A DNA stretch of 59,669 nt from assembly GCA_028706475.1 (NCBI GenBank), contig JAQWBI010000008.1, positions 1-59,669 on the forward strand, written 5' to 3'. Below, in pieces: positions 1 through 59,669 of the stretch (positions are counted from its first letter, which is position 1; each line of letters begins with the position of its first letter). The position numbers and the translations under genes are program-made. Under the pieces are notes generated by a model that saw nothing but the letters and a program-made list of their open reading frames with translations, had not been told where the DNA came from and did no database searches. This stretch comes from Candidatus Cloacimonadota bacterium. Its GTDB lineage: Bacteria; Cloacimonadota; Cloacimonadia; Cloacimonadales; Cloacimonadaceae.

Positions 1-120
1 ATCGAAGAGATGGATAAATCCATATCTGCTCTAAAAGGGTATCGCAAAGCTGGATAATGACATACGAACTATTTCTCGCTAGCGACACTCCATTTTCCAA
101 GCACTTAGGTGTAGGAAAGA

Positions 121-245
121 TTAGTAAGTTAGGGGATGGCATAGACTTCAGGTAATGCATAGTTACCACTCCAGATATTGAAGTCCATTTGACCATATAA
201 CATATAGGTAATAAGATACATAAGGTCAAATGAACTTTATTATCC
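121..245 (+). repeat. Dispersed intergenic repeat family B, copy 1
   Basis: This is the first of four copies in the window; the others are near 29.6, 44.4 and 56.8 kb. Its most conserved part is a near-perfect inverted repeat. AGTCCATTTGACC at 182-194 pairs with GGTCAAATGAACT at 224-236 around a roughly 29-base AT-rich loop. The upstream part (aagttaggggatgg, then acttcaggtaatgcatagtt) matches the other copies with scattered changes. No coding capacity is seen. Repeat A follows directly. Confidence 0.8.
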
Positions 246-250
246 TAGTT

Positions 251-392
251 AAATCTGCGTGATCGGCGGCTATTCCTCCTTCATACATCACATAGTGCCG
301 AAGCAGATATCAAGGTGTTATAATGCAGTCGTCACCCGATGATAACCCGATGATATCAGGTTCATGTATAGATAATCCATAAGAGGAAAGAA
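251..392 (+). repeat. Dispersed palindromic repeat family A, copy 1
   Basis: The core at 301-358 begins AAGCAGATATCA and ends with TGATATCA, so the core ends are inverted repeats. The right half contains two perfect tandem 11-mers, ACCCGATGATA, at 334-344 and 345-355. The left flank (tctgcgtg, then ctattcctcct) and right flank (agaggaaagaagaat) are degenerate inverted ends shared with other copies. It looks like a small non-autonomous mobile element, but this is inference. Confidence 0.75.
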
Positions 393-544
393 GAATAATA
401 CATAGGTGTGGAACTGTACCGGTGTTTGCTGTAGCGCCGATAGTACTCTGTGCGAAAATAAGAGGCTGCAGATTCATCAATATCGAGCAGTTCCGGGATG
501 GAGCGGGACATTACATTGCGATAGTTACCGGAGGGAGCAGCGCA

Positions 545-1627
545 TCAAAAGGCTTCCTGCAACATCTCCTTGATTGCATTAGTGTCTTTTGTAAAGTTGT
601 GTATTTGCTGGTTGTTGGCAAAGAAGATACGCCCCACGATGGGATCAAATTGCCGATTGATGTTGTTTAGAACTTCCTCAGTGGCTCCCTGAAAATCCAG
701 ATTTCTGCTGTAGGGTCGTCGGCTGGTCATGGCATCAACACTATCCGCAACACTCACAATTCGCGCCAAGGGATGGATATCATTGAGCTTGATGCCATAA
801 GGATAGCCCTCGCCATTTGCCCATTCGTGATGCTGCAGGATGATTTTACCGACAGTCTCCGGAAAACCTATGGGGTCTATGATGCGGGCCCCAATAAGCG
901 GATGCTGCTTTATTGCATTGTATTCGTTTTCGGTAAGACGGTGCTCTTTGCTCAGCACATTGCTAACGATCCCGATTTTACCCAAGTCGTGCAACAAGGC
1001 ACCGATGCGCAACAGGATCAATTCTTTGGTTTCCAAACCCAGTAACTTGCCCATTCTCATGGACATGGCAGTCACGCGCTCGGAATGGCCTCTGGTATAG
1101 ATGTCGTTCACCTCCATGGCGTTAATCATGGCATGGATCGTATTCAGGTAGCTTTTTTGCAGCTTGTTATTGGCATCAAAGAGCTCGATCGTGCGCTGAG
1201 TAACCAAGGACTCCAGGTGGTCTTTATATGCTTTATTCTGGATTCTCAGACGGTATGTCTCCAATGCCTTGTTCAGGGTCATCAGCAGTTCATCCATTTC
1301 AAAGGGTTTTTTCAGAAATTCATATACCCCATAATGGATGGCTTCCCTCATCATATCGGTGTCCGCATATCCTGTGATCAGGATCACCGGAAGCTCTGGA
1401 TTTCCTTGCGATACTGCCTTCAAGATGTCCAAGCCGCTTATGACAGGCATGGCCACATCGCTGATAACCGTCTGATACTCGTTGTTCTTCAGCAAACTCA
1501 AGGCTTCAGAAGGATCCTCGCATACGTCAACCAACAAATTGTGACAGTTCTTCAAACCCATGCGGATACTATCCAGAATGGGCAGATCATCGTCGATGAT
1601 CAAAACCCGGGCTTTTTCTTCAAGCAT
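545..1627 (-). CDS. Response regulator with HD-GYP phosphodiesterase output domain
   Basis: The 360-residue protein has an N-terminal receiver domain (about 7-120) with acidic residues D12-D14, phospho-acceptor D57 (VISDVAMP) and the K107-P108 signature. A short helical linker follows (about 125-160), then an HD-GYP domain with H213-D214 (LLHDLGKIG), H266-H267 and a GYP triplet at 274-276. By family knowledge HD-GYP domains hydrolyse cyclic di-GMP, so this is a cytoplasmic two-component output that probably lowers that messenger. The ATG is preceded by AGAGGAAAAC. It starts 8 bases after the SRAP gene stop, so the two are probably co-transcribed. No cognate histidine kinase is adjacent. The second messenger might be another cyclic dinucleotide. 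Confidence 0.93.
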   Translation of the reverse strand: MLEEKARVLIIDDDLPILDSIRMGLKNCHNLLVDVCEDPSEALSLLKNNEYQTVISDVAMPVISGLDILKAVSQGNPELPVILITGYADTDMMREAIHYGVYEFLKKPFEMDELLMTLNKALETYRLRIQNKAYKDHLESLVTQRTIELFDANNKLQKSYLNTIHAMINAMEVNDIYTRGHSERVTAMSMRMGKLLGLETKELILLRIGALLHDLGKIGIVSNVLSKEHRLTENEYNAIKQHPLIGARIIDPIGFPETVGKIILQHHEWANGEGYPYGIKLNDIHPLARIVSVADSVDAMTSRRPYSRNLDFQGATEEVLNNINRQFDPIVGRIFFANNQQIHNFTKDTNAIKEMLQEAF

Positions 1628-1635
1628 GTTTTCCT

Positions 1636-2325
1636 CTAAATAATGATATCTTTTTGAAAAGAGTATTCTTTGATGAGATCTTCAGAATTGTTTGCAGCTT
1701 TGTTTACCGCCGGACTCACACGGTGACACTGCAACTTGGGATCCTTAATCTCCGCCAGCAGCCCACTCAGTGCAATTATATCCTGAAGAGAGGGATCCAG
1801 CCAGGGATCAAAGGTGTCTGGCGACAGAATGAGCGGCATGCGTTGATGCAAGTGACGCATAAAGTTATTTGCGGCGGTAGTGATGATTCCCAGAGAAGGC
1901 ACATAACTACCGTCGTCCCCTTCCCAAAGGTCGTAGATGGCGGCCATATATAGCAAACCTCCATCGGCCGGATAGATATAATGCGGGATTTTCCCGGGCG
2001 CTTGCCATTCGTAGAAACCATTGGCGGGAACTATGGCCCGGCGCCGGATGAAAGACGCTTTGAACGATGGTTTTTCATGGATACTCTCGCTACGGATATT
2101 GATCAGCGGGGTCTTGGGCAGGCTCTTCATCCAGGATGGTATCAGACCCCAGCGGAAGAATCCGTTGTAACGGAACTCTCCCTTGCTGACAATCGCCATC
2201 ACCTGCTGTGTAGGAGCTACATTGTAAGATATCTCCAGCTGTTCAGAGCTGATGGTCGCTTTCAGTTCCTTTTGTATCTTCTGCAATTGATCATGTTTAA
2301 ACACCTGCGCAAATCTACCGCACAT
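1636..2325 (-). CDS. SRAP-family abasic-site protein (YedK/HMCES-like)
   Basis: This is about 229 residues from the chosen start. SRAP proteins make a covalent thiazolidine crosslink to abasic sites in single-stranded DNA through the amine and thiol of Cys2. The ATG at 2325 is chosen because it gives MCGRF, exposing that Cys2 after Met removal, and because AGGAG lies 9 bases upstream. A longer frame with 28 extra residues would bury the cysteine. Other family residues are visible: N76 (NIRSES), E106 (GFYEWQ) and H160 with the following RMPLIL. It is divergent from nth across 109 bases and upstream of the HD-GYP regulator. Family assignment is firm; the biological role is from homologues. Confidence 0.95.
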   Translation of the reverse strand: MCGRFAQVFKHDQLQKIQKELKATISSEQLEISYNVAPTQQVMAIVSKGEFRYNGFFRWGLIPSWMKSLPKTPLINIRSESIHEKPSFKASFIRRRAIVPANGFYEWQAPGKIPHYIYPADGGLLYMAAIYDLWEGDDGSYVPSLGIITTAANNFMRHLHQRMPLILSPDTFDPWLDPSLQDIIALSGLLAEIKDPKLQCHRVSPAVNKAANNSEDLIKEYSFQKDIII

Positions 2326-2342
2326 TGGGATACTCCTAATTG

Positions 2343-2348
2343 TTGACA
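2343..2348 (+). promoter_or_regulatory. Possible -35 element for nth
   Basis: TTGACA lies 87 bases before the nth ATG in the SRAP/nth divergent region. Seventeen bases further is ATAATT, a poor -10 match. It is one of about ten such elements upstream of genes in this window. Confidence 0.35.
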
Positions 2349-2434
2349 ACATTATGAGGATTCGAATAATTGGCAAGAAGAAATTTCTCGTAAGATCCAC
2401 ATTCATCAAAGAATCACTGCTTTAGGGAGACACC

Positions 2435-3079
2435 ATGCACAAAAAGGACATAGATGCGGTTATGAAGCGCTTGGAAGAGCATTTCAACAGCGTGAAGACA
2501 CCTATCGTGGATTTGATCCAAGCCAAGACCAAAGATCCGTTTAGAGTACTGGTAGCTACGATCTTGAGTGCACGAACCAAGGATGAAACCACTGCTAAAG
2601 TGGTAGATGAGCTCTTCAAAAGAGTGACAACGGCAGATGACTTCGATACATTGAGCGCTGAAGAGCTGGACAAGATCATCTATCAAACCGGATTTCACAA
2701 TGCCAAAACAAAGCACCTGAAAGAATTGCCCAAAGTACTGCGAGATGAGTTCGGCGGCAAAGTACCCAGCGAGATCGACAATCTCTTGCGGCTTCCCGGA
2801 GTGGGACGCAAGACTGCCAATCTGGTTCGGGCACTGGCGTTTTCCCTACCGGCGATCTGTGTGGACGTCCACGTGCATCGCATCTGCAACCGTTGGGGGT
2901 ATATTCAAACCAAAACGCCCCTGGAATCCGAGATAGCGCTAAGGGCAAAGCTACCGGAAAAGCATTGGCTAAAGATCAATTCCTATGTAGTTGCCTTTGG
3001 CCAAAACCTCTGCAAACCCCGCAAACCAGCTTGTGACATATGTCCTATTTACAAGTATTGCAAAAGAGTAGGAGTATAG
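2435..3079 (+). CDS. nth: Endonuclease III (DNA glycosylase / AP lyase)
   Basis: The 214-residue length is typical for Nth. The helix-hairpin-helix is at about 117-130 (LLRLPGVGRKTANLV) with catalytic Lys126. Catalytic Asp144 lies in VDVHVHR. The [4Fe-4S] loop is complete, C193-X6-C200-X2-C203-X5-C209, near the C-terminus. The enzyme removes oxidised pyrimidines from DNA and cleaves the resulting abasic site. AGGGAGA precedes the ATG. The HIT gene follows after one base, so the two form a transcription unit. The divergent SRAP gene also acts on abasic sites. Confidence 0.97.
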   Translation: MHKKDIDAVMKRLEEHFNSVKTPIVDLIQAKTKDPFRVLVATILSARTKDETTAKVVDELFKRVTTADDFDTLSAEELDKIIYQTGFHNAKTKHLKELPKVLRDEFGGKVPSEIDNLLRLPGVGRKTANLVRALAFSLPAICVDVHVHRICNRWGYIQTKTPLESEIALRAKLPEKHWLKINSYVVAFGQNLCKPRKPACDICPIYKYCKRVGV

Positions 3080-3080
3080 A

Positions 3081-3398
3081 ATGAATAACGATGCTCCCTG
3101 CGTATTCTGCGAGATCCCGGTCTCCAAACACCTGCTATCCAATGAGTACTTCTACGTTATCCAAGATAAACATCCGGTTGCCCGGGGACACAGCCTGGTG
3201 ATCTCCAAACGCCATGTATCGCAATACTTTGATCTGAATGAAGCAGAATCTCTTGCACTGCTGGAAACAGTAAAAGAGCTGAAGGAACTGCTGGAAAAAA
3301 GATACTCGCCCTCAGCCTACAATCTGATGATGAATTGCGGCCGAAAAGCGGGACAAACCGTGTTCCATTTCCATATGCATGTGATCCCCCGCTATTGA
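3081..3398 (+). CDS. HIT (histidine triad) family protein
   Basis: This 105-residue protein has the family signature HxHxH at H96, H98 and H100 (FHFHMHVIPRY). An N-terminal CxxC pair (C7, C10) is typical of the bacterial subgroup that starts CxFCxI. HIT proteins are nucleotide hydrolases or transferases acting on substrates such as AMP-lysine or dinucleoside polyphosphates; the substrate here cannot be read from sequence. It ends five residues after the triad, which is short, since many relatives carry a further C-terminal strand. Its ATG follows the nth stop by one base, so it is translationally linked to nth. Confidence 0.93.
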   Translation: MNNDAPCVFCEIPVSKHLLSNEYFYVIQDKHPVARGHSLVISKRHVSQYFDLNEAESLALLETVKELKELLEKRYSPSAYNLMMNCGRKAGQTVFHFHMHVIPRY

Positions 3399-3425
3399 TT
3401 TGTATCTAATTCGAAGCAAAAAGAT

Positions 3426-3446
3426 ACCCGGGTATGATGCCCGGGT
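3426..3446. terminator. Hairpin terminator between convergent genes
   Basis: ACCCGGG at 3426-3432 and CCCGGGT at 3440-3446 form a perfect 7-bp stem with a 7-base loop. Read on the minus strand the stem is followed by TATCTTTTTG, a reasonable T tract for the CoA-transferase operon. On the plus strand only an AT-rich tail follows the HIT gene. It probably works in both directions. Confidence 0.7.
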
Positions 3447-3471
3447 TATATATATGTATTACTATTGTGTC

Positions 3472-4125
3472 TTACATGCCGAAAGTGCCGACCTGTTCGG
3501 GTACTATCAGTTCGGCTTCCGTGGCTTTCAAGACTTCTTCGACGCTGGTTCCTGCCGCCACTTCGCACAATACCAAACCACTGACTGTCACTTCAATCAC
3601 CGCCATATCGGTGATGATGAGACTCACCTTGCCTTTAGCAGTAAGGGGCAGATTGCATTCTTTAAGGATCTTGGGGTTGCCGTGTTTGTCGCAATGCTCC
3701 ATGGCAACGATAACTTTGCGGGCACCGGTAACCAAATCCATCGCACCACCCATACCAGGAACCATCTTGCCTGGGATCATCCAGTTTGCCAGGTTTCCCT
3801 GTTGATCCACCTGCAACGCACCCAGTACTGTAGCATCGATGTGTCCACCGCGAATGATAGCAAAGCTGAGTGCACTGTCAAAGAATGAAGCGCCTTTCAA
3901 AGCAGTAATGAAGCCGCCTCCGGCATTGATCATATCCGGATCCTCAGTGCCTTCTGCCGGGCTTGGACCAACGCCCAGCATCCCGTTTTCACTCTGGAAT
4001 ACGACATGAATCCCTTCCGGAATATAATCCACTGCCATGGTGGGCAGGCCAATACCAAGATTCACATAGTCACCGTCTTTAAATTCACGTGCAATCCTGC
4101 AACCGATCATCTGTCTCTTATCCAT
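3472..4125 (-). CDS. Acetoacetate/butyrate-type CoA-transferase, subunit B
   Basis: This 217-residue class I CoA-transferase beta subunit resembles AtoA/ScoB. The catalytic glutamate is E46 in SENGMLGVGP, the family signature. The enzyme moves coenzyme A between an acyl-CoA and a free carboxylic acid through a glutamyl-CoA intermediate, here plausibly in amino-acid or short-chain fatty-acid fermentation in the cytoplasm. The start overlaps the end of the alpha-subunit gene by 8 bases, giving coupled translation. Substrate specificity (acetoacetate, butyrate, oxoadipate) cannot be decided, so no gene symbol is given. The terminator at 3426-3446 ends the unit. Confidence 0.94.
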   Translation of the reverse strand: MDKRQMIGCRIAREFKDGDYVNLGIGLPTMAVDYIPEGIHVVFQSENGMLGVGPSPAEGTEDPDMINAGGGFITALKGASFFDSALSFAIIRGGHIDATVLGALQVDQQGNLANWMIPGKMVPGMGGAMDLVTGARKVIVAMEHCDKHGNPKILKECNLPLTAKGKVSLIITDMAVIEVTVSGLVLCEVAAGTSVEEVLKATEAELIVPEQVGTFGM

Positions 4126-4783
4126 TAGCGACCTCCGTGCTCTTTACCAGATAGTTCACAAACACACCGGGGCAAGCTATCATTTCCGGATCCAGTTCAC
4201 CTACTTCCACAATCTCATCCACTTCAGCGATGGTGATCTTTCCCGCCATCGCCATGATGGGATTGCTATTGCGGGCAGTTTTCCGGAAGATTAGGTTGCC
4301 CATCTTATCTGCTTTCCAAGCTTTTACGATGGCAACATCGACTTCGATAGCGTGCTCTAAAATGTAGTCCTTACCATTCAGATTGATAATCTGTTTGCCT
4401 TCTTCCACCACGGTTCCGACTCCGGTAGGAGTGAGGATGCCGCCCAAACCTGCTCCAGCAGCTCTTACACGTTCCATCAGAGTACCCTGAGGAACCAGCT
4501 CGATGTCGATCTTTCCAGCGTTCATCTGCGCCTGAATCTCTTTGTTTGTACCTAGATGCGATACCTGCGCACTCTTGATGAGGTTCGCCACGACCAGTTT
4601 GCCCACACCGCGATTCTCCCAGTCGGAGGCAATCACTATCATGTGCAAATCTGCAATCTTGCGCTCTACGATGGCATCAATAATGCCTTCAGGGGCGCCC
4701 ACGGCCAAAAAGCCACCAATAGCCAAGCGTGTGCCGGGCTTGATCATCGCTGCAGCATCAGCTGCGGATATCATTTGTGCCAT
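4118..4783 (-). CDS. Acetoacetate/butyrate-type CoA-transferase, subunit A
   Basis: This 221-residue alpha subunit pairs with the downstream beta subunit. The coenzyme-A-binding glycine-rich segment is visible at about 23-34 (GGFLAVGAPEGI). The length and uniform similarity fit AtoD/ScoA. AGGAGA lies 5 bases before the ATG. A TTGACA element at 4848-4843 on the same strand, with TATGTG 17 bases on, is a weak promoter candidate. The two-gene layout matches fermentative CoA-transferase operons, but no neighbouring thiolase or dehydrogenase fixes the pathway. Confidence 0.94.
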   Translation of the reverse strand: MAQMISAADAAAMIKPGTRLAIGGFLAVGAPEGIIDAIVERKIADLHMIVIASDWENRGVGKLVVANLIKSAQVSHLGTNKEIQAQMNAGKIDIELVPQGTLMERVRAAGAGLGGILTPTGVGTVVEEGKQIINLNGKDYILEHAIEVDVAIVKAWKADKMGNLIFRKTARNSNPIMAMAGKITIAEVDEIVEVGELDPEMIACPGVFVNYLVKSTEVANG

Positions 4784-5135
4784 AATCTCTCCTATTATAC
4801 ACTATTCAATATGCGGTGACACATATTCCGCTACGCACAAAGTGTCAACCATTTTACTGTCTATGTGTACCTGTAAATGCCCTGTACTTCATTCCCCGCA
4901 GTTGTCGCCTCAAAAGCTTAACAGGATACAGGTATGATAGAAATAATGAAAACTTTCTTGACAATGTGAGAGAGTTCATAACAATGTGCGTAAGTGCCGA
5001 TCATGGGAAAGTCATAGGATACGAATAAGTTGTTGATTCTTCGCATAGAATCCCGGGGTGTACATCATTTCTTTATGGCTAAATGGCACAAAAACGAATA
5101 GCGGGAAAATCGTTATCAAATAAAGGGATGAACTA
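4784..5135. other. Divergent intergenic region with weak promoter candidates
   Basis: This 352-base gap separates the CoA-transferase pair (minus) from the FG-GAP gene (plus). Two TTGACA elements point outward, 4848-4843 on minus and 4958-4963 on plus. Neither has a convincing TATAAT 16-18 bases on. No gene, hairpin or repeat is evident. Confidence 0.4.
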
Positions 5136-6179
5136 ATGAAAACGCCAAAGATGATGATGTCCTTGATGATGCTTCTGCTAGCAATCAACGGCATTTATGC
5201 CCAAAACAGCATGCCAATTATGCAGACCTTTAAAGGGCATTATGGGAATTCATGGTTTGGAGAGAGAATTACTGCCATGGACTATAACGCGGACGGGTAT
5301 GATGATCTGATACTCTATTCACGCAAATATGGCACCAATCAGCTTAATGCCATTCTATTCTATTCTGGGAGTACCCAAATGGATTCAATACCAGATATCG
5401 TCCTGCAAAGCCAATATCCTGGTCAAGTCAATGCTAATGGGTTTTTTCTAAATGCCGGAGATGTAAATGGCGATGGGTTGGATGATTTTGTCACTGGTTT
5501 TGGAGCTACAATAAACGGCGAATTCAATAATTATCGATATCTTTATCTGGGTAGCGATACCTTTAACGTCAATGACCGAATTCTGATGTATCAAGTACCA
5601 AATAGTAATTCAGGAGGACAAATCTTTGCTGGCGCCTATGGCATTGGCGATATCAACGGGGATGGCTATGATGATATGGTTTACTGTAATGGTGATTCAT
5701 GGTATAATAATAACAAGATTCGCCTGGGAGGCAACAATATCATGATGACGGAGGAGATTACCGTAGAAAGCTTTTCCGCTGCAAACCTCCTTAACCTTGG
5801 CTCTTGGCAGAAAGTAGCTTATGGTGATTTCAATGGAGATGGTTACAGCGATCTGGCGGGTAGTGACTGGCTGGCATTCACTTGGATCGGCCATGCGGGA
5901 ATCTGGCTGGGAAAAGCGATTCCCAATGGGATGTATGATCTGCGGATATCCAGCCCTTCTACCTCACCCTTTCATCAGTTTGGCTGGCAACTGGCAGCAG
6001 GCAATTTCAACGGGGATGGATTCTGTGATTTGGCGGTATCCGCGCCACAATCCGATTCACCAAATCCTTGGTATAATGGATATGTGTATATCTTTGCCGG
6101 CAATGCGCAATTGACAGATATATCATATTCTCATATCTACAGACCCTCATTTGTAAAAAGGTTGAAACTGGATTTGTAA
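5136..6179 (+). CDS. Secreted FG-GAP/VCBS repeat protein, probably truncated
   Basis: The 347-residue protein has a signal peptide (about 1-22, ending IYAQ). Five calcium-binding FG-GAP/VCBS-type motifs follow, spaced about 60 residues apart: DYNADGYDD near 49, DVNGDGLDD near 109, DINGDGYDD near 172, DFNGDGYSD near 231 and NFNGDGFCD near 290. Such repeats build beta-propellers in exported adhesin-like proteins. There is no C-terminal sorting domain, unlike the two secreted neighbours downstream. The last residues (FVKRLKLDL) are encoded by a 22-base tandem repeat array. The natural 3' end has therefore probably been lost through insertion or rearrangement. The function of the remainder is unknown. 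Confidence 0.8.
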   Translation: MKTPKMMMSLMMLLLAINGIYAQNSMPIMQTFKGHYGNSWFGERITAMDYNADGYDDLILYSRKYGTNQLNAILFYSGSTQMDSIPDIVLQSQYPGQVNANGFFLNAGDVNGDGLDDFVTGFGATINGEFNNYRYLYLGSDTFNVNDRILMYQVPNSNSGGQIFAGAYGIGDINGDGYDDMVYCNGDSWYNNNKIRLGGNNIMMTEEITVESFSAANLLNLGSWQKVAYGDFNGDGYSDLAGSDWLAFTWIGHAGIWLGKAIPNGMYDLRISSPSTSPFHQFGWQLAAGNFNGDGFCDLAVSAPQSDSPNPWYNGYVYIFAGNAQLTDISYSHIYRPSFVKRLKLDL

Positions 6180-6216
6180 AAAGGTTGAAATCGATTTGCA
6201 AAAAGGTTGAAACTGG
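6149..6216 (+). repeat. Three tandem 22-23-base repeats at the end of the FG-GAP gene
   Basis: Units begin at 6149, 6172 and 6194. Each reads ATTTGYAAAAAGG followed by TTGAAAYYGG, with one to three differences. Two more distant relatives, beginning ATTTGCAA at about 6235 and 6256, follow within 60 bases. The array forms the 3' end of the truncated reading frame. Iterated sites like these resemble transposase-binding arrays at ends of IS21-type elements, but no transposase gene remains here. Confidence 0.75.
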
Positions 6217-6499
6217 AGTCTCACAGAAAACAGCGATTTGCAACGAAAGTGATACTATTTGCAATTTCACTTGATACTCTATAGTGAGAACGCATACTTG
6301 TTTCCATCTAGGGCAATCCAGGCGGTATTTTACCTTGACAACTCAGATGAAGAATAATACTTGGATAATAATGGTATGTTTCTATTCTCGCAATGCTTGT
6401 AAGTTCATTTTCTTGCATCTCCGTTCAGATGCCCTTCTTCATGTAAGGATAGCAAGAGAATTACTTGAAAATAGACTTTTCTGGAATATTGGAGGTCTT
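6180..6499 (+). other. Gap between FG-GAP gene and C10 protease
   Basis: The first 90 bases hold the rest of the ATTTGCAA-type repeats and the motif TCTCACAGAAAA (6219-6230). TTGACA at 6335-6340 followed after 17 bases by TACTTG is a weak promoter candidate for the protease. GGAGG at 6491-6495 is its ribosome binding site. An in-frame upstream extension exists but has no start signals. Confidence 0.5.
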
Positions 6500-9400
6500 A
6501 TGAAACAGCTTTTACTGATACTAAGCCTTTTGGTTTGGTTTCCAGCTGCATATGCGCTCAGGGTTTCTGAAAAAGAAGCAATAGCCATCGGAAATACAGT
6601 ATGGACTCATGTCTCTGCTCAGCATCCCAGCTTTGCCACCTGTCTTTCTTATCCCAATGAGCGGGATGCGGAGCAAGCAGATTTCTACATACTAAGCTAT
6701 AGACCCCAAGGCTTCATCATGGTCTCTGCTGATGACAGAGTAACACCTATCCTGGCTTATTCTACCAGTAACAACATCTCCGAAACAGAGATCCCGGATC
6801 ATATAGATTGGTTGCTGCGAGATTATGCGGAAGCCATCCGTGAGATTCGAAAAAACGTACAATTGACCAGCGATCCGGGCTGGGACGAACTACGCAGGGG
6901 CGACACGAGCAGATACAGCATCCAGCGTGAAGTAGCACCAATCCTTCAGACTACCTGGAATCAGGACTATCCTTACAATACCCTATGCCCTTCCGAGCCC
7001 TACGGTTCTGGAGGTCACGCTGTAGCAGGATGTGTAGCCACTTCCATGGCTCAGATAATGAAACGATGGTCTTATCCCGAAACCGGATTGGGATCACATA
7101 GCTATTACTCCCCGAATTATGGAGATCAGTTTGTAAACTTCAGCAATACTACTTTCGACTGGGACAGCATGCCAAATTCCATCGACTCCCCCAATGCCGC
7201 CATAAGCACTCTGATGTATTGCTGCGGAGTTGCGGTGGATACGCAATATGGACCAGATGGCAGCGGAGCCTATGTGGAGGACATACCCGCCGCTATGGTG
7301 AATTACTTCCGCTATCATCCCACCTGCTCCTATCACACAGCATCCTCATATACCCAATCTATATGGACAATAATGTTACGTCAGAACTTAGATGAGGGCT
7401 GTCCGGTGCTATATTATGGTTACGGGTCTTCAGGAGGCCATTCGTTCGTATTGGACGGATACCAAAACACAGACCATTTTCATATTAATTGGGGCTGGGG
7501 TGGTTTTTGGGACGGTTATTACTATCTTCACGGTCTGAATCCGGATACCCACGAATTCAACCAATGGCATGCCGCTGTGATGAACATCCGTCCCACAAAC
7601 GCAGCGACTCTTACAGGTTATGTGAGATCTTCCGGCTCCCCTGTACAGGATGCATCAATAAACCTGGAAGGTAGTACCTTCAGTGCCGTCACAAACAGTT
7701 TGGGTTACTACCGCATCGTAGGAATACCTTATGGAAGCTACCGGGTAAGGGTATCCAAAAACGGATATGTAACACAGACCCAAAGTGTTGTATTTCAGAG
7801 CAATAGCTATATTAGCCTGGATTTTGAACTAGAGGAGATCAGTACCCTTGAACCTCCTGACAATCTGCAAGCAGAATTGATCGACAATAACGTGTATCTT
7901 AGCTGGGATTCACCTCAGGCTCAGGCATCCCTCGCCGACCAAGGGCAGAGTACTCGTGATCTGCTGGGATACAAAGTATACCGAAACAGTGTCCTGATAG
8001 CCACCATCCCCAATCCAACCACCTGTTCATACATAGATCCCAATCTCCCTGATGGTTTTTACAGCTACGATGTAACCGCCAGGTATGACTCGGGTGAATC
8101 TACGCCCGCCAGTGTAGCGCTACTTGTGAACTGGGTTGTAGCCCCTTTGGTCTTTGAAGATTCCTTCGAGACTTATGACAATTTCTGCACTCAGTTTCCA
8201 CCCTGGACTCTTCTAGACAATGATCATCAGCCCACTTACGGCATACTGGATCACGAGTATCCCAATTATGGCACAGAGATAGCATACATGGTGTTCAATC
8301 CAGATGCAGCGGTTCCTCCCATTCCCAACATGGCGGCTCAGCAAGGCTCCAAATTTGCCGCTGCTTTTGCTGCTCTGGACACCGCAAACGACGATTGGCT
8401 GATAAGCCCAGCGCTGAATCTGGGTACGAACAGCCTCATCAAGTTTTATGCCAGGAGCGCTTCCGCCCTATATCGCCCAGAACGTTTCCGGGTGGGTATT
8501 AGCACCGATCCCGCTTTTGGGGAAGAATCTTTCGATTTCATCAGCGGACCGGGTTATGTGCTAGCTTCCACGCAATGGACTGAGTATTGTTACGATATTT
8601 CAGCTTATGATAATCAGCAAGCATGGATTGCCATCCGCTGCGTATCTGAAGATGCCTTGACATTCATGGTGGACGACTTTCGGATGTATTGCAATCCCGG
8701 TGCTCCCACTCTGATGTACCTGGAGCTTTACGCCGGTTGGAATCTGTGTTCGCTGAATATCAGCCCCACCTATTCTGAACTGCCCCGCATTTTGGGCAAT
8801 CTGGCCTCCAACGTTTTACAGATAAAAGGTACAGAAGGTGTTTGGCAATCCGGTAATCCCTACTCCAGCCTGTCAAACCTTAGTGACGGCAGAGCCTACA
8901 ATATCCTCCTGGCCGAAGATGACACCTGGATCGTAGGCGGAGAGCAGATTGCCCCCAACATCCCCATTCCTCTCAGTGAAGGCTGGAACCTTGCTGCATA
9001 TTATCCCACCGGGCAGTTGGAGGTAGCAGACGCCATGCAAAGCATCGCCGCCCATTTGCAGCAGGTTAAGGGCAAAGACGGCATCTACATCCCTGCAAAT
9101 CCATATTCCACTTTATCGCAAATGCAGCCCGGAAAAGGTTATTGGATAGAGGTGAACAGTCAGCAAAACCTAATATATCAGGGCTATGCAGAACAATCCC
9201 AAGCAAAGAATGACTGTAGTGTAATACCTGAAATCCGAGTGCTGCCATCCAGCATGACCATCATGGCGCGTTGCGATTGGGCAACTGCCGGAGACATCCT
9301 GATAGCAAAAGTAGGAGAGGATCTTCGCGGCGCTCAGACTTTGATCGATCCGGAAGGATTCCCCGCTGCTCTGCTTCAGGTCTTTTGCCAGGATAATGAA

Positions 9401-9826
9401 GCGATAGACCTGTATATAGAATCCAAAACCGGCGCATTGCTGCCCGTCGAAAACCGGATTACTGGTGCGGTAAACGCAGAACTCGGTAAGTACCCTGAGT
9501 TTTACGACCTTACCCAAAGCCCGGATCGGCCGGACAGCCCTGCTTACGACATTTGCCTGGTGAGCAGCTACCCAAATCCGTTCCAGAACGGTACTTTAAT
9601 CCACCTGAACATCCTCAAAGACGACGCAAATCCCCAATTGGACATCTATAACATAAAGGGTCAAAAAGTCCGTAGTCTCCGAAGCATAAAAGCCAATACC
9701 GGGCCTCTGGACATATCCTGGGACGGATTGGATGACGCCGGCAGAAGGCTATCATCCGGAATCTATCTCTGCCGTTTAAGTAATGGTAATAGTACTCAGC
9801 TTATTAAGCTGATGCTGCTGAAGTAG
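6500..9826 (+). CDS. Secreted C10 (streptopain-like) cysteine protease with C-terminal sorting domain
   Basis: This is 1108 residues from the ATG at 6500, chosen because GGAGG lies 5 bases upstream and it opens a clean signal peptide (about 1-20, MKQLLLILSLLVW). A propeptide region (about 21-135) precedes a C10 peptidase domain with nucleophile Cys178 (AVAGCVATSMAQ) and catalytic His314 (GGHSFVLDGY), followed by HINWGWGG. Then come a carboxypeptidase-regulatory-like beta domain (about 370-440), a fibronectin-III-like domain (about 450-540), a jelly-roll adhesion-type domain (about 548-735) and a pair of GWNL-containing repeats (about 740-895). The end has a YPNPF sorting domain (about 1024-1108). 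Such tails direct export through type IX-like secretion in related phyla. The protein probably degrades extracellular protein for an amino-acid-fermenting cell. The next gene starts 8 bases later. Confidence 0.92.
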   Translation: MKQLLLILSLLVWFPAAYALRVSEKEAIAIGNTVWTHVSAQHPSFATCLSYPNERDAEQADFYILSYRPQGFIMVSADDRVTPILAYSTSNNISETEIPDHIDWLLRDYAEAIREIRKNVQLTSDPGWDELRRGDTSRYSIQREVAPILQTTWNQDYPYNTLCPSEPYGSGGHAVAGCVATSMAQIMKRWSYPETGLGSHSYYSPNYGDQFVNFSNTTFDWDSMPNSIDSPNAAISTLMYCCGVAVDTQYGPDGSGAYVEDIPAAMVNYFRYHPTCSYHTASSYTQSIWTIMLRQNLDEGCPVLYYGYGSSGGHSFVLDGYQNTDHFHINWGWGGFWDGYYYLHGLNPDTHEFNQWHAAVMNIRPTNAATLTGYVRSSGSPVQDASINLEGSTFSAVTNSLGYYRIVGIPYGSYRVRVSKNGYVTQTQSVVFQSNSYISLDFELEEISTLEPPDNLQAELIDNNVYLSWDSPQAQASLADQGQSTRDLLGYKVYRNSVLIATIPNPTTCSYIDPNLPDGFYSYDVTARYDSGESTPASVALLVNWVVAPLVFEDSFETYDNFCTQFPPWTLLDNDHQPTYGILDHEYPNYGTEIAYMVFNPDAAVPPIPNMAAQQGSKFAAAFAALDTANDDWLISPALNLGTNSLIKFYARSASALYRPERFRVGISTDPAFGEESFDFISGPGYVLASTQWTEYCYDISAYDNQQAWIAIRCVSEDALTFMVDDFRMYCNPGAPTLMYLELYAGWNLCSLNISPTYSELPRILGNLASNVLQIKGTEGVWQSGNPYSSLSNLSDGRAYNILLAEDDTWIVGGEQIAPNIPIPLSEGWNLAAYYPTGQLEVADAMQSIAAHLQQVKGKDGIYIPANPYSTLSQMQPGKGYWIEVNSQQNLIYQGYAEQSQAKNDCSVIPEIRVLPSSMTIMARCDWATAGDILIAKVGEDLRGAQTLIDPEGFPAALLQVFCQDNEAIDLYIESKTGALLPVENRITGAVNAELGKYPEFYDLTQSPDRPDSPAYDICLVSSYPNPFQNGTLIHLNILKDDANPQLDIYNIKGQKVRSLRSIKANTGPLDISWDGLDDAGRRLSSGIYLCRLSNGNSTQLIKLMLLK

Positions 9827-9834
9827 GAGGATAA

Positions 9835-11400
9835 ATGTTCAAGAGATATGTGTTTTGCCTGATCATCACGGTTTGTACCGCAATTCTGTTCGCCACAGAT
9901 CCCTGGCCGCAACCTGTGGTATTGCCCGAAAGCATGAGCCTTTTGACCAAGCCTCATATCGACGGCAGTCCCGCTTCTTCAGGAGACCTTTTGGCGGCGT
10001 ATGTACTGGTGAACGGTATGCCTCAGTTGCGCGGCAAGGGCGAGATCATACAGATCGGCGGTATATCCGGTTGTCTGCTCCAGATCTACACAGCTGTGGA
10101 TGGCGAAGAGCTCCGTTTCATGATTTGGGATCAAAGTGACGAAAGTACATGCCATAGCGATCAAATGCTGTCATCCGTAGTAAATGGAACAGTGGGATCA
10201 TACCCGGACGACTTTTACCTTCTCTATGCTCAATCCGGCACTCAAGCAGCAGATCCCTGGCCGCAACCGGTGGAAATGAACTCTGCAATGACGATTACCA
10301 CGAAAGTATTTATCAACGATGTACCCACCAGTGCAAACGACATCCTGGCTGCGTTTGTGACGGTGGGTGAACAACCGATATTACGCGGAAAAGCGCCGAT
10401 TGTGGAGACGGATGAAGGTCCCATCTGCACAGTGCAGGTTTATAGCGAAAGCGATGATGAAATCATATACTTCCGGGTCTGGGATTTCAGGGCTCAGATG
10501 ATATATGAAGACGAAGTGCGGATTCGATCTGTAGTAAACGGACAGGCAGGCTTGTATCCGGATGATCTGATCCTGATCAATCCGGGAGGTACGCACTATG
10601 TTCCGCGTCCAGTATTTAGCCCGGAGCCGGGGGATTACCCCACAATGCTGTCGATATCCCTGTCTTGCCCCATAGTGGATTCATATGTATGCTACACTAT
10701 GGATGGCAGCGAACCGGCTGAAGATTCTCCGGTTTATGACGAGTATGAGCCGATCATCATAGCACAACCCGATACCCTGAGCCTCCGGGCCCGCGCTTTC
10801 AAATCCGGATGGATTCATAGCGCGATATCTGAAGGTCTTTATACGGTGAGGGAAACTGTGGAGACTCCATACGCCTATCCTACCGGCGGCGATTATGAAG
10901 ATGTTGTCCAGGTACGCTTGTTTTGCATCACACCTGAGGTATCGATCTATTACACTCTGGACGGATCTGATCCGGATACCCTTTCGACATTGTACTACTC
11001 TACTTTCGAGCTTACGCAGGATACAATCTTGAAGGCCAGAGCATACTACCCGAATTGGTTTCCCAGCTCCATCATGGAAGAGACATACTATATTAGCTCA
11101 GCAAATCCTCCAGAACTGGTAGAACCGATGGTTTCTGGCATCCAAACAGTGTACCCCAATCCATTTTCCCAGTCTATAAATGTTGCTGTAACTACAAAGC
11201 AAAGCCCGCAAGAATACCTTTTTCTGGTGTACAATTTAAAAGGGCAATGTGTGTACCGCACTGCAGGTATTAGCTCCGGCTCCTTTGATCTGAGCTGGGA
11301 TGGTAAAGGATCCAGAGGGCAAAAGCTGCCTGCAGGAATCTATTTCCTGCGCTTTAACACAAAAGAGCATACATCCACCAAAAGAGTGGTCTTGTACTGA
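9835..11400 (+). CDS. Secreted multidomain protein: duplicated module, chitobiase-like domains, sorting tail
   Basis: The 521-residue protein has a signal peptide (about 1-20). Two copies of a module of about 115 residues, each opening DPWPQPV, sit at about 22-137 and 140-250. They share LRGKG/LRGKA, an aromatic strand (FMIWD/FRVWD) and VVNG-x-x-G-x-YPDD. Two chitobiase/beta-hexosaminidase C-terminal-like domains (about 258-337 and 343-420) follow, with YTMDGSEP and YTLDGSDP. A YPNPF sorting domain (about 440-521) ends the protein. GGAGG precedes the ATG, 8 bases after the protease, so both are likely one transcript. No catalytic residues are recognised; a binding or structural surface role is inferred. 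The repeated module is not one I can name. Confidence 0.87.
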   Translation: MFKRYVFCLIITVCTAILFATDPWPQPVVLPESMSLLTKPHIDGSPASSGDLLAAYVLVNGMPQLRGKGEIIQIGGISGCLLQIYTAVDGEELRFMIWDQSDESTCHSDQMLSSVVNGTVGSYPDDFYLLYAQSGTQAADPWPQPVEMNSAMTITTKVFINDVPTSANDILAAFVTVGEQPILRGKAPIVETDEGPICTVQVYSESDDEIIYFRVWDFRAQMIYEDEVRIRSVVNGQAGLYPDDLILINPGGTHYVPRPVFSPEPGDYPTMLSISLSCPIVDSYVCYTMDGSEPAEDSPVYDEYEPIIIAQPDTLSLRARAFKSGWIHSAISEGLYTVRETVETPYAYPTGGDYEDVVQVRLFCITPEVSIYYTLDGSDPDTLSTLYYSTFELTQDTILKARAYYPNWFPSSIMEETYYISSANPPELVEPMVSGIQTVYPNPFSQSINVAVTTKQSPQEYLFLVYNLKGQCVYRTAGISSGSFDLSWDGKGSRGQKLPAGIYFLRFNTKEHTSTKRVVLY

Positions 11401-11412
11401 CCGATCCCACTA

Positions 11413-11549
11413 TCTGCTACGCTTGCCCTGTAGCTCAAGCTTTGCCGAAGTAGATATAAACCCGTTATGATCTAATGAACACTAGATGATAACCCGATGA
11501 TATCTGCTTTATCACGGCTTGATGTATGGAGGTTGAATAGCACGCAGAT
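11413..11549 (+). repeat. Dispersed palindromic repeat family A, copy 2
   Basis: The core at 11447-11510 opens GAAGTAGATATA, contains GATGATAACCCGATGATATC and closes TCTGCTTT. The right end reads GGTTGAATAGCACGCAGATG (11530-11549), which is the best-preserved outer end of the family together with copy 6. The left end is more degenerate. Confidence 0.7.
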
Positions 11550-11631
11550 GAGTTGCTTCGCACCTGTTGAATGGTGCACCAGCACCCTTCAACATCCAGT
11601 CCCGGTAGGGTCGCAAAATCCACCCTTAAAA

Positions 11632-11645
11632 CCCCATGAGGGGTG
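11632..11645. repeat. Perfect 5-bp hairpin ACCCC-ATGA-GGGGT
   Basis: ACCCC and GGGGT pair across a 4-base loop. No T tract follows, so it is not a standard terminator. Confidence 0.4.
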
Positions 11646-11695
11646 ACATTTGATATCTGCACATTGACACCTCAGGAGATATGCAATAACGGGAA

Positions 11696-11710
11696 CGTGC
11701 CGTAGGCACG
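11696..11710. repeat. Perfect 6-bp hairpin CGTGCC-GTA-GGCACG
   Basis: A perfect 6-bp stem with a 3-base loop in the hutH upstream region. Its function is unknown. Confidence 0.4.
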
Positions 11711-11802
11711 AGCTACGATCGCAATACCATCAACTGCAAAACCGCTGCACTATAGCAACTGTAAACCCTTCTGAAGCGACCTCCGGCCGTTTCCGGTGCG
11801 AG

Positions 11803-11842
11803 ACGTATCGAACCCTCAGTAGCATCGAAATGCTACGATACG
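11803..11842 (-). repeat. Hairpin repeat family C, copy 1
   Basis: GTAGCAT (11819-11825) and ATGCTAC (11830-11836) form a perfect 7-bp stem. Read on the minus strand the loop is TTCG, a UNCG-type tetraloop in RNA. An outer inverted pair CGTATCG/CGATACG (11803-11809 and 11836-11842) also exists. The same stem recurs at 47173-47190. Confidence 0.6.
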
Positions 11843-11899
11843 GAGTCAGGAGCTGCCATTTCCAATCCCTGCTTGACAAAAAGAGGGCATTTCATTGAG

Positions 11900-11928
11900 T
11901 TGAGCAAATTAATAGAATCTTATATACT
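11900..11928 (+). promoter_or_regulatory. Sigma-70-type promoter candidate for hutH
   Basis: TTGAGC (11900-11905), a 17-base spacer and TATACT (11923-11928) make a good -35/-10 pair 37 bases before the hutH ATG. A separate TTGACA at 11873-11878 lies just upstream. Confidence 0.55.
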
Positions 11929-11964
11929 TATCATCTTTATCAATATAGAAACATCAGAGGAATC

Positions 11965-13494
11965 ATGCAAGAAATCATCATCGATGGCAATAGTCTAAAC
12001 CTGGAAGCGGTTGCGCAAGTAGCGCTTGAGCATGCGCCGATCCGCCTTTCTGAAGAGAGCATTGCCAAGGTAAAACGTTGCCGTGAATATGTGGAAAGTA
12101 TCATCGCCAAAGGCGATATAGTATATGGTCTTACAACCGGTTTTGGCAAGTTCAGCACTGTATGCATAGAGAAGGAAAACATTGCAGAGCTGCAAGTTAA
12201 CCTCATCCGAAGCCATGCCGTAAGCGTAGGCGAACCTTATAATGAACCCATTACCCGTGCCATCATGCTATTGCGTATTGCAGTATTGGCAAAAGGTCAT
12301 TCAGGCATTCGCATCGAAACCTTACAAACACTTGTGCAGATGCTGAATTCCGGCATCCACCCCGTGATCCCAATGCGCGGATCGGTAGGAGCAAGCGGTG
12401 ATCTGTCACCCCTGTCCCACCTCGCTTTGGTGCTAATCGGTGAAGGCGAAGCGAAATATAAGGGTGAAAAGATGAGCGGTGCGGAAGCAATGCAAAAAGC
12501 CGGAATCCAGACGGTGAAGCTGGAAGCTAAAGAAGGTTTGGCCTTGAACAACGGCACTCAGGTGATGGCTGCTATCGGTGTGCTGAGTTTGATCCAGGCC
12601 GAAAACCTCTGCAAACAGGCAGATATCCTGGCTGCAATGAGTATCGACGGACTGTTGGGAACTCCCAATGCCATGAATCCTCTGGTACACGCCCTGCGTC
12701 CGCATCCGGGACAGTTGGCCTCAGCGCGGAACATCCACAAGCTTTTGGAAAACAGTCCCTTGCGCAAGAGTCACAGAAATTGTCCCAATGTTCAGGATGC
12801 CTATTCATTGAGATGTACACCTCAAGTGCATGGTGCGGTACGGGACGCTTTGACTTATGTGCGCGGTGTGTTGGAGATCGAGATCAATTCTGCCACAGAC
12901 AATCCTTTGATCTTCCCTGAAGAAAAGCAGGTGATTTCCGGGGGGAACTTCCACGGAGAGCCGCTTGCAATCGCCCTGGACAGTATGGCCATCGCCATCA
13001 GTGAACTGGCAAACATCAGTGAACGGCGCATGGAACAAATGCTGAATCCCGCCTTATCACGTGGGTTACCGCCGTTTTTGGCACATCGTCCTGGATTGGA
13101 TTCCGGATACATGATCATCCAACTTACCGCAGCCTCAGCGATCTCTGAAAACAAAGTATTGGCTCACCCCGCCTCGGTTGACAGCATCCCTACCTCGGCA
13201 AATCAAGAGGATCACGTATCCATGGGCTCGGTATCGGCCATCAAGCTAATGCAGATAATCGAGAACGTGAGCACTGTTTTGGCGATTGAGTGGATGATTG
13301 CCGCTCAAGCCATCGATCTAAGACAAAAGCCAAGTTCTTCTGCGCTGGAGATGGTAAAAGCTCGCTTACGTGAGTTTTCACCGCAATTGGCGGAGGACCG
13401 GGTGATGTATCCTGAGCTGCATAAAAGCGTTGCAGCCATCAAAGCAAACGCTGTGTTGACAGCGGTGGAGCAAAGCGGAATAGAAATCGATTGA
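11965..13494 (+). CDS. hutH: Histidine ammonia-lyase
   Basis: The 509-residue length is usual for HutH. Residues A143-S144-G145 in GSVGASGDLSPLSH cyclise to the electrophilic MIO cofactor. Y54 (YGLTTGFGKF) and H84 (RSHAVSVGEP) match known active-site positions. The enzyme deaminates L-histidine to urocanate and ammonia, the first step of histidine degradation, in the cytoplasm. GAGGAAT precedes the ATG and a sigma-70-type promoter lies at 11900-11928. No hutU, hutI or hutG is beside it; instead a TPR lipoprotein gene follows after 4 bases. A tyrosine or phenylalanine substrate is less likely because H84 is the histidine-type residue. Confidence 0.95.
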   Translation: MQEIIIDGNSLNLEAVAQVALEHAPIRLSEESIAKVKRCREYVESIIAKGDIVYGLTTGFGKFSTVCIEKENIAELQVNLIRSHAVSVGEPYNEPITRAIMLLRIAVLAKGHSGIRIETLQTLVQMLNSGIHPVIPMRGSVGASGDLSPLSHLALVLIGEGEAKYKGEKMSGAEAMQKAGIQTVKLEAKEGLALNNGTQVMAAIGVLSLIQAENLCKQADILAAMSIDGLLGTPNAMNPLVHALRPHPGQLASARNIHKLLENSPLRKSHRNCPNVQDAYSLRCTPQVHGAVRDALTYVRGVLEIEINSATDNPLIFPEEKQVISGGNFHGEPLAIALDSMAIAISELANISERRMEQMLNPALSRGLPPFLAHRPGLDSGYMIIQLTAASAISENKVLAHPASVDSIPTSANQEDHVSMGSVSAIKLMQIIENVSTVLAIEWMIAAQAIDLRQKPSSSALEMVKARLREFSPQLAEDRVMYPELHKSVAAIKANAVLTAVEQSGIEID

Positions 13495-13498
13495 CAAA

Positions 13499-16024
13499 AT
13501 GGCTAAGGCCCGAGCTTATTGCACTATGAGATACACGCGCATAACATTTGTTCTGGCACTATTTGGCATGCTTGTCGCCTGCGGGATAGACAACACCATG
13601 TACAATGCCAATAAATACTTTAAAAGCGCACAGGATCGGGCACTGAACGCCAACGGCCGCCCCACACCCCAGGCCGTGGACGAGTATACCAAAGCTATCC
13701 AGAAGTGCGGTATTATCCTGTCCCGAAACAGCAAGGGCAAGCAAGCTGATGATGCGTTGTTTCTGATGGCGCGTGCACTGTATTACAAAAAGAATTCTGC
13801 TTTTCAGGCCAAGGATGCCTTCGAGAACCTGATCAAGGGATATCCTGACAGCAAGCACATTCCAGACGCACATTTGTATCTGGCGAGAGTAATGCGCGAA
13901 GTGAATCAAGCATCACAATCCGAAGCTTTGTTGGAGCAGTTTGTCCGCAATCCCAAATACCTGAAGCATCATGCCAGAGCCCTATTGTTACTTGCGGATT
14001 TTGAGATCGACGACGAGGACTATATCCGCTCGCAGTACTGGCTGGAACGCATTTTGACGGATTATCGCAAAGCCGAAGAATTCAAGGATGCTTTTTTCCT
14101 CTTTGGCAAAAACTATTATATGCAAGGTGATTACGAGAAATCTCTGGAAGAATTCACCACCTTCACGCAAACACGCGGCATACCCAAGCTGCGCAAGCTG
14201 GAAGCCGGATATTATATAGCCTTGAACTTATTTGAATTGGAGCGCTATCCTGAGGCACTCAAAGAAGTGAAGTATGTCGTGCGAAACGAAAGCCGCCCTG
14301 ATATGCTGTCTCGGGCTAAAGTCTTGTATGGCAGAATCCTCTTGGCAAATGGTGACGAAGAAGGTCTGGAGCAATTTGAAGAAGTAACCAAAAGCTATGC
14401 CCGCACCGAGCACTCCGCGGCTGCCTACTATTTCTGGGGACGATATCTTTATTTTAACCGACAGGATTGGGATACATCCGTAACTCATCTGAACAAGGTG
14501 CGCACCGAATACAGCGCCGGTGAATACATCGAAGTTGCATCCCAACTGGCAGCAGCGATAAATCAGACCAAACGAACCCTCGTGGATGACAACAGTAACT
14601 TGCAGGCTTTTCTGGATTATCATTATCAGAGAGCAGAGAGTTTTTTGAAACCCATCGCATTGCCTGATTCTGCGCTCACCAGCTATCGCAGAGTGATCTC
14701 CGAACGTGATAGCATAGCTGCAGAAGCTGATTCTCTGCGCCTGATGCTGGCAGAAATGCAGGTTGAGATCGATAGCCTGAGTATCATAGTACCGGATAGC
14801 CTTGAATCCCTGGAAGCATTACCTGCCGCGGACAGCTCGTTAGTAACCAGCGAAGTAGAAGCGGAAAGCCCGGATTCTTTGGCTGCCGAGATCGACACAC
14901 CGGAATTCACTGTGGGTGAAGCTGATAGTCTGCAGGATTATGACCAGAATGAGCCGGCACCAAGCGACTCTTTACTGCTCCAGCCGGAGGAAGTAACGGA
15001 TCGGGCTCCGGAGGCCGATAGCCTTGCAGCATCAGCAGAAGAATCCAGCAAGGAAGAACCGGTCGATCCATCGCAAGTAGCCTTACAGAGATTGACATCT
15101 CTCAGGTCTGAAATACAGCGCATTCAAGATAGAATAGAACCTCTGGAGATTGCGCTTCAGCGATTTGACAGCGAGATCATTCCCTTCTGCAATTATTCGT
15201 TATACAGCATCTTGCGAGACATTCAGGGGAGTGAAGAAGAAGCCGAAGTGATCCGGCAAGAGATGAATGTACGCTATCCCCGGAATATGTATTCAGCCGC
15301 CATCAACGCATTGGCAGAAGGGAGAACCCCAAGTCTGGTGGATCCGGTTTGGGAAGAGGCAGATAGCGCTTTTGACCATGCATTGGACTATTATCCCGAA
15401 TATACAGATTCTTTACTGACCGCGATGTTGAGCTTCACCGAGAGTGACTTTGGGGATATACGCGGCAGGGCAAACTACCGTTTGGGCTGGTATTACAGCT
15501 TTGAAGAGCCAGATACTACGCTGGCAAAAGTTTATCTAAACGTATTGCTCGAAGAGAATGTGCCCCCGGAGTATGCGGAGGCTGCACGGCGTTTTTACAA
15601 TGGGCAAAACTTCCTGAAGCGGGAGCTTGATTACCGTTATTACGAGCCGGAAGACAGCCTGGCAACGGTTATTGCGGATAGCCTGGGCACAGATGCTGCC
15701 GATATCCCGGATACACAAAACGAAACGTCATTACCGGATACTCTCTCGCAGGTGCCGGAAATCATCGAAGATGCTGTAGAAAGTGAAAGCGACAGCCTCA
15801 GCCTGGAAGATAATACACCTGCCGTGCCGGATATTCCAGACGTTGAAACCGATGCAGGGGTTGCTCCGGATAGTCTATCACAAGAAATCCCTGAGACAGT
15901 CCCTGAAGAATTGCCAAGCCCTGAAAGCGAGGCCGATCCGGACTCAGAGCAGGAAGAAAGCCCCAGCCCGGAGGATATCCCGGTTCCCCTTCCTCCCGAG
16001 GAAGAGGATAGCTCTGGCCCATGA
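13499..16024 (+). CDS. TPR lipoprotein with acidic, DSL-rich C-terminal region
   Basis: The 841-residue protein has a lipoprotein signal (LVAC near residue 28) if read from 13499. A start at 13526 (MRYTR) would give a more usual 19-residue signal; neither has a good ribosome binding site. The N-terminal third (about 35-370) is made of TPR-like helical repeats, with a first part resembling BamD-type outer-membrane lipoproteins (AKDAFENLIKGYPDSKH). A coiled-coil stretch (about 395-425) and an acidic region rich in DSL, PDS and EE motifs (about 420-520) follow. After a second helical part (about 525-710) comes another acidic proline-rich tail to the end. It is probably anchored to the inner face of the outer membrane. 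The specific role is unknown. Its stop overlaps the next gene by 4 bases. Confidence 0.82.
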   Translation: MAKARAYCTMRYTRITFVLALFGMLVACGIDNTMYNANKYFKSAQDRALNANGRPTPQAVDEYTKAIQKCGIILSRNSKGKQADDALFLMARALYYKKNSAFQAKDAFENLIKGYPDSKHIPDAHLYLARVMREVNQASQSEALLEQFVRNPKYLKHHARALLLLADFEIDDEDYIRSQYWLERILTDYRKAEEFKDAFFLFGKNYYMQGDYEKSLEEFTTFTQTRGIPKLRKLEAGYYIALNLFELERYPEALKEVKYVVRNESRPDMLSRAKVLYGRILLANGDEEGLEQFEEVTKSYARTEHSAAAYYFWGRYLYFNRQDWDTSVTHLNKVRTEYSAGEYIEVASQLAAAINQTKRTLVDDNSNLQAFLDYHYQRAESFLKPIALPDSALTSYRRVISERDSIAAEADSLRLMLAEMQVEIDSLSIIVPDSLESLEALPAADSSLVTSEVEAESPDSLAAEIDTPEFTVGEADSLQDYDQNEPAPSDSLLLQPEEVTDRAPEADSLAASAEESSKEEPVDPSQVALQRLTSLRSEIQRIQDRIEPLEIALQRFDSEIIPFCNYSLYSILRDIQGSEEEAEVIRQEMNVRYPRNMYSAAINALAEGRTPSLVDPVWEEADSAFDHALDYYPEYTDSLLTAMLSFTESDFGDIRGRANYRLGWYYSFEEPDTTLAKVYLNVLLEENVPPEYAEAARRFYNGQNFLKRELDYRYYEPEDSLATVIADSLGTDAADIPDTQNETSLPDTLSQVPEIIEDAVESESDSLSLEDNTPAVPDIPDVETDAGVAPDSLSQEIPETVPEELPSPESEADPDSEQEESPSPEDIPVPLPPEEEDSSGP

Positions 16025-16653
16025 GATTGGGACTCATCCGGCGTCAGCATGTTCTGATAAGACTGCTGATCTTTTTGCTAAGCCTGAGTATGGTCTTCGA
16101 GGTGTCTCTCAGGCAATTGGCGGTACAGACTTTGCTCTTTCTCCTATATTTTGTGGCAGAACCTTATCTGTATGCCAAATTCATCTTTGCTCTGCGCAAG
16201 TTGCTCACATTTCTTGCCGCATATTGGGTATTTGCCATGCTGTTCAAAGTGGATTTTCCCCTGGCAGGTATCTTTACGCTGAAAATAGTGTATCTGGCGC
16301 TGATCACCGTAGCAGTGTGGGCATCTTTGGACAAGGCGGTTCTTTGGGCGGAACTGAAACCATTGTGTAAAAGTAAAATATGTAAAGCTCTACTCTCTTA
16401 CTCTCTGGCTACATGGCTGTTTCTGAAGCACTATCTGGAAATCCACAAAGCCATGGACAAACAGGACAGCATCGCAGGGATATTGGACAAAGCTCTGGCT
16501 GCGGGTAAACAGGTGCATGACCAAAGCGCGGACATCGAAACAAAGGTGAAGCAGTATATGCATATGGAAAGCTCCATCCCACAGCTCAACTACAGTGCCA
16601 ATCTCTATGGTTTGCTTTTCCTTTGTATATTGGTCTTGGTAAATGGACTGTAG
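16021..16653 (+). CDS. Integral membrane protein of unknown function
   Basis: This 210-residue protein is rich in hydrophobic segments. Predicted membrane helices lie at about 10-28, 32-48, 58-76 and 83-103, with another at the C-terminus (about 192-209). A hydrophilic, charged stretch (about 130-185) lies between. The start overlaps the TPR lipoprotein stop (ATGA), so translation is coupled, and truA starts 8 bases after its end. The weak overall resemblance to the membrane component of energy-coupling transporters (CbiQ type) is not enough for a call. Coupling to the lipoprotein suggests an envelope function. Confidence 0.75.
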   Translation: MRLGLIRRQHVLIRLLIFLLSLSMVFEVSLRQLAVQTLLFLLYFVAEPYLYAKFIFALRKLLTFLAAYWVFAMLFKVDFPLAGIFTLKIVYLALITVAVWASLDKAVLWAELKPLCKSKICKALLSYSLATWLFLKHYLEIHKAMDKQDSIAGILDKALAAGKQVHDQSADIETKVKQYMHMESSIPQLNYSANLYGLLFLCILVLVNGL

Positions 16654-16661
16654 AGGCTAGG

Positions 16662-17456
16662 ATGCGTTATCTCATCAAAATGGCTTATGACGGCAGCTGC
16701 TTTATCGGCTGGCAGAAGCAGAAACAAGGACGCAGCATTCAGAGTGTGATGGAAAGAGCTTTGGAGCAATTCAGCGGAAAGCCGGTAGCACTAATCGCAG
16801 CGGGGCGTACAGACACCGGAGTGCACGCTTTGGCGCAATATGCTCATTTCGACTATGATGGTAGAATGACTATGGAACAGATGCTGAAAGCCTTTCGCCG
16901 CTGGCTTCCTGATGACGTGAAGGTATTACAGATATGGCAGATAAGCGAGGACTTCTCCGCCCGTTATCAGGCCTGCGAACGGCAGTATAAGTATTTGCTC
17001 AGTAAAGACCGGGATCCCTTCAATCGCACTTACAGCGGCTTTATCCCGCATCTGAGAATCAGGCTGGAACCCATGCAGGAGGCTGCACAACGCATGCTGG
17101 GTTCTCACGACTTCAGCAGCTTTGGCCGCTTGAATCCCGAAGTGCCAAATCACATCTGCGAGATTAAAGAGATCAACATTACCGAGGATAACGATTACTT
17201 CACTTTCTTCATCCGCGCCGATCGCTTTCTGCACAATATGGTACGCCGCATTGTGGGAACATTGGCGAACATCTCTCACTTCAGCCTCAGCCCGGATACC
17301 ATCGACAGGCTATTGGCAGAGCAGTGTCCGCGCCAAAACTTGGTAACCACAGCTCCTGCAGAGGGCTTGTATCTGGTAGGAGTGAAGTATCCCTCAGAAC
17401 TGCTTGACGGCAGAAGCACCTGTAAATTTGATGACCTTATTAAGAGGAAACGATGA
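16662..17456 (+). CDS. truA: tRNA pseudouridine(38-40) synthase
   Basis: This is 264 residues from the ATG at 16662 (MRYLIKMAYDGS), preferred over 16623 because it follows the upstream stop, has GAGG before it and gives the standard TruA N-terminus. The catalytic aspartate lies in GRTDTGVHALAQ (about 53-64). The C-terminal half contains the conserved FLHNMVRRIVGTL. The enzyme converts uridines 38-40 of the tRNA anticodon arm to pseudouridine. The stop overlaps the hisS start (ATGA), so the two translation genes are co-expressed. Confidence 0.96.
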   Translation: MRYLIKMAYDGSCFIGWQKQKQGRSIQSVMERALEQFSGKPVALIAAGRTDTGVHALAQYAHFDYDGRMTMEQMLKAFRRWLPDDVKVLQIWQISEDFSARYQACERQYKYLLSKDRDPFNRTYSGFIPHLRIRLEPMQEAAQRMLGSHDFSSFGRLNPEVPNHICEIKEINITEDNDYFTFFIRADRFLHNMVRRIVGTLANISHFSLSPDTIDRLLAEQCPRQNLVTTAPAEGLYLVGVKYPSELLDGRSTCKFDDLIKRKR

Positions 17457-18706
17457 TGTATAAAATCCCCCGAGGAACCTTTGATATCCTGCCCTCTGAC
17501 AGTGCTAAATGGCAATATGTGAAGGATGTGTTTCGTAAGGTAGCCGCTAGCTTTGGTTACAACGAGATCAGCACCCCAATCTTTGAGATGGCGGAACTCT
17601 TTGAGCGTAGCTCCGGAGAAAGCTCCGATGTAGTGCAAAAAGAGATGTATCGCTTCAGCGATCAAAAAGGCAGAACCTTTGCACTGCGTCCGGAAGGAAC
17701 CGCTCCTGTGGTGCGCTCTTTTGTGGAGAATCACATGGATAAAAGCGGGGGGCACAGCAAGCTTTTCTATATGGGTCCCATGTTTCGCTATGATCGCCCG
17801 CAAGCGGGACGCTACCGTCAATTCTATCAATATGGCATCGAACTGATCGGGAGCAATCATCCATATTTCGATGCTGAAGTGATTGCCATCGAAATGAACT
17901 TCCTGAAAGCACTGGGGCTCAGAGAACCCCGCCTGGAGATCAACAGCGTGGGCTGTGCCAATTGTGCAAAAGTATATGATGAAGCCCTGCAGGAGTATTA
18001 TCGACCACATCTTGCTGAACTGTGTCCGGATTGTCAAAAGCGATTTGAACAGAAACCTCGCCGCTTGCTGGATTGCAAAGTTCCTTCCTGCAAGGTCTTT
18101 CGTAAAGACGCCCCATCGCAATTGGACTATCTGGATCCAGACTGCAGCCAGCACTTTGATCAGGTACGCAACTATCTAGATAAGATGGGCATTGTTTACA
18201 CAGTGAATCCCGCTATTGTGCGCGGTCTGGATTATTACACAAACACGGCTTTTGAGCTGATTGTGGATTCTCTTGGCGCGCAAAACTCCATAGCTGGCGG
18301 GGGACGCTACAACGCATTGATAGGACAGATTGGCGGTAAAGACACCCCTGCCATCGGTTTTGCCGGTGGATTTGAACGCTTGCTTTTAGCTTTGGAAAAG
18401 GAAGGCATCGACCTACCGGGCATACCACAGCCCAAGGTGTATGCAGTGGCAATCGGCAATGCTGCGCAGGAGGCAATTTTACCAATACTGCAAGAACTGC
18501 GCCAAGCTGGATTTTACGCAGAATACAATCCAGAGAAAAGCTCTTTTAAGGCTCAAATGAAAGCCGCGGACAATTCCAGCGCGGAATACGCCATCATTTT
18601 GGGCGAAGATGAATTGACAAAGGGATTGCTGATCCTGAAAAACCTTAAAAACTCCGCTCAGGAAAGCCTTAGCCTGTCCGAAGTGATGAGGAAACTGAGC
18701 TTGTAG
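17453..18706 (+). CDS. hisS: Histidyl-tRNA synthetase
   Basis: The 417-residue length is typical. Class II motifs are visible: motif 2 (MFRYDRPQAGRYRQFYQ, about 105-121), the histidine-specific loops RGLDYYTNTAFE (about 259-270) and AGGGRYN, and motif 3 (GFAGGFERLLLAL, about 302-314). An anticodon-binding domain forms the last 90 residues. The enzyme charges tRNA-His. AAGAGGAAACG precedes the first of two adjacent ATG codons (17453 and 17456). There are CxxC pairs at about 165 and 190, as in some HisRS proteins with a small metal-site insertion. A 68-base gap separates it from mfd. Confidence 0.97.
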   Translation: MMYKIPRGTFDILPSDSAKWQYVKDVFRKVAASFGYNEISTPIFEMAELFERSSGESSDVVQKEMYRFSDQKGRTFALRPEGTAPVVRSFVENHMDKSGGHSKLFYMGPMFRYDRPQAGRYRQFYQYGIELIGSNHPYFDAEVIAIEMNFLKALGLREPRLEINSVGCANCAKVYDEALQEYYRPHLAELCPDCQKRFEQKPRRLLDCKVPSCKVFRKDAPSQLDYLDPDCSQHFDQVRNYLDKMGIVYTVNPAIVRGLDYYTNTAFELIVDSLGAQNSIAGGGRYNALIGQIGGKDTPAIGFAGGFERLLLALEKEGIDLPGIPQPKVYAVAIGNAAQEAILPILQELRQAGFYAEYNPEKSSFKAQMKAADNSSAEYAIILGEDELTKGLLILKNLKNSAQESLSLSEVMRKLSL

Positions 18707-18774
18707 ATTCAGCTCTCACAGAAAAGCTATAGGGACCAGAAGCTCCCGCTGTTATTATATTAAGGATTACGTAA

Positions 18775-21700
18775 ATGCTCTACACCAAGATCGCACCATA
18801 TCTGGAACAATCCCCCTTCTTTCAGAACTTGTTACCTCTAAAAACAGACAGCCAGATCTATCATCTCAGTCAAAGCGCCCGCACCTTGGTAGCCTCGTAC
18901 ATCTGGGCCAAAACTGGGAAAAACATCATACTGGTATCCCAGGACGACATCATAGCAGAAGACCTGTGGGACGATTTGGTGAGTATGGTGGGCAAGGACA
19001 ACGCTTTCTATCTGCCGGATTATGAGATTCTGCCCTACGAAGAGCGTTCCCCTCACTACTCTATCCGTGCTACCCGCATGATCACCCTTATGAACAACAT
19101 TAGTTCTTCCATCCCTGCTATCTACAGCCTCTCGATCCGTTCTTTCCTGCGTCTGATCCCCTCCCGCACAAGCCTATCCCGCCATATCTTCAAGCTCCAG
19201 AAAGGTGACAGCATAAATCCCGATGAACTGCTATTGCGCTTACAAAACATGGGTTATGAGATAGAGTATCAGGTGTCCACGGTATATACAGCCGCCAAGC
19301 GCGGCGGCATTCTGGATCTCTTCTCACCGCCCGCACTGCATCCCGTCCGCATCGAGTTCTGGGGTGATGAGATCATGTCTATCAGGAGCTTTTCCGCCAA
19401 TACACAGCGCTCCATCTCCCAAGACTTATCCGAGATCACCGTTATTCCCGCCCGCGAACTATCTCTGGATGATGTGGATTCCGGTTCTGTGATCATCGCC
19501 AAGATCCGGGAAAAGGGCTTCTTTGAGGGCATTGAAAACTATTATAGCCTGCTCACGAAGGATCTATGCCCCTTTGCAGACTATTTCGAGGCCGACCAGC
19601 GCATCTTCCTCTTCAGCAATTTCAGTTATATAACCGAAGAGATTGGAGCTTTGACAGAGCAAACCCACAATCAATACCGCAAGGAGCTGAAACAAGGCAG
19701 CAAGGGAAAGATACCTAAAGTGAAAGACCTTATCCTTAGTGAAGAAGCCTTTTACAAGTGCAAAAGCCAAAGCGAAAGCCTCTACCTGTCTCAAAGCGAA
19801 TTTATCCTGCCCGGTATCAAGGAGAACATCCGCGCTCCCTTCAGTGGACAACCCGCTTTTGAAGGAGATCTGGGCTTGCTATCCGAATCTCTAATCAAAA
19901 AAAGTCAACAGGGCTGGCAGCACTATCTGCTCTTCGACAACCCCTCTCAGGAAAAGCGCATGCGCCAGATGCTCGACGTGAATGTGCACTACCACAGCCA
20001 CATCGGTGTGCTACATGAAGGCTTTGAACTGGAAGATACTAAACTGGGAGTCTTCACCGATCACGAGATATTCAACCGGTATAGACGCAAACGCTATGCT
20101 CCGCGCTTCGCTCCCGGCGAAACCATCATTGATTATGAGAACCTGAAACCGGGCGACTATGTGGTTCATGTAGATCATGGAATCGGAATATTTGAAGGCC
20201 TGAAGATAATCAAACTGGACGGCCAGGAAGTGGAGTGCCTGGTATTGCGATATGCGAACGACGACAGGGTATATGTGCCCACTTTCCAGCTATCTCTAGT
20301 GAGCAAATACGTAGCCGAAGAAGGCTCTGCCCCCGCCTTGAACAAACTGGGCGGTGCCAAATGGCAGCACACAAAGCACAAAGCAACACAGCAAATAGAG
20401 CTGATCGCCGCCGATCTGGTGCGCCTCTATGCCGAACGCAGCAGCCGTCCCGGATTGGCACACGCTCAAGATTCCGCATGGCAGAAAGAGCTGGAGGAAT
20501 CCTTCATCTACGAAGATACTCCCGATCAAGCCAGAGCCGGCCGCGAGATCAAAGACGACATGGAACTACCCTCTCCCATGGAGCGCTTGCTCTGCGGTGA
20601 CGTTGGTTTTGGCAAGACTGAAGTGGCTATTCGCGCAGCATTCAAGGCGGTGAACAGCGGATATCAGGTTGCAGTATTGGCCCCCACAACTCTTTTAACC
20701 GAGCAGCACTACCGGGTATTCAAAGAACGCTTAGCCCAGTATCCCGTCCGCATCGCCATGCTTTCCCGCTTTCGCAGCAAGGCCATGATCACTAGAGACG
20801 TACAAGATATCGCATCCGGTAGAGTGGACATCGCCATCGGCACTCACCGCTTACTCTCCAAAGACATCAAGTTCCCAAAATTGGGTCTGCTAATCATAGA
20901 TGAAGAGCATCGCTTCGGAGTGCGTCACAAAGACCGCTTACGCCGCATCCAGAGCAATGTAGACACCCTTTATATGAGCGCCACTCCCATCCCCCGAACC
21001 CTGAATATGGCCCTGGCAAAGCTAAAGGAAATCTCTTTGATGCAGACTTCTCCCAAAGAGCGCTTGCCCATCCGTACCATCATCACGCCTCGGGATATGG
21101 AAGTGATTAAAGATGCCATCCGCCGCGAAGTAGACCGCGGAGGCCAGGTTTTCTTTGTTCACAACCGCGTGCAGACCATTGAGACGGTAGCCACAGAACT
21201 GCGCCGGGAAATGCCAGATATCAGCTTCATGGTAGGTCATGCGCAGATGTCTGAGCATCACTTGGAAGAGGTCATGAAAGCCTTTGTGGATCGCGAATTC
21301 CAGGTGCTGATCTCCACTACGATCATTGAAAACGGCATCGATATCCCCAATGCAAACACCATTCTGATCGACCGTGCCGATACTTTCGGATTGGCTCAGA
21401 TCTACCAAATGCGCGGCAGAGTGGGACGCAGCAATCGTCGCGCTTATGCCTATCTTTTGATTCCCAAAGGTACCACTGAGGTCGCCCGTCAACGACTGGA
21501 AGCCCTTACCCAATACGACTTTCTTGGTGCTGGATTTCAAGTGGCACTGCGTGATCTGGAACTGCGGGGAGCTGGAACGATATTGGGTACCAAACAGAGC
21601 GGCATCATCCAAGCCATCGGTTTCAATTATTACAACCGCCTCTTGGGACGCGCTATTGAATGTGTAGAAAATGGTGACACATCGGCACTGTATGCCGAAG

Positions 21701-22155
21701 ACAATCCTTCCACCAGACAAAGCATCAAAACCGAAGTAGACCTCTATTTCCCTCCCGCATACATCGACGACGATCAGGAGCGACTGAGAACCTATCGTCG
21801 CTTGAGTCAACTGAATAGCATGGCAGACATCGAAGACTTTGCCGAAGAGCTAAGAGACCGCTTTGGTGAGCTGCCCGAAAACGCCCGTTGGCTCTTGCTG
21901 TATTTCAAAGTAGATCTGTTGGCAAAGCAGTTGAAACTGAAGAATTGCATGGTGAGACACGGCATCATGACGATTGAGTATGACTCTGCCAACACTCCCC
22001 CCAAAGCGGAGATTCTGCGCTTCAGTTCCCGGATAAGCGAGCCGCTGCGCTTCGATGCGGCACACAGTCTGAAGATCATCATAGAACTCGATAAAGAATT
22101 GGATAATCTGGCGCAATTTGGACGAGCTGTGGAGATATTGGAACTGGGGACTTAG
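18775..22155 (+). CDS. mfd: Transcription-repair coupling factor
   Basis: The 1126-residue length is standard for Mfd. An N-terminal UvrB-homology region (about 1-300) is followed by the RNA-polymerase interaction domain (about 460-530, ENLKPGDYVVHVDHGIGIF). The RecG-like translocase has Walker A GDVGFGKTE near 608 and the Walker B box DEEH at 709 (others have DEEQ). SATPIPRT and the TRG-type region lie further on, then a C-terminal UvrA-binding domain. Mfd removes stalled RNA polymerase and recruits excision repair. Its ATG is preceded by AAGGATT. It ends 9 bases before a convergent glycosyltransferase with no obvious terminator between. Confidence 0.97.
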   Translation: MLYTKIAPYLEQSPFFQNLLPLKTDSQIYHLSQSARTLVASYIWAKTGKNIILVSQDDIIAEDLWDDLVSMVGKDNAFYLPDYEILPYEERSPHYSIRATRMITLMNNISSSIPAIYSLSIRSFLRLIPSRTSLSRHIFKLQKGDSINPDELLLRLQNMGYEIEYQVSTVYTAAKRGGILDLFSPPALHPVRIEFWGDEIMSIRSFSANTQRSISQDLSEITVIPARELSLDDVDSGSVIIAKIREKGFFEGIENYYSLLTKDLCPFADYFEADQRIFLFSNFSYITEEIGALTEQTHNQYRKELKQGSKGKIPKVKDLILSEEAFYKCKSQSESLYLSQSEFILPGIKENIRAPFSGQPAFEGDLGLLSESLIKKSQQGWQHYLLFDNPSQEKRMRQMLDVNVHYHSHIGVLHEGFELEDTKLGVFTDHEIFNRYRRKRYAPRFAPGETIIDYENLKPGDYVVHVDHGIGIFEGLKIIKLDGQEVECLVLRYANDDRVYVPTFQLSLVSKYVAEEGSAPALNKLGGAKWQHTKHKATQQIELIAADLVRLYAERSSRPGLAHAQDSAWQKELEESFIYEDTPDQARAGREIKDDMELPSPMERLLCGDVGFGKTEVAIRAAFKAVNSGYQVAVLAPTTLLTEQHYRVFKERLAQYPVRIAMLSRFRSKAMITRDVQDIASGRVDIAIGTHRLLSKDIKFPKLGLLIIDEEHRFGVRHKDRLRRIQSNVDTLYMSATPIPRTLNMALAKLKEISLMQTSPKERLPIRTIITPRDMEVIKDAIRREVDRGGQVFFVHNRVQTIETVATELRREMPDISFMVGHAQMSEHHLEEVMKAFVDREFQVLISTTIIENGIDIPNANTILIDRADTFGLAQIYQMRGRVGRSNRRAYAYLLIPKGTTEVARQRLEALTQYDFLGAGFQVALRDLELRGAGTILGTKQSGIIQAIGFNYYNRLLGRAIECVENGDTSALYAEDNPSTRQSIKTEVDLYFPPAYIDDDQERLRTYRRLSQLNSMADIEDFAEELRDRFGELPENARWLLLYFKVDLLAKQLKLKNCMVRHGIMTIEYDSANTPPKAEILRFSSRISEPLRFDAAHSLKIIIELDKELDNLAQFGRAVEILELGT

Positions 22156-22164
22156 CAGCTTCAG

Positions 22165-23451
22165 CTATACCTTTTGTGTAGTTGTGACCAAGTCCTGCAA
22201 GTGCTGATACAGAACTCTCAACTGTGCTCCCCGCTCATATTTGGCCAATGCGGATGCCGGCTGAAGCTCTGCCACTGGAGCGTCAAAGAGTCGATTGAGA
22301 CATTCCTTGATGCCCGACACCGATTCCATGGGGCAAAGCGTAGTAATGCCGCATTCCTGCAGTAACTGAGCCGCTTCGCCGTTTTGAGGCACCATTGCCA
22401 GGATAGGGCGTGCCAAACGCAGATATTCAAAAACTTTTGAGGTAAGGGTGCCCTTGGGACTGCTGCTGTTGATCACCAGGATCAGGGCATCCGCTTCCTG
22501 CATGGTTCTCAACGCCTCTTTGTGACTAAGCTGCGGCATCACCTGTATCCTTTCGCTGATCCCGCTATGTTCTATTTCGTCATACACTTCCCGGTTGAAA
22601 TTGCCAGACAACAGGATGCGGAGATTCTGCGGAACCAGTTCTTCCCGTTCCAGCTCCAGAATTGCTTGATACAAGTGCTTCAGACTACGGCGGGCATAGA
22701 TATTTCCGAAGTAACAGAGGCTATAATGTGAACTGGATGGCCGGCCTGCTGCCAAACCATCAAAATCTCTTTCATCATGACCGTTATACAATACAAAGCT
22801 GCGTTTAATCAGGTCCGGATCAAATGCCGCCGCCAAATCGTCTCTGATTCCGCATGTGGCGCAGACCACAAAATCCGCCCGTTTCAGGATGCGCTGTTCC
22901 CAAGCCCGGGATAGCTTACGTTTGAACGCATTGCCCATCAGATCATAATCCGAGAGCAGAGTCCAGTAATCCCGATAGTCCACCACCAGGCGCAAATGAA
23001 ATTCTTCTGCCAGTTTATATGCTCCAATAGCCGATGAAAAAGGGCCGCAGGATACATAGATGAGTTCATAATCCTGCTTTTGCAATAGCTTGCGTCCGGT
23101 TCGCAGTAGATGCGGCAACCAGCCGATTTTGTCGTCGATGGGAGCCATTTGCCTGATCATCAGTTTTAACCGTTCGGGACTGCGTTTATAGACCATCTGT
23201 GAGGCTGCTCTGTTCTTTCCGAAAGCTTTGCGCAGCAGTGCCATGGGATCCCAGGAAGGTACATGTACCAAATGACGCTCTCCGCAACCGGTTACCAGAG
23301 ACGGATCGTTGTAGGCGTATTCGATGTCTTCCACCGTAAGTACAGTAATCTCTGCTCCGGCTTCGCTGAAGTATTTGACGGTCTTGAGGTTACGCAAAGC
23401 TGCTGGTCCCCCCAAGGGCGGATAAAAATAGCTGATATAGAGAATCTTCAT
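22165..23451 (-). CDS. Glycosyltransferase (GT-B fold, group 1/4 type)
   Basis: This is 428 residues from the ATG at 23451, chosen because it starts MKILYISYFYPPLGGPAALR, a typical GT4 N-terminus with its glycine-rich loop. It also overlaps the upstream gene's stop by 4 bases. A longer frame adds 26 residues without support. The C-terminal half shows a donor-binding region with EADALILV and, after it, SKVFEYLRLARPIL (about 345-360). That is the usual E(x)7E-like nucleotide-sugar site. It probably transfers a hexose in surface polysaccharide or glycoprotein assembly at the cytoplasmic membrane. Donor and acceptor cannot be read from sequence. Confidence 0.9.
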   Translation of the reverse strand: MKILYISYFYPPLGGPAALRNLKTVKYFSEAGAEITVLTVEDIEYAYNDPSLVTGCGERHLVHVPSWDPMALLRKAFGKNRAASQMVYKRSPERLKLMIRQMAPIDDKIGWLPHLLRTGRKLLQKQDYELIYVSCGPFSSAIGAYKLAEEFHLRLVVDYRDYWTLLSDYDLMGNAFKRKLSRAWEQRILKRADFVVCATCGIRDDLAAAFDPDLIKRSFVLYNGHDERDFDGLAAGRPSSSHYSLCYFGNIYARRSLKHLYQAILELEREELVPQNLRILLSGNFNREVYDEIEHSGISERIQVMPQLSHKEALRTMQEADALILVINSSSPKGTLTSKVFEYLRLARPILAMVPQNGEAAQLLQECGITTLCPMESVSGIKECLNRLFDAPVAELQPASALAKYERGAQLRVLYQHLQDLVTTTQKV

Positions 23452-24587
23452 CCTAACTTGTCCAACAGATTGTAGAGAGCAGGCTCCAAAGACTCCCAAT
23501 TGAAACGTGATTCCGAGATTTCTATGCAACGCTTACTCATCGCCTGATACTCCTCCTCCGGCATCTTGAGCATTTTAGCGATGGCGGTTGTAATATCGTG
23601 CGAACGGTAGCTGCAGAGTATTCCCAACTTATTGTAGTCGATCAAGCTCTTCATCAGCGGGGTTTTGATGCTGATCACAGGTAAACCTGCGGCAAAGTAT
23701 TCCAGTACCTTCAATGGAGTGGCCAGACTCATCCGCTTCAGCCTGGGATTGAAGAGCCACAAGCCAAAACGGGATCGCTTCAGCAGCAGTCCGATCTTCT
23801 CTGCCGGAATCCATTCCTGATAGTATATAATCGCATTCAGATTGTAGTTATTTATATAATCGTGAAACTCTGCTTCAATGGCAGAATCGTGAAACTTGCC
23901 CAAGATCAGGATCTTGATGCGCGGAAAATCTGCTTTTAGCAATGTGGCGCACTTCAAAATCTTGAAGATCCCCCTATCTTTGGTGAGTCCTCCTACATAA
24001 ATAAGATCGAACTTCATCTCACACAGCTGTGCCAAAGCACCAGGGACATCACATTGATAATCCCACACATTTGCCACCGGATAATTTGGCAAGACCAGGA
24101 GATTATCCGCCCGGGGATTGGCAGGGAATAGCTGCGTCAATATCTCTTGATTGACCGCCCACACAGCATCAGTCCTGTGCGCCAGAAAACGCAGAGCAGC
24201 CAGATAGATTGCTTTCACCAAAGGGCGCAGGATCAAAGCGGATCGCTCGGCGTGGGCATCCGCAAAGAATTCATGACAATCGAACACAACGCGGCTGCCG
24301 AATTTGCGCCTGAGCGCTAGCCCAACCAATATGGTAAGGGGTTCCACGCATACCACAAGATCAGGTTTGTATAGCTTTGTTTCCCGATAAATCTGGGATA
24401 GGGCTTTGTATGGAGAATTGGCATCCACCACCACTTGATAAGGATTGATGCTGCTATTTACCATCCCGTTAGTGGAGATTATATGCACTTCTCCCCTTTT
24501 ACTGAGACTCTGGCCCAGTTTGTAGTAGATTCGTACATCATTGCTGGGATGTGAGTTTGTTATTATGCAACATCTCATCTGTATCAC
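23448..24587 (-). CDS. Glycosyltransferase (GT4-like)
   Basis: The 379-residue GT-B protein opens MRCCIITNSHPSNDVRIYYK after a possible 3-residue extension (ATG at 24587 or 24578). An RDRGIFK-type donor-site loop is present as GLTKDRGIFKIL (about 197-208), and LKVLEYFAAGLPVIS lies at about 310-324, both typical of family GT4. It overlaps the next glycosyltransferase by 4 bases, so they act in the same polysaccharide or glycan pathway. TTGACA at 24624-24619 on this strand may be a -35 element. No other glycan genes lie on this side. Confidence 0.9.
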   Translation of the reverse strand: MIQMRCCIITNSHPSNDVRIYYKLGQSLSKRGEVHIISTNGMVNSSINPYQVVVDANSPYKALSQIYRETKLYKPDLVVCVEPLTILVGLALRRKFGSRVVFDCHEFFADAHAERSALILRPLVKAIYLAALRFLAHRTDAVWAVNQEILTQLFPANPRADNLLVLPNYPVANVWDYQCDVPGALAQLCEMKFDLIYVGGLTKDRGIFKILKCATLLKADFPRIKILILGKFHDSAIEAEFHDYINNYNLNAIIYYQEWIPAEKIGLLLKRSRFGLWLFNPRLKRMSLATPLKVLEYFAAGLPVISIKTPLMKSLIDYNKLGILCSYRSHDITTAIAKMLKMPEEEYQAMSKRCIEISESRFNWESLEPALYNLLDKLG

Positions 24588-24651
24588 CTTTTATCCCAGA
24601 TTGCCCCGCTAATGAATATGTCAAGCAGAATCGTCTGCAAGCCTGCCAGAA

Positions 24652-24730
24652 TCCTGTGTGCTGCTTATCTCTCCCCCTCTCTGTACTCCAATGCTGAAGC
24701 TGATATAGAGGGGATGAATAGCACGCAGAA
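24652..24730 (+). repeat. Dispersed palindromic repeat family A, copy 6 (internally deleted)
   Basis: The left end (TCCTGTGTGCTGCTTATCTC, from 24652) and right end (GGGATGAATAGCACGCAGA, 24711-24729) are inverted relatives matching at about 15 of 23 positions. Between them only the start of the A core (TGCTGAAGCTGATATAGAG) remains. It lies between the glycosyltransferase promoter region and the kinase pseudogene. Confidence 0.55.
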
Positions 24731-24747
24731 CAGATTATAGCAACATC

Positions 24748-25357
24748 ATGGATCGGATATGCATGGAGTTTGGGCAGTTGTTGGATACAGACCGGTGTGT
24801 GATCTTCTTCCTAAGCTCGAACAGCATGGTTTTAAACAACGAACATGAGTGGTGCCGGGAAGGCATCATTCCTCATAAAGAGGATCTTCAGGGTATACCC
24901 TGTTCATTTTGCCAGAATGTGATGGAAGCTTTCTAAAAGGATGTCACCATCTCGATCAATGACTTGAGTACAAAGGCTGAAGAATGGCGCTCTGATCTCT
25001 GGGTATCTGATACCGGACTGGGGATACCTGAAGACATCGCAAACGATATTTATGGGCAATTCTACCAAGTGGAAGACGCTTCCATACGCAAATACGAGGG
25101 TATTGGCATCGGCTTGACAATCAGCCATAGACTTTCGGAAATCCTGGGAGGCAGGTTGTACATGGATTCCAACCCCGGCTCCGGCAGTACATTCTATTTT
25201 GAATTGCCTTTGCGTATGTAAACTTACAGGTATCCAAGACTCCCAGTAAGGAGAAGCTTTGGATGTAGCCATAAATCTCCCTGGTGGATTTTACAGAGTG
25301 CTATCGAAGCCTGTAAGCAAAGAGAAATTGTTTGCCGCAATCCGTAGCCTTATGTAG
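24748..25357 (+). pseudogene. Decayed hybrid histidine kinase (GAF, ATPase and receiver remnants)
   Basis: Three pieces of one protein type survive. A GAF-like fragment (24748-24933, DRCVIFFLSSNSMVLNNEHEW) ends in TAA at 24934-24936. In the same frame after the stop comes a histidine kinase ATPase fragment with the G1 box (VSDTGLGIP) and G2 box (GIGIGLTISH), ending in SGSTFYFELPL at 25221. In another frame, 25301-25357 encodes LSKPVSKEKLFAAIRSLM and a stop, which is the tail of a receiver domain with its Lys-Pro motif. The dimerisation/phospho-His region is missing. The pattern is deletion plus frameshift of a hybrid kinase. Confidence 0.82.
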
Positions 25358-25492
25358 CAAGATCCGGTATCCGGTTTCCCATTATCTGCCTTTTATATAG
25401 GAATCGAGGATAAGCTACCTATACCAACAGTCTCACAGAAAAAGCTTTACAAAAATAGCAGATACACCATTATTCCGCAGAGAGGTAAAATT

Positions 25493-26950
25493 ATGGATCA
25501 AATGCTAAATAGCGGTGATAATTATCGATTCACTAGAATCGTATATTACCTGAACGGAAATAGGCAAAGCACGCTTTTATCACCTGGCCTTAGCACCCTG
25601 GAAATGCTGCATAAAATCCTTCATATGTACGGAACAAAGTGCAGCTGCAATGAAGGCGATTGCGGAGCTTGCACGGTGGTGATATCTTACCAAGGAGAAG
25701 GGTCAATCGTGTATGAGGCTATCAATTCATGCTTGTATCCTGCGGCAAAACTACACGGCAAACATTTGATCACTATAGAAGGCTTGGGATCCCCCGAAGA
25801 TCTGCATCCCATTCAAAGTGCCCTATTGGAGCATCACGGCACACAATGCGGTTATTGCACACCCGGTTTTGTAATGAGCCTTTTTGCCTTGTTGGCATCG
25901 ATCCCGCACCCCAACGAAGAGAACATAATGGCCGCTCTGGAGGGGAACCTATGCCGTTGTACCGGTTATCAATCCATCCTGGATGCAGCCAGGGAACTAA
26001 GCAAGAAGTTCGATCCTGCATCGATAGTTCCTGCCTGGTGCCGCGAGCTGGAAACCAAGCTCTTTACTTTCGAGGAAAAGCTTTCAACGTGTCCACAAAG
26101 ATCCGGCTCAGTGTATAAAATCGAAGAGTATATCTTTGCCAATACTTGCCAGGAACTGTGCCAGCTCTTGCACGATCGTCCCGAAGCCGCACTGATAGCC
26201 GGAGGTACCGATCTGATGGTGCAGGTAAACATAGCACGACGTCACTTTAAAACACTGATCGATCTTGGCAACATCTCCGAACTGAAAAACATCCAATTAA
26301 AGCATGATGGCATTCATATCGGAGCAACAGTAAGCTATAGCCAAATCATGGATTCCAGCATCATCAAGACTAATCTGCCGGAACTGGTGATTATCTGCCG
26401 CTTGATAGCCGGCAAACAAATCCGGAATTCCGGTACTTTAGCAGGTAATATCGCAAACGCATCACCAATCGGAGATAGCTTGCCCCTTCTCCTGGTTTGT
26501 GATGCACATCTGAAACTAACCTCTCTGGAAGCTGAACGCGAGATAGCATTGCGTGATTTCTTCATCTCTTATCGCAAAACAGCTCTGCAAGCTGGGGAAT
26601 TCATCAAAGAGATTATCATCAAGATACCCCCTCGGGATTCTTTTATCAAGAGTTTCAAGACTACAAAACGTAAATCCGTGGACATCGCTGCAGTATCCTC
26701 CGCCATTCGCATCGACAAGCAGCCTGAAGCTTGCGCAATACTGGCTTTGGGAGGCGTGGCTGCCACACCGGTTATCAGCAGGTCTTTTACAGATCTATGG
26801 ACTACAATGATCAAGAAAGATTGGCAAGTTTTGGCTAAGAAGACGGCAGAGGAGTTTGTTCCCATCTCCGATGTGCGAGGTAGTGCAGAATATCGTAAAC
26901 AGATGATTAGCAACCACATCCTGCAATATGGGGAGGTTTATGATGACTAG
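25493..26950 (+). CDS. Molybdenum hydroxylase (xanthine dehydrogenase family), Fe-S and FAD subunit
   Basis: The 485-residue protein carries, in order, a plant-type [2Fe-2S] domain (C52, C57, C60, C80), a second [2Fe-2S] domain (C119, C122, C154, C156) and an FAD-binding domain starting near 210 with IAGGTDLMVQ at about 236-245. This is the XdhA-type fused small subunit, which passes electrons from the molybdenum site to NAD or another acceptor. The C-terminal part (about 380-485) is the CO dehydrogenase flavoprotein-like domain. It overlaps the molybdopterin subunit gene by 8 bases. Xanthine is the best guess for substrate, but nicotinate or aldehyde relatives share this layout. No XdhC maturation factor is near. 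Confidence 0.93.
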   Translation: MDQMLNSGDNYRFTRIVYYLNGNRQSTLLSPGLSTLEMLHKILHMYGTKCSCNEGDCGACTVVISYQGEGSIVYEAINSCLYPAAKLHGKHLITIEGLGSPEDLHPIQSALLEHHGTQCGYCTPGFVMSLFALLASIPHPNEENIMAALEGNLCRCTGYQSILDAARELSKKFDPASIVPAWCRELETKLFTFEEKLSTCPQRSGSVYKIEEYIFANTCQELCQLLHDRPEAALIAGGTDLMVQVNIARRHFKTLIDLGNISELKNIQLKHDGIHIGATVSYSQIMDSSIIKTNLPELVIICRLIAGKQIRNSGTLAGNIANASPIGDSLPLLLVCDAHLKLTSLEAEREIALRDFFISYRKTALQAGEFIKEIIIKIPPRDSFIKSFKTTKRKSVDIAAVSSAIRIDKQPEACAILALGGVAATPVISRSFTDLWTTMIKKDWQVLAKKTAEEFVPISDVRGSAEYRKQMISNHILQYGEVYDD

Positions 26951-29210
26951 ATTGCCCTGGCACATAAACGGCAAATTACACGTGAGCGGACGCTCTCGCT
27001 TCATAGGTGATGAAGCCGCTTTACAAGGCATGCTGCACGCCAAATTCTTCTTTTCCCCTATTGCTCATGCGCGCCTTATATCGCTGGATACATCTGCTGC
27101 CAAAGCATTTCCGGGAGTTCATGCGGTGCTAAGTGCCAAAGATATCCCCGGGGCGAATATGATCGGCCACGTGATTAAAGATGAGCCACTGTTTCCCGAT
27201 AACGAGATCATGTATCTATATCAACCTCTGGCAATGGTTTTGGCCGAGGATGAGAGCATTGCGGAAGCAGCCGCGTCGTTGATCATTGCAGGATATGAGG
27301 AGTTGGAGCCCATCCTGGATATTGAGACAGCGGAAGCCCGCAAGGAATGGTATATACCGGAACGCACAATCGAGAGCGGGGATGTGCATACGGCATTATC
27401 ACAGAGTGAGTACTGCCTTTCAGGCTGCAGCTACAGCGGCGGTCAGGAACACTTTTACATGGAGAGCCAGCGTGTGCGCGCTGTTCCCACCGATCACGAG
27501 CTTATCCACCTGTTCTGTGCCACGCAAAGCACAATGGAGGTTCAGGAAGTAGTCTCGGTAGTCCTGGGTATTCCCGCCCATCGCATAGTTGTAGAGGTAC
27601 CGCGATTAGGAGGCGCTTTCGGTGGGAAGGAGCGTGGAGCCACGATCTGGGCAACCATGGCAGCTCTGGGTGCATATCTTACCGGAAAACCGGTGCAGGT
27701 GCTACTGACCAGAGATGAAGATATGCACGCCACAGGCAAACGGCATCCATTCAAAAGCAATTGGCAGGTGGGCTTTGACGCCAGCGGTAGAATACAGGCC
27801 TGGGATGTGGAATTGATGTGCAATGGAGGAGCCTATGCGGATCTGTCCATAGCAATCCTGGAACGTGCCATGTTTCACGCTGAAAACATCTATCATATAC
27901 CCAATACCCGCATTCGGGGAAGGGCTTGCCGCACCAATCTACCACCAAATACTGCTTTTCGTGGCTTTGGCGGTCCGCAAGGCATCTTTGTCATAGAAAC
28001 TGTAATCGAAGAAATCGCTGCCAAGCTTGGCAAAGATCCTCTGGAAATCAGGAAATTGAACGCCTATAGGAATAACGACAAGACAGCCTACGGTCAAACC
28101 ATCAACGAGGCAAGCGCAGGAAACATCCTGGATATGCTTGCAGACAGATCCATGTATCGAGAAATACGGCAGCAAATAGAACTTTTCAATGCAGAGAACC
28201 GTTTGTTGAAGCAGGGATTGGGCATAATGCCGGTCAAATTTGGCATATCCTTCACCACGGCTTTCTTGAATCAAGGATCGGCATTGATCTGGATATATAT
28301 CGATGGTAGCGTATCTGTCTCCACTGGCGGCGTTGAGATGGGACAAGAGCTGAATTCCAAAGTAGCAATGGTGGTGGCACGAGTGTTGGGCTTACCTTTC
28401 GAGCAAATACGGGTAGAATCATCCCACAGTCAAAGAACTGGAAATGCATCGCCCACAGCAGCGTCCACCGGCAGCGACATCAATGGGAATGCCGCTCGCA
28501 TCGCCGCTGAAAGACTAATAAGTAATCTATACCCCATCGCTATAGCAATCCTGAAAGAACGATATAATATAGAGCCTCAGGAGCTTGTCTTTAGAGATGG
28601 AATGATATATGCCCAGGAAAACGAAGAGTGGGCAATCACATTCAAGGAAATGGTACAGCGAGCACATCTGGAAAGGGTATCGCTGGGTTCCTACGGGTAT
28701 TATGCTACTCCGAATCTATACTTTGACCGCGACATGGGTAAGGGACAGCCCTTTCATTATTATGTTTATGGTGCGGCAATCGCCAGAGTGGAGCTAAATA
28801 CTCTTTCCGGCGAGCATCGTCTATTGAGTACGCATATAATACACGAATGCGGACAGAGCCTGCATCCTGAAATAGACAAAGGGCAGGTGATGGGTGCATT
28901 TATCCAGGGTATGGGCTGGTGTACAATGGAGGAATTGGTAGTAGATGACAAAGGGCAATATCTGAGCGGGAATCCCAGTACATACAAGATACCCGGGATC
29001 AGGGATCTACCGGAAACCATTGACGTGCAATTGATCCCCAGCCAATCCAAAGAAGCCAGTGTGTTCGGATCTAAGGCTGTGGGCGAACCTCCCTTAATCT
29101 ATGGCATGGCCGTGTTCTTCGCCTTGAAAAACGCCATCAGAGCCTGTAAACCAAAGGCGGATCTATGCTTCCCCGCAACTCCTGAGGCTATCATCAAGGC
29201 CTTAAACTGA
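26943..29210 (+). CDS. Molybdenum hydroxylase (xanthine dehydrogenase family), molybdopterin-binding subunit
   Basis: This is 755 residues from the ATG at 26943, with GGGGAGG 6 bases upstream; the adjacent ATG at 26940 is also possible. Family signatures are GGAFGGKE near 223, TAFRGFGGPQ near 338 (Arg of the substrate pocket), GVEMGQEL near 464 and the catalytic glutamate in GEPPLIYG near 714. The protein binds molybdenum cofactor and hydroxylates purines or other N-heterocycles with water as oxygen donor. It completes a two-gene enzyme with the preceding Fe-S/FAD subunit. The length matches XdhB rather than the longer fused eukaryotic form. Confidence 0.93.
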   Translation: MTRLPWHINGKLHVSGRSRFIGDEAALQGMLHAKFFFSPIAHARLISLDTSAAKAFPGVHAVLSAKDIPGANMIGHVIKDEPLFPDNEIMYLYQPLAMVLAEDESIAEAAASLIIAGYEELEPILDIETAEARKEWYIPERTIESGDVHTALSQSEYCLSGCSYSGGQEHFYMESQRVRAVPTDHELIHLFCATQSTMEVQEVVSVVLGIPAHRIVVEVPRLGGAFGGKERGATIWATMAALGAYLTGKPVQVLLTRDEDMHATGKRHPFKSNWQVGFDASGRIQAWDVELMCNGGAYADLSIAILERAMFHAENIYHIPNTRIRGRACRTNLPPNTAFRGFGGPQGIFVIETVIEEIAAKLGKDPLEIRKLNAYRNNDKTAYGQTINEASAGNILDMLADRSMYREIRQQIELFNAENRLLKQGLGIMPVKFGISFTTAFLNQGSALIWIYIDGSVSVSTGGVEMGQELNSKVAMVVARVLGLPFEQIRVESSHSQRTGNASPTAASTGSDINGNAARIAAERLISNLYPIAIAILKERYNIEPQELVFRDGMIYAQENEEWAITFKEMVQRAHLERVSLGSYGYYATPNLYFDRDMGKGQPFHYYVYGAAIARVELNTLSGEHRLLSTHIIHECGQSLHPEIDKGQVMGAFIQGMGWCTMEELVVDDKGQYLSGNPSTYKIPGIRDLPETIDVQLIPSQSKEASVFGSKAVGEPPLIYGMAVFFALKNAIRACKPKADLCFPATPEAIIKALN

Positions 29211-29354
29211 TACTGCACATGCTGATTTAGGACAGGTGTCTGACTCTTCAGCTTAGCATTGACCCTGTTTTTGCCGATTGAGAAGGTTCATTCTTGTGTC
29301 CTGCCAAGCTTGGTGTGGCAATCTCCGAATTACCACAGCGACCGAAGAGAGCTT

Positions 29355-29490
29355 TTGAATCATTCTTCTCTTTCCCTTTGTTCTATGCAGTGTTGAAGCT
29401 GATATCAAGCCGTTATCATCCTGTGTTCACTCGATGATCACCCGATAATATCAGGTTCAAGTATCGATAAACCAGAGGAGGAATGAAGCT
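29355..29490 (+). repeat. Dispersed palindromic repeat family A, copy 3
   Basis: The core at 29395-29457 opens GAAGCTGATATCAAGCCG and contains CGATGATCACCCGATAATATC. The outer left side (ATCATTCTTCTCTTTCC) and right side (AGAGGAGGAATGAAG) are roughly inverted with respect to each other. Confidence 0.75.
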
Positions 29491-29537
29491 GTTGAACCGT
29501 TTGGTAGAAGTATCAATGTGCTGGAGTAACAAACCAC

Positions 29538-29700
29538 CTATGCTATCTATCACTGTTAAAATAAGTTAAGGAGTGGTTTATTACTTCAGACAATTCATAA
29601 TTACCACCCCTGCTATTGAAGTCCATTCGACCGTATAACATACAGGCAGACAATAATATACATAAGGTAAAATGTTCTCCAATCTTTTTATCCGAGTTAT
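29538..29700 (+). repeat. Dispersed repeat family B, copy 2
   Basis: The copy begins CTATGCTATCTATCACTG and runs through TTAAAATAAGTTAAGGAGTGG and CTATTGAAGTCCATTCGACC to ACATAAGGTAAAATG. Its hairpin arms carry several changes, so it is the most diverged copy at the stem. It has the same direction as B1 and B3. Confidence 0.75.
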
Positions 29701-29721
29701 ACTATTTAGCAGCATTCAAAC

Positions 29722-29748
29722 TAAAAAACCCCGGAATCACCCGGGGTT
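29722..29748 (-). terminator. Rho-independent terminator after pilC
   Basis: On the minus strand AACCCCGG (29748-29741), a 6-base loop and CCGGGGTT (29734-29727) form an 8-bp stem running into TTTTTTAG. It lies 20 bases after the pilC stop and ends the type IV pilus unit. Confidence 0.85.
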
Positions 29749-29768
29749 AATGTATTGGATTTTTGGTA

Positions 29769-31022
29769 TTAATTGTAGCCTTGAGATATTGCTTCACCCA
29801 GATCGAAGATGGGCAGGTAGATCACGATAATGATGGTTCCCACCACGAGAGCCATCATAACAATCAACAGCGGCTCGATCAGAGAGGTTAGACGATCAAT
29901 AACGCTATCAACCAGCTTCTCGTAGAACTGGGCTGCTTTACTGAGCAATTTATCCATATCCCCGGTTTCTTCACCGGTGGACAACATTTGTAGCAGCGTG
30001 GGAGGGAATTCTCCGGTTTTACGGAATGCATTGGCTACACCATAGCCTTCTTTAATCAGCACTCTGGCTCTACGTACGGCTCCTTCTACCACTGCGTTTT
30101 GAACTACGTTTTCGGTAAGCTCCATGGTGTCCATAATGGGAACACCGGCAGCCATCAGAATGCTGAATGTGCGGGAAAACTTACTCATGATGGAGTTTGT
30201 GATCACACCTCCGACTACCGGAATACGCAGTTTAATAGTATCCATGACATATCTTCCGCGATCGGTTAGATAGACCAGGAATAGCGCTATAATAGCCAGG
30301 ATGAAGAACAGAATAGCCATGAATAAATGGCTCACGATGAAGTCACTAATATTGATGGCAATAACGGTTGGTGTGGGTAGTCCGGCACCGAAATCAGCGT
30401 AAACTTCAGCAAACATAGGAATAATAAAGTAGAACATACCCCAGATCACACCGATAAGGAAGATAAGAATGAATACTGGATATGCCATGGCACTGGTAAC
30501 TTTGCGTTTGGTATCCTCAATCTTTTCCAGGTAATCTGAGAGCTCATCCAACACAGTGTGCAAAGTACCCGAAGCTTCACCGGCTTGAACCAGAGCTACA
30601 TATAACGGGTTAAACACACCGGGGTGCTGTTCCATAGCCTCAGAAAGCGAATATCCCTTGCGGATATCGTCTCCGATCTTACGCAAGACTTTGGCGAACT
30701 TTTTGTTTTTTTCCTCTTTTTCCAAGTCTGTGATAGCCTTTTCGATGGTGAGACCAGCAGAGAACATGGTCGAAAGCTGACGAGTGAAGAACACGAGGAC
30801 TTTGAGAGTAACGCCCGTGCGGATCTTGTAGATAGCAAGCATGACTTTGTCAAAGAGCGAAAGCTTACCTTTAAACGCTCCTTCTGCTGCTGCTTTCACG
30901 GAGATGATGGTGGAGCCTTCTTTGGCTAGTTTATCCACCGCCATATCCAGAGTATCAGCTTTTATCATGCCTTCTACTCGGGCACCTTTGGCGTCCTTTA
31001 CTATGTAGGCAAAATTTGGCAT
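29769..31022 (-). CDS. pilC: Type IV pilus inner-membrane platform protein PilC (GspF family)
   Basis: The 417-residue protein has two T2SSF repeats (about 70-190 and 270-395), each cytoplasmic and followed by membrane helices (about 180-205, 235-260, 385-408). PilC is the inner-membrane base that couples the PilB and PilT motors to pilin addition and removal. It follows pilB by 22 bases on the same strand and is the last gene of the pilus cluster, with a terminator just beyond. It could in principle serve type II secretion, but the whole cluster (pilT, pilM) is of pilus type. Confidence 0.95.
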   Translation of the reverse strand: MPNFAYIVKDAKGARVEGMIKADTLDMAVDKLAKEGSTIISVKAAAEGAFKGKLSLFDKVMLAIYKIRTGVTLKVLVFFTRQLSTMFSAGLTIEKAITDLEKEEKNKKFAKVLRKIGDDIRKGYSLSEAMEQHPGVFNPLYVALVQAGEASGTLHTVLDELSDYLEKIEDTKRKVTSAMAYPVFILIFLIGVIWGMFYFIIPMFAEVYADFGAGLPTPTVIAINISDFIVSHLFMAILFFILAIIALFLVYLTDRGRYVMDTIKLRIPVVGGVITNSIMSKFSRTFSILMAAGVPIMDTMELTENVVQNAVVEGAVRRARVLIKEGYGVANAFRKTGEFPPTLLQMLSTGEETGDMDKLLSKAAQFYEKLVDSVIDRLTSLIEPLLIVMMALVVGTIIIVIYLPIFDLGEAISQGYN

Positions 31023-31044
31023 ATGAGTTTACCTTCTATTTATC

Positions 31045-32754
31045 TTATTCTACTATTGTCATCTTGATGACTTCGCGGATGGTAGTGATACCACGTTTCA
31101 TTTTGGATACAGCTGCATCGTGCAAGGTGCGCATTCCTGAATTGAGAGCGGATGCCCGGATGAGATCCTGATTGCCACCTTCATAAATGAGCCTGCGGAT
31201 TTCTTTGTCCACAGTGAGCAATTCAAAGATACCGGTACGTCCGGAAAAACCGGTGTTATCGCAGTGAACGCAGCCTTCACCCAGCTTGAAATGAGCTTCT
31301 TTTACGTCTTGTTCGGTAAGACCAGCGTCGATGATTTCCTGCTCTGTGGGTTTATAATCTGTTATGCAATACGGGCAGATCTTACGTACCAAACGTTGAG
31401 CCATCACCAAGGATAAAGAGGAACCCACCAAATATGGTTTAATGCCGATGTCGATGAGACGGGTAACTGTGGAGGGAGCGTCGTTAGCGTGCAAAGTTGA
31501 GAACACAAGGTGACCGGTAAGTGAGAACTTGATAGCGATGTCCGCTGTTTCTTCGTCACGGATTTCACCGATCAGAACGATGTCGGGGTCCTGACGCAGA
31601 ACGGAGCGCAGTGCGGAACCGAAGGTAAGTCCGATCTGTTCTTTGGTTTCGATCTGAGTAATACCTTCCAAGCGGTATTCTACTGGGTCTTCCACGGTAA
31701 TAATATTGGTTTCGGGATCTTGAATCTCCTTCAAGGCAGCGTGCAATGAGGTGGATTTACCGCTTCCGGTGGGGCCTGAAACGATGATGATACCATAAGG
31801 ACGACGGATAATCCTGTCAAAGATCACCATGTCTTCTGGTTCAAAGCCCAAAGTACTGAGCTTGAAACCAAAGTCACCCTTATCCAATAGACGCATCACC
31901 ACTTTCTCACCCAAGACTGTGGGAGTGATGGATACGCGGACGTCCACGCTCTTCAGGGATGTTTTTAGGGAGATATGGCCATCTTGCGGCAAGCGCCGTT
32001 CGGCTATATTAAGTTTACTCATTACTTTCACCAAAGAAATCAAACCTGGGTGCATGCCAATAGGTGGAGTCATCACTTCACGTAGAGCGCCGTCGATACG
32101 ATAGCGTACGCGGGTATGCTTGATCAATGGTTCGATGTGAATATCGGTGGTATTTGCTTTGATACCTTCGTTTATAATCAGGTTCAAAAGCTTTACGACC
32201 GGGGCATCGGCATTGCTGGATGCGGAGGCGATAGAAATCTCATTTTCTTCTTCGTCCACTGCTACGAAGTCAAAATCGCCTACTGCATCTTCCACTTGGC
32301 TGGTGGTGCGGATGCTCTTGTAATACTTCTCTATGGTGTCGTGCAACATGGTGTCGCCGATGAGTTCTGGCTTTATGTTCTTGCCGATGAGCTTTTTCAA
32401 GCTGTCCAGTACAGTAAGGTTTTCAGGATCGGCCAAAGCTACCACAACGCCATCACCTTCTTCGCGCAGGGCAATTACTCTGTTTTCCAGAGAATAAGGT
32501 TCCGGTATCAGGGATACTACTTTCAGATCCAGATCCATCAGTTCACTTTCTTTTACAATGTTGTAACCCAGCTGCATGTGCAGTGCGTTAAGCAGCTGTT
32601 TTTCTGAAATATAGCCGAGCTTGATGAGCGTATCTCCAAGCTTGAGGCCAAAATTGGTTTGCTTTATTAAAGCCTCTTTGAGCTTTTCTTCGCTTACATA
32701 ACCTTCGTGAAGCAGTACTTCACCCAGCCTGGCAAATTGGGGGTTGAAACTCAT
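31045..32754 (-). CDS. pilB: Type IV pilus extension ATPase PilB (GspE family)
   Basis: The 569-residue protein has two N-terminal MshEN/GspE-N domains (about 1-150) followed by the secretion ATPase core. Walker A is GPTGSGKST near 327-335. DPDIVLIGEIRDEETADIA is the Walker B/aspartate region. A zinc-binding tetracysteine motif is formed by C460, C463, C495 and C498. The ATPase powers pilus assembly at the cytoplasmic face. It starts 140 bases after the Ig-like lipoprotein gene, so it may have its own promoter. AGGATAAAAAAA stands before the ATG. Confidence 0.96.
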   Translation of the reverse strand: MSFNPQFARLGEVLLHEGYVSEEKLKEALIKQTNFGLKLGDTLIKLGYISEKQLLNALHMQLGYNIVKESELMDLDLKVVSLIPEPYSLENRVIALREEGDGVVVALADPENLTVLDSLKKLIGKNIKPELIGDTMLHDTIEKYYKSIRTTSQVEDAVGDFDFVAVDEEENEISIASASSNADAPVVKLLNLIINEGIKANTTDIHIEPLIKHTRVRYRIDGALREVMTPPIGMHPGLISLVKVMSKLNIAERRLPQDGHISLKTSLKSVDVRVSITPTVLGEKVVMRLLDKGDFGFKLSTLGFEPEDMVIFDRIIRRPYGIIIVSGPTGSGKSTSLHAALKEIQDPETNIITVEDPVEYRLEGITQIETKEQIGLTFGSALRSVLRQDPDIVLIGEIRDEETADIAIKFSLTGHLVFSTLHANDAPSTVTRLIDIGIKPYLVGSSLSLVMAQRLVRKICPYCITDYKPTEQEIIDAGLTEQDVKEAHFKLGEGCVHCDNTGFSGRTGIFELLTVDKEIRRLIYEGGNQDLIRASALNSGMRTLHDAAVSKMKRGITTIREVIKMTIVE

Positions 32755-32851
32755 TTTTTTTATCCTTATATCGTTTTATTTCTCAAAAAATACTGGTGGC
32801 CTCGGCCGAACTTCTTCTCTATAGTATCTCCTGTCTTGTTTAAATTCGCCC

Positions 32852-32870
32852 GGGGGAGACAAGCTCCCCC
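32852..32870. terminator. Strong GC hairpin between pilB and the Ig-like lipoprotein
   Basis: GGGGGAG (32852-32858) and CTCCCCC (32864-32870) pair perfectly with a 5-base loop, 25 bases after the lipoprotein stop on the minus strand. No long T tract follows, so it may be a weak terminator or a transcript-stabilising hairpin that sets the level of pilB. Confidence 0.45.
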
Positions 32871-32894
32871 AGACGCTATACTTAGCTTAATTGT

Positions 32895-35204
32895 TTAGAA
32901 GGGAGGTGCATTCCAGAATGTCCAGACTACAACCTCAGCTGATTGAGGCTCCAGAGTTGTTTCCAGCAAACGCACGTAAACTGTTAACAAACTCTGTTCG
33001 GGGCTCATGGTTGGATCCGCAGGATCCGGATGTTCCGCCTCAAATGTTTTTATTCTGGTAACAGAGTATCCACTAGTAGTAAACAAGTATTGTGGAGTAG
33101 CCGGATTGAGACACCAATCTATAAAATTGGGATCATTTGGTCCGGGAGACGGATTCGTGATGTTTACCTGTCCTTTATCTGATGTTACCAAAAGATGACT
33201 ATCTGAAATCGGTATTCCTTGACCATCCAACAGCCATATCATAACATTGGCGGTTTTGAATGCAGGAGTGGTAGAAGTACCAGCATTACCAAAGTTCAAG
33301 ACCTGGGGATCGGTATATACGAACAGCTCAGGATCTTTGAGAGGCAGTTGGAACACGCCAGAATCTCCGATAACGGAAGACATCGCGTCTCCGCTGGATG
33401 CCACAATTCTGACATACTTGTTGGTTTGAGATCCGTGATATGTAACCGTGGTGTAAGCCATTCCCTGTAAGGAGTCTCCTTCAATACTAAGGTTGCCAAC
33501 CGTGCCAAGGGCTTCAATCTGAGCATGCACACTGTCTGCAGGGTTGCCGTATTCGTCACAACTGATAATGCTAAACCAAACAGCTGTATTCAATGCTACA
33601 GGATTGTTGTGTTTATCTCTCACATTAGCTCCGGCAACCACTCTCCACATACCTGCATCCATGGATACGGGTCTGTTGTAACCGGCCATGAGCGTGGAAA
33701 TTGTTTCTGGTGCACCGGCATGGATGATCACATTGGGTTTGTTTGCGGTAATCGTTTGTCCGGCATCATTTGTGCATTCTGCCTGAATTCTCAATACACC
33801 AGAACCAGTACCGGCATTCACCGAGATCTGAGCTTCACCGCCATTGGAGGTTACTGTTACCCAATCGTTAGCCGGGAGATGACCATTCAGGTTTGCTCCG
33901 GTAGGGATGCTTTGGTTCATGATTCTGAAGCGTACGTCGAAGGGTCTGTCAACCAAGTTATAGTTGATGTCTCTCAGTTTAACTCTAAGAATGGCAGAAG
34001 ACACACCACCAGTTTCAGCCACATTCAACTCAATGGCATCTTCCTGAGTAAAGTCCATGGATTGAACATCATCTGAGGAGATGGTAAAGATGATCTGTGT
34101 ATTCAGGGTATCGTTGTTTGCAAAAGCTTTGATAGTAGCAGCGCCGGCGAGTAAACCGGGAGTGAAGCGCACAGAGGCTACTCCGGAAGCGTCGGTAGTG
34201 CTTGAGGCGTTTTGCGCAGTATTGGCGAAAGTGCCCAAATCTGTAGTAAACCGTACAATCTGTTCAGGGCATTCATTGGTGTGCACATCTTTCAGAGTGG
34301 CCTTAATCATTATTTCGCTGGAGCTTCCCACTTCACTGGTCTGAGCGGGCAATCCATCTACATAGCTCTTCAGTTCGATCGCACTGGGGGTATCCGGCCG
34401 AATGGAAACAAGAGCCACAGATTCAACTCCGCTGATCTGTGCTTTTACTTGACCCAATTCACCGTTGGGGCCAATGTTCGATTTTGTGCCAGCGTTGTAT
34501 TTCACGGTCGATCTGCCGTTCACTGTCTTTACCACAGTATCCATGCCCAGATCAGTTCCATCCGATGCTGCAAAGTAGCCTTGGGTACAGCTAAAGGTTA
34601 CCAGCGAATTGTCCGGTAGGGATGATCCGTCTGCGTACAGGGGTTTGGCAGTCAAAGGAATCTCTTGCATTACTTTCATATCCAACGGAACACCAGTAAC
34701 GACAGGTGTATTGTTGGCTTCAAGTTTGATGATATCAATTACAGGTGCCTCATCAATAAGAACCTTGATGGAAGTAGTATCGGCAGAGACTATGGAGTCT
34801 TCAATAGAATCGTGGTAATTGCGTACGATGGCTGTGATGGTAGCCAAACCTGTTGTGCCGGTATCCCAGAAACTGGTTTTGGCTACACCGGTACTATCGG
34901 TATGCGGATCAGTGATGATGCTGCCAATATCACACTTAAAGTTCACTACTTGATTGCGTACACCAAAGCCTTCACCATCCTTTACCGTAACAGCTATGGT
35001 GGAGAAGGTAACTCCGTTATCTGCATAGATGATATTCGGACTGGCTGTAATGTTGGTAATGATGCGCAAATCTGACGTATCTGGGGGTATAGGAGGTGCG
35101 GGTAAGATAGGAGGTGGGTTGCGCTTATCGCAAGAAGCTGAAAAGCTTACCAGGATAATGGCAATCAGTGTTAAAATAGGTATTAAGGAATGAAGCCTCT
35201 TCAT
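32895..35204 (-). CDS. Ig-like (Big_1/invasin-type) repeat lipoprotein in the pilus cluster
   Basis: The 769-residue protein has a lipoprotein-like signal ending SFSASC (C25). At least five bacterial Ig-like domains follow, with recurring VTVKDGEG, TTDASGVASVRF and VNFKCDIG-type strands typical of Big_1 (about 45-150, 165-270, 285-390, 395-500, 510-640). A last less clear domain ends at 769. Such domains make rods on the cell surface. The ATG overlaps the pilQ stop by one base (TAATG), so it is translationally coupled to the secretin, an unusual place for an adhesin-like protein. I infer a secretin-associated or pilus-associated surface role. It is not a recognised pilus subunit. Confidence 0.82.
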   Translation of the reverse strand: MKRLHSLIPILTLIAIILVSFSASCDKRNPPPILPAPPIPPDTSDLRIITNITASPNIIYADNGVTFSTIAVTVKDGEGFGVRNQVVNFKCDIGSIITDPHTDSTGVAKTSFWDTGTTGLATITAIVRNYHDSIEDSIVSADTTSIKVLIDEAPVIDIIKLEANNTPVVTGVPLDMKVMQEIPLTAKPLYADGSSLPDNSLVTFSCTQGYFAASDGTDLGMDTVVKTVNGRSTVKYNAGTKSNIGPNGELGQVKAQISGVESVALVSIRPDTPSAIELKSYVDGLPAQTSEVGSSSEIMIKATLKDVHTNECPEQIVRFTTDLGTFANTAQNASSTTDASGVASVRFTPGLLAGAATIKAFANNDTLNTQIIFTISSDDVQSMDFTQEDAIELNVAETGGVSSAILRVKLRDINYNLVDRPFDVRFRIMNQSIPTGANLNGHLPANDWVTVTSNGGEAQISVNAGTGSGVLRIQAECTNDAGQTITANKPNVIIHAGAPETISTLMAGYNRPVSMDAGMWRVVAGANVRDKHNNPVALNTAVWFSIISCDEYGNPADSVHAQIEALGTVGNLSIEGDSLQGMAYTTVTYHGSQTNKYVRIVASSGDAMSSVIGDSGVFQLPLKDPELFVYTDPQVLNFGNAGTSTTPAFKTANVMIWLLDGQGIPISDSHLLVTSDKGQVNITNPSPGPNDPNFIDWCLNPATPQYLFTTSGYSVTRIKTFEAEHPDPADPTMSPEQSLLTVYVRLLETTLEPQSAEVVVWTFWNAPPF

Positions 35205-36592
35205 TATTCCTCCTCACTCTCATATTCGATTAGAGTACGAGTGAGTCTTTCATCAACTATGGGTTCAGGGCTTTCCTCACTCATAGAGACTAATCTGGGA
35301 GTAATTTCCATGATCAAATCGGTGTTCTCCACCAGCTCATAGCGGTGCTGGAACAAACGGCCAATAAATGGAATGTCACCCAATAAAGGAACTTTATTTG
35401 TTTTTTGTGTAATTGTGGAGTTCAACAGACCGCCAACGATGATTTTATGCTCGTTGGGAACGGTAACAGTAGAAGCTACGCGACGTACTTTGGTACGGGG
35501 AACGTATCCGCCTACGAGCTCGGTAATGGAAGATACTTCGGGAGCAATCTTGGCAGTGATATTGCCGTCTTTATTCACTGTGGGAGTAACGGCCAGCATA
35601 ATGCCCACTTCTTCGCGTTCTACTTGTACTTGTTTTTCATTGTCCATGACTACGAAAGGAATCACTTCGCCAATGTGCAGTACGGCTTCTTCACCGTTAA
35701 GAGCTGTCACACGAGTGTCGGTAAGAAGCTTTGCGGCGTTGTTTTCCAACAACCAATCGATGGTGATATCGAAGGCTGTAAGTTGACGGCTGAAGTGACC
35801 GATGTCATCAAAACCATTGATCTTCTGGAAATACTGGGTTTCCGGTAACATTTCAAATTCCAGCAGATCGCCATGAGGTAGATAACCAGTATCATCTGTG
35901 TAGTTGAAAGGAAGGCCTTGTCCGTCTGCACCGATAGGATCTTCAGCAATGATGGTGGTAAGGTGATTCAAGCGGCTCCAGTCTATACCCACTTGCTTTG
36001 CATTGCTGAGGTTGATCTCAATGAGGCGTACCCGAATCTCAATCTGGTCTTGAGCTATATCCATCCCTTCTACGAGAGTGCGAATCTGCTCAAAAGTCTC
36101 TTGGTTGGCATATACCATTATAGCGTTCTGACCTTCTACTGGAACGATCTTGCCACCGGCTTCTTGCAGAGAAGCTGCCACTTTGTTGGCATCCAGATTG
36201 TTCAGATACAGAACATTGCTACGTTCACCGACTTCTTCCATGATATTTTGTTTGGGACCTACCACAAAAGTGTTTCCGGCTATGATCCGATAGGAAAGGC
36301 CGGTGGTTCTGGCTACTAAAGAAACCGCAGTCTCAATGGGAACCTCTTTGATATTTATAGTAACGCGTTTCTCGTTTTCTTTGTCGGTACCACCAGTCTG
36401 CTCTTCGGCAAGAACGATGTTTGTTCCGGAAAGACGAGACAGGGCATTCAAAACGGATGACAGAGTAGCGTCATCGGCATTGAATGTAACTTTTCTGGTC
36501 AATGGATTCTCCTGAGCAACAAGCGCTGAAAATGCGAAGAGTAGCACCAGGATCAGGCACAGATATTGCTTAGTTGCAAGCATGTGTTTCAT
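35204..36592 (-). CDS. pilQ: Type IV pilus secretin PilQ
   Basis: This is 462 residues from the ATG at 36592. A GTG at 36604 would add 4 residues, but GGGAG (36603-36599) lies inside that extension and fits the ATG. A signal peptide (about 1-26, FSALVAQ) is followed by a secretin N-domain/STN-like part (about 30-115), a second N domain (about 115-180) and the secretin pore (about 270-440) ending VPLLGDIPFIGRLFQHR. At 462 residues it lacks the long AMIN region of proteobacterial PilQ. It forms the outer-membrane channel for the pilus. Confidence 0.93.
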   Translation of the reverse strand: MKHMLATKQYLCLILVLLFAFSALVAQENPLTRKVTFNADDATLSSVLNALSRLSGTNIVLAEEQTGGTDKENEKRVTINIKEVPIETAVSLVARTTGLSYRIIAGNTFVVGPKQNIMEEVGERSNVLYLNNLDANKVAASLQEAGGKIVPVEGQNAIMVYANQETFEQIRTLVEGMDIAQDQIEIRVRLIEINLSNAKQVGIDWSRLNHLTTIIAEDPIGADGQGLPFNYTDDTGYLPHGDLLEFEMLPETQYFQKINGFDDIGHFSRQLTAFDITIDWLLENNAAKLLTDTRVTALNGEEAVLHIGEVIPFVVMDNEKQVQVEREEVGIMLAVTPTVNKDGNITAKIAPEVSSITELVGGYVPRTKVRRVASTVTVPNEHKIIVGGLLNSTITQKTNKVPLLGDIPFIGRLFQHRYELVENTDLIMEITPRLVSMSEESPEPIVDERLTRTLIEYESEEE

Positions 36593-36619
36593 ATTTACTC
36601 CCACTATTATAATATTTTT

Positions 36620-37162
36620 TTACCAATTACCGTTGTACTGGACCCCGGATGTAGCAGGGTTATCCAGATCAATAACTGGACGAGGCATTAGATTTGCTGT
36701 ATAGGTATTTCCGCCCATAGTGTAGCGGATGCTCTTTTCATTTATCTCGATAATCTTACGGCCAGCCACGATCTCTCCAATGCGGGCTTCATGCAGGGCG
36801 TCCTGGTACTCGATGTAGGCAATCTTGTTCCCCAATTCATCCAGTGCGGTTGTTGCCAGACGGAAGGTGTTTCGGATCATCTCTTGCATTTCTCTGGCGC
36901 GATCGGCTTTATCCTTAATGATGTTGCCTTGACGCAGGGGATCGGTACCGGATTTGAAGACGAAGTTCTTACGGTCCTGAATGGAGTTTTCAATCGAGCG
37001 GATTCTGGCCATCAGAGTATCTGACACGGATTCACGGCTATACACCGAAGTATCCGGAATATCTGAAACCTTATTATCGATGATTACCAATCTGATTATC
37101 AGGAAGCCTAGAAGGATCACGATAAGCGCGATGGCAAAGTCTTTTACAAATCTTGTCTGCAT
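36620..37162 (-). CDS. PilP-position protein of the pilus cluster
   Basis: The 180-residue protein has one N-terminal membrane helix (about 8-28), a coiled-coil-like charged segment (about 45-110) and a small beta-rich end (IIEINEKSIRYTMGGNTYTANL). It sits between pilO and pilQ, exactly where pilP is found. The C-terminal part resembles the small beta domains of PilP or GspC that contact the secretin. It has no lipobox, unlike classic PilP, so the name is positional. AAGGAGG precedes the ATG. Confidence 0.7.
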   Translation of the reverse strand: MQTRFVKDFAIALIVILLGFLIIRLVIIDNKVSDIPDTSVYSRESVSDTLMARIRSIENSIQDRKNFVFKSGTDPLRQGNIIKDKADRAREMQEMIRNTFRLATTALDELGNKIAYIEYQDALHEARIGEIVAGRKIIEINEKSIRYTMGGNTYTANLMPRPVIDLDNPATSGVQYNGNW

Positions 37163-37163
37163 C

Positions 37164-37712
37164 TTATACCTCCTTCTTCACTTTAAATACCGAGATCTCA
37201 AGCAATACCCGATAGCGAGATTCCGCATTAGCCATGATTTCTTCATCGCTGCTTTGAATGGGGCTGATATCCAGATTCTGGATCTTGATGATGAAATCTT
37301 GAGATTCCAAATCGGAGATAAACTGGCCGATCTGGCGGTATGTGGCTTCCAATTCCATATTGAAAGTAATCTCGATGAGGTTTGGTAAAGACCATTTACT
37401 GGTATCGGAAAGCTTTGTGATGGAGATCTGACGTTCGTGAGCCATCTGACCAATACCGGTTTTAAAGGCGTTGATTTCGTCGAAACTAAACTTATTTTCT
37501 TTACTGAGACTGTTGTCGATAATCATGGCAAACTGACTAAGCTCCTGGTCCATGATGCGTGCACTGTTCAGTTTTTCCTGAGAAGACTTGATCTGGCTGT
37601 CCAGATTCTGGACTTGGGCGATGTTTTTGTTCAGGGTTTCAGAACTGAGCATCACAAAAGCTACCGTAAGGCCGAGTATTATCACTATGAGGATCAAATA
37701 ATGTTCTCTCAT
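37164..37712 (-). CDS. pilO: Type IV pilus alignment protein PilO-like
   Basis: This is 182 residues from the ATG at 37712, chosen for AGGAGG six bases upstream and because it gives MREHYLILIVIILGL, an immediate membrane helix (about 4-22). A coiled-coil segment (about 30-60) and a ferredoxin-like end (about 80-180) follow, the usual PilO layout. It links the inner-membrane ring to the secretin in the periplasm. The start overlaps pilN by 4 bases. Primary sequence similarity to proteobacterial PilO is low; order and topology support the call. Confidence 0.8.
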   Translation of the reverse strand: MREHYLILIVIILGLTVAFVMLSSETLNKNIAQVQNLDSQIKSSQEKLNSARIMDQELSQFAMIIDNSLSKENKFSFDEINAFKTGIGQMAHERQISITKLSDTSKWSLPNLIEITFNMELEATYRQIGQFISDLESQDFIIKIQNLDISPIQSSDEEIMANAESRYRVLLEISVFKVKKEV

Positions 37713-38299
37713 TTCAAACCTCCTGCGGCGCTTGCTGTGTAGCATTCAATCACAAACTCGAAGATTGTGGTATCACGCACTATTTGTTTCAACACCTGTC
37801 CGCTCTTGATTTCCGGAAAATCGTTGGAAATCTCGGGATTGGCTTTTAAGCGTTGGATAAACTCATTGATCAAGTCGAACTCTTTTACTTTGGAATCGAC
37901 CTCAGTAATGCCATTAATGGTAAGGATACCATTGGCATAGCTGAATCTTCGAATTGCCAGTTTCTCATCCACTTCCTGACCCAGAGCCACCATTTTTTTG
38001 GCCCAGAAGATACGGTTGTTGAAGGTCTGTGCCAAGCGATCAACATCGTTTGAAGACAGGTAATCGCTGCTGGTCTGGTAGCTTTTCAGTTCGGCTTGAA
38101 TCTCAGCAAGGTAAGCACGGCGGGCTTCCACCTTGGTCTTCACATTACCGATAATATAGAACCAAGCAACCAGTGTCAAAATGAATCCAATGGCAAACAC
38201 TATGCAAGCATTGCGGAAAGTTCTGGTTTCGCGTTCTTGCTCCAAGCGCTGTTCGCCATATTTATTCAGGTTTATTTTGAAGTAGAAATCGTATGTCAT
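37709..38299 (-). CDS. pilN: Type IV pilus assembly protein PilN-like
   Basis: The 196-residue protein has the PilN pattern. A short cytoplasmic N-terminus starts YDFYFKINLNKYGEQR (the INLN-type motif that binds PilM), then a membrane helix (about 29-50), a coiled coil (about 55-90) and a periplasmic alpha/beta domain. GGGGAGAG precedes the ATG. It begins 10 bases after pilM and overlaps pilO by 4 bases, so pilM-N-O are translationally coupled. Confidence 0.85.
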   Translation of the reverse strand: MTYDFYFKINLNKYGEQRLEQERETRTFRNACIVFAIGFILTLVAWFYIIGNVKTKVEARRAYLAEIQAELKSYQTSSDYLSSNDVDRLAQTFNNRIFWAKKMVALGQEVDEKLAIRRFSYANGILTINGITEVDSKVKEFDLINEFIQRLKANPEISNDFPEIKSGQVLKQIVRDTTIFEFVIECYTASAAGGLK

Positions 38300-38309
38300 C
38301 GCTCTCCCC

Positions 38310-39380
38310 TTACTCCATCCTCATTGCCAAGCCGATGGCAAGGGCAAGTTGCGGATCCTTTTTATCTTGGAATTTTTCCGGCATTTCCACGTTTGTGAAG
38401 GGTATAAACACTTCTGTAGGAACGTTCACTTTATCCTGCAGATATTCCGGTAAACCTTTCAATTTGGCGCTTCCACCGGTAATCAGGATCTTGCGAAAAT
38501 CGCTGTTCCCTGCTTCCTTTACATAGAAGCGCAAGGAACGGCGTAGTTCTTCGGCAATGGCTTCTTCAGTGGGTTTTTCCGAAATATCCAGCATGCTGAT
38601 GGTCTGTACAGCAGGATTATTCGGATCATCCAGCAGGCCGTGAGCAAATTTGTATTCCTCGGCTTCAGCCCATTCCATCTGACGCTTGCGCATGATATCC
38701 TGTGTGAAGTTGAAACCACCATAAGGAATATCGCGGGCAAAGAGTTTGGCTTCAGGGCCCCAAATGACCATGTTTGTTCTGTGAGCTCCTACATTCAGCA
38801 ACACATACACGCCTTCTTCTACAAAGGCATTCATAATGAAGCTGTTTGCTACCGCCAGGGAATCAATATCCACAATATGCGGATTCAAGCCGGCAGTGGA
38901 CAATATCCCGGTATGCTCATTCAGAACTTCTTTGGAAGTAGCAGACAGCAAGATATTCATGTTGTTTGTCTTTTCTTCCACAGAGAGCACCTGATAATCT
39001 AGAACCATGTCGGATCCGCTGATTGGAATATGCTTTTTTGCTTCGAAGAACAGGGCGGATTCCAATTCTTCATCCGGTAAGAAGATGGTCTTAATCTGCT
39101 TGATACTGGTATTATCGCCACCTATCGATGAAACCAGGTGCTTAATGGACTTTGGAGATATCTTCAGAGTCTTCATCATTTCCACGATCACGGGGGCAAA
39201 ACGCTCCGGCCGAAGATCGCTCAATGTGTACTCTACTCCCTGAGGTACGGTTGGGCGCACCTCATAGTTCAAGAGTTTGAAGCCATCATGAAGCTTCTTG
39301 AGGTGTACGATTTTCACGCTGTGGGTACCGATATCGATCCCCACAGACTCTTTGAATCGAACTGCTTTGTTCTTCTTCAT
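38310..39380 (-). CDS. pilM: Type IV pilus actin-like ATPase PilM
   Basis: The 356-residue protein has an FtsA/actin-like fold. The phosphate-1 loop is VGIDIGTHSVKIVHL (about 13-27), a second nucleotide-binding segment includes LLNVGAHRTNMVIW (about 193-206) and the adenosine loop ITGGSAKLKGLPEYL is near 306-320. PilM sits under the inner membrane and binds the N-terminus of PilN. AAAGAGGAAAT precedes the ATG. It follows the 650-residue protein by 38 bases. Confidence 0.94.
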   Translation of the reverse strand: MKKNKAVRFKESVGIDIGTHSVKIVHLKKLHDGFKLLNYEVRPTVPQGVEYTLSDLRPERFAPVIVEMMKTLKISPKSIKHLVSSIGGDNTSIKQIKTIFLPDEELESALFFEAKKHIPISGSDMVLDYQVLSVEEKTNNMNILLSATSKEVLNEHTGILSTAGLNPHIVDIDSLAVANSFIMNAFVEEGVYVLLNVGAHRTNMVIWGPEAKLFARDIPYGGFNFTQDIMRKRQMEWAEAEEYKFAHGLLDDPNNPAVQTISMLDISEKPTEEAIAEELRRSLRFYVKEAGNSDFRKILITGGSAKLKGLPEYLQDKVNVPTEVFIPFTNVEMPEKFQDKKDPQLALAIGLAMRME

Positions 39381-39418
39381 ATTTCCTCTTTATACCACAT
39401 ACATTATATATCTATCAG

Positions 39419-41371
39419 TTAAAAGTAACGGTCGAATCTTTGCTTATCGGGAATTATCACACGCCATGATCCGTGTTCCACGGGTTTCTTTCCACCGGTC
39501 AGTTGAGCTTCCGGATAGTAAATTGGTTGAGTGTTCAGAAAGCGGTAATCGAAGTGATAATTCTTATACTTGTAACCTACTCCGCTTCCCGCAGCACCAG
39601 GATAGTTACGGGGTAGCAAAACCAATCCAGATATCACAGGATCCACATAAGGAACGGGAGGTGTAGCAGGCCCACCGCACTTATCCATCGGAATATCCCA
39701 GATGCCATCATTTGAAGGATACTCAGTATCATTTCCGCTGCGGTGCACAAAACCGCGTCTGCGTTGAGCTATTGCGCCAAATAGATTGATAGTACCTCTT
39801 TCCAGATACGGTTGCGCTTCCGGCCACAGCGGATTGTACCAAGGATAATCCAGACGTGGTTCATTAGCATTGAAAGGAGGGCCTATAGGCCAGGGATCAG
39901 ATGATGTGGGCGGAAAACGATAACGATGCAAATCTATATTTTCGAACAATACCAATTCTTCGCCAACTTGTAGTTTTACTGCTGGTGTTGACCCATGGGG
40001 ATGCTGATACTCAAAAGTAAACACCCCATGGTTGAAATTGGGTTCAGCTGCATCAGTGGCCCCTCCGTCTCCCAATGCGCACAAAGCCGCATAGATATAA
40101 ATCCCTTCACCGGGACCCCCGCTACCGTCCGCTCCCATATTGGGATGATGCCGTACCATATCAGTTGGATCTTTATAACCGTATTTTATCAGGATCGATT
40201 TCTCGGAAACCAAGCCAACAAAATCCCTGGGATTTGAAAGAGGAGATTGACCCGGAGAAGTGGCTTTCAGTAAGATATCTCCGATAAGATAGATATTCTG
40301 CGATGCACCCCAGGTCTGGTTGCCAGAAAATGTTCCCTCTATCCAGAGAATACCGTCCACCCAGATGCCTTTGTTTGACAAACCGCTTCTTGAGATTGGC
40401 ATCCAAAGTGTATCAGATACAGCATAACGGTTCATAAATAATGAGTCACCACTAGCTGGAGGATAAGACTCCCACACAATGGCACTTTCCGGGTAGGCTT
40501 CTAACACGGTCCCCTTCATACCATTCGCAGATTCCTGATCTACTCTTAGCATATATATTCTTTTTTGGGGGTCACCACCGTCAAATCTGATTCGAGCATT
40601 CGTCTTGAGAGTAGTAGCTTCTGTGGGGAATACGTAGCTATCATACTCCTCGATCAATCCGCCTTGGAATACATCTTCCTCGGGATAATCTCCGCTAAAA
40701 CTCACTATATGCCCTGTGGTAGTTACCAGGTTCAAGAACGTTGGCCAACCGCCATTGTTTCCGCCACCACCATTTTTGATCTGGATATCGGAATTACTAT
40801 GCACTTTACCTTCAATAACGTCCGGTCCCCAGAAATAAACATTCTTGCCTGCGGGGGAAGTGTCTTGATCGGTAAAATACATGAATTCTGCAAACGAAGA
40901 TTGATTCAATGTAAGGGACGATCCCAGCACTACTCTGGTGCTGTTGGTGTCAAAATTGTTGAATGAACTGCCTACGGCTGTGCTTACCATAGTATTCAAT
41001 CTGAACACATCCATGTCATCCGTGCCCACCGTTCCGGTACTGGAGCCGATGAGAGTGTTTTCTCTGGTCTTTTCCACAAAGCTACGCAGCTTGAAAGAGC
41101 GTACGAGCCTTCCGGAAGAGACACTGATTCTGCGTTCCGGGAGAACAAAAACTTCGTTCAGAGTAAGCGGATTGCTTACCAGAAAGTTCTGTCCCCGATA
41201 CGCGTCGCTGCGCAGCAGATGTTTTGCCTGCACATTTTCGAACTCATAGGTATAGTTCCGAAAATCGCGCAAAACCAAGCTGGACATTGAAAGCCCGGAG
41301 ACCATTCCGATCACAGCCATGAGCATTACAATGGAAAGATTTCCATTCTCTTTTCTTAGTATGCTTAGCAT
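39419..41371 (-). CDS. Large envelope protein in the PilX position of the pilus cluster
   Basis: The 650-residue protein begins MLSILRKENGNLSIVMLMAV. A short basic leader and ENG precede a long hydrophobic helix (about 12-34), as in PilX-type minor pilins. It lacks the Glu5 of normal prepilins: the position after ENG reads N-L-S-I-V. A helical stalk (about 35-60) and a very long beta-rich part with many aromatic and glycine residues (KNVYFWGPDVIEGKVHSNSD near 180-200) follow. I do not recognise a catalytic domain. It lies between the minor prepilin genes and pilM. A role as a large tip or surface subunit is inferred. Confidence 0.75.
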   Translation of the reverse strand: MLSILRKENGNLSIVMLMAVIGMVSGLSMSSLVLRDFRNYTYEFENVQAKHLLRSDAYRGQNFLVSNPLTLNEVFVLPERRISVSSGRLVRSFKLRSFVEKTRENTLIGSSTGTVGTDDMDVFRLNTMVSTAVGSSFNNFDTNSTRVVLGSSLTLNQSSFAEFMYFTDQDTSPAGKNVYFWGPDVIEGKVHSNSDIQIKNGGGGNNGGWPTFLNLVTTTGHIVSFSGDYPEEDVFQGGLIEEYDSYVFPTEATTLKTNARIRFDGGDPQKRIYMLRVDQESANGMKGTVLEAYPESAIVWESYPPASGDSLFMNRYAVSDTLWMPISRSGLSNKGIWVDGILWIEGTFSGNQTWGASQNIYLIGDILLKATSPGQSPLSNPRDFVGLVSEKSILIKYGYKDPTDMVRHHPNMGADGSGGPGEGIYIYAALCALGDGGATDAAEPNFNHGVFTFEYQHPHGSTPAVKLQVGEELVLFENIDLHRYRFPPTSSDPWPIGPPFNANEPRLDYPWYNPLWPEAQPYLERGTINLFGAIAQRRRGFVHRSGNDTEYPSNDGIWDIPMDKCGGPATPPVPYVDPVISGLVLLPRNYPGAAGSGVGYKYKNYHFDYRFLNTQPIYYPEAQLTGGKKPVEHGSWRVIIPDKQRFDRYF

Positions 41372-41410
41372 ATTATGTTACCTCAGGCTTAGTTATCAGT
41401 TTATTCATAA

Positions 41411-42109
41411 TCAATCTGTTACATACTTCTTGGCAATGTAAGTTTCGTAAACAACCGTCTCATACTCACGGTCGCGAGGTAAGGGAGCATCGCGAAGCAG
41501 CATGCGTGCTTCAATTACGACCCTCACAATGGGGACTTCACGTTTATCGCTGGTAGGAGTGTAATAAGCGCCGGCGAGATTGGGCTTGTTGGCGTCATAT
41601 ATTTCAAAACGAGTAACTTCGATATTATCGACATCGGCTTCTTTGGGAAAGATATACAGGGGAACGGAGACTTGTGTTCCATTATAAGAATACTGGGCTC
41701 GTATAGCACCTTCGCGCAGATAATACTCCAAGTAATCATTTCTTTGCTGTGCCGTGCTTATTGGGGGAGTAATCCTTAACGTGGTACCATATCCGTAGGT
41801 AGTGTTCACGTTCGATATCTGAATCTTTCTAGCGGTAGATATGCCCCAGTATTCAGTGGAAGTAGGATTATATTCCAACAAGGTTATCAGGTTTTCATTC
41901 TTTGCCGGCATCAAGAGCCCGTGCCGCAACAAGTGCATACATTCCATTACACCTTGCTGCAAATCAATGTTCTTTTTGATACGGCTATAAGACCTGAAAA
42001 ACGTTACGATTCCAATTGCAGAAACCATAATCAGCACCGTTGAGATAATTATTACTACGATCAGCTCAATCAGAGTGCTTCCCTTTTCATTTTTTATCAT
42101 TTTCATCAT
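41411..42109 (-). CDS. Type IV prepilin-like minor pilin
   Basis: The 232-residue protein carries a class III cleavage motif MIKNEKG|STLIE near residues 4-15, with the Glu5 of the mature protein at E15. A hydrophobic helix (about 16-35) and a soluble beta-rich head follow. This matches PilW/GspJ-size minor pilins, which help start and stabilise pilus fibres. The start is uncertain because ATG codons at 42109, 42106 and 42100 share a weak ribosome binding site. It begins 6 bases after the preceding prepilin gene. Confidence 0.88.
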   Translation of the reverse strand: MMKMIKNEKGSTLIELIVVIIISTVLIMVSAIGIVTFFRSYSRIKKNIDLQQGVMECMHLLRHGLLMPAKNENLITLLEYNPTSTEYWGISTARKIQISNVNTTYGYGTTLRITPPISTAQQRNDYLEYYLREGAIRAQYSYNGTQVSVPLYIFPKEADVDNIEVTRFEIYDANKPNLAGAYYTPTSDKREVPIVRVVIEARMLLRDAPLPRDREYETVVYETYIAKKYVTD

Positions 42110-42115
42110 TTTCGG

Positions 42116-42580
42116 TTACCGTGGGTAATGGTCTTCCTGCAATTCTACCTTATGCTTGTCTTTCTTTGTGGGAAAAGTCCATTCCAGAGTCGCAGTTACT
42201 CTGACAAATGGGAAGAGATCGTTGCCATAATGTTCACTCATCTCTCTTGCTTTCACACTAAGCAATCCCATCAGCTTCTCATCATTATCCAAAGTACATA
42301 TCTCAACTTCTCTTCTTACAACTTCAAGAATACGCATTTGGGTTTGATTCAGGTTGTAGCGGTTGTAGACGTATTGGCGATCCAATTCTCCAGATACAAT
42401 GTTGGTAGCGGCGCGGTACTGATGATTCCGTTCGGCCTGCCGTTCAGCATACATGATGCCAATATAGGCAGTGAGTATCAGAACCGCCAGTACAGCAGCG
42501 CTTACCAATACTTCAAGCAGAGTGACCCCCCGCTCATTCATGAGCAGGCAGGTTTTGTCTTTTAAACAGCGGGGTGTCAT
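42116..42580 (-). CDS. Type IV prepilin-like minor pilin
   Basis: The 154-residue protein has the processing motif NERG|VTLLEVLVS (G18-V19, Glu at +5) followed by a hydrophobic helix. The size matches PilV/GspI-type minor pilins. The ATG at 42580 has TTAGG in front. An internal ATG at 42541 would give a more usual short leader (MNERG) but has no clear ribosome binding site. It lies 14 bases after pilT and 6 before the next prepilin. Confidence 0.86.
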   Translation of the reverse strand: MTPRCLKDKTCLLMNERGVTLLEVLVSAAVLAVLILTAYIGIMYAERQAERNHQYRAATNIVSGELDRQYVYNRYNLNQTQMRILEVVRREVEICTLDNDEKLMGLLSVKAREMSEHYGNDLFPFVRVTATLEWTFPTKKDKHKVELQEDHYPR

Positions 42581-42594
42581 CCTAAGCCATCCCT

Positions 42595-43650
42595 TTAGAA
42601 ACCGGCACCCGTGGCAAAGAGTTTGGGATTTTCCGCCACTTCTTCGGCCACTGTACGTTCCACGTAGTTGTTCATTACCAGATTGTAAAGAGATTGATCT
42701 CTGGTTTGCATACCTTCCTTGGTAGAGGCTTGAATGATGGAGGGTATCTGGTAGGTCTTTTCTTCGCGAATCAGGTTTCTCACGGCGGCGTTAGCCAGCA
42801 TAATTTCCACTGCGGGCACGCGGCCTTTGCCGTCTTTTGTGGGTAACAGGGTTTGTGAGATCACTGCTTCCAGAGATTCCGAAAGCATGGAGCGCACTTG
42901 TTGCTGTTGCTCCTTGGGGAACATATCGATGATACGGTCTATGGATTTGGTGCAGCTTCCGGTATGCAGCGTGGCAAAAACCAAGTGACCGGTTTCTGCA
43001 GCTGTCAACGCAAGTGACACAGTCTCCAGATCGCGCATTTCACCTACCAGGATTACGTCCGGGTCTTCACGTAAGGCACTGCGAAGCGCCGCGGTGAAGC
43101 TCCAAGTATCGTGGCCCAACTCACGTTGGTTGATCAGGCTGTTTTTGCTGCGATGTACGAATTCGATGGGGTCTTCCACTGTAATAATATGGCAGTATCT
43201 ACTGTCGTTGATACTGTCGATCATTGTAGCTAAAGTGGTAGATTTGCCGCTTCCGGTGGGCCCAGTAACCAGTATAAGTCCCTTTTCCTTTTTTGTAAGG
43301 CGTTTGAGAATCTCGGGTAGGCGTAGCTCATCGTAACTCTTGATTTCGTTTGGAATCACGCGGAAAGCAGCAGAAATACCGTTTATCTGATGGAATGCAT
43401 TTACACGGAAGCGAACATCGTTTGAAAGCTTTGTGGAAAAGTCGATTTCCAGATTCTTTCTAAACATCTCCTGTTGCACTTCGTTCATCACTCCATCTAC
43501 GAGATTCTCAACATCTTCCAAATTTAGGACCGGAAGGTTGAGTTTTTTCATTCTACCGTTGACTCGCACCATGGGGTGCGAGCCTACGGCAACATGAAGG
43601 TCAGACGCTCCCGCCTCGGCGGTGAAGCGTAATAGTTCATGAATTGTCAA
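42595..43650 (-). CDS. pilT: Type IV pilus retraction ATPase PilT
   Basis: The 351-residue protein has the PilT layout: a PAS-like N-terminal domain (about 1-100), Walker A GPTGSGKST at 130-138, an Asp box, the Walker B/His box HLVFATLHTGS, and the C-terminal PilT signature AVISQTLLP. It powers pilus retraction and twitching. The start codon is TTG, since 43648-43650 reads CAA on the plus strand, with GGGAGG 8 bases before it. The N-terminus TIHELLRFTAEAGASDLHV matches the family. It starts 18 bases after pilA. Confidence 0.96.
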   Translation of the reverse strand: MTIHELLRFTAEAGASDLHVAVGSHPMVRVNGRMKKLNLPVLNLEDVENLVDGVMNEVQQEMFRKNLEIDFSTKLSNDVRFRVNAFHQINGISAAFRVIPNEIKSYDELRLPEILKRLTKKEKGLILVTGPTGSGKSTTLATMIDSINDSRYCHIITVEDPIEFVHRSKNSLINQRELGHDTWSFTAALRSALREDPDVILVGEMRDLETVSLALTAAETGHLVFATLHTGSCTKSIDRIIDMFPKEQQQQVRSMLSESLEAVISQTLLPTKDGKGRVPAVEIMLANAAVRNLIREEKTYQIPSIIQASTKEGMQTRDQSLYNLVMNNYVERTVAEEVAENPKLFATGAGF

Positions 43651-43668
43651 AGTACCGTCCTCCCTTGA

Positions 43669-44106
43669 TTAGTCGGCTTCCATTCCTCCGGACTCAGGGT
43701 TTGTCCAGGTATCGATTCCATAGCCGTGGAATTGAGCTTCCACTACGTCGTAAATCACTTGTTTGCCTTCACCACCAGCGAAGTCCTGTAAGGATGTTGC
43801 GACATACTGACGGGGCGGATTACCAGTTACTTCAAACTTCCAGTTCTTCAGAGTGGATACACCAATGTTGGCATCTTTGAGAGCTTCATCAATGGAGTAG
43901 CCATCGGTGGAACCAGTGGTTTGCAGATGAATATCGAAGGCCTTGCGGAGTGTTGATATTGCAGTCTGTGCTTCTGTGCTGCGGGATTTTTCAACATAAC
44001 GCAAGTAACGCGGAACGGCGATAGCAGCCAAGATGGCAACTATGATAACCACCACCAACACTTCGATAAGGGTAAAACCCTTTTGGTTTTTCAGGTTTCT
44101 GAGCAT
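43669..44106 (-). CDS. pilA: Major type IV pilin
   Basis: The 145-residue protein has the classical leader and cleavage site, QKG|FTLIEVLVVVIIVAILAAIAVPRY, with G10, F11 and Glu15 (mature Glu5). The long N-terminal helix is followed by a small globular head (about 40-145). AGGAGG lies 9 bases before the ATG, and a sigma-54-type promoter (44170-44153) gives a leader of about 37 bases. It is the first gene of the pilus cluster. No cysteine pair is present in the head. Conceivably it is a major pseudopilin, but pilT next to it favours pilin. Confidence 0.93.
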   Translation of the reverse strand: MLRNLKNQKGFTLIEVLVVVIIVAILAAIAVPRYLRYVEKSRSTEAQTAISTLRKAFDIHLQTTGSTDGYSIDEALKDANIGVSTLKNWKFEVTGNPPRQYVATSLQDFAGGEGKQVIYDVVEAQFHGYGIDTWTNPESGGMEAD

Positions 44107-44152
44107 TTTTGTATCCTCCTAGGGGATCGTTTTATTTCTTGCCAATCTATAT

Positions 44153-44170
44153 ATGCACGATGCGTGCCAA
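44153..44170 (-). promoter_or_regulatory. Sigma-54 (RpoN) promoter upstream of pilA
   Basis: On the minus strand, TTGGCACGCATCGTGCAT (44170-44153) has the -24 GG and -12 GC exactly 10 bases apart, with TGGCACG in the consensus form. The predicted start is near 44143, 37 bases before the pilA ATG. Pilin genes in several phyla are known to use RpoN with a PilR-type activator; no such regulator is in the window. Confidence 0.7.
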
Positions 44171-44325
44171 AAATCAGTGAAAAGAAACTCATCAGTGCAT
44201 CAGAACAAGGCGTAAATTCACTTTTTCCCAATTCATTATATTTGTCAATCTCTATTTATCCGTATCGTTTCCCTTCCATTGATTTGGTGGTGATCTGTAG
44301 CAATTCGTGAACAAATTCTTCAGGG

Positions 44326-44535
44326 TCTAGGGGACTATCCACATTAACCCAAATAATGCCCTAAGTTCAAAATACCTATGCTTTCTGTCTCTGTTAATAT
44401 AAGAAATGGGGTGACCTGGACTTCGGGCAATACATAGAATCCACCCCCGATATTGAACTCTATTTAATATATAACATTTAGGTATACAATAAGATACATA
44501 AGACCAAATGAACCCCAATCGCATTATCCAAGATA
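44326..44535 (+). repeat. Dispersed repeat family B, copy 3
   Basis: This copy extends further upstream than B1. Its GGGGACTA, AATGCCCT and AGTTCAA blocks match copy 4. It continues with CTATGCTTTCTGTCTCTG, GAAATGGGGTG and GGACTTCGGGCAATACATAG, and ends AGACCAAATGAACC. The hairpin arms are partly degraded. A4 begins within about 10 bases of its end. Confidence 0.8.
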
Positions 44536-44540
44536 AATGG

Positions 44541-44645
44541 TCAGTGCTTCGTCTTGATATGAAGCAGATATCATCGGGTGATCATCGAGTGGTCACTGCT
44601 TGATAACGGCTTGATATCTGTTTCAGCACTGCTTGAAATAATGAG
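44541..44645 (-). repeat. Dispersed palindromic repeat family A, copy 4 (inverted)
   Basis: The core at 44561-44623 reads, on the minus strand, from GAAACAGATATCAAGCCG through CACTCGATGATCACCCG to ATGATATCTGCTTC. These are the clearest family A inverted ends. The outer side at 44624-44645 (GAATGAATGGCAAGC) resembles the GAATGAATAGCACGC end of other copies. Confidence 0.8.
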
Positions 44646-44854
44646 AATGAATGGCAAGCGAGCATTCAACCGACAAAGACATAGCCGCAACAGAATTTAT
44701 TGTGCAGTGAAAACCCATGCATGCAGGTAATAAGAATCAAATGCTCTGCATTTTTGTACCGATAAAACTATAAACAAAAGGCTTGACGCATTTTGTGACT
44801 TTGAGTTTGTGTCATTATTCAAACATAATTACTGATAAAAATGAAGGAGCCAGA

Positions 44855-46903
44855 ATGTCATCATCCTTACAGAAACTACTATTATGCAGCCTGACATTAC
44901 TACTATCCGCAATGCTAGGCGCGGTTGAGATCAGTCCCACAGCAGTTACCAATTCCAATTTGTTGGACGACCGCGATATCCTTGCTGAATATGACGGTGG
45001 CCAAATACTACGCGCAGATATCATGGCTAGGATAGAAAAAATCCCTGCTGTACACCGTGGTCGTTTTCTCACAACGGATGGCCAGCTTCAAATCTTGGAC
45101 ATCATCAGTACCGAAGATGTTTTCTACAGGAAAGCTCTGGAAATGGGCATCGATAAGAGTCCGGAAGTGACCGAAAAGTTAGCTGAACTCCAGCGCAATT
45201 TTTACTTGCAGGAGTATTACAAACGCCACGTTACCGATCTGGTAGTACTCGATGAAGAAGATTATCAAGAGTTCTACAACGACAATCTCCAGCTCTTCTA
45301 TCAAAGCCCCAATATCACCATCCACTACATTCAAACTGCTACAGAAGAAGATGCAATCGCCGCTATCGCCGAGCTGAATGCCGGCGCATCTTTTGCCCAA
45401 GTATCGGATAAATACAATCAAAACACTTACGCCAAGGGACTGAAAGGCGTGATAAAACACATCACCCTCAATGGCAACATCCCTGGCGTGGGGAACGATC
45501 AGGCCCTGGAAGATGCTATTGCCGAAAGCACCGTAGATTCCCTGAAGATCAACGGCCCCATCCAAACCGATATGGGTTGGCATCTGTTTCGCACAGTGAA
45601 CCGCATTCCCGGTCGTCAAAGAGAACTCAGCGAAGTAAGAACCGAAGTGGAACAGCGCCTACGTCCTAAAAAAGAAAGAGAAGTCCTGGAAAGCCTGCGC
45701 GCCCAATTGAAGGAAAAATACCATGTCTCCATCGATACCACCTTGGTGAATCGCATCGACCTGACTGAATTGGCCAAAAACGACGAGATTAAAGACCTGA
45801 TAGCAGTGAGTTCACCCCACAACGACATCAGAGATATCAGAGTAAAAGAATTCTTGGCGGATTATTCCAAGCGCAGTCCTCAAGAACAGCTTTATTACGC
45901 CCGCGGTGGCGGTCCCATGGCCTTGATGGAACAAAACCTGATCCAGGAACTATTTGTAATAGATGGAAAAGCCCTCGGTTACGAACGCTATTTCGAAAAT
46001 AACGAAAATTACCTGATGCTGCGTCGCAACACTATCTTGCGCCGAGCTTTTGAAATCCTGGTATTGGAAACCATAGAGGTTAGCAATGAAGAAATAGCCG
46101 AACGCTACGAACTGGACAAAGAAGAATACTCCATGCCTGCTCATCGCTCTATCCAAGTGCTCTTCTTTGAAGATAATAAAACTGCAAAGAAAGCCTGGAG
46201 CAAGTTCAATAAAGCGCTCAAGAAAAATAATGAAAAAGACATCGAAAAGATCATCAGCAAATACTCTACAAAACCCCAGAAATCCATCTACGAAAACCAA
46301 TATGACAACGGTATCGTAACAGGATTGGTGCAGGATGCGGATTTCTCGAAACGCATTTGGGACAATCCCGTAGGCTACCTGTCACCCGTATTCACCACCG
46401 CCAATGGCGACATCGTGTTCTTCCGCACTTTGTCCGAGACGCCAAAGAGCTATCGCCCCGCAGTAGAAGTGGAGCCCCGCATCTTGAAGGCCATCAAGCA
46501 GGAAAAGGAAAGAGAGACACAGGAACGTGTAAAAGAAGAACTCTTTGTGCAGTACAACATGAGGAAATACCCAGAGAGAGTGAAACTGACACTTACTGCG
46601 GATGAGCTTTTCGAATATGCCGATAATGCCGCCAGAAACCGCAACTTCAAGGATGCCACAGTGTTCTTTGATCAGATCATCAAGACTTACAACAACGGTG
46701 TAGATGATTATAAAGCCTTCTTTATGAAAGCTTTCCTCACTTCCGAAGAGATCAAGGATACGGATGAAGCCCTGAAGCTTTTCCGTGAGTTCCTCACTCG
46801 CTATCCGGAAGGGGAGTTACATGAATCTGCCCGCTTTATGATCGACAGTCTGGAAGGAAATCTGGATGGCTTTGAAGATTTCGAAAACCTTGAAGATGAA
46901 TAA
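44855..46903 (+). CDS. Periplasmic peptidyl-prolyl isomerase / chaperone (parvulin type, SurA/PrsA-like)
   Basis: This is 682 residues from the ATG at 44855, with AAGGAG 7 bases upstream; a start at 44783 would add 24 unlikely residues. A signal peptide (about 1-24, LSAMLGA) is followed by a SurA-like N-terminal helical part (about 40-150) and a PpiC/parvulin domain (about 151-255, with DMGWHLFRTVNRI). A helical linker, a second weaker parvulin-like domain (about 428-535) and a TPR-like C-terminus (about 585-675) complete it. Such proteins help fold outer-membrane proteins. The single-gene unit ends in a good terminator. Confidence 0.88.
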   Translation: MSSSLQKLLLCSLTLLLSAMLGAVEISPTAVTNSNLLDDRDILAEYDGGQILRADIMARIEKIPAVHRGRFLTTDGQLQILDIISTEDVFYRKALEMGIDKSPEVTEKLAELQRNFYLQEYYKRHVTDLVVLDEEDYQEFYNDNLQLFYQSPNITIHYIQTATEEDAIAAIAELNAGASFAQVSDKYNQNTYAKGLKGVIKHITLNGNIPGVGNDQALEDAIAESTVDSLKINGPIQTDMGWHLFRTVNRIPGRQRELSEVRTEVEQRLRPKKEREVLESLRAQLKEKYHVSIDTTLVNRIDLTELAKNDEIKDLIAVSSPHNDIRDIRVKEFLADYSKRSPQEQLYYARGGGPMALMEQNLIQELFVIDGKALGYERYFENNENYLMLRRNTILRRAFEILVLETIEVSNEEIAERYELDKEEYSMPAHRSIQVLFFEDNKTAKKAWSKFNKALKKNNEKDIEKIISKYSTKPQKSIYENQYDNGIVTGLVQDADFSKRIWDNPVGYLSPVFTTANGDIVFFRTLSETPKSYRPAVEVEPRILKAIKQEKERETQERVKEELFVQYNMRKYPERVKLTLTADELFEYADNAARNRNFKDATVFFDQIIKTYNNGVDDYKAFFMKAFLTSEEIKDTDEALKLFREFLTRYPEGELHESARFMIDSLEGNLDGFEDFENLEDE

Positions 46904-46924
46904 GTAATCACCAACTAAATAAAG

Positions 46925-46952
46925 GTGGAGTCTCCGGATTCCACTTTTTTTT
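46925..46952 (+). terminator. Rho-independent terminator after the parvulin gene
   Basis: GTGGAGTC (46925-46932), loop TCCG, and GATTCCAC (46937-46944) make an 8-bp stem with one G-T pair, followed by eight T. It sits 21 bases after the stop. Confidence 0.92.
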
Positions 46953-47164
46953 GTTCTGCTATGTATTGCCTGATACCAGGGAAGATTAGTTGAACGCAGC
47001 TTATACAGATCGAACAGATATACGCTGATTATCACATTATGATACGTTGAATCCTCGCTTGAGTGGATTGCAGGAATCCATGTTGGATTGCCTAAGAAGC
47101 CCGGAGTGCGAAACAGATATCAGCGAGGGTACGGAGCGAAGCCGAGCTACCCGCAGCGCATGGA

Positions 47165-47196
47165 GGCGTATCGTAGCATTCCGATGCTACGCTTTT
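47165..47196 (+). repeat. Hairpin repeat family C, copy 2 (terminator-like)
   Basis: CGTAGCAT (47172-47179), loop TCCG and ATGCTACG (47184-47191) form a perfect 8-bp stem followed by CTTTTTTC. The inner 14 bases of stem equal copy 1 at 11819-11836. The loop is again of the UNCG type in RNA. Confidence 0.65.
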
Positions 47197-47403
47197 TTCT
47201 TGGTGCGAAGCTAAGCGGAGCTACCGGCAATGCCTGGAGGATAAAGTGCCTTGCCCATTGTCGAACTGACCTCTTTCTACGAGCTCTTTGACCTACATGT
47301 TATCCATCGCAGCAATCCTGTCGTTGTAATCCTAGTCGGCTGTATAACTGGTTACAACTGTTCGTGAATATTGCCGACTTGAGCTCCAAACTACCATCAG
47401 GAC

Positions 47404-48102
47404 TTATTTTACTCGTGCGATAGCCTTTTCTTCAATCCAGCCTGTTTGACCATTGGGCAGGATCACAAAAGTCCATTCCCCTTCACTTTGTTTAAGCTTT
47501 AGAATGATCCCTTCATGGATTTGCGCCACACGGGGGGAATCTGACCGCGCTTCAGTCCTAAGGTCTGCTCTACTCTCGATAAGAACCGCCTGTACATTGT
47601 GCGCTCGGCGATAAGCTTTGAAACCCGTGAATCCCACTGAGAGGAGCATCAATACCAGCAGAATTCCCAATACCAGGCTTGGCAATCCCTTTTCCCGTTC
47701 AGGGTCATAATTCACATACCAAACAAAGCCAAGAGCGCACAAAATCAGTAGTACCAGACACAGTATCGCCATTCGGTTCAGATTCATAAAGTCATAAGTT
47801 TGCAATGCCACTCTTAGCAGAAAGGGTCTTTGAGGGTACAGCTCGTGATCCTGAGAGAGATTGATGGTATAGTTCAAATTTTCTTGGGCTGCTTTATGTG
47901 CAGAATTCAGGTGTAGAGCTTTCAAGAAATACAGCGTAGCCATACCACTTTGACCGGTTTGCCAATAGCTTACGCCAAGATTGTAGTATAGATCAGGGTT
48001 TTGAATACCTTTACTCTCCAGCTCTTTCATTCTATCGAATTCATTGGCTGCCGACAGGCTGACCAAGCCGACCAGTATCAGCGCTATGCATAGTCTTTTC
48101 AT
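47404..48102 (-). CDS. batE: BatE-like TPR and SH3 membrane protein
   Basis: This is 232 residues from the ATG at 48102, chosen for the GGAGG ahead and the clean signal (MKRLCIALILVGLVSLSA). TPR repeats (about 20-85) precede two membrane helices (about 105-125 and 135-155). An SH3-like C-terminal domain (about 165-230) includes GQTGWIEEKAIARV. This is the BatE layout, the last gene of Bat operons. The start overlaps batD by 4 bases. Bat proteins are linked by genetics in other species to aerotolerance and envelope stress; the molecular role is not settled. Confidence 0.85.
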   Translation of the reverse strand: MKRLCIALILVGLVSLSAANEFDRMKELESKGIQNPDLYYNLGVSYWQTGQSGMATLYFLKALHLNSAHKAAQENLNYTINLSQDHELYPQRPFLLRVALQTYDFMNLNRMAILCLVLLILCALGFVWYVNYDPEREKGLPSLVLGILLVLMLLSVGFTGFKAYRRAHNVQAVLIESRADLRTEARSDSPRVAQIHEGIILKLKQSEGEWTFVILPNGQTGWIEEKAIARVK

Positions 48103-49853
48103 CCTCTGCCTCCGTTGCGGCAAAATCCGGCAACAATATGCTTCAAGAGCTCCAGATCCTGCATTATCTCCGCAGGATCTGCTTCCTGGGGCGAAAAACG
48201 GTGCCACTGGCAACTCTCAATGAAGCGCCGGGTACTATCCAAGAGCTCTTCGGAAACATTCATCTTTTCCAGGTAAACAAGCTTCTCCGCTGTGGACAAG
48301 CCCATCCCTATGCCGAGTTTATCGCTGAGATAACGCATAAAACCGTTTTCCGCCAGGATGTAGAATTCCTTGCTGCCCTTTGCTGCTGCAGCTTGAGCGG
48401 TTTGTAGATATTTCTTTAATGCTTTATCTGCCATCATCCGGGCATAACTCTGTGGATCACGTTGCCGTTTGATGCGATGAAAGCTGAAATACAGAACCGC
48501 ACCAAAGCCCAAAAGGATCGCCGCTACTATCAGCCAATACCAGCTCTTTTGCAGTATATTCGGATAATCGGGATATTCCGAGCGTGAAAGCATGGGACGC
48601 AGAGTCATCTGTTTACTATTATCCAGCAATCCGGAGAAATAGCTGATCACATTGGCGCTTTTCACTTTTATCTCGTGACTTTTGCTGCTGTAGCTGCGAT
48701 ATACTCCCGCATCCGGATCGAACCAGGAGAAAGTGAGCGAAGGCATGGTGTATATGCCTTTTTCGGCTGGTATAATGGTATAATACAGCACTCTGCTTCC
48801 TTCAATACCAGCATTTAGTTTATCCACAGCCATCGGACTGGACACCTGAGCCTCACTCTTTGGAAAAGCAGGATTGCCAAATTGATTGTAGTTCCCTTTC
48901 CCAGCGATGCGTAAACTGAAGGTAATAGCTTCGCCCAAGCTGATTTCCTTATCACTGATGGTATCGCTTAGTTCAAATGTCCCTACTGCTCCGCTAAAGC
49001 TTTGGGGTACACCATCTTTGGGCAGAGGTAATACTTCCAGCCAGGCATCCTGAGAGCGCAGAGGTTGATTCATATAGCCGAATTCATAGATTCTGGCGCT
49101 TCCCGCCAGCTCTGGAGCTCTCAACTCCCCGGTTTGATTGGGAGAGAGTACTAGTCGCTTGATCAAGGCCCTTTGAAAGCGCTTCCCTTCATGAGTAACC
49201 ACTTCATAATCCAGCATGTTTGGTTGTTCATACACGCTTTTGCCATAGCCTGGGAAATCCTGCTCATCATCGAGATTGAAAGAGCGCACCATCTGATCGG
49301 TATAAAGATAGTAGGATATTACGGTAGGCTCGCCTTTATAAACCTTTTGGTGACGAGGTAGTGCCAGTAGAGTGGTTGTGCCAGTCATCCTGCTTGCAGA
49401 CCATGGAAAATCCGGATCAATGATTCCCGAAGCGCCAGGAGAAGCAGGATTGCTCTGGGATCTGGAAGTGGTGGATTTGACTACCGTAACGTTGATGGCT
49501 TTGGTGGTGTAAACTTTGTTGTCCACCCTTACACTTTGTGCGGGGATTGTGCTGCTGCCTACTCCTAATGGGACATATATATATGTATATAAGCGCTCAT
49601 GAACGCGCTCAACCTTGAAGTTTATAACGCTGCTGCTGGCACGGGTGGAGCTGGTCATATTCACAAAGCTGAAGTTATCGATCTTTGGCGCTTGCGGTTC
49701 AGATGCATTGAATGCCTTGTCACTCTTGATGCGAATAGTATACTCCAAGCGGTCTGAGCTCTCGATAGTAGTCTTATTTACCGATGCCGTAACGCTAAGA
49801 GCAGAAAGCAGCAAAGGCATCATAAGAAGTAGTAGCACGATCGTAGGTTTCAT
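48099..49853 (-). CDS. batD: BatD-like membrane protein
   Basis: This is 584 residues from the ATG at 49853, preceded by GGTGG; a TTG at 49865 would add 4 residues. It has a signal peptide (about 1-20), several beta-sandwich domains (about 25-400, starting VTASVNKTTIESSDRLEYTI), one membrane helix (about 425-445) and a helical C-terminal domain (about 460-580). This is the BatD/oxygen-tolerance architecture. The batC stop and this start are 2 bases apart. The large extracytoplasmic part may capture partners for the VWA proteins BatA and BatB. Confidence 0.9.
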   Translation of the reverse strand: MKPTIVLLLLMMPLLLSALSVTASVNKTTIESSDRLEYTIRIKSDKAFNASEPQAPKIDNFSFVNMTSSTRASSSVINFKVERVHERLYTYIYVPLGVGSSTIPAQSVRVDNKVYTTKAINVTVVKSTTSRSQSNPASPGASGIIDPDFPWSASRMTGTTTLLALPRHQKVYKGEPTVISYYLYTDQMVRSFNLDDEQDFPGYGKSVYEQPNMLDYEVVTHEGKRFQRALIKRLVLSPNQTGELRAPELAGSARIYEFGYMNQPLRSQDAWLEVLPLPKDGVPQSFSGAVGTFELSDTISDKEISLGEAITFSLRIAGKGNYNQFGNPAFPKSEAQVSSPMAVDKLNAGIEGSRVLYYTIIPAEKGIYTMPSLTFSWFDPDAGVYRSYSSKSHEIKVKSANVISYFSGLLDNSKQMTLRPMLSRSEYPDYPNILQKSWYWLIVAAILLGFGAVLYFSFHRIKRQRDPQSYARMMADKALKKYLQTAQAAAAKGSKEFYILAENGFMRYLSDKLGIGMGLSTAEKLVYLEKMNVSEELLDSTRRFIESCQWHRFSPQEADPAEIMQDLELLKHIVAGFCRNGGRG

Positions 49854-49855
49854 CT

Positions 49856-50434
49856 TTACCACCAATAATCGGTTTGGGGTGCTCCCTGTTTACTCTGTTG
49901 TTTTCGTTCCCGGGCTTCCAGAAAATCCAAAGCATCCAGAATATTGCGTACTTCTTCTTCATTTCTTTGGTCTTCATCCTCTTTGGGTTCTGGCGGAGGG
50001 GAAGCTTGGTTTTCATCCAGCTTGGTCAAGGCGAGTTCCAGGTTTTCCCGGGCATCATCATCCTCGGGATTCATTAGCAGAGCCTTCTCATATTCTTCCA
50101 CGGCAGTTTTGTAGTCCTCTTTCATATATGCGATATTGCCTCTGTCGTAATGCAAGTCAGCTTTATCCTCCGATTTTTGCAAGGCTTGCTCAGCAGCCTC
50201 GGAAGCGCCGTCATATTCACCTTGCTTATAAAGCGATTTGGCCAGATTGGCGGCTCCTTCTTCCTCTTCGGCCAGCCCGTCGAAGACTTTTGCCGCCTTG
50301 TCAAAACGCTCTTGCCGATACAGCCATTCTCCCAGGCTGTTGTACACAGAGTGCTTGCGCAGGAGCAAATCCAAACCCGGAATCAACAGGGCGAGAGCCA
50401 GTAACAGCAATAGAACCCCGCGCTTGCGCTTCAT
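49856..50434 (-). CDS. batC: BatC-like TPR protein
   Basis: The 192-residue protein has an N-terminal membrane anchor or signal (MKRKRGVLLLLLALALL) and about three TPR units (about 30-135, LHYDRGNIAYMKEDYKTAVEEYEKAL). A charged, disordered tail ends QTDYWW. This is the BatC pattern. It overlaps batB by 4 bases and is followed by batD. It is expected to act on the outer face of the membrane with BatB. Confidence 0.88.
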   Translation of the reverse strand: MKRKRGVLLLLLALALLIPGLDLLLRKHSVYNSLGEWLYRQERFDKAAKVFDGLAEEEEGAANLAKSLYKQGEYDGASEAAEQALQKSEDKADLHYDRGNIAYMKEDYKTAVEEYEKALLMNPEDDDARENLELALTKLDENQASPPPEPKEDEDQRNEEEVRNILDALDFLEARERKQQSKQGAPQTDYWW

Positions 50435-51411
50435 AGCTTTAGATCCCTTATCTGTTTTCTATACGGCAGTATCATGCTTTCCAAAGCGATTATCAACAGC
50501 GCGGCAATCACAAATATGTGATACTGCTCTTTATACATAGATACCCGGTGACTGCTGATATGCTCTTTCTCGCTTTGGTATATGCGAGACAGCAGCAGTT
50601 GGATTTCGGATGCGGATGGCGTGATGTGGTAAAACTCTCCCCCGCTCACTCGGGCAATACGTTGCAAAGTCTCGGTATCCAGCTTGCTGACGTGTTCTGC
50701 TCCGGTGTAGGGATTGATGATCACCGCTCCCGCTTCAGAGCCTACTCCCATGCTGTAGATCCGCACTCCGTCGCTGGCAAGGTCACGAGCTTTGGAGATA
50801 GTATTGCCAGTGATATCCTCCCCGTCTGAGATCAAGATCAATACTCCGCCTCCGGCACCTGCATTGAAAGCTGATCTGGCTAGATCCAGCGCTCTGCCGA
50901 TATCCGTTCCCGGTCGTGCTGCAGAATCCGTGCTGAGGCTGCTTAATACCATTTTTACTGCCTCGTGGTCATCCGTGAGCGGGCATTCCACAGTAGCTGA
51001 CCCCGCAAAGGAGATAATGCCCAAGCGATCTGAATCCAATTGATCACAAAAAGCTGATACCTGCAGTATGGAGCGGGTGAGCCTGTCGGGGCTGATGTCT
51101 GTAGCTTCCATGCTGCGCGATATATCAATGGCAAAGATGATGTCCATGCCCATATTACTCATTTCCTGCTCGGAAAAGTCCCATTGCGGACGCGCCAGCG
51201 CCACGATTATCAGGCTGAAAGCCGCTAGCAGAAGAAACAGCTTCAACCCATTGTAGAACGGAGAGCGTTTTGCCAGATATACGTCCAGAAAGTCCTGATG
51301 GGCATAATGCCGGAACTTACTCTCATAGGCTTTCTTCATCCGCAGAATCAGCCATATGAACAGCGGAACGAGCAACAGCAGATAAAGGATGTGCACATTG
51401 TGGATATTCAT
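50431..51411 (-). CDS. batB: BatB-like VWA membrane protein
   Basis: The 326-residue protein has two N-terminal helices (about 8-26 and 54-73), a von Willebrand factor A domain with MIDAS residues D96, S98 and S100 (FAIDISRSM) and TDIGRALDLARSA, and a C-terminal helix (about 300-318). ALARPQWDF before the domain is the BatA/BatB signature. It is the VWA partner of BatA encoded next to it. Confidence 0.93.
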   Translation of the reverse strand: MNIHNVHILYLLLLVPLFIWLILRMKKAYESKFRHYAHQDFLDVYLAKRSPFYNGLKLFLLLAAFSLIIVALARPQWDFSEQEMSNMGMDIIFAIDISRSMEATDISPDRLTRSILQVSAFCDQLDSDRLGIISFAGSATVECPLTDDHEAVKMVLSSLSTDSAARPGTDIGRALDLARSAFNAGAGGGVLILISDGEDITGNTISKARDLASDGVRIYSMGVGSEAGAVIINPYTGAEHVSKLDTETLQRIARVSGGEFYHITPSASEIQLLLSRIYQSEKEHISSHRVSMYKEQYHIFVIAALLIIALESMILPYRKQIRDLKL

Positions 51412-51415
51412 CGCA

Positions 51416-52411
51416 CTACTCCGGCAGAACCGGGATTATCCAGCTTTTCAAGACTATCTCAAGACCCAGCAGCAACAGGGCAATCCACAACATAATGCCG
51501 AATCTATCGTCCCACCTATAGTTTAGTTTGCTGCTCAAATCGCTCTTTTCCAAAGTGTCCAGTTCCTGCATGATCTTGCGCAGTTCACCGGCATCAGTGG
51601 CCTTTGAAGCCTGCTTGGTCCCGGTGATCGTGGCTATCCTGTCCAAGCTCTCCATATCGAGCTCGATCAATGTGGGAATATTGCGATTTCCAAAGAAGGG
51701 ATCGGCATACGGAAATGGCACCATTCCACCACTGCCCACTCCGATGGGATACACTTTGATGCCCAATGCAGCCGCCATCTTCGCAGCTGAGATGGGGTCT
51801 ATCTCTCCGGTATTGCTCACTCCGTCCGTGATCAGGATCACTATGCGTGATTTTGCCTGGCTGTCTTTCAATCGCGCCACAGCCTTAGCAAGCCCCATTC
51901 CCACTGCTGTTCCGGAAGCCTCCATATTTACCTGCAAATGATCCAAAGCACTCATCACGGCAGCGTGGTCATAGGTTAATGGACTGGCAGTGATGGCATA
52001 TTCGGAAAAAGCGACCAGTGAAAAACGGTCATTAGGCCGTCCGGACACAAAGTCTTTGGCTACCTTTACCGCTGCTCCCAACCTGTTTTGCGGCAAAAAG
52101 TCCAATGCCAGCATCGAACCGCTCACGTCCAGGGCTATCACGATGTCCACGCCCTGCTTCTGAAACAAGCGTGAATTACTCCCCCACTGCGGTCGGGCCA
52201 GAGCAAGGATCAAAAAGAGCAGGATAAGAGAACGCAGCACCGGATACAGCAGGGCTCCCATCCCCCTATTACCCTTGATCTGCAGAAGAATATTCAACCT
52301 ACTGGCGGGTAAGGACAGCTTGGATGGCTTACGCAAGACCAATTCCAGATACAGATATGCTGGAATCATTATCAGGAAAAGAAGATACAGGGGCTGAGCA
52401 AATCTAAACAT
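51416..52411 (-). CDS. batA: BatA-like VWA membrane protein
   Basis: The 331-residue protein has an N-terminal aerotolerance-type membrane region (helices about 6-24 and 55-72, then ALARPQWG). Its VWA domain has MIDAS D95, S97 and S99 (ALDVSGSM), and a C-terminal helix lies at about 305-325. It is the first VWA gene of the operon, overlapping the upstream gene by 8 bases and followed after 4 bases by batB. Confidence 0.93.
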   Translation of the reverse strand: MFRFAQPLYLLFLIMIPAYLYLELVLRKPSKLSLPASRLNILLQIKGNRGMGALLYPVLRSLILLFLILALARPQWGSNSRLFQKQGVDIVIALDVSGSMLALDFLPQNRLGAAVKVAKDFVSGRPNDRFSLVAFSEYAITASPLTYDHAAVMSALDHLQVNMEASGTAVGMGLAKAVARLKDSQAKSRIVILITDGVSNTGEIDPISAAKMAAALGIKVYPIGVGSGGMVPFPYADPFFGNRNIPTLIELDMESLDRIATITGTKQASKATDAGELRKIMQELDTLEKSDLSSKLNYRWDDRFGIMLWIALLLLGLEIVLKSWIIPVLPE

Positions 52412-53282
52412 CCGCTTTTGTCTCTCCGGCCATTAGCAGGCTGCGCAAAGCAGCAGTCTGGCTGATGACCTCTTCGATCTCCACCTGCGCTTTGGCAAAC
52501 TTCACCATATCGCAATAATGCAAGATATTCAGATACTGCCGTTTTGGTGCAAAGCTTATTGCACTCAGGCTCTCAGCAATCTCCGAGTTGGTCATCTGAG
52601 TAGCCCCAAACCCCAGCTTTTCCTCCAGATACTCCCGCACTATCATGGACAATCGAAAGTGATAGCCAAGAGAATCCCGATACATCAAGCCGCTTTGCTC
52701 CAATTCTTCCAGGGCATTCAATGCTTTCAGATGCGGTGGTACAGGCTCGATGGGAATGGGTTTCTGCACCGGAGAGGGAGCTTTCTTCTTTTCTTTCTTG
52801 AACGCAATCAGCAGCAACCATACAGCCAAAACCACAGCGGCAAACAGAAACACGAGATACAAGTAAAAGGGGAACTGCAGGGGATATCGCCGCAATGGCT
52901 TCAGATCCCGCAACAAAGTATCCGCTTCTGCCCGGCTGCGTAGCACAAACACTCTGAACGCATCGGTTTCTGCCTTCGGCCCCAGGAGTCCTGCCCGTTT
53001 CAGCTTCAGTTTGGGAAAGCTAAGGGTTCCGGTCCTCAAAGGTACAATGTTCAAACGGGCAACGCTGCCTGTGCCCAATCGCTCAATCTTTTGTTCCAAT
53101 ACTCTGAATTCCGTGAGAGTATCCGGTATTTCTATGGCTTCTAGGGGAAAATCGGTTTCAATCCTCAACTCAAACGGCGTGCCCACTTTCAGACTGTCCA
53201 CTCCCGAAAGCATCTGCTTCAACTGTGCATTCAGCGAACATACCGCCAGGATCAACAAAAGAGATAGTCCATATCTTCTCAC
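52404..53282 (-). CDS. BatD-like membrane protein between DUF58 and batA
   Basis: The 292-residue protein starts at a GTG (53282) with GGAGG five bases upstream, and the start overlaps the DUF58 gene stop by 4 bases. It has a signal peptide (MRRYGLSLLLILAVCSLNA), a small beta domain (about 22-125), one membrane helix (about 140-161) and a helical cytoplasmic domain (about 180-285) with HFRLSMIVREYLEEKLGFG and the end CDMVKFAK. That is the C-terminal half of BatD/DUF4381-type proteins, so it looks like a short BatD paralogue. It sits at the position of BatH-type genes in Bacteroidetes operons. Confidence 0.82.
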   Translation of the reverse strand: MRRYGLSLLLILAVCSLNAQLKQMLSGVDSLKVGTPFELRIETDFPLEAIEIPDTLTEFRVLEQKIERLGTGSVARLNIVPLRTGTLSFPKLKLKRAGLLGPKAETDAFRVFVLRSRAEADTLLRDLKPLRRYPLQFPFYLYLVFLFAAVVLAVWLLLIAFKKEKKKAPSPVQKPIPIEPVPPHLKALNALEELEQSGLMYRDSLGYHFRLSMIVREYLEEKLGFGATQMTNSEIAESLSAISFAPKRQYLNILHYCDMVKFAKAQVEIEEVISQTAALRSLLMAGETKADV

Positions 53283-54181
53283 TTCATCCTCCGTTTGTTC
53301 CTTAGAGCAAAGAACTGCCTTAGCACTTTCACATAGGAATCGCCGTTTTTGAACAGCAGATGATCACAGCCCATCTTCTTCAGGCTCGCCGCCAGTTTCT
53401 CCTGCTCCAGATTCACTCGCGCTTTGTATGCTTCCCGCAGTTTGCGATCCGAGCTATTGATGTATGCCACTCTCCCGCTTTCAGGGTCTTGTAACCGCAG
53501 AATGCCCGCATTCGGGAGTTCCAATTCGCTATTGTCCAGGATCTGCATCGCCACCAAGTCATGCTTTTTGGCCAGGATGCCCATCGCTTTCTCGTAACCG
53601 CCATCCAAAAAGTCCGAGAGCAGAAATACTATCGCGCGTTTATTCAGTATCTTGGCGGCATAGCGGCACGCTCCCTCCAGGGACGTACCCTTACCTGAAG
53701 GCTCATAATACAGAATCTCCCTGATAATCTCCAGGGCTCTGTTGCGCCCTTTTCGCGGTGGCAGATACCGTTCCAGCACATCGGAATACAGGATTAGTGA
53801 ACAGCGGTCGCCATTCGCCACTGCAGAAAACGCTAATGTGGCCACGATCTCCGCGATACGCTCCTTTTTCAGCGCGTAGGATGTACCCAGAAACTGCGAA
53901 GCCGAGATATCCACCAAAAACACTACATTCAGTTCGCGGGTTTCCCGGTATTTCTTTATATATGGCAATCCCAGCCGGGCCGATACGTTCCAGTCTATAT
54001 CCCGGTAATTGTCTCCGGGCTGATATTCGCGTACTTCACTGAATTCCAGCCCTTGTCCCCGAAAACTGGAATGATACTCACCGCTGAAGATTTCGTTTAC
54101 CATGTTTTTGGTTTGGATCTCCAGGCGGCGTATTTTCTTGATCAGATCGGCAGTGCTTACCAGATGCACATCTATCTCCAA
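53279..54181 (-). CDS. DUF58 protein of the MoxR/Bat operon
   Basis: The 300-residue protein has the DUF58 signature YQPGDNYRDIDWNVSARLG (about 54-72). A degenerate VWA-like fold follows, with FLVDISASQFL (about 89-99) that keeps the DxSxS MIDAS motif. DUF58 proteins accompany MoxR ATPases and probably act as their cofactor or client. The start is TTG at 54181, or GTG 12 bases later; neither has a strong ribosome binding site. It follows moxR by 9 bases. Confidence 0.92.
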   Translation of the reverse strand: MEIDVHLVSTADLIKKIRRLEIQTKNMVNEIFSGEYHSSFRGQGLEFSEVREYQPGDNYRDIDWNVSARLGLPYIKKYRETRELNVVFLVDISASQFLGTSYALKKERIAEIVATLAFSAVANGDRCSLILYSDVLERYLPPRKGRNRALEIIREILYYEPSGKGTSLEGACRYAAKILNKRAIVFLLSDFLDGGYEKAMGILAKKHDLVAMQILDNSELELPNAGILRLQDPESGRVAYINSSDRKLREAYKARVNLEQEKLAASLKKMGCDHLLFKNGDSYVKVLRQFFALRNKRRMK

Positions 54182-54190
54182 ATGCTATCT

Positions 54191-55177
54191 TTATGGTACT
54201 TCGATTTCATCCAGAATGCGGCTGATGATCTCCTCACTTTTGATTTCTTCGGCCTCAGCCTCATAAGAAAGCACTATTCTATGGCGCAACACGTCCTTGC
54301 CGATGGTTTTGATGTCGTCCGGGATCACGTAGGCGCGTCCTTCCATATAGGCATGAGCCTTTGCTGCCCGCGCCAGATTGATGCTGGCTCTGGGACTTAC
54401 GCCGTAGCTGATCAGGGGGCCAAGATTGCTCAAGCGCGGATAACGCTCCGGATGCCGGGTAGCCATCACCAAATGCAGGATATAGTCGTTCAGCTTATCC
54501 TCCATAAACACCATGTGCATCACTTCCCGCATCTTCAATATTTGAGCGGGATTCAGAACGGGGCGAATATCCACCGGCTTCGGATCCACCATCAGTTGCA
54601 TTATCCTACGCTCTTCTTCCATGGAGGGATAGCGGATGATCAGCTTCATCATAAAGCGATCCACCTGAGCTTCCGGCAAAGGATAAGTGCCTTCCTGTTC
54701 TATGGGATTCTGGGTTGCCATCACAAAGAATGGCGTAGGTAGACATTCACTGTGGTCGCCCAAGGTCACTTGCCGCTCCTGCATGGCTTCCAGTAAGGCG
54801 GATTGCACTTTCGACGGTGCGCGGTTGATCTCGTCTGCTAGGATAAAATTGGCAAAGATCGGCCCCTTTTTGGGACTGAACTCTGCAGTTTTCTGATTGA
54901 AGATCAAGGTGCCGGTGATGTCTGCCGGCAATAAATCTGGAGTGAACTGAATCCGGGCAAAGCTGGCGTCCAGGCTGCTGGCCAAACTGCTCACGATCAG
55001 GGTTTTAGCCAATCCCGGAACTCCTTCGATCAATACATGCCCATCCGCCAGTATCGCAATCAACAAGCGACTGATGATGGCATCCTGGCCAATCACCGCT
55101 TTCGCGATCTCCTGCCGTACGTCTCTCAGAGCCAAAGAACTCTCTTCCACTTTCTCGCGAATCTCTTCGATCAACAC
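54191..55177 (-). CDS. MoxR-family AAA+ ATPase
   Basis: The 328-residue protein has the MoxR Walker A GVPGLAKT at 52-59, Walker B and following ADEINRAPSKVQSALLEAM (about 113-131), a sensor 1 in MATQNPIEQEGTYPLPEAQ (about 153-171) and a C-terminal lid. MoxR ATPases act as chaperones for VWA proteins, here BatA and BatB. The start is GTG (55177) with GGGGG 5 bases ahead. It is the first gene of the eight-gene Bat operon. Confidence 0.95.
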   Translation of the reverse strand: MLIEEIREKVEESSLALRDVRQEIAKAVIGQDAIISRLLIAILADGHVLIEGVPGLAKTLIVSSLASSLDASFARIQFTPDLLPADITGTLIFNQKTAEFSPKKGPIFANFILADEINRAPSKVQSALLEAMQERQVTLGDHSECLPTPFFVMATQNPIEQEGTYPLPEAQVDRFMMKLIIRYPSMEEERRIMQLMVDPKPVDIRPVLNPAQILKMREVMHMVFMEDKLNDYILHLVMATRHPERYPRLSNLGPLISYGVSPRASINLARAAKAHAYMEGRAYVIPDDIKTIGKDVLRHRIVLSYEAEAEEIKSEEIISRILDEIEVP

Positions 55178-55210
55178 ATAACCCCCATATAGGTTAAAAA
55201 GGTGAATATC

Positions 55211-55242
55211 AAAAAAGGGAATCCGGATTCACCGCAATTCCC
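55211..55242 (-). terminator. Terminator after rpmB
   Basis: On the minus strand GGGAAT (55242-55237) pairs with ATTCCC (55222-55217), followed by TTTTTT. The loop contains the palindrome GAATCCGGATTC, so alternative stems are possible. It separates rpmB from the moxR operon. Confidence 0.8.
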
Positions 55243-55278
55243 GATTATAAAAAGCTCTTATGCGCGTTAAGAAGTATC

Positions 55279-55476
55279 TTATCTGGATACGGCTTTACGG
55301 ACTTTATTTGCTTTAAGGCAAGAGCTACAGACTTTTACACGCTTGGTACCGCCATCGATAGTGGCGCGGACTTCGTGCAAGTTCGGAAAGAAACGACGCT
55401 TAGTAGCGTTCACCGCGTGTGAGCGATGATTACCAACCTGAGCTGTCTTTCCGCAGACATCGCATATCTTTGACAT
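55279..55476 (-). CDS. rpmB: 50S ribosomal protein L28
   Basis: The 65-residue protein starts at the ATG at 55476 ([10 protein letters not shown]). A longer frame to 55539 adds 21 residues with no support. It is the zinc-binding form of L28, with C5-C8 and C50-C53 pairs. The conserved [14 protein letters not shown] is the family signature. It is a small subunit of the large ribosomal particle. GGGACGG precedes the start. Confidence 0.96.
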
Positions 55477-55545
55477 GATAAACCGTCCCTTAAATTTTCG
55501 TTTAGAGCACCAAAATATTTCAGCCCCTATTTTTGACAAGCCTTT

Positions 55546-56661
55546 TTATTTGATGCTCTGTGGAATCCTGATATCAAAGCGGCTACCCCCTTGCTCCAGG
55601 GGGATGTATTCCAAGCGGCCGCGGTGTTCCTGAACCAGCTTGCGACAGATGGGCAAACCCAATCCGGTTCCATACTGCTTTCCTTCGGATACAAAAGGCT
55701 CAAATATCTTGTCCCGTATCGCTGGTGGCACTCCGGGACCATTGTCCATCACACTGATCTGCAGCCAACCCGAAGCCAAAGAGGCAGTTAGCTTTATCTC
55801 GCCATCGGTGGTCATCGCTTCACTGGAATTCTTGATCAGATTCATCAATACGCGGCGGATCTTGTTCTCGTCAAAATGAACATAATCCTTCACTTTGTTT
55901 TCGGTAACAAAGCTGATATTGCGTCCCTTCAAAGTGGTGTCGTTGATCTCTTTCAAGTCGTCGAAGAAATCGCTGAGATTCACCTTTTGGATCAGAGGGC
56001 TGCTTTCCACTCCCCGGGCAAAATCCAGGATCTCGCGAACCAATTGATCTATCAGGCGGGTCTGCTTTACAATGCTTTGGGTAAATTCATTGCTGCCGGG
56101 AAAGAGATTCTCGATCAGTTGTGCGGTAAGCACAATCACCGTGAGCGGCGTTTTCAGATCGTGTATGATCTTGCTGGCAGCCATGCCTATGGCCATCAGC
56201 CTGTTTTTACTGATCATTTCATCCATCAGGCTGGCAAAACGCTCGTTTGTATCCCTCAAACGTCCCGAAAGAGTCTGCATCAGATTAAACATTATCTCTG
56301 GATATTTAAAAGAGATACGCAGGAAAAGGTCTCTGGGGATTACAAGCAGTTCCACATCCTCCATAGCAACCACTGTGGCACTGCGAGTCTCATCGTTGAT
56401 GATGCCCATCTCCCCGAAAAATTCGCCCGACTCCAAAGTGGTAAGATCAGCAGAAGGAGTTTCGATATTTTTCAAACCCTTGCTGATCTTCACTTTCCCC
56501 TTGCAGATAAAAAATAAAGTGTCCGCAGAATCGTTCTCTGTGATTATCTGAGCGCCCTTGGCATACTTCACCCGCTCCAATTCCGAAGAAAACTCGCTGA
56601 TCTGGGCTTCGGTCAACCCTCTGAAGATTCCCACTTTATCACAATTGTCCTTATTCGTCAT
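55546..56661 (-). CDS. Cytosolic histidine kinase with cyclic-nucleotide-binding-type sensor domain
   Basis: The 371-residue protein has no membrane segment. An N-terminal cyclic-nucleotide-binding (Crp-like) domain spans about 8-125, with GEFFGEMGIINDETRSATV resembling the phosphate-binding cassette. A helical dimerisation domain has phospho-accepting His167 (IIHDLKTPLT). The ATPase domain has the N box (NLIKNSSEAM, about 274-283), G1 (DNGPGVPP) and G2 (GTGLGLPICR). CNBD-kinase fusions are uncommon; the arginine in RSAT fits a ligand site, but cAMP binding is unproven. GGGGGAAGG precedes the ATG and TTGACA lies 64 bases upstream. No response regulator is adjacent; the HD-GYP regulator at 0.5 kb is far away. 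Confidence 0.93.
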   Translation of the reverse strand: MTNKDNCDKVGIFRGLTEAQISEFSSELERVKYAKGAQIITENDSADTLFFICKGKVKISKGLKNIETPSADLTTLESGEFFGEMGIINDETRSATVVAMEDVELLVIPRDLFLRISFKYPEIMFNLMQTLSGRLRDTNERFASLMDEMISKNRLMAIGMAASKIIHDLKTPLTVIVLTAQLIENLFPGSNEFTQSIVKQTRLIDQLVREILDFARGVESSPLIQKVNLSDFFDDLKEINDTTLKGRNISFVTENKVKDYVHFDENKIRRVLMNLIKNSSEAMTTDGEIKLTASLASGWLQISVMDNGPGVPPAIRDKIFEPFVSEGKQYGTGLGLPICRKLVQEHRGRLEYIPLEQGGSRFDIRIPQSIK

Positions 56662-57129
56662 CCTTCCCCCTTTGGGTTATGGAAATTATTCGTTAATTGT
56701 ATGTTCTTAACATCTCAGCATTTCTGTCAAGTTATTTCCCGCATTCCCCAGTTTGCTTGACCTGCTCGAGTCATGCGAATGGAGTTCATTTGACCTTATG
56801 TATATTGTATACCTATATGTTATATGGTCAAATGGACTTCAATGGCAGGAATGGAACTATGTATTGCCTGAAGTCCGAGCCACCCCATAACTTATTTTAA
56901 CAGAGACAGATAGCATAGATGGCTTGAACTCCAGGGCATTACTAGTCCCCAGTATGCTTTGATAAATCCTTAGATGGCATTGGTTTAGACTAATCATCGA
57001 TTACGAAGGGATCGCTGGCAGACGTGAATCAGAATGAATCCAAAACAGGGAATGCCATACATTTTAGTGGTTGAATAATCTAAAGCGATCTGGCTATTGG
57101 AATCAATGACATCTTCACAATAAAGAAGT
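56662..57129. other. Gap containing repeat B4
   Basis: It contains the kinase promoter candidate (TTGACA on minus, 56730-56725), repeat B4 (56767-56955, inverted) and about 170 bases without recognised features. Confidence 0.6.
56767..56955 (-). repeat. Dispersed repeat family B, copy 4 (inverted)
   Basis: This is the best-preserved copy. The hairpin arms are AGTTCATTTGACC (56783-56795) and GGTCAAATGGACT (56826-56838), a 13-bp stem with one mismatch. A second stem uses GGACTTCA (56834-56841) and TGAAGTCC (56869-56876), so two mutually exclusive folds are possible. The copy extends through ACTTATTTTAACAGAGACAG to AGGGCATTACTAGTCCC, matching B3. Confidence 0.82.
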
Positions 57130-57432
57130 ATGGAATGTAATGAGATGAATAGCAGTTTTGAACAGTATTTGGGAGGCTTTATAAAGAAAGTGCTCTTGTT
57201 TTTGTTACTGGTGCTGTGCCTGGGATTGCTGGCCAAGATCTGGAATATCAATCCCCTTGGTAACCCATATCATCCTGAAGCGCTGGATCATCTTACAGCT
57301 CATCTGATTCAGGAATTGGCCTGGAATACGGTGCAGGGCTTCAGTATGAATTGCAGCGCAGCAGAACCTCATATCCCGGCGTTACAGCCTAAGGCTCGGG
57401 AGCAAGATCCGATCCTAAAGCGAGCGATCTGA
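57130..57432 (+). CDS. Small single-pass membrane protein, unsure
   Basis: This 100-residue frame has one hydrophobic helix (about 20-38, KVLLFLLLVLCLGLLAKIW) and a soluble end without known motifs. Start codons at 57130 or 57145 have only poor ribosome binding sites. It is isolated between repeat B4 and a repeat-A gap. It could be a real small envelope protein or a chance open frame; composition gives slight support for the former. Confidence 0.35.
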   Translation: MECNEMNSSFEQYLGGFIKKVLLFLLLVLCLGLLAKIWNINPLGNPYHPEALDHLTAHLIQELAWNTVQGFSMNCSAAEPHIPALQPKAREQDPILKRAI

Positions 57433-57997
57433 TACCGATTATCCTACCAGATATCTGCCCACTGCGCTATCATGCTGATGATCTTTCAATTCCATGCTCC
57501 CTGTTTCATCAATTTCATGTTATGGCTCCTTGTTACTCCATCTTGTTCAACATTCTACTAACATAGTAATCTGCATAAATCCCTTCGATCTGAGTATTCT
57601 GCGTGGTATTCATTCTCTTTACTTCATGCTGTGCCGAAGCAGATATAAAGGCGTTATAAAGCAGTAGCCACTCGATGATCACCCGATGATATCTGCTTTA
57701 TATATAGATAAAGTGCAGGGGGGAATGTGAGTGTCTTATTAAAAAATCCAGATTGCAAATGTTTTTATCTGCTCTGTGCGCTACATTTCTAGTTAAATAT
57801 CAGCCTAATTTGATTGGCATTTTCCAAAGAACCATTAGTATGCACAAGACAAAGAAGGCACGCCAATCCACAATTTGCTTGACACATATGCTGCCTGCTC
57901 AAAAATAAATAAATCGCTATATGAACGCATTGCAGGATTTTTCCTGTCTGCGTTCCGAGGATACTGCCATTATTGATAACCCGAGAAACGAAAGAAT
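57433..57997. other. Gap with repeat A5 and promoter candidate
   Basis: The 565 bases include repeat A5 (about 57595-57735) and TTGACA (57879-57884) with an AT-rich AAAATAAATAAAT 17-18 bases on, a weak promoter for the deacetylase. The remainder shows nothing I can name. Confidence 0.6.
57595..57735 (+). repeat. Dispersed palindromic repeat family A, copy 5
   Basis: The left end ATTCTGCGTGGTATTCATTC (57597-57614) is the inverse of the GAATGAATAGCACGCAGA end of other copies. The core at 57635-57700 runs GAAGCAGATATAAAGGCG, then CACTCGATGATCACCCG, then ATGATATCTGCTTTA. The right outer end is degenerate. Confidence 0.8.
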
Positions 57998-58837
57998 ATG
58001 ATTATAAAGCCGGCATTTTTCACGATTGACATCGAGGATTACTATCACATCATTGGCGTGAGAGGAACTCCTGATATCACCAGTTGGGACCAGTTACCCT
58101 CCAGAGTGGAGTATAGCCTGGATCGTCTACTGGATTTACTGGCAGAGCACAATGTAACAGCTAGCCTCTTCTTTCTGGGATACATCGCCAAAAGATACCC
58201 TCATCTGGTGAAAAAGGCCATGTCCCAAGGTCACGAAATTGCCTCTCACGGTATGTATCATACCGAAGTGTGCACACAGAGTCAAAGTGATTTCTTCGCA
58301 GAAGCTCTGCAATCCCGGATGCTCTTGGAAGACATCTGTGGGGAAGCCGTAATTGGCTATCGCGGTGCCGGTTTTTCCATAGACCATCGCAATCCCTGGT
58401 TCTTTGAATCCTTGTTGCAAGCAGGTTATCTGTACGATTCTTCGCTTGTGCCAAACCGCTTGCATCATCGCCTGATACCTGGAGTGCAGCTTTACCCCTC
58501 AAAGATTCAAACAAATTCCGGTAGTATCTGTGAATTTCCCATTGGCATGGCAGAGATGGCAGGGATGAAGCTAAATATGTTTGGCGGTGGTTATTTACGC
58601 TTTTTCCCGAAACCGCTATTAATCCACATGGCGCACCGCACTTTGATGAAACGGCCGCTGCTCGTCTATATCCATCCCCGTGAAATGGATCCCGATCACC
58701 CCAGAATAAGCATGAATCTGTATCGCTATTTCAAGAGCTATGTAAACATGAAATCCGTGCCCGGCAAATTGGAGGCACTACTGCAGATCACCGAATATCA
58801 ACGCTTGAAGGACTACTATGAAACGCACAATAGTTGA
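57998..58837 (+). CDS. Polysaccharide deacetylase (NodB fold, DUF3473 type)
   Basis: The 279-residue protein has a NodB-homology domain with metal residues D11 in FTIDIEDYYH and H84/H88 in SHGMYH. It continues with GYRGAGFSID and the C-terminal extension (about 190-270, HPREMDPDHPR) seen in deacetylases from exopolysaccharide/PEP-CTERM loci. It removes N-acetyl groups from a cell-surface polysaccharide or a lipid-linked precursor. No signal peptide is present. The gene overlaps the methyltransferase by 20 bases, suggesting a polysaccharide operon that continues past the window. Confidence 0.92.
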   Translation: MIIKPAFFTIDIEDYYHIIGVRGTPDITSWDQLPSRVEYSLDRLLDLLAEHNVTASLFFLGYIAKRYPHLVKKAMSQGHEIASHGMYHTEVCTQSQSDFFAEALQSRMLLEDICGEAVIGYRGAGFSIDHRNPWFFESLLQAGYLYDSSLVPNRLHHRLIPGVQLYPSKIQTNSGSICEFPIGMAEMAGMKLNMFGGGYLRFFPKPLLIHMAHRTLMKRPLLVYIHPREMDPDHPRISMNLYRYFKSYVNMKSVPGKLEALLQITEYQRLKDYYETHNS

Positions 58838-59483
58838 GCCTGATCCCCAAAAAACCCGGACTTTCTTTGATGATTATGCTCCCGATTTCGATGCCATCTA
58901 TGGCACGGTAAAAAGCCCCTGGCAGAGCGTGATCAACCGCTGTTTCAGGAAAAGCATGCGCTTGCGCTATGAACTGTGTATGCGCTATTGTATGCCCATC
59001 GAGGGTAAGAGCGTTTTGGACGTGGGTTGTGGACCCGGACATTACAGCATCGCCCTGGCAAAACGCGGAGCAGCTTCGGTATATGGCATCGATTTTGCCC
59101 CCCAAATGACGGAGCTGGCACGTACAAAAGCCGCCGAAGCCGGGCTGCAGGATGTGTGTAGATTTGAAACTGCGGATTTTTTTGAGCTGGAAGAAGGCCC
59201 CCTCTACGACTATGTGATACTGATGGGCTTCATGGACTATATGCCGGATGCACGGGCTGTAGTGGACAACGCTCTTTCCCTCACACGCAACGCTTGCTTC
59301 TTCAGCTTCCCGGTTGCCGGAGGCATTCTGGCCCTGCAGCGCAGATTACGCTATAAAAACCGTTGTCCATTATTTCTGTATAGTTACGAAGACATCCAAA
59401 AGCTATTCTCCCAAAGGCAGGGTTTTCACTACCGCATACGCAAGATCGAGCGAGACTTTTGGGTGCATGTAAGCCGGGCTTAA
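58818..59483 (+). CDS. SAM-dependent methyltransferase (class I)
   Basis: The 221-residue protein has motif I VLDVGCGPGHYSIALAKRG (about 67-85) and YGIDFAPQM, the acidic end of strand 2. The second half has the usual alternating fold (YDYVILMGFMDYM). It overlaps the deacetylase by 20 bases, so a role in modifying the same glycan or lipid carrier is inferred. The substrate is unknown; its start (MKRTIVEPDPQKTRTFFDDY) resembles small-molecule and polyketide-type methyltransferases. Confidence 0.85.
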   Translation: MKRTIVEPDPQKTRTFFDDYAPDFDAIYGTVKSPWQSVINRCFRKSMRLRYELCMRYCMPIEGKSVLDVGCGPGHYSIALAKRGAASVYGIDFAPQMTELARTKAAEAGLQDVCRFETADFFELEEGPLYDYVILMGFMDYMPDARAVVDNALSLTRNACFFSFPVAGGILALQRRLRYKNRCPLFLYSYEDIQKLFSQRQGFHYRIRKIERDFWVHVSRA

Positions 59484-59669
59484 GCAAGTGAGCTAACCTC
59501 GCGTCTTCCAGGAGGGTTCGGGCTGATCTCTGTACCAAAAACAGAGACTGTTCACTTTGACCTGATCTATTTCCAATGAGTTAGCGCATGAGTTAGGTGA
59601 AAAAGTGGGCGAAACGACTAAAATATGCTTTCGAAACCGAATTGACAAGAAGGCCAGTATGCCATCTTT

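Follow-up and report, generated by a model that had tools for sequence, protein, structure and literature searches.

We propose that the 18-mer TTGGCACGCATCGTGCAT, at positions 44170-44153 on the minus strand of a Candidatus Cloacimonadota contig, serves as the -24/-12 element of a sigma-54 promoter for the major pilin gene pilA, a reading to which, on comparison of the sequences of related loci, we give a probability of about 0.92. The window, by which we mean the whole stretch of DNA analysed here (59,669 nucleotides), is contig C8 of a metagenome-assembled genome (MAG) of 2.06 Mb that is 97% complete. The activator of this promoter is probably not the PilR known from other bacteria, and we put forward another kind of protein as a candidate.

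The pilA locus and its promoter

The candidate major type IV pilin gene pilA (43669..44106, minus strand; open reading frame and domain match) encodes 145 amino acids with an N_methyl (prepilin N-methylation) domain. Directly 3' of it lies a pilT-like retraction ATPase gene (42595..43650, minus strand; open reading frame and domain match), which is probably transcribed together with pilA from the sigma-54 promoter. On the other side, a 748-bp intergenic region separates pilA from a divergent peptidyl-prolyl isomerase gene (44855..46903, plus strand; open reading frame and domain match), the ATG of which is at 44855 and the reading frame of which is listed from a TTG at 44783.

Within TTGGCACGCATCGTGCAT, ten bases lie between the GG at 44168-44167 and the GC at 44156-44155, which is the exact GG-N10-GC spacing that the first-pass annotation had read on the minus strand. 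The same annotation had called the -24 box near-consensus; the -24 half, TTGGCACG, has no mismatch to the published consensus YTGGCACG-4bp-TTGCW (quoted in PMC2725144), and the sole mismatch to the TGGCAC/TTGCW context in the whole site falls in the -12 half, which is GTGCA where the consensus has TTGCA. The element scores 24 of 25 and the runner-up within 330 nt only 17.5, in agreement with the earlier statement that there is no second candidate nearby; a score of at least 24 was reached in 2 of 20000 dinucleotide shuffles of pilA's own upstream segment. The start of transcription is predicted from the element at 44143 (minus strand), which places it about 12 nt downstream of the -12 C (44155). 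The distance of 37 bases to the ATG given previously thus holds for the predicted leader (about 37 nt) and not for the element itself, which ends 46 nt before the pilA ATG at 44106.

The leader has a feature of its own. The pilA Shine-Dalgarno sequence AGGAGG (44120-44115, minus strand) is covered by a small hairpin (44113..44127, minus strand), recognised by comparison of leaders, in which ATCC at 44127-44124 pairs with GGAT at 44116-44113. Throughout family f1 this mini-hairpin has the form X-UCC...AGGA-GGA-Y; its UCC is present in 39 of the 42 pilA leaders and missing in genus g9, and the closing pair X-Y is complementary in 31 of these 39 (A-T in 13, T-A in 17). Mean folding support is modest (0.60 versus 0.51 in shuffles), and an Rfam search of the window gave no match. 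Since X and Y are complementary with both A-T and T-A, the comparison suggests translational control of pilA.

Conservation across the Cloacimonadota

Judged by PilT, the nearest named relatives are three MAG contigs (75-76% identity), of which one carries the label Armatimonadota and the others that of Candidatus Cloacimonadota; taxonomy places the Cloacimonadota in the FCB group. Of the phylum's 124 genomes, 97 gave a PilT match, and the pilT loci of 90 of these were examined, leaving out seven (G029, G121, G065, G002, G059, G054 and G087) with a partial PilT match or a position near a contig end. In 88 of these 90 loci pilA lies directly upstream of pilT; the two loci without pilA (G007 and G058) are both short (2721 and 910 bases). 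GG-N10-GC recurs in 86 of the 88 loci at the same place upstream of pilA, at a distance of 74 to 110 nt from the conserved GF(T/S)L codon, and a score of at least 20 is attained in 80 of the 88 (versus 0.7% of shuffles). The element-less pilA loci are those of G104, a genome that is 64% complete, and of G115, which belongs to another family of the class.

Among the 86 element-bearing loci the GG and the GC are invariant (2.5-3 bits per column), the 30 columns upstream carry less than 0.3 bit each, and the columns computed downstream carry at most about 0.5 bit, a value attained in an A-rich stretch before the Shine-Dalgarno sequence. Between the element and the ribosome-binding site, and upstream of the element, this column-information analysis revealed no further conserved promoter box. 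Within the window's genus the upstream flanks are unalignable; the element, the leader and the Shine-Dalgarno sequence are alignable. Judged from these alignments, the pattern is that expected of a promoter under selection: because the element is kept in 86 of 88 loci amid unalignable flanks and stands alone as a conserved box ahead of the ribosome-binding site, the pilA promoter is under selection and very probably sigma-54 dependent. The element occurs in the window's own family and in eight further families of its order, and by this distribution the link between sigma-54 and pilA is old within the Cloacimonadota.

Conservation also bears on the choice between this reading and two others. 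One is that the resemblance is due to chance and that a housekeeping sigma factor transcribes pilA. Matches to TGGCAYN6TGCW are frequent in the genome (42, versus 7 in the reversed-pattern control) and in the single-contig relative G001 of 2,246,820 bases (26 versus 3), and they mostly overlap open reading frames: 28 of the 30 loci read in the window's own genome overlap one of at least 100 amino acids, as do most of the 26 in G001, by a mechanical criterion that counts antisense reading frames too. The sequence of a site alone is therefore not decisive; conservation is. The pilA site is among the two free of such overlap, and its position-specific conservation in 86 of 88 loci, together with the shuffles, rules out a chance match; this reading as a whole we regard as very improbable indeed. 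Nor does a sigma-70 promoter recommend itself, since sigma-70-like matches on both strands of 44050-44900 are at chance level (3 found, 3.4 expected).

The other reading takes the 18-mer for an operator: a dimeric regulator would bind the palindrome GCAC-N5-GTGC (window 44167-44155, minus strand), and pilA would be transcribed with another sigma factor. The palindrome is indeed present in 35 of 42 members of family f1, and in none of the 44 other site-bearing loci; it arises there because the -12 half reads GTGC rather than TTGC, the opening T being replaced by G in 39 of the 42 members. Other families keep GG-N10-GC without the palindrome, the palindrome's inner positions 7 and 11 show no covariation, and upstream of pilA there is no other conserved promoter box. 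With the palindrome specific to one family and GG-N10-GC not, we reject the operator as a substitute for the promoter and consider it improbable, if somewhat less so than chance.

Three further matches to the pattern, all with TTGC, precede a gene with a Shine-Dalgarno sequence. At L204:207-695 (minus strand, contig C14), an ORF-free TTGGCACGACTCTTGCAT precedes the gene for a 162-residue protein with a hydrophobic, pilin-like N-terminus, the first 70 residues of which have no Pfam match. The L195 protein is by eye a PDZ-containing outer-membrane-like protein, its site overlapping a reading frame of 484 amino acids, and the L247 protein of G001 is by eye a secreted peptidase-like protein with a site free of reading frames. 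As suggestions from pattern matching, these three sites fit the published link between sigma-54 and the cell exterior (PMC3162934).

Sigma-54 and the activators encoded in the genome

The first-pass annotation had named the absence of rpoN as a finding that would count against its proposal. The genome encodes a complete RpoN with activator-interacting, core-binding and DNA-binding domains (domain scan), which scores 344.8 bits against the TIGR02395 rpoN_sigma equivalog model (cut-off 277.35). Across the phylum a Sigma54_DBD match was found in 117 of 124 genomes, and rpoN in 82 of the 86 promoter-bearing genomes (it was not found in four). Taken with the conservation of the element, this supports the original suggestion of a sigma-54 promoter for a pilin gene in a distant phylum. 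RpoN-polymerase would wait at the pilA element in a closed complex until an enhancer-binding protein (EBP), powered by ATP, opened it, which would make pilin synthesis an on/off switch; transcription of pilA would then depend on RpoN and start about 12 nt downstream of the element.

A profile search found five proteins with a strong Sigma54_activat domain in the genome, encoded on contigs C1, C4, C7, C22 and C37; two more matches were left out as weak (E 3e-4). As had been stated, the regulator is not in the window, where the only match is weak (C8:54695-55051, E 3e-4). The contact loop is GAFTGA in C1 and C4, GSFTGA in C22, GAFTDA in C7 and GSFTSA in C37 (C7 and C37 read from printed sequences), so that the genome has at least one EBP combining an AAA+ domain and a GAFTGA-type loop. 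A P-loop regular expression matched C1 and C37 only; by eye, C22, C4 and C7 vary from it.

The PilR-like activator implied by the first-pass annotation is not borne out. No PilR-type gene lies beside pilA, either in the 36-52 kb part of the window or in the Sigma54_activat search of the whole window, and no REC-AAA+-HTH EBP of this genome is common to all promoter-bearing relatives. Neither of the two kinases scanned gave a call for a PilS-type domain, and inspection of the EBP neighbourhoods fetched revealed no pil genes. A response regulator could nonetheless drive the promoter as in PilS-PilR, for example the NtrC-like pair on C1 (L010:7920-10423). EBPs of this type do exist in the window's genome; the C1 regulator has a REC domain, an AAA+ domain with intact GAFTGA and a Fis-type HTH and is immediately preceded by a kinase gene, and genome G023 has the promoter and the C4 regulator without the TPR-type EBP described below.

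Against this stand the phylogenetic profiles. The raw profiles give C1 in 82 of 124 genomes at 1e-100, C4 in 41 of 124 at 1e-90 and C7 in 80 of 124 at 1e-90. Presence lists were then made by hand, with low-identity rows removed as paralogues (C1: G062, G098; C4: G035, G036, G046, G050, G052, G071, G076, G077; C7: G050, G062, G075). By this hand-made tally 55, 27 and 52 of the 86 genomes with the promoter have the C1, C4 and C7 regulators, respectively, the count for C7 being generous because rows of 41-43% were kept. The regulators are absent, in the same order, from 10, 13 and 9 promoter-bearing genomes that are at least 98% complete, and the single-contig G001 lacks all three. The profiles rule out C1, C4 and C7 as the common activator of the family; that one of them acts on pilA in the window's genome alone is possible, and a two-component activator on the whole appears unlikely, with perhaps a quarter of the weight.

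A candidate activator of the one-component type

Our own candidate for the pilA activator, with roughly an even chance of being the right one, is a one-component protein of the architecture AAA16-TPR-GAF-AAA+-Fis whose gene lies on contig C22 (L011:137-4414); it would act on the promoter from an enhancer site. It has about 1430 residues and Pfam matches to AAA_16, TPR repeats, Sigma54_activat and HTH_8, and its G001 orthologue also matches GAF weakly; the GSFTGA loop is present in all eight copies of this type that were read. Since no receiver domain was called, the protein would be a one-component sensor.

At 1e-130 the profile search recovered the C22 type from 95 of 124 genomes, none of them in families f12 and f13. 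After 30 genomes had been rechecked with the C-terminal part of the protein (G000 serving as control), it is present in 80 of the 86 genomes that carry the promoter. It was not found in G034, G012, G013, G023, G045 and G095. A universal gene would be expected to escape detection in about 8.7 of the 86 through incompleteness alone, and rpoN itself is missed in four, but G023 is 99% complete. The genomes of G104 and G115, where pilA lacks the element, also lack the C22-type protein. This co-occurrence fits a role of the C22 type as the activator and is not independent evidence for it, because the presence of the protein follows phylogeny. Nine genomes have the C22 type and no PilT match (G006, G016, G021, G043, G067, G071, G081, G082 and G084), G016 among them being 99% complete, and pilA is therefore not its only possible target.

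The smallest genomes offer a further argument. Seven small relatives (G001, G015, G016, G019, G020, G027 and G032) hold only two kinds of EBP, the C22 type and the shorter C37 type; six of them have pilA with the element, and the seventh, G016, has no PilT match. The shorter protein is REC-AAA+ where scanned (G001). Loop readings for the C37 type cover four genomes: the loop is GSFTSA in G000 and G001, and a GAFTGA-like core is missing from the proteins of G019 and G020. The C37 type, although retained in minimal genomes, is rejected as the activator on account of this loop, and in G001, G019 and G020 no EBP other than the C22 type has a GAFTGA-type loop. The argument depends on the assumption that an EBP with a degenerate loop is inactive. 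Separately, we note that L014:9885-11426 (minus strand) and its relatives L223, L227 and L228 encode a conserved EBP-family protein with a degenerate contact loop (GSFTSA or no such motif).

The enhancer is the weakest part of the proposed mechanism. Any enhancer would sit in the intergenic region between pilA and the isomerase gene, and comparison of the flanks in the window's genus revealed no shared activator-binding site upstream of pilA. Dyad counting against mononucleotide shuffles yielded TGGACA-N6-CGTCAAG, an inverted repeat at a fixed 63-64 nt upstream of the -24 box. Of the 42 family members, 17 have it with at least 11 of 13 positions matching, all of them in genera g4, g7 and g8 (for instance L126 and L136), and none of the 11 members of the window's genus does; it also occurs in G023, which is without the C22-type protein. 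It may be a candidate enhancer, or part of the promoter of the divergent gene.

Discussion

Sigma-54 control of a type IV pilin is known mainly from proteobacterial and delta-type groups. In Pseudomonas and Myxococcus, pilA is under sigma-54 control through PilS-PilR. The Cloacimonadota resemble these in having a major pilin under apparent sigma-54 control and differ in that the response-regulator EBPs of the genome analysed here are not common to all promoter-bearing relatives and in that neither kinase scanned, of two, yielded a PilS domain. In Geobacter sulfurreducens, pilA depends on RpoN and PilR, and its -24/-12 element, with the reported consensus TTGGCACGGTTTTTGCT, is supported by 5'-RACE (PMC2725144). 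The likeness lies in a pilin gene preceded by such an element. However, pilR is immediately upstream of pilA in G. sulfurreducens, whereas here the neighbour is the divergent peptidyl-prolyl isomerase gene and no EBP, and the -12 of the element is GTGC, unlike that of G. sulfurreducens (PMC2725144). The best models for the C-terminal part of the C22 protein, with its AAA+ domain and Fis-type HTH, are the one-component EBPs NifA and NorR; the protein falls below the curated cut-offs for both, and differs from them in its N-terminal AAA_16, its TPR array, the weak GAF match of the G001 orthologue and its length.

As a kind of system, sigma-54 control of pilin is thus already known; the phylum is new for it in the literature searched, and the activator is probably new to that literature too. 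A survey of 842 genomes linked sigma-54 with flagella and pili across phyla; its main text contains none of the terms pilA, type IV, Cloacimonas or Cloacamonas, and no promoter-level claim for the Cloacimonadota was found in it (PMC3162934). Our literature search, with subscription papers outside its scope, found no paper on sigma-54 or RpoN control in the Cloacimonadota, the few hits appearing unrelated from their titles and opening lines.

Taken as a whole, the scheme is one in which the main order of the Cloacimonadota switches its pilin on through sigma-54 without PilS-PilR, a single one-component activator combining an ATPase-TPR-GAF sensor part and a NifA-like AAA+ domain turning on pilA; we hold this tentatively, at a little under even odds. 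If it is true, the most reduced genomes would have no working sigma-54 activator besides the C22 type, and the sigma-54 regulon there would therefore be one pilus-and-surface programme with one input. The small genomes with two activator-family proteins, one of them with a broken loop, leave few candidates and may offer a simple model of a sigma-54 regulon. Sigma-54 control of the pilin is very probably fixed in a little-cultured anaerobic phylum of the FCB group, and there it seems uncoupled from PilR.
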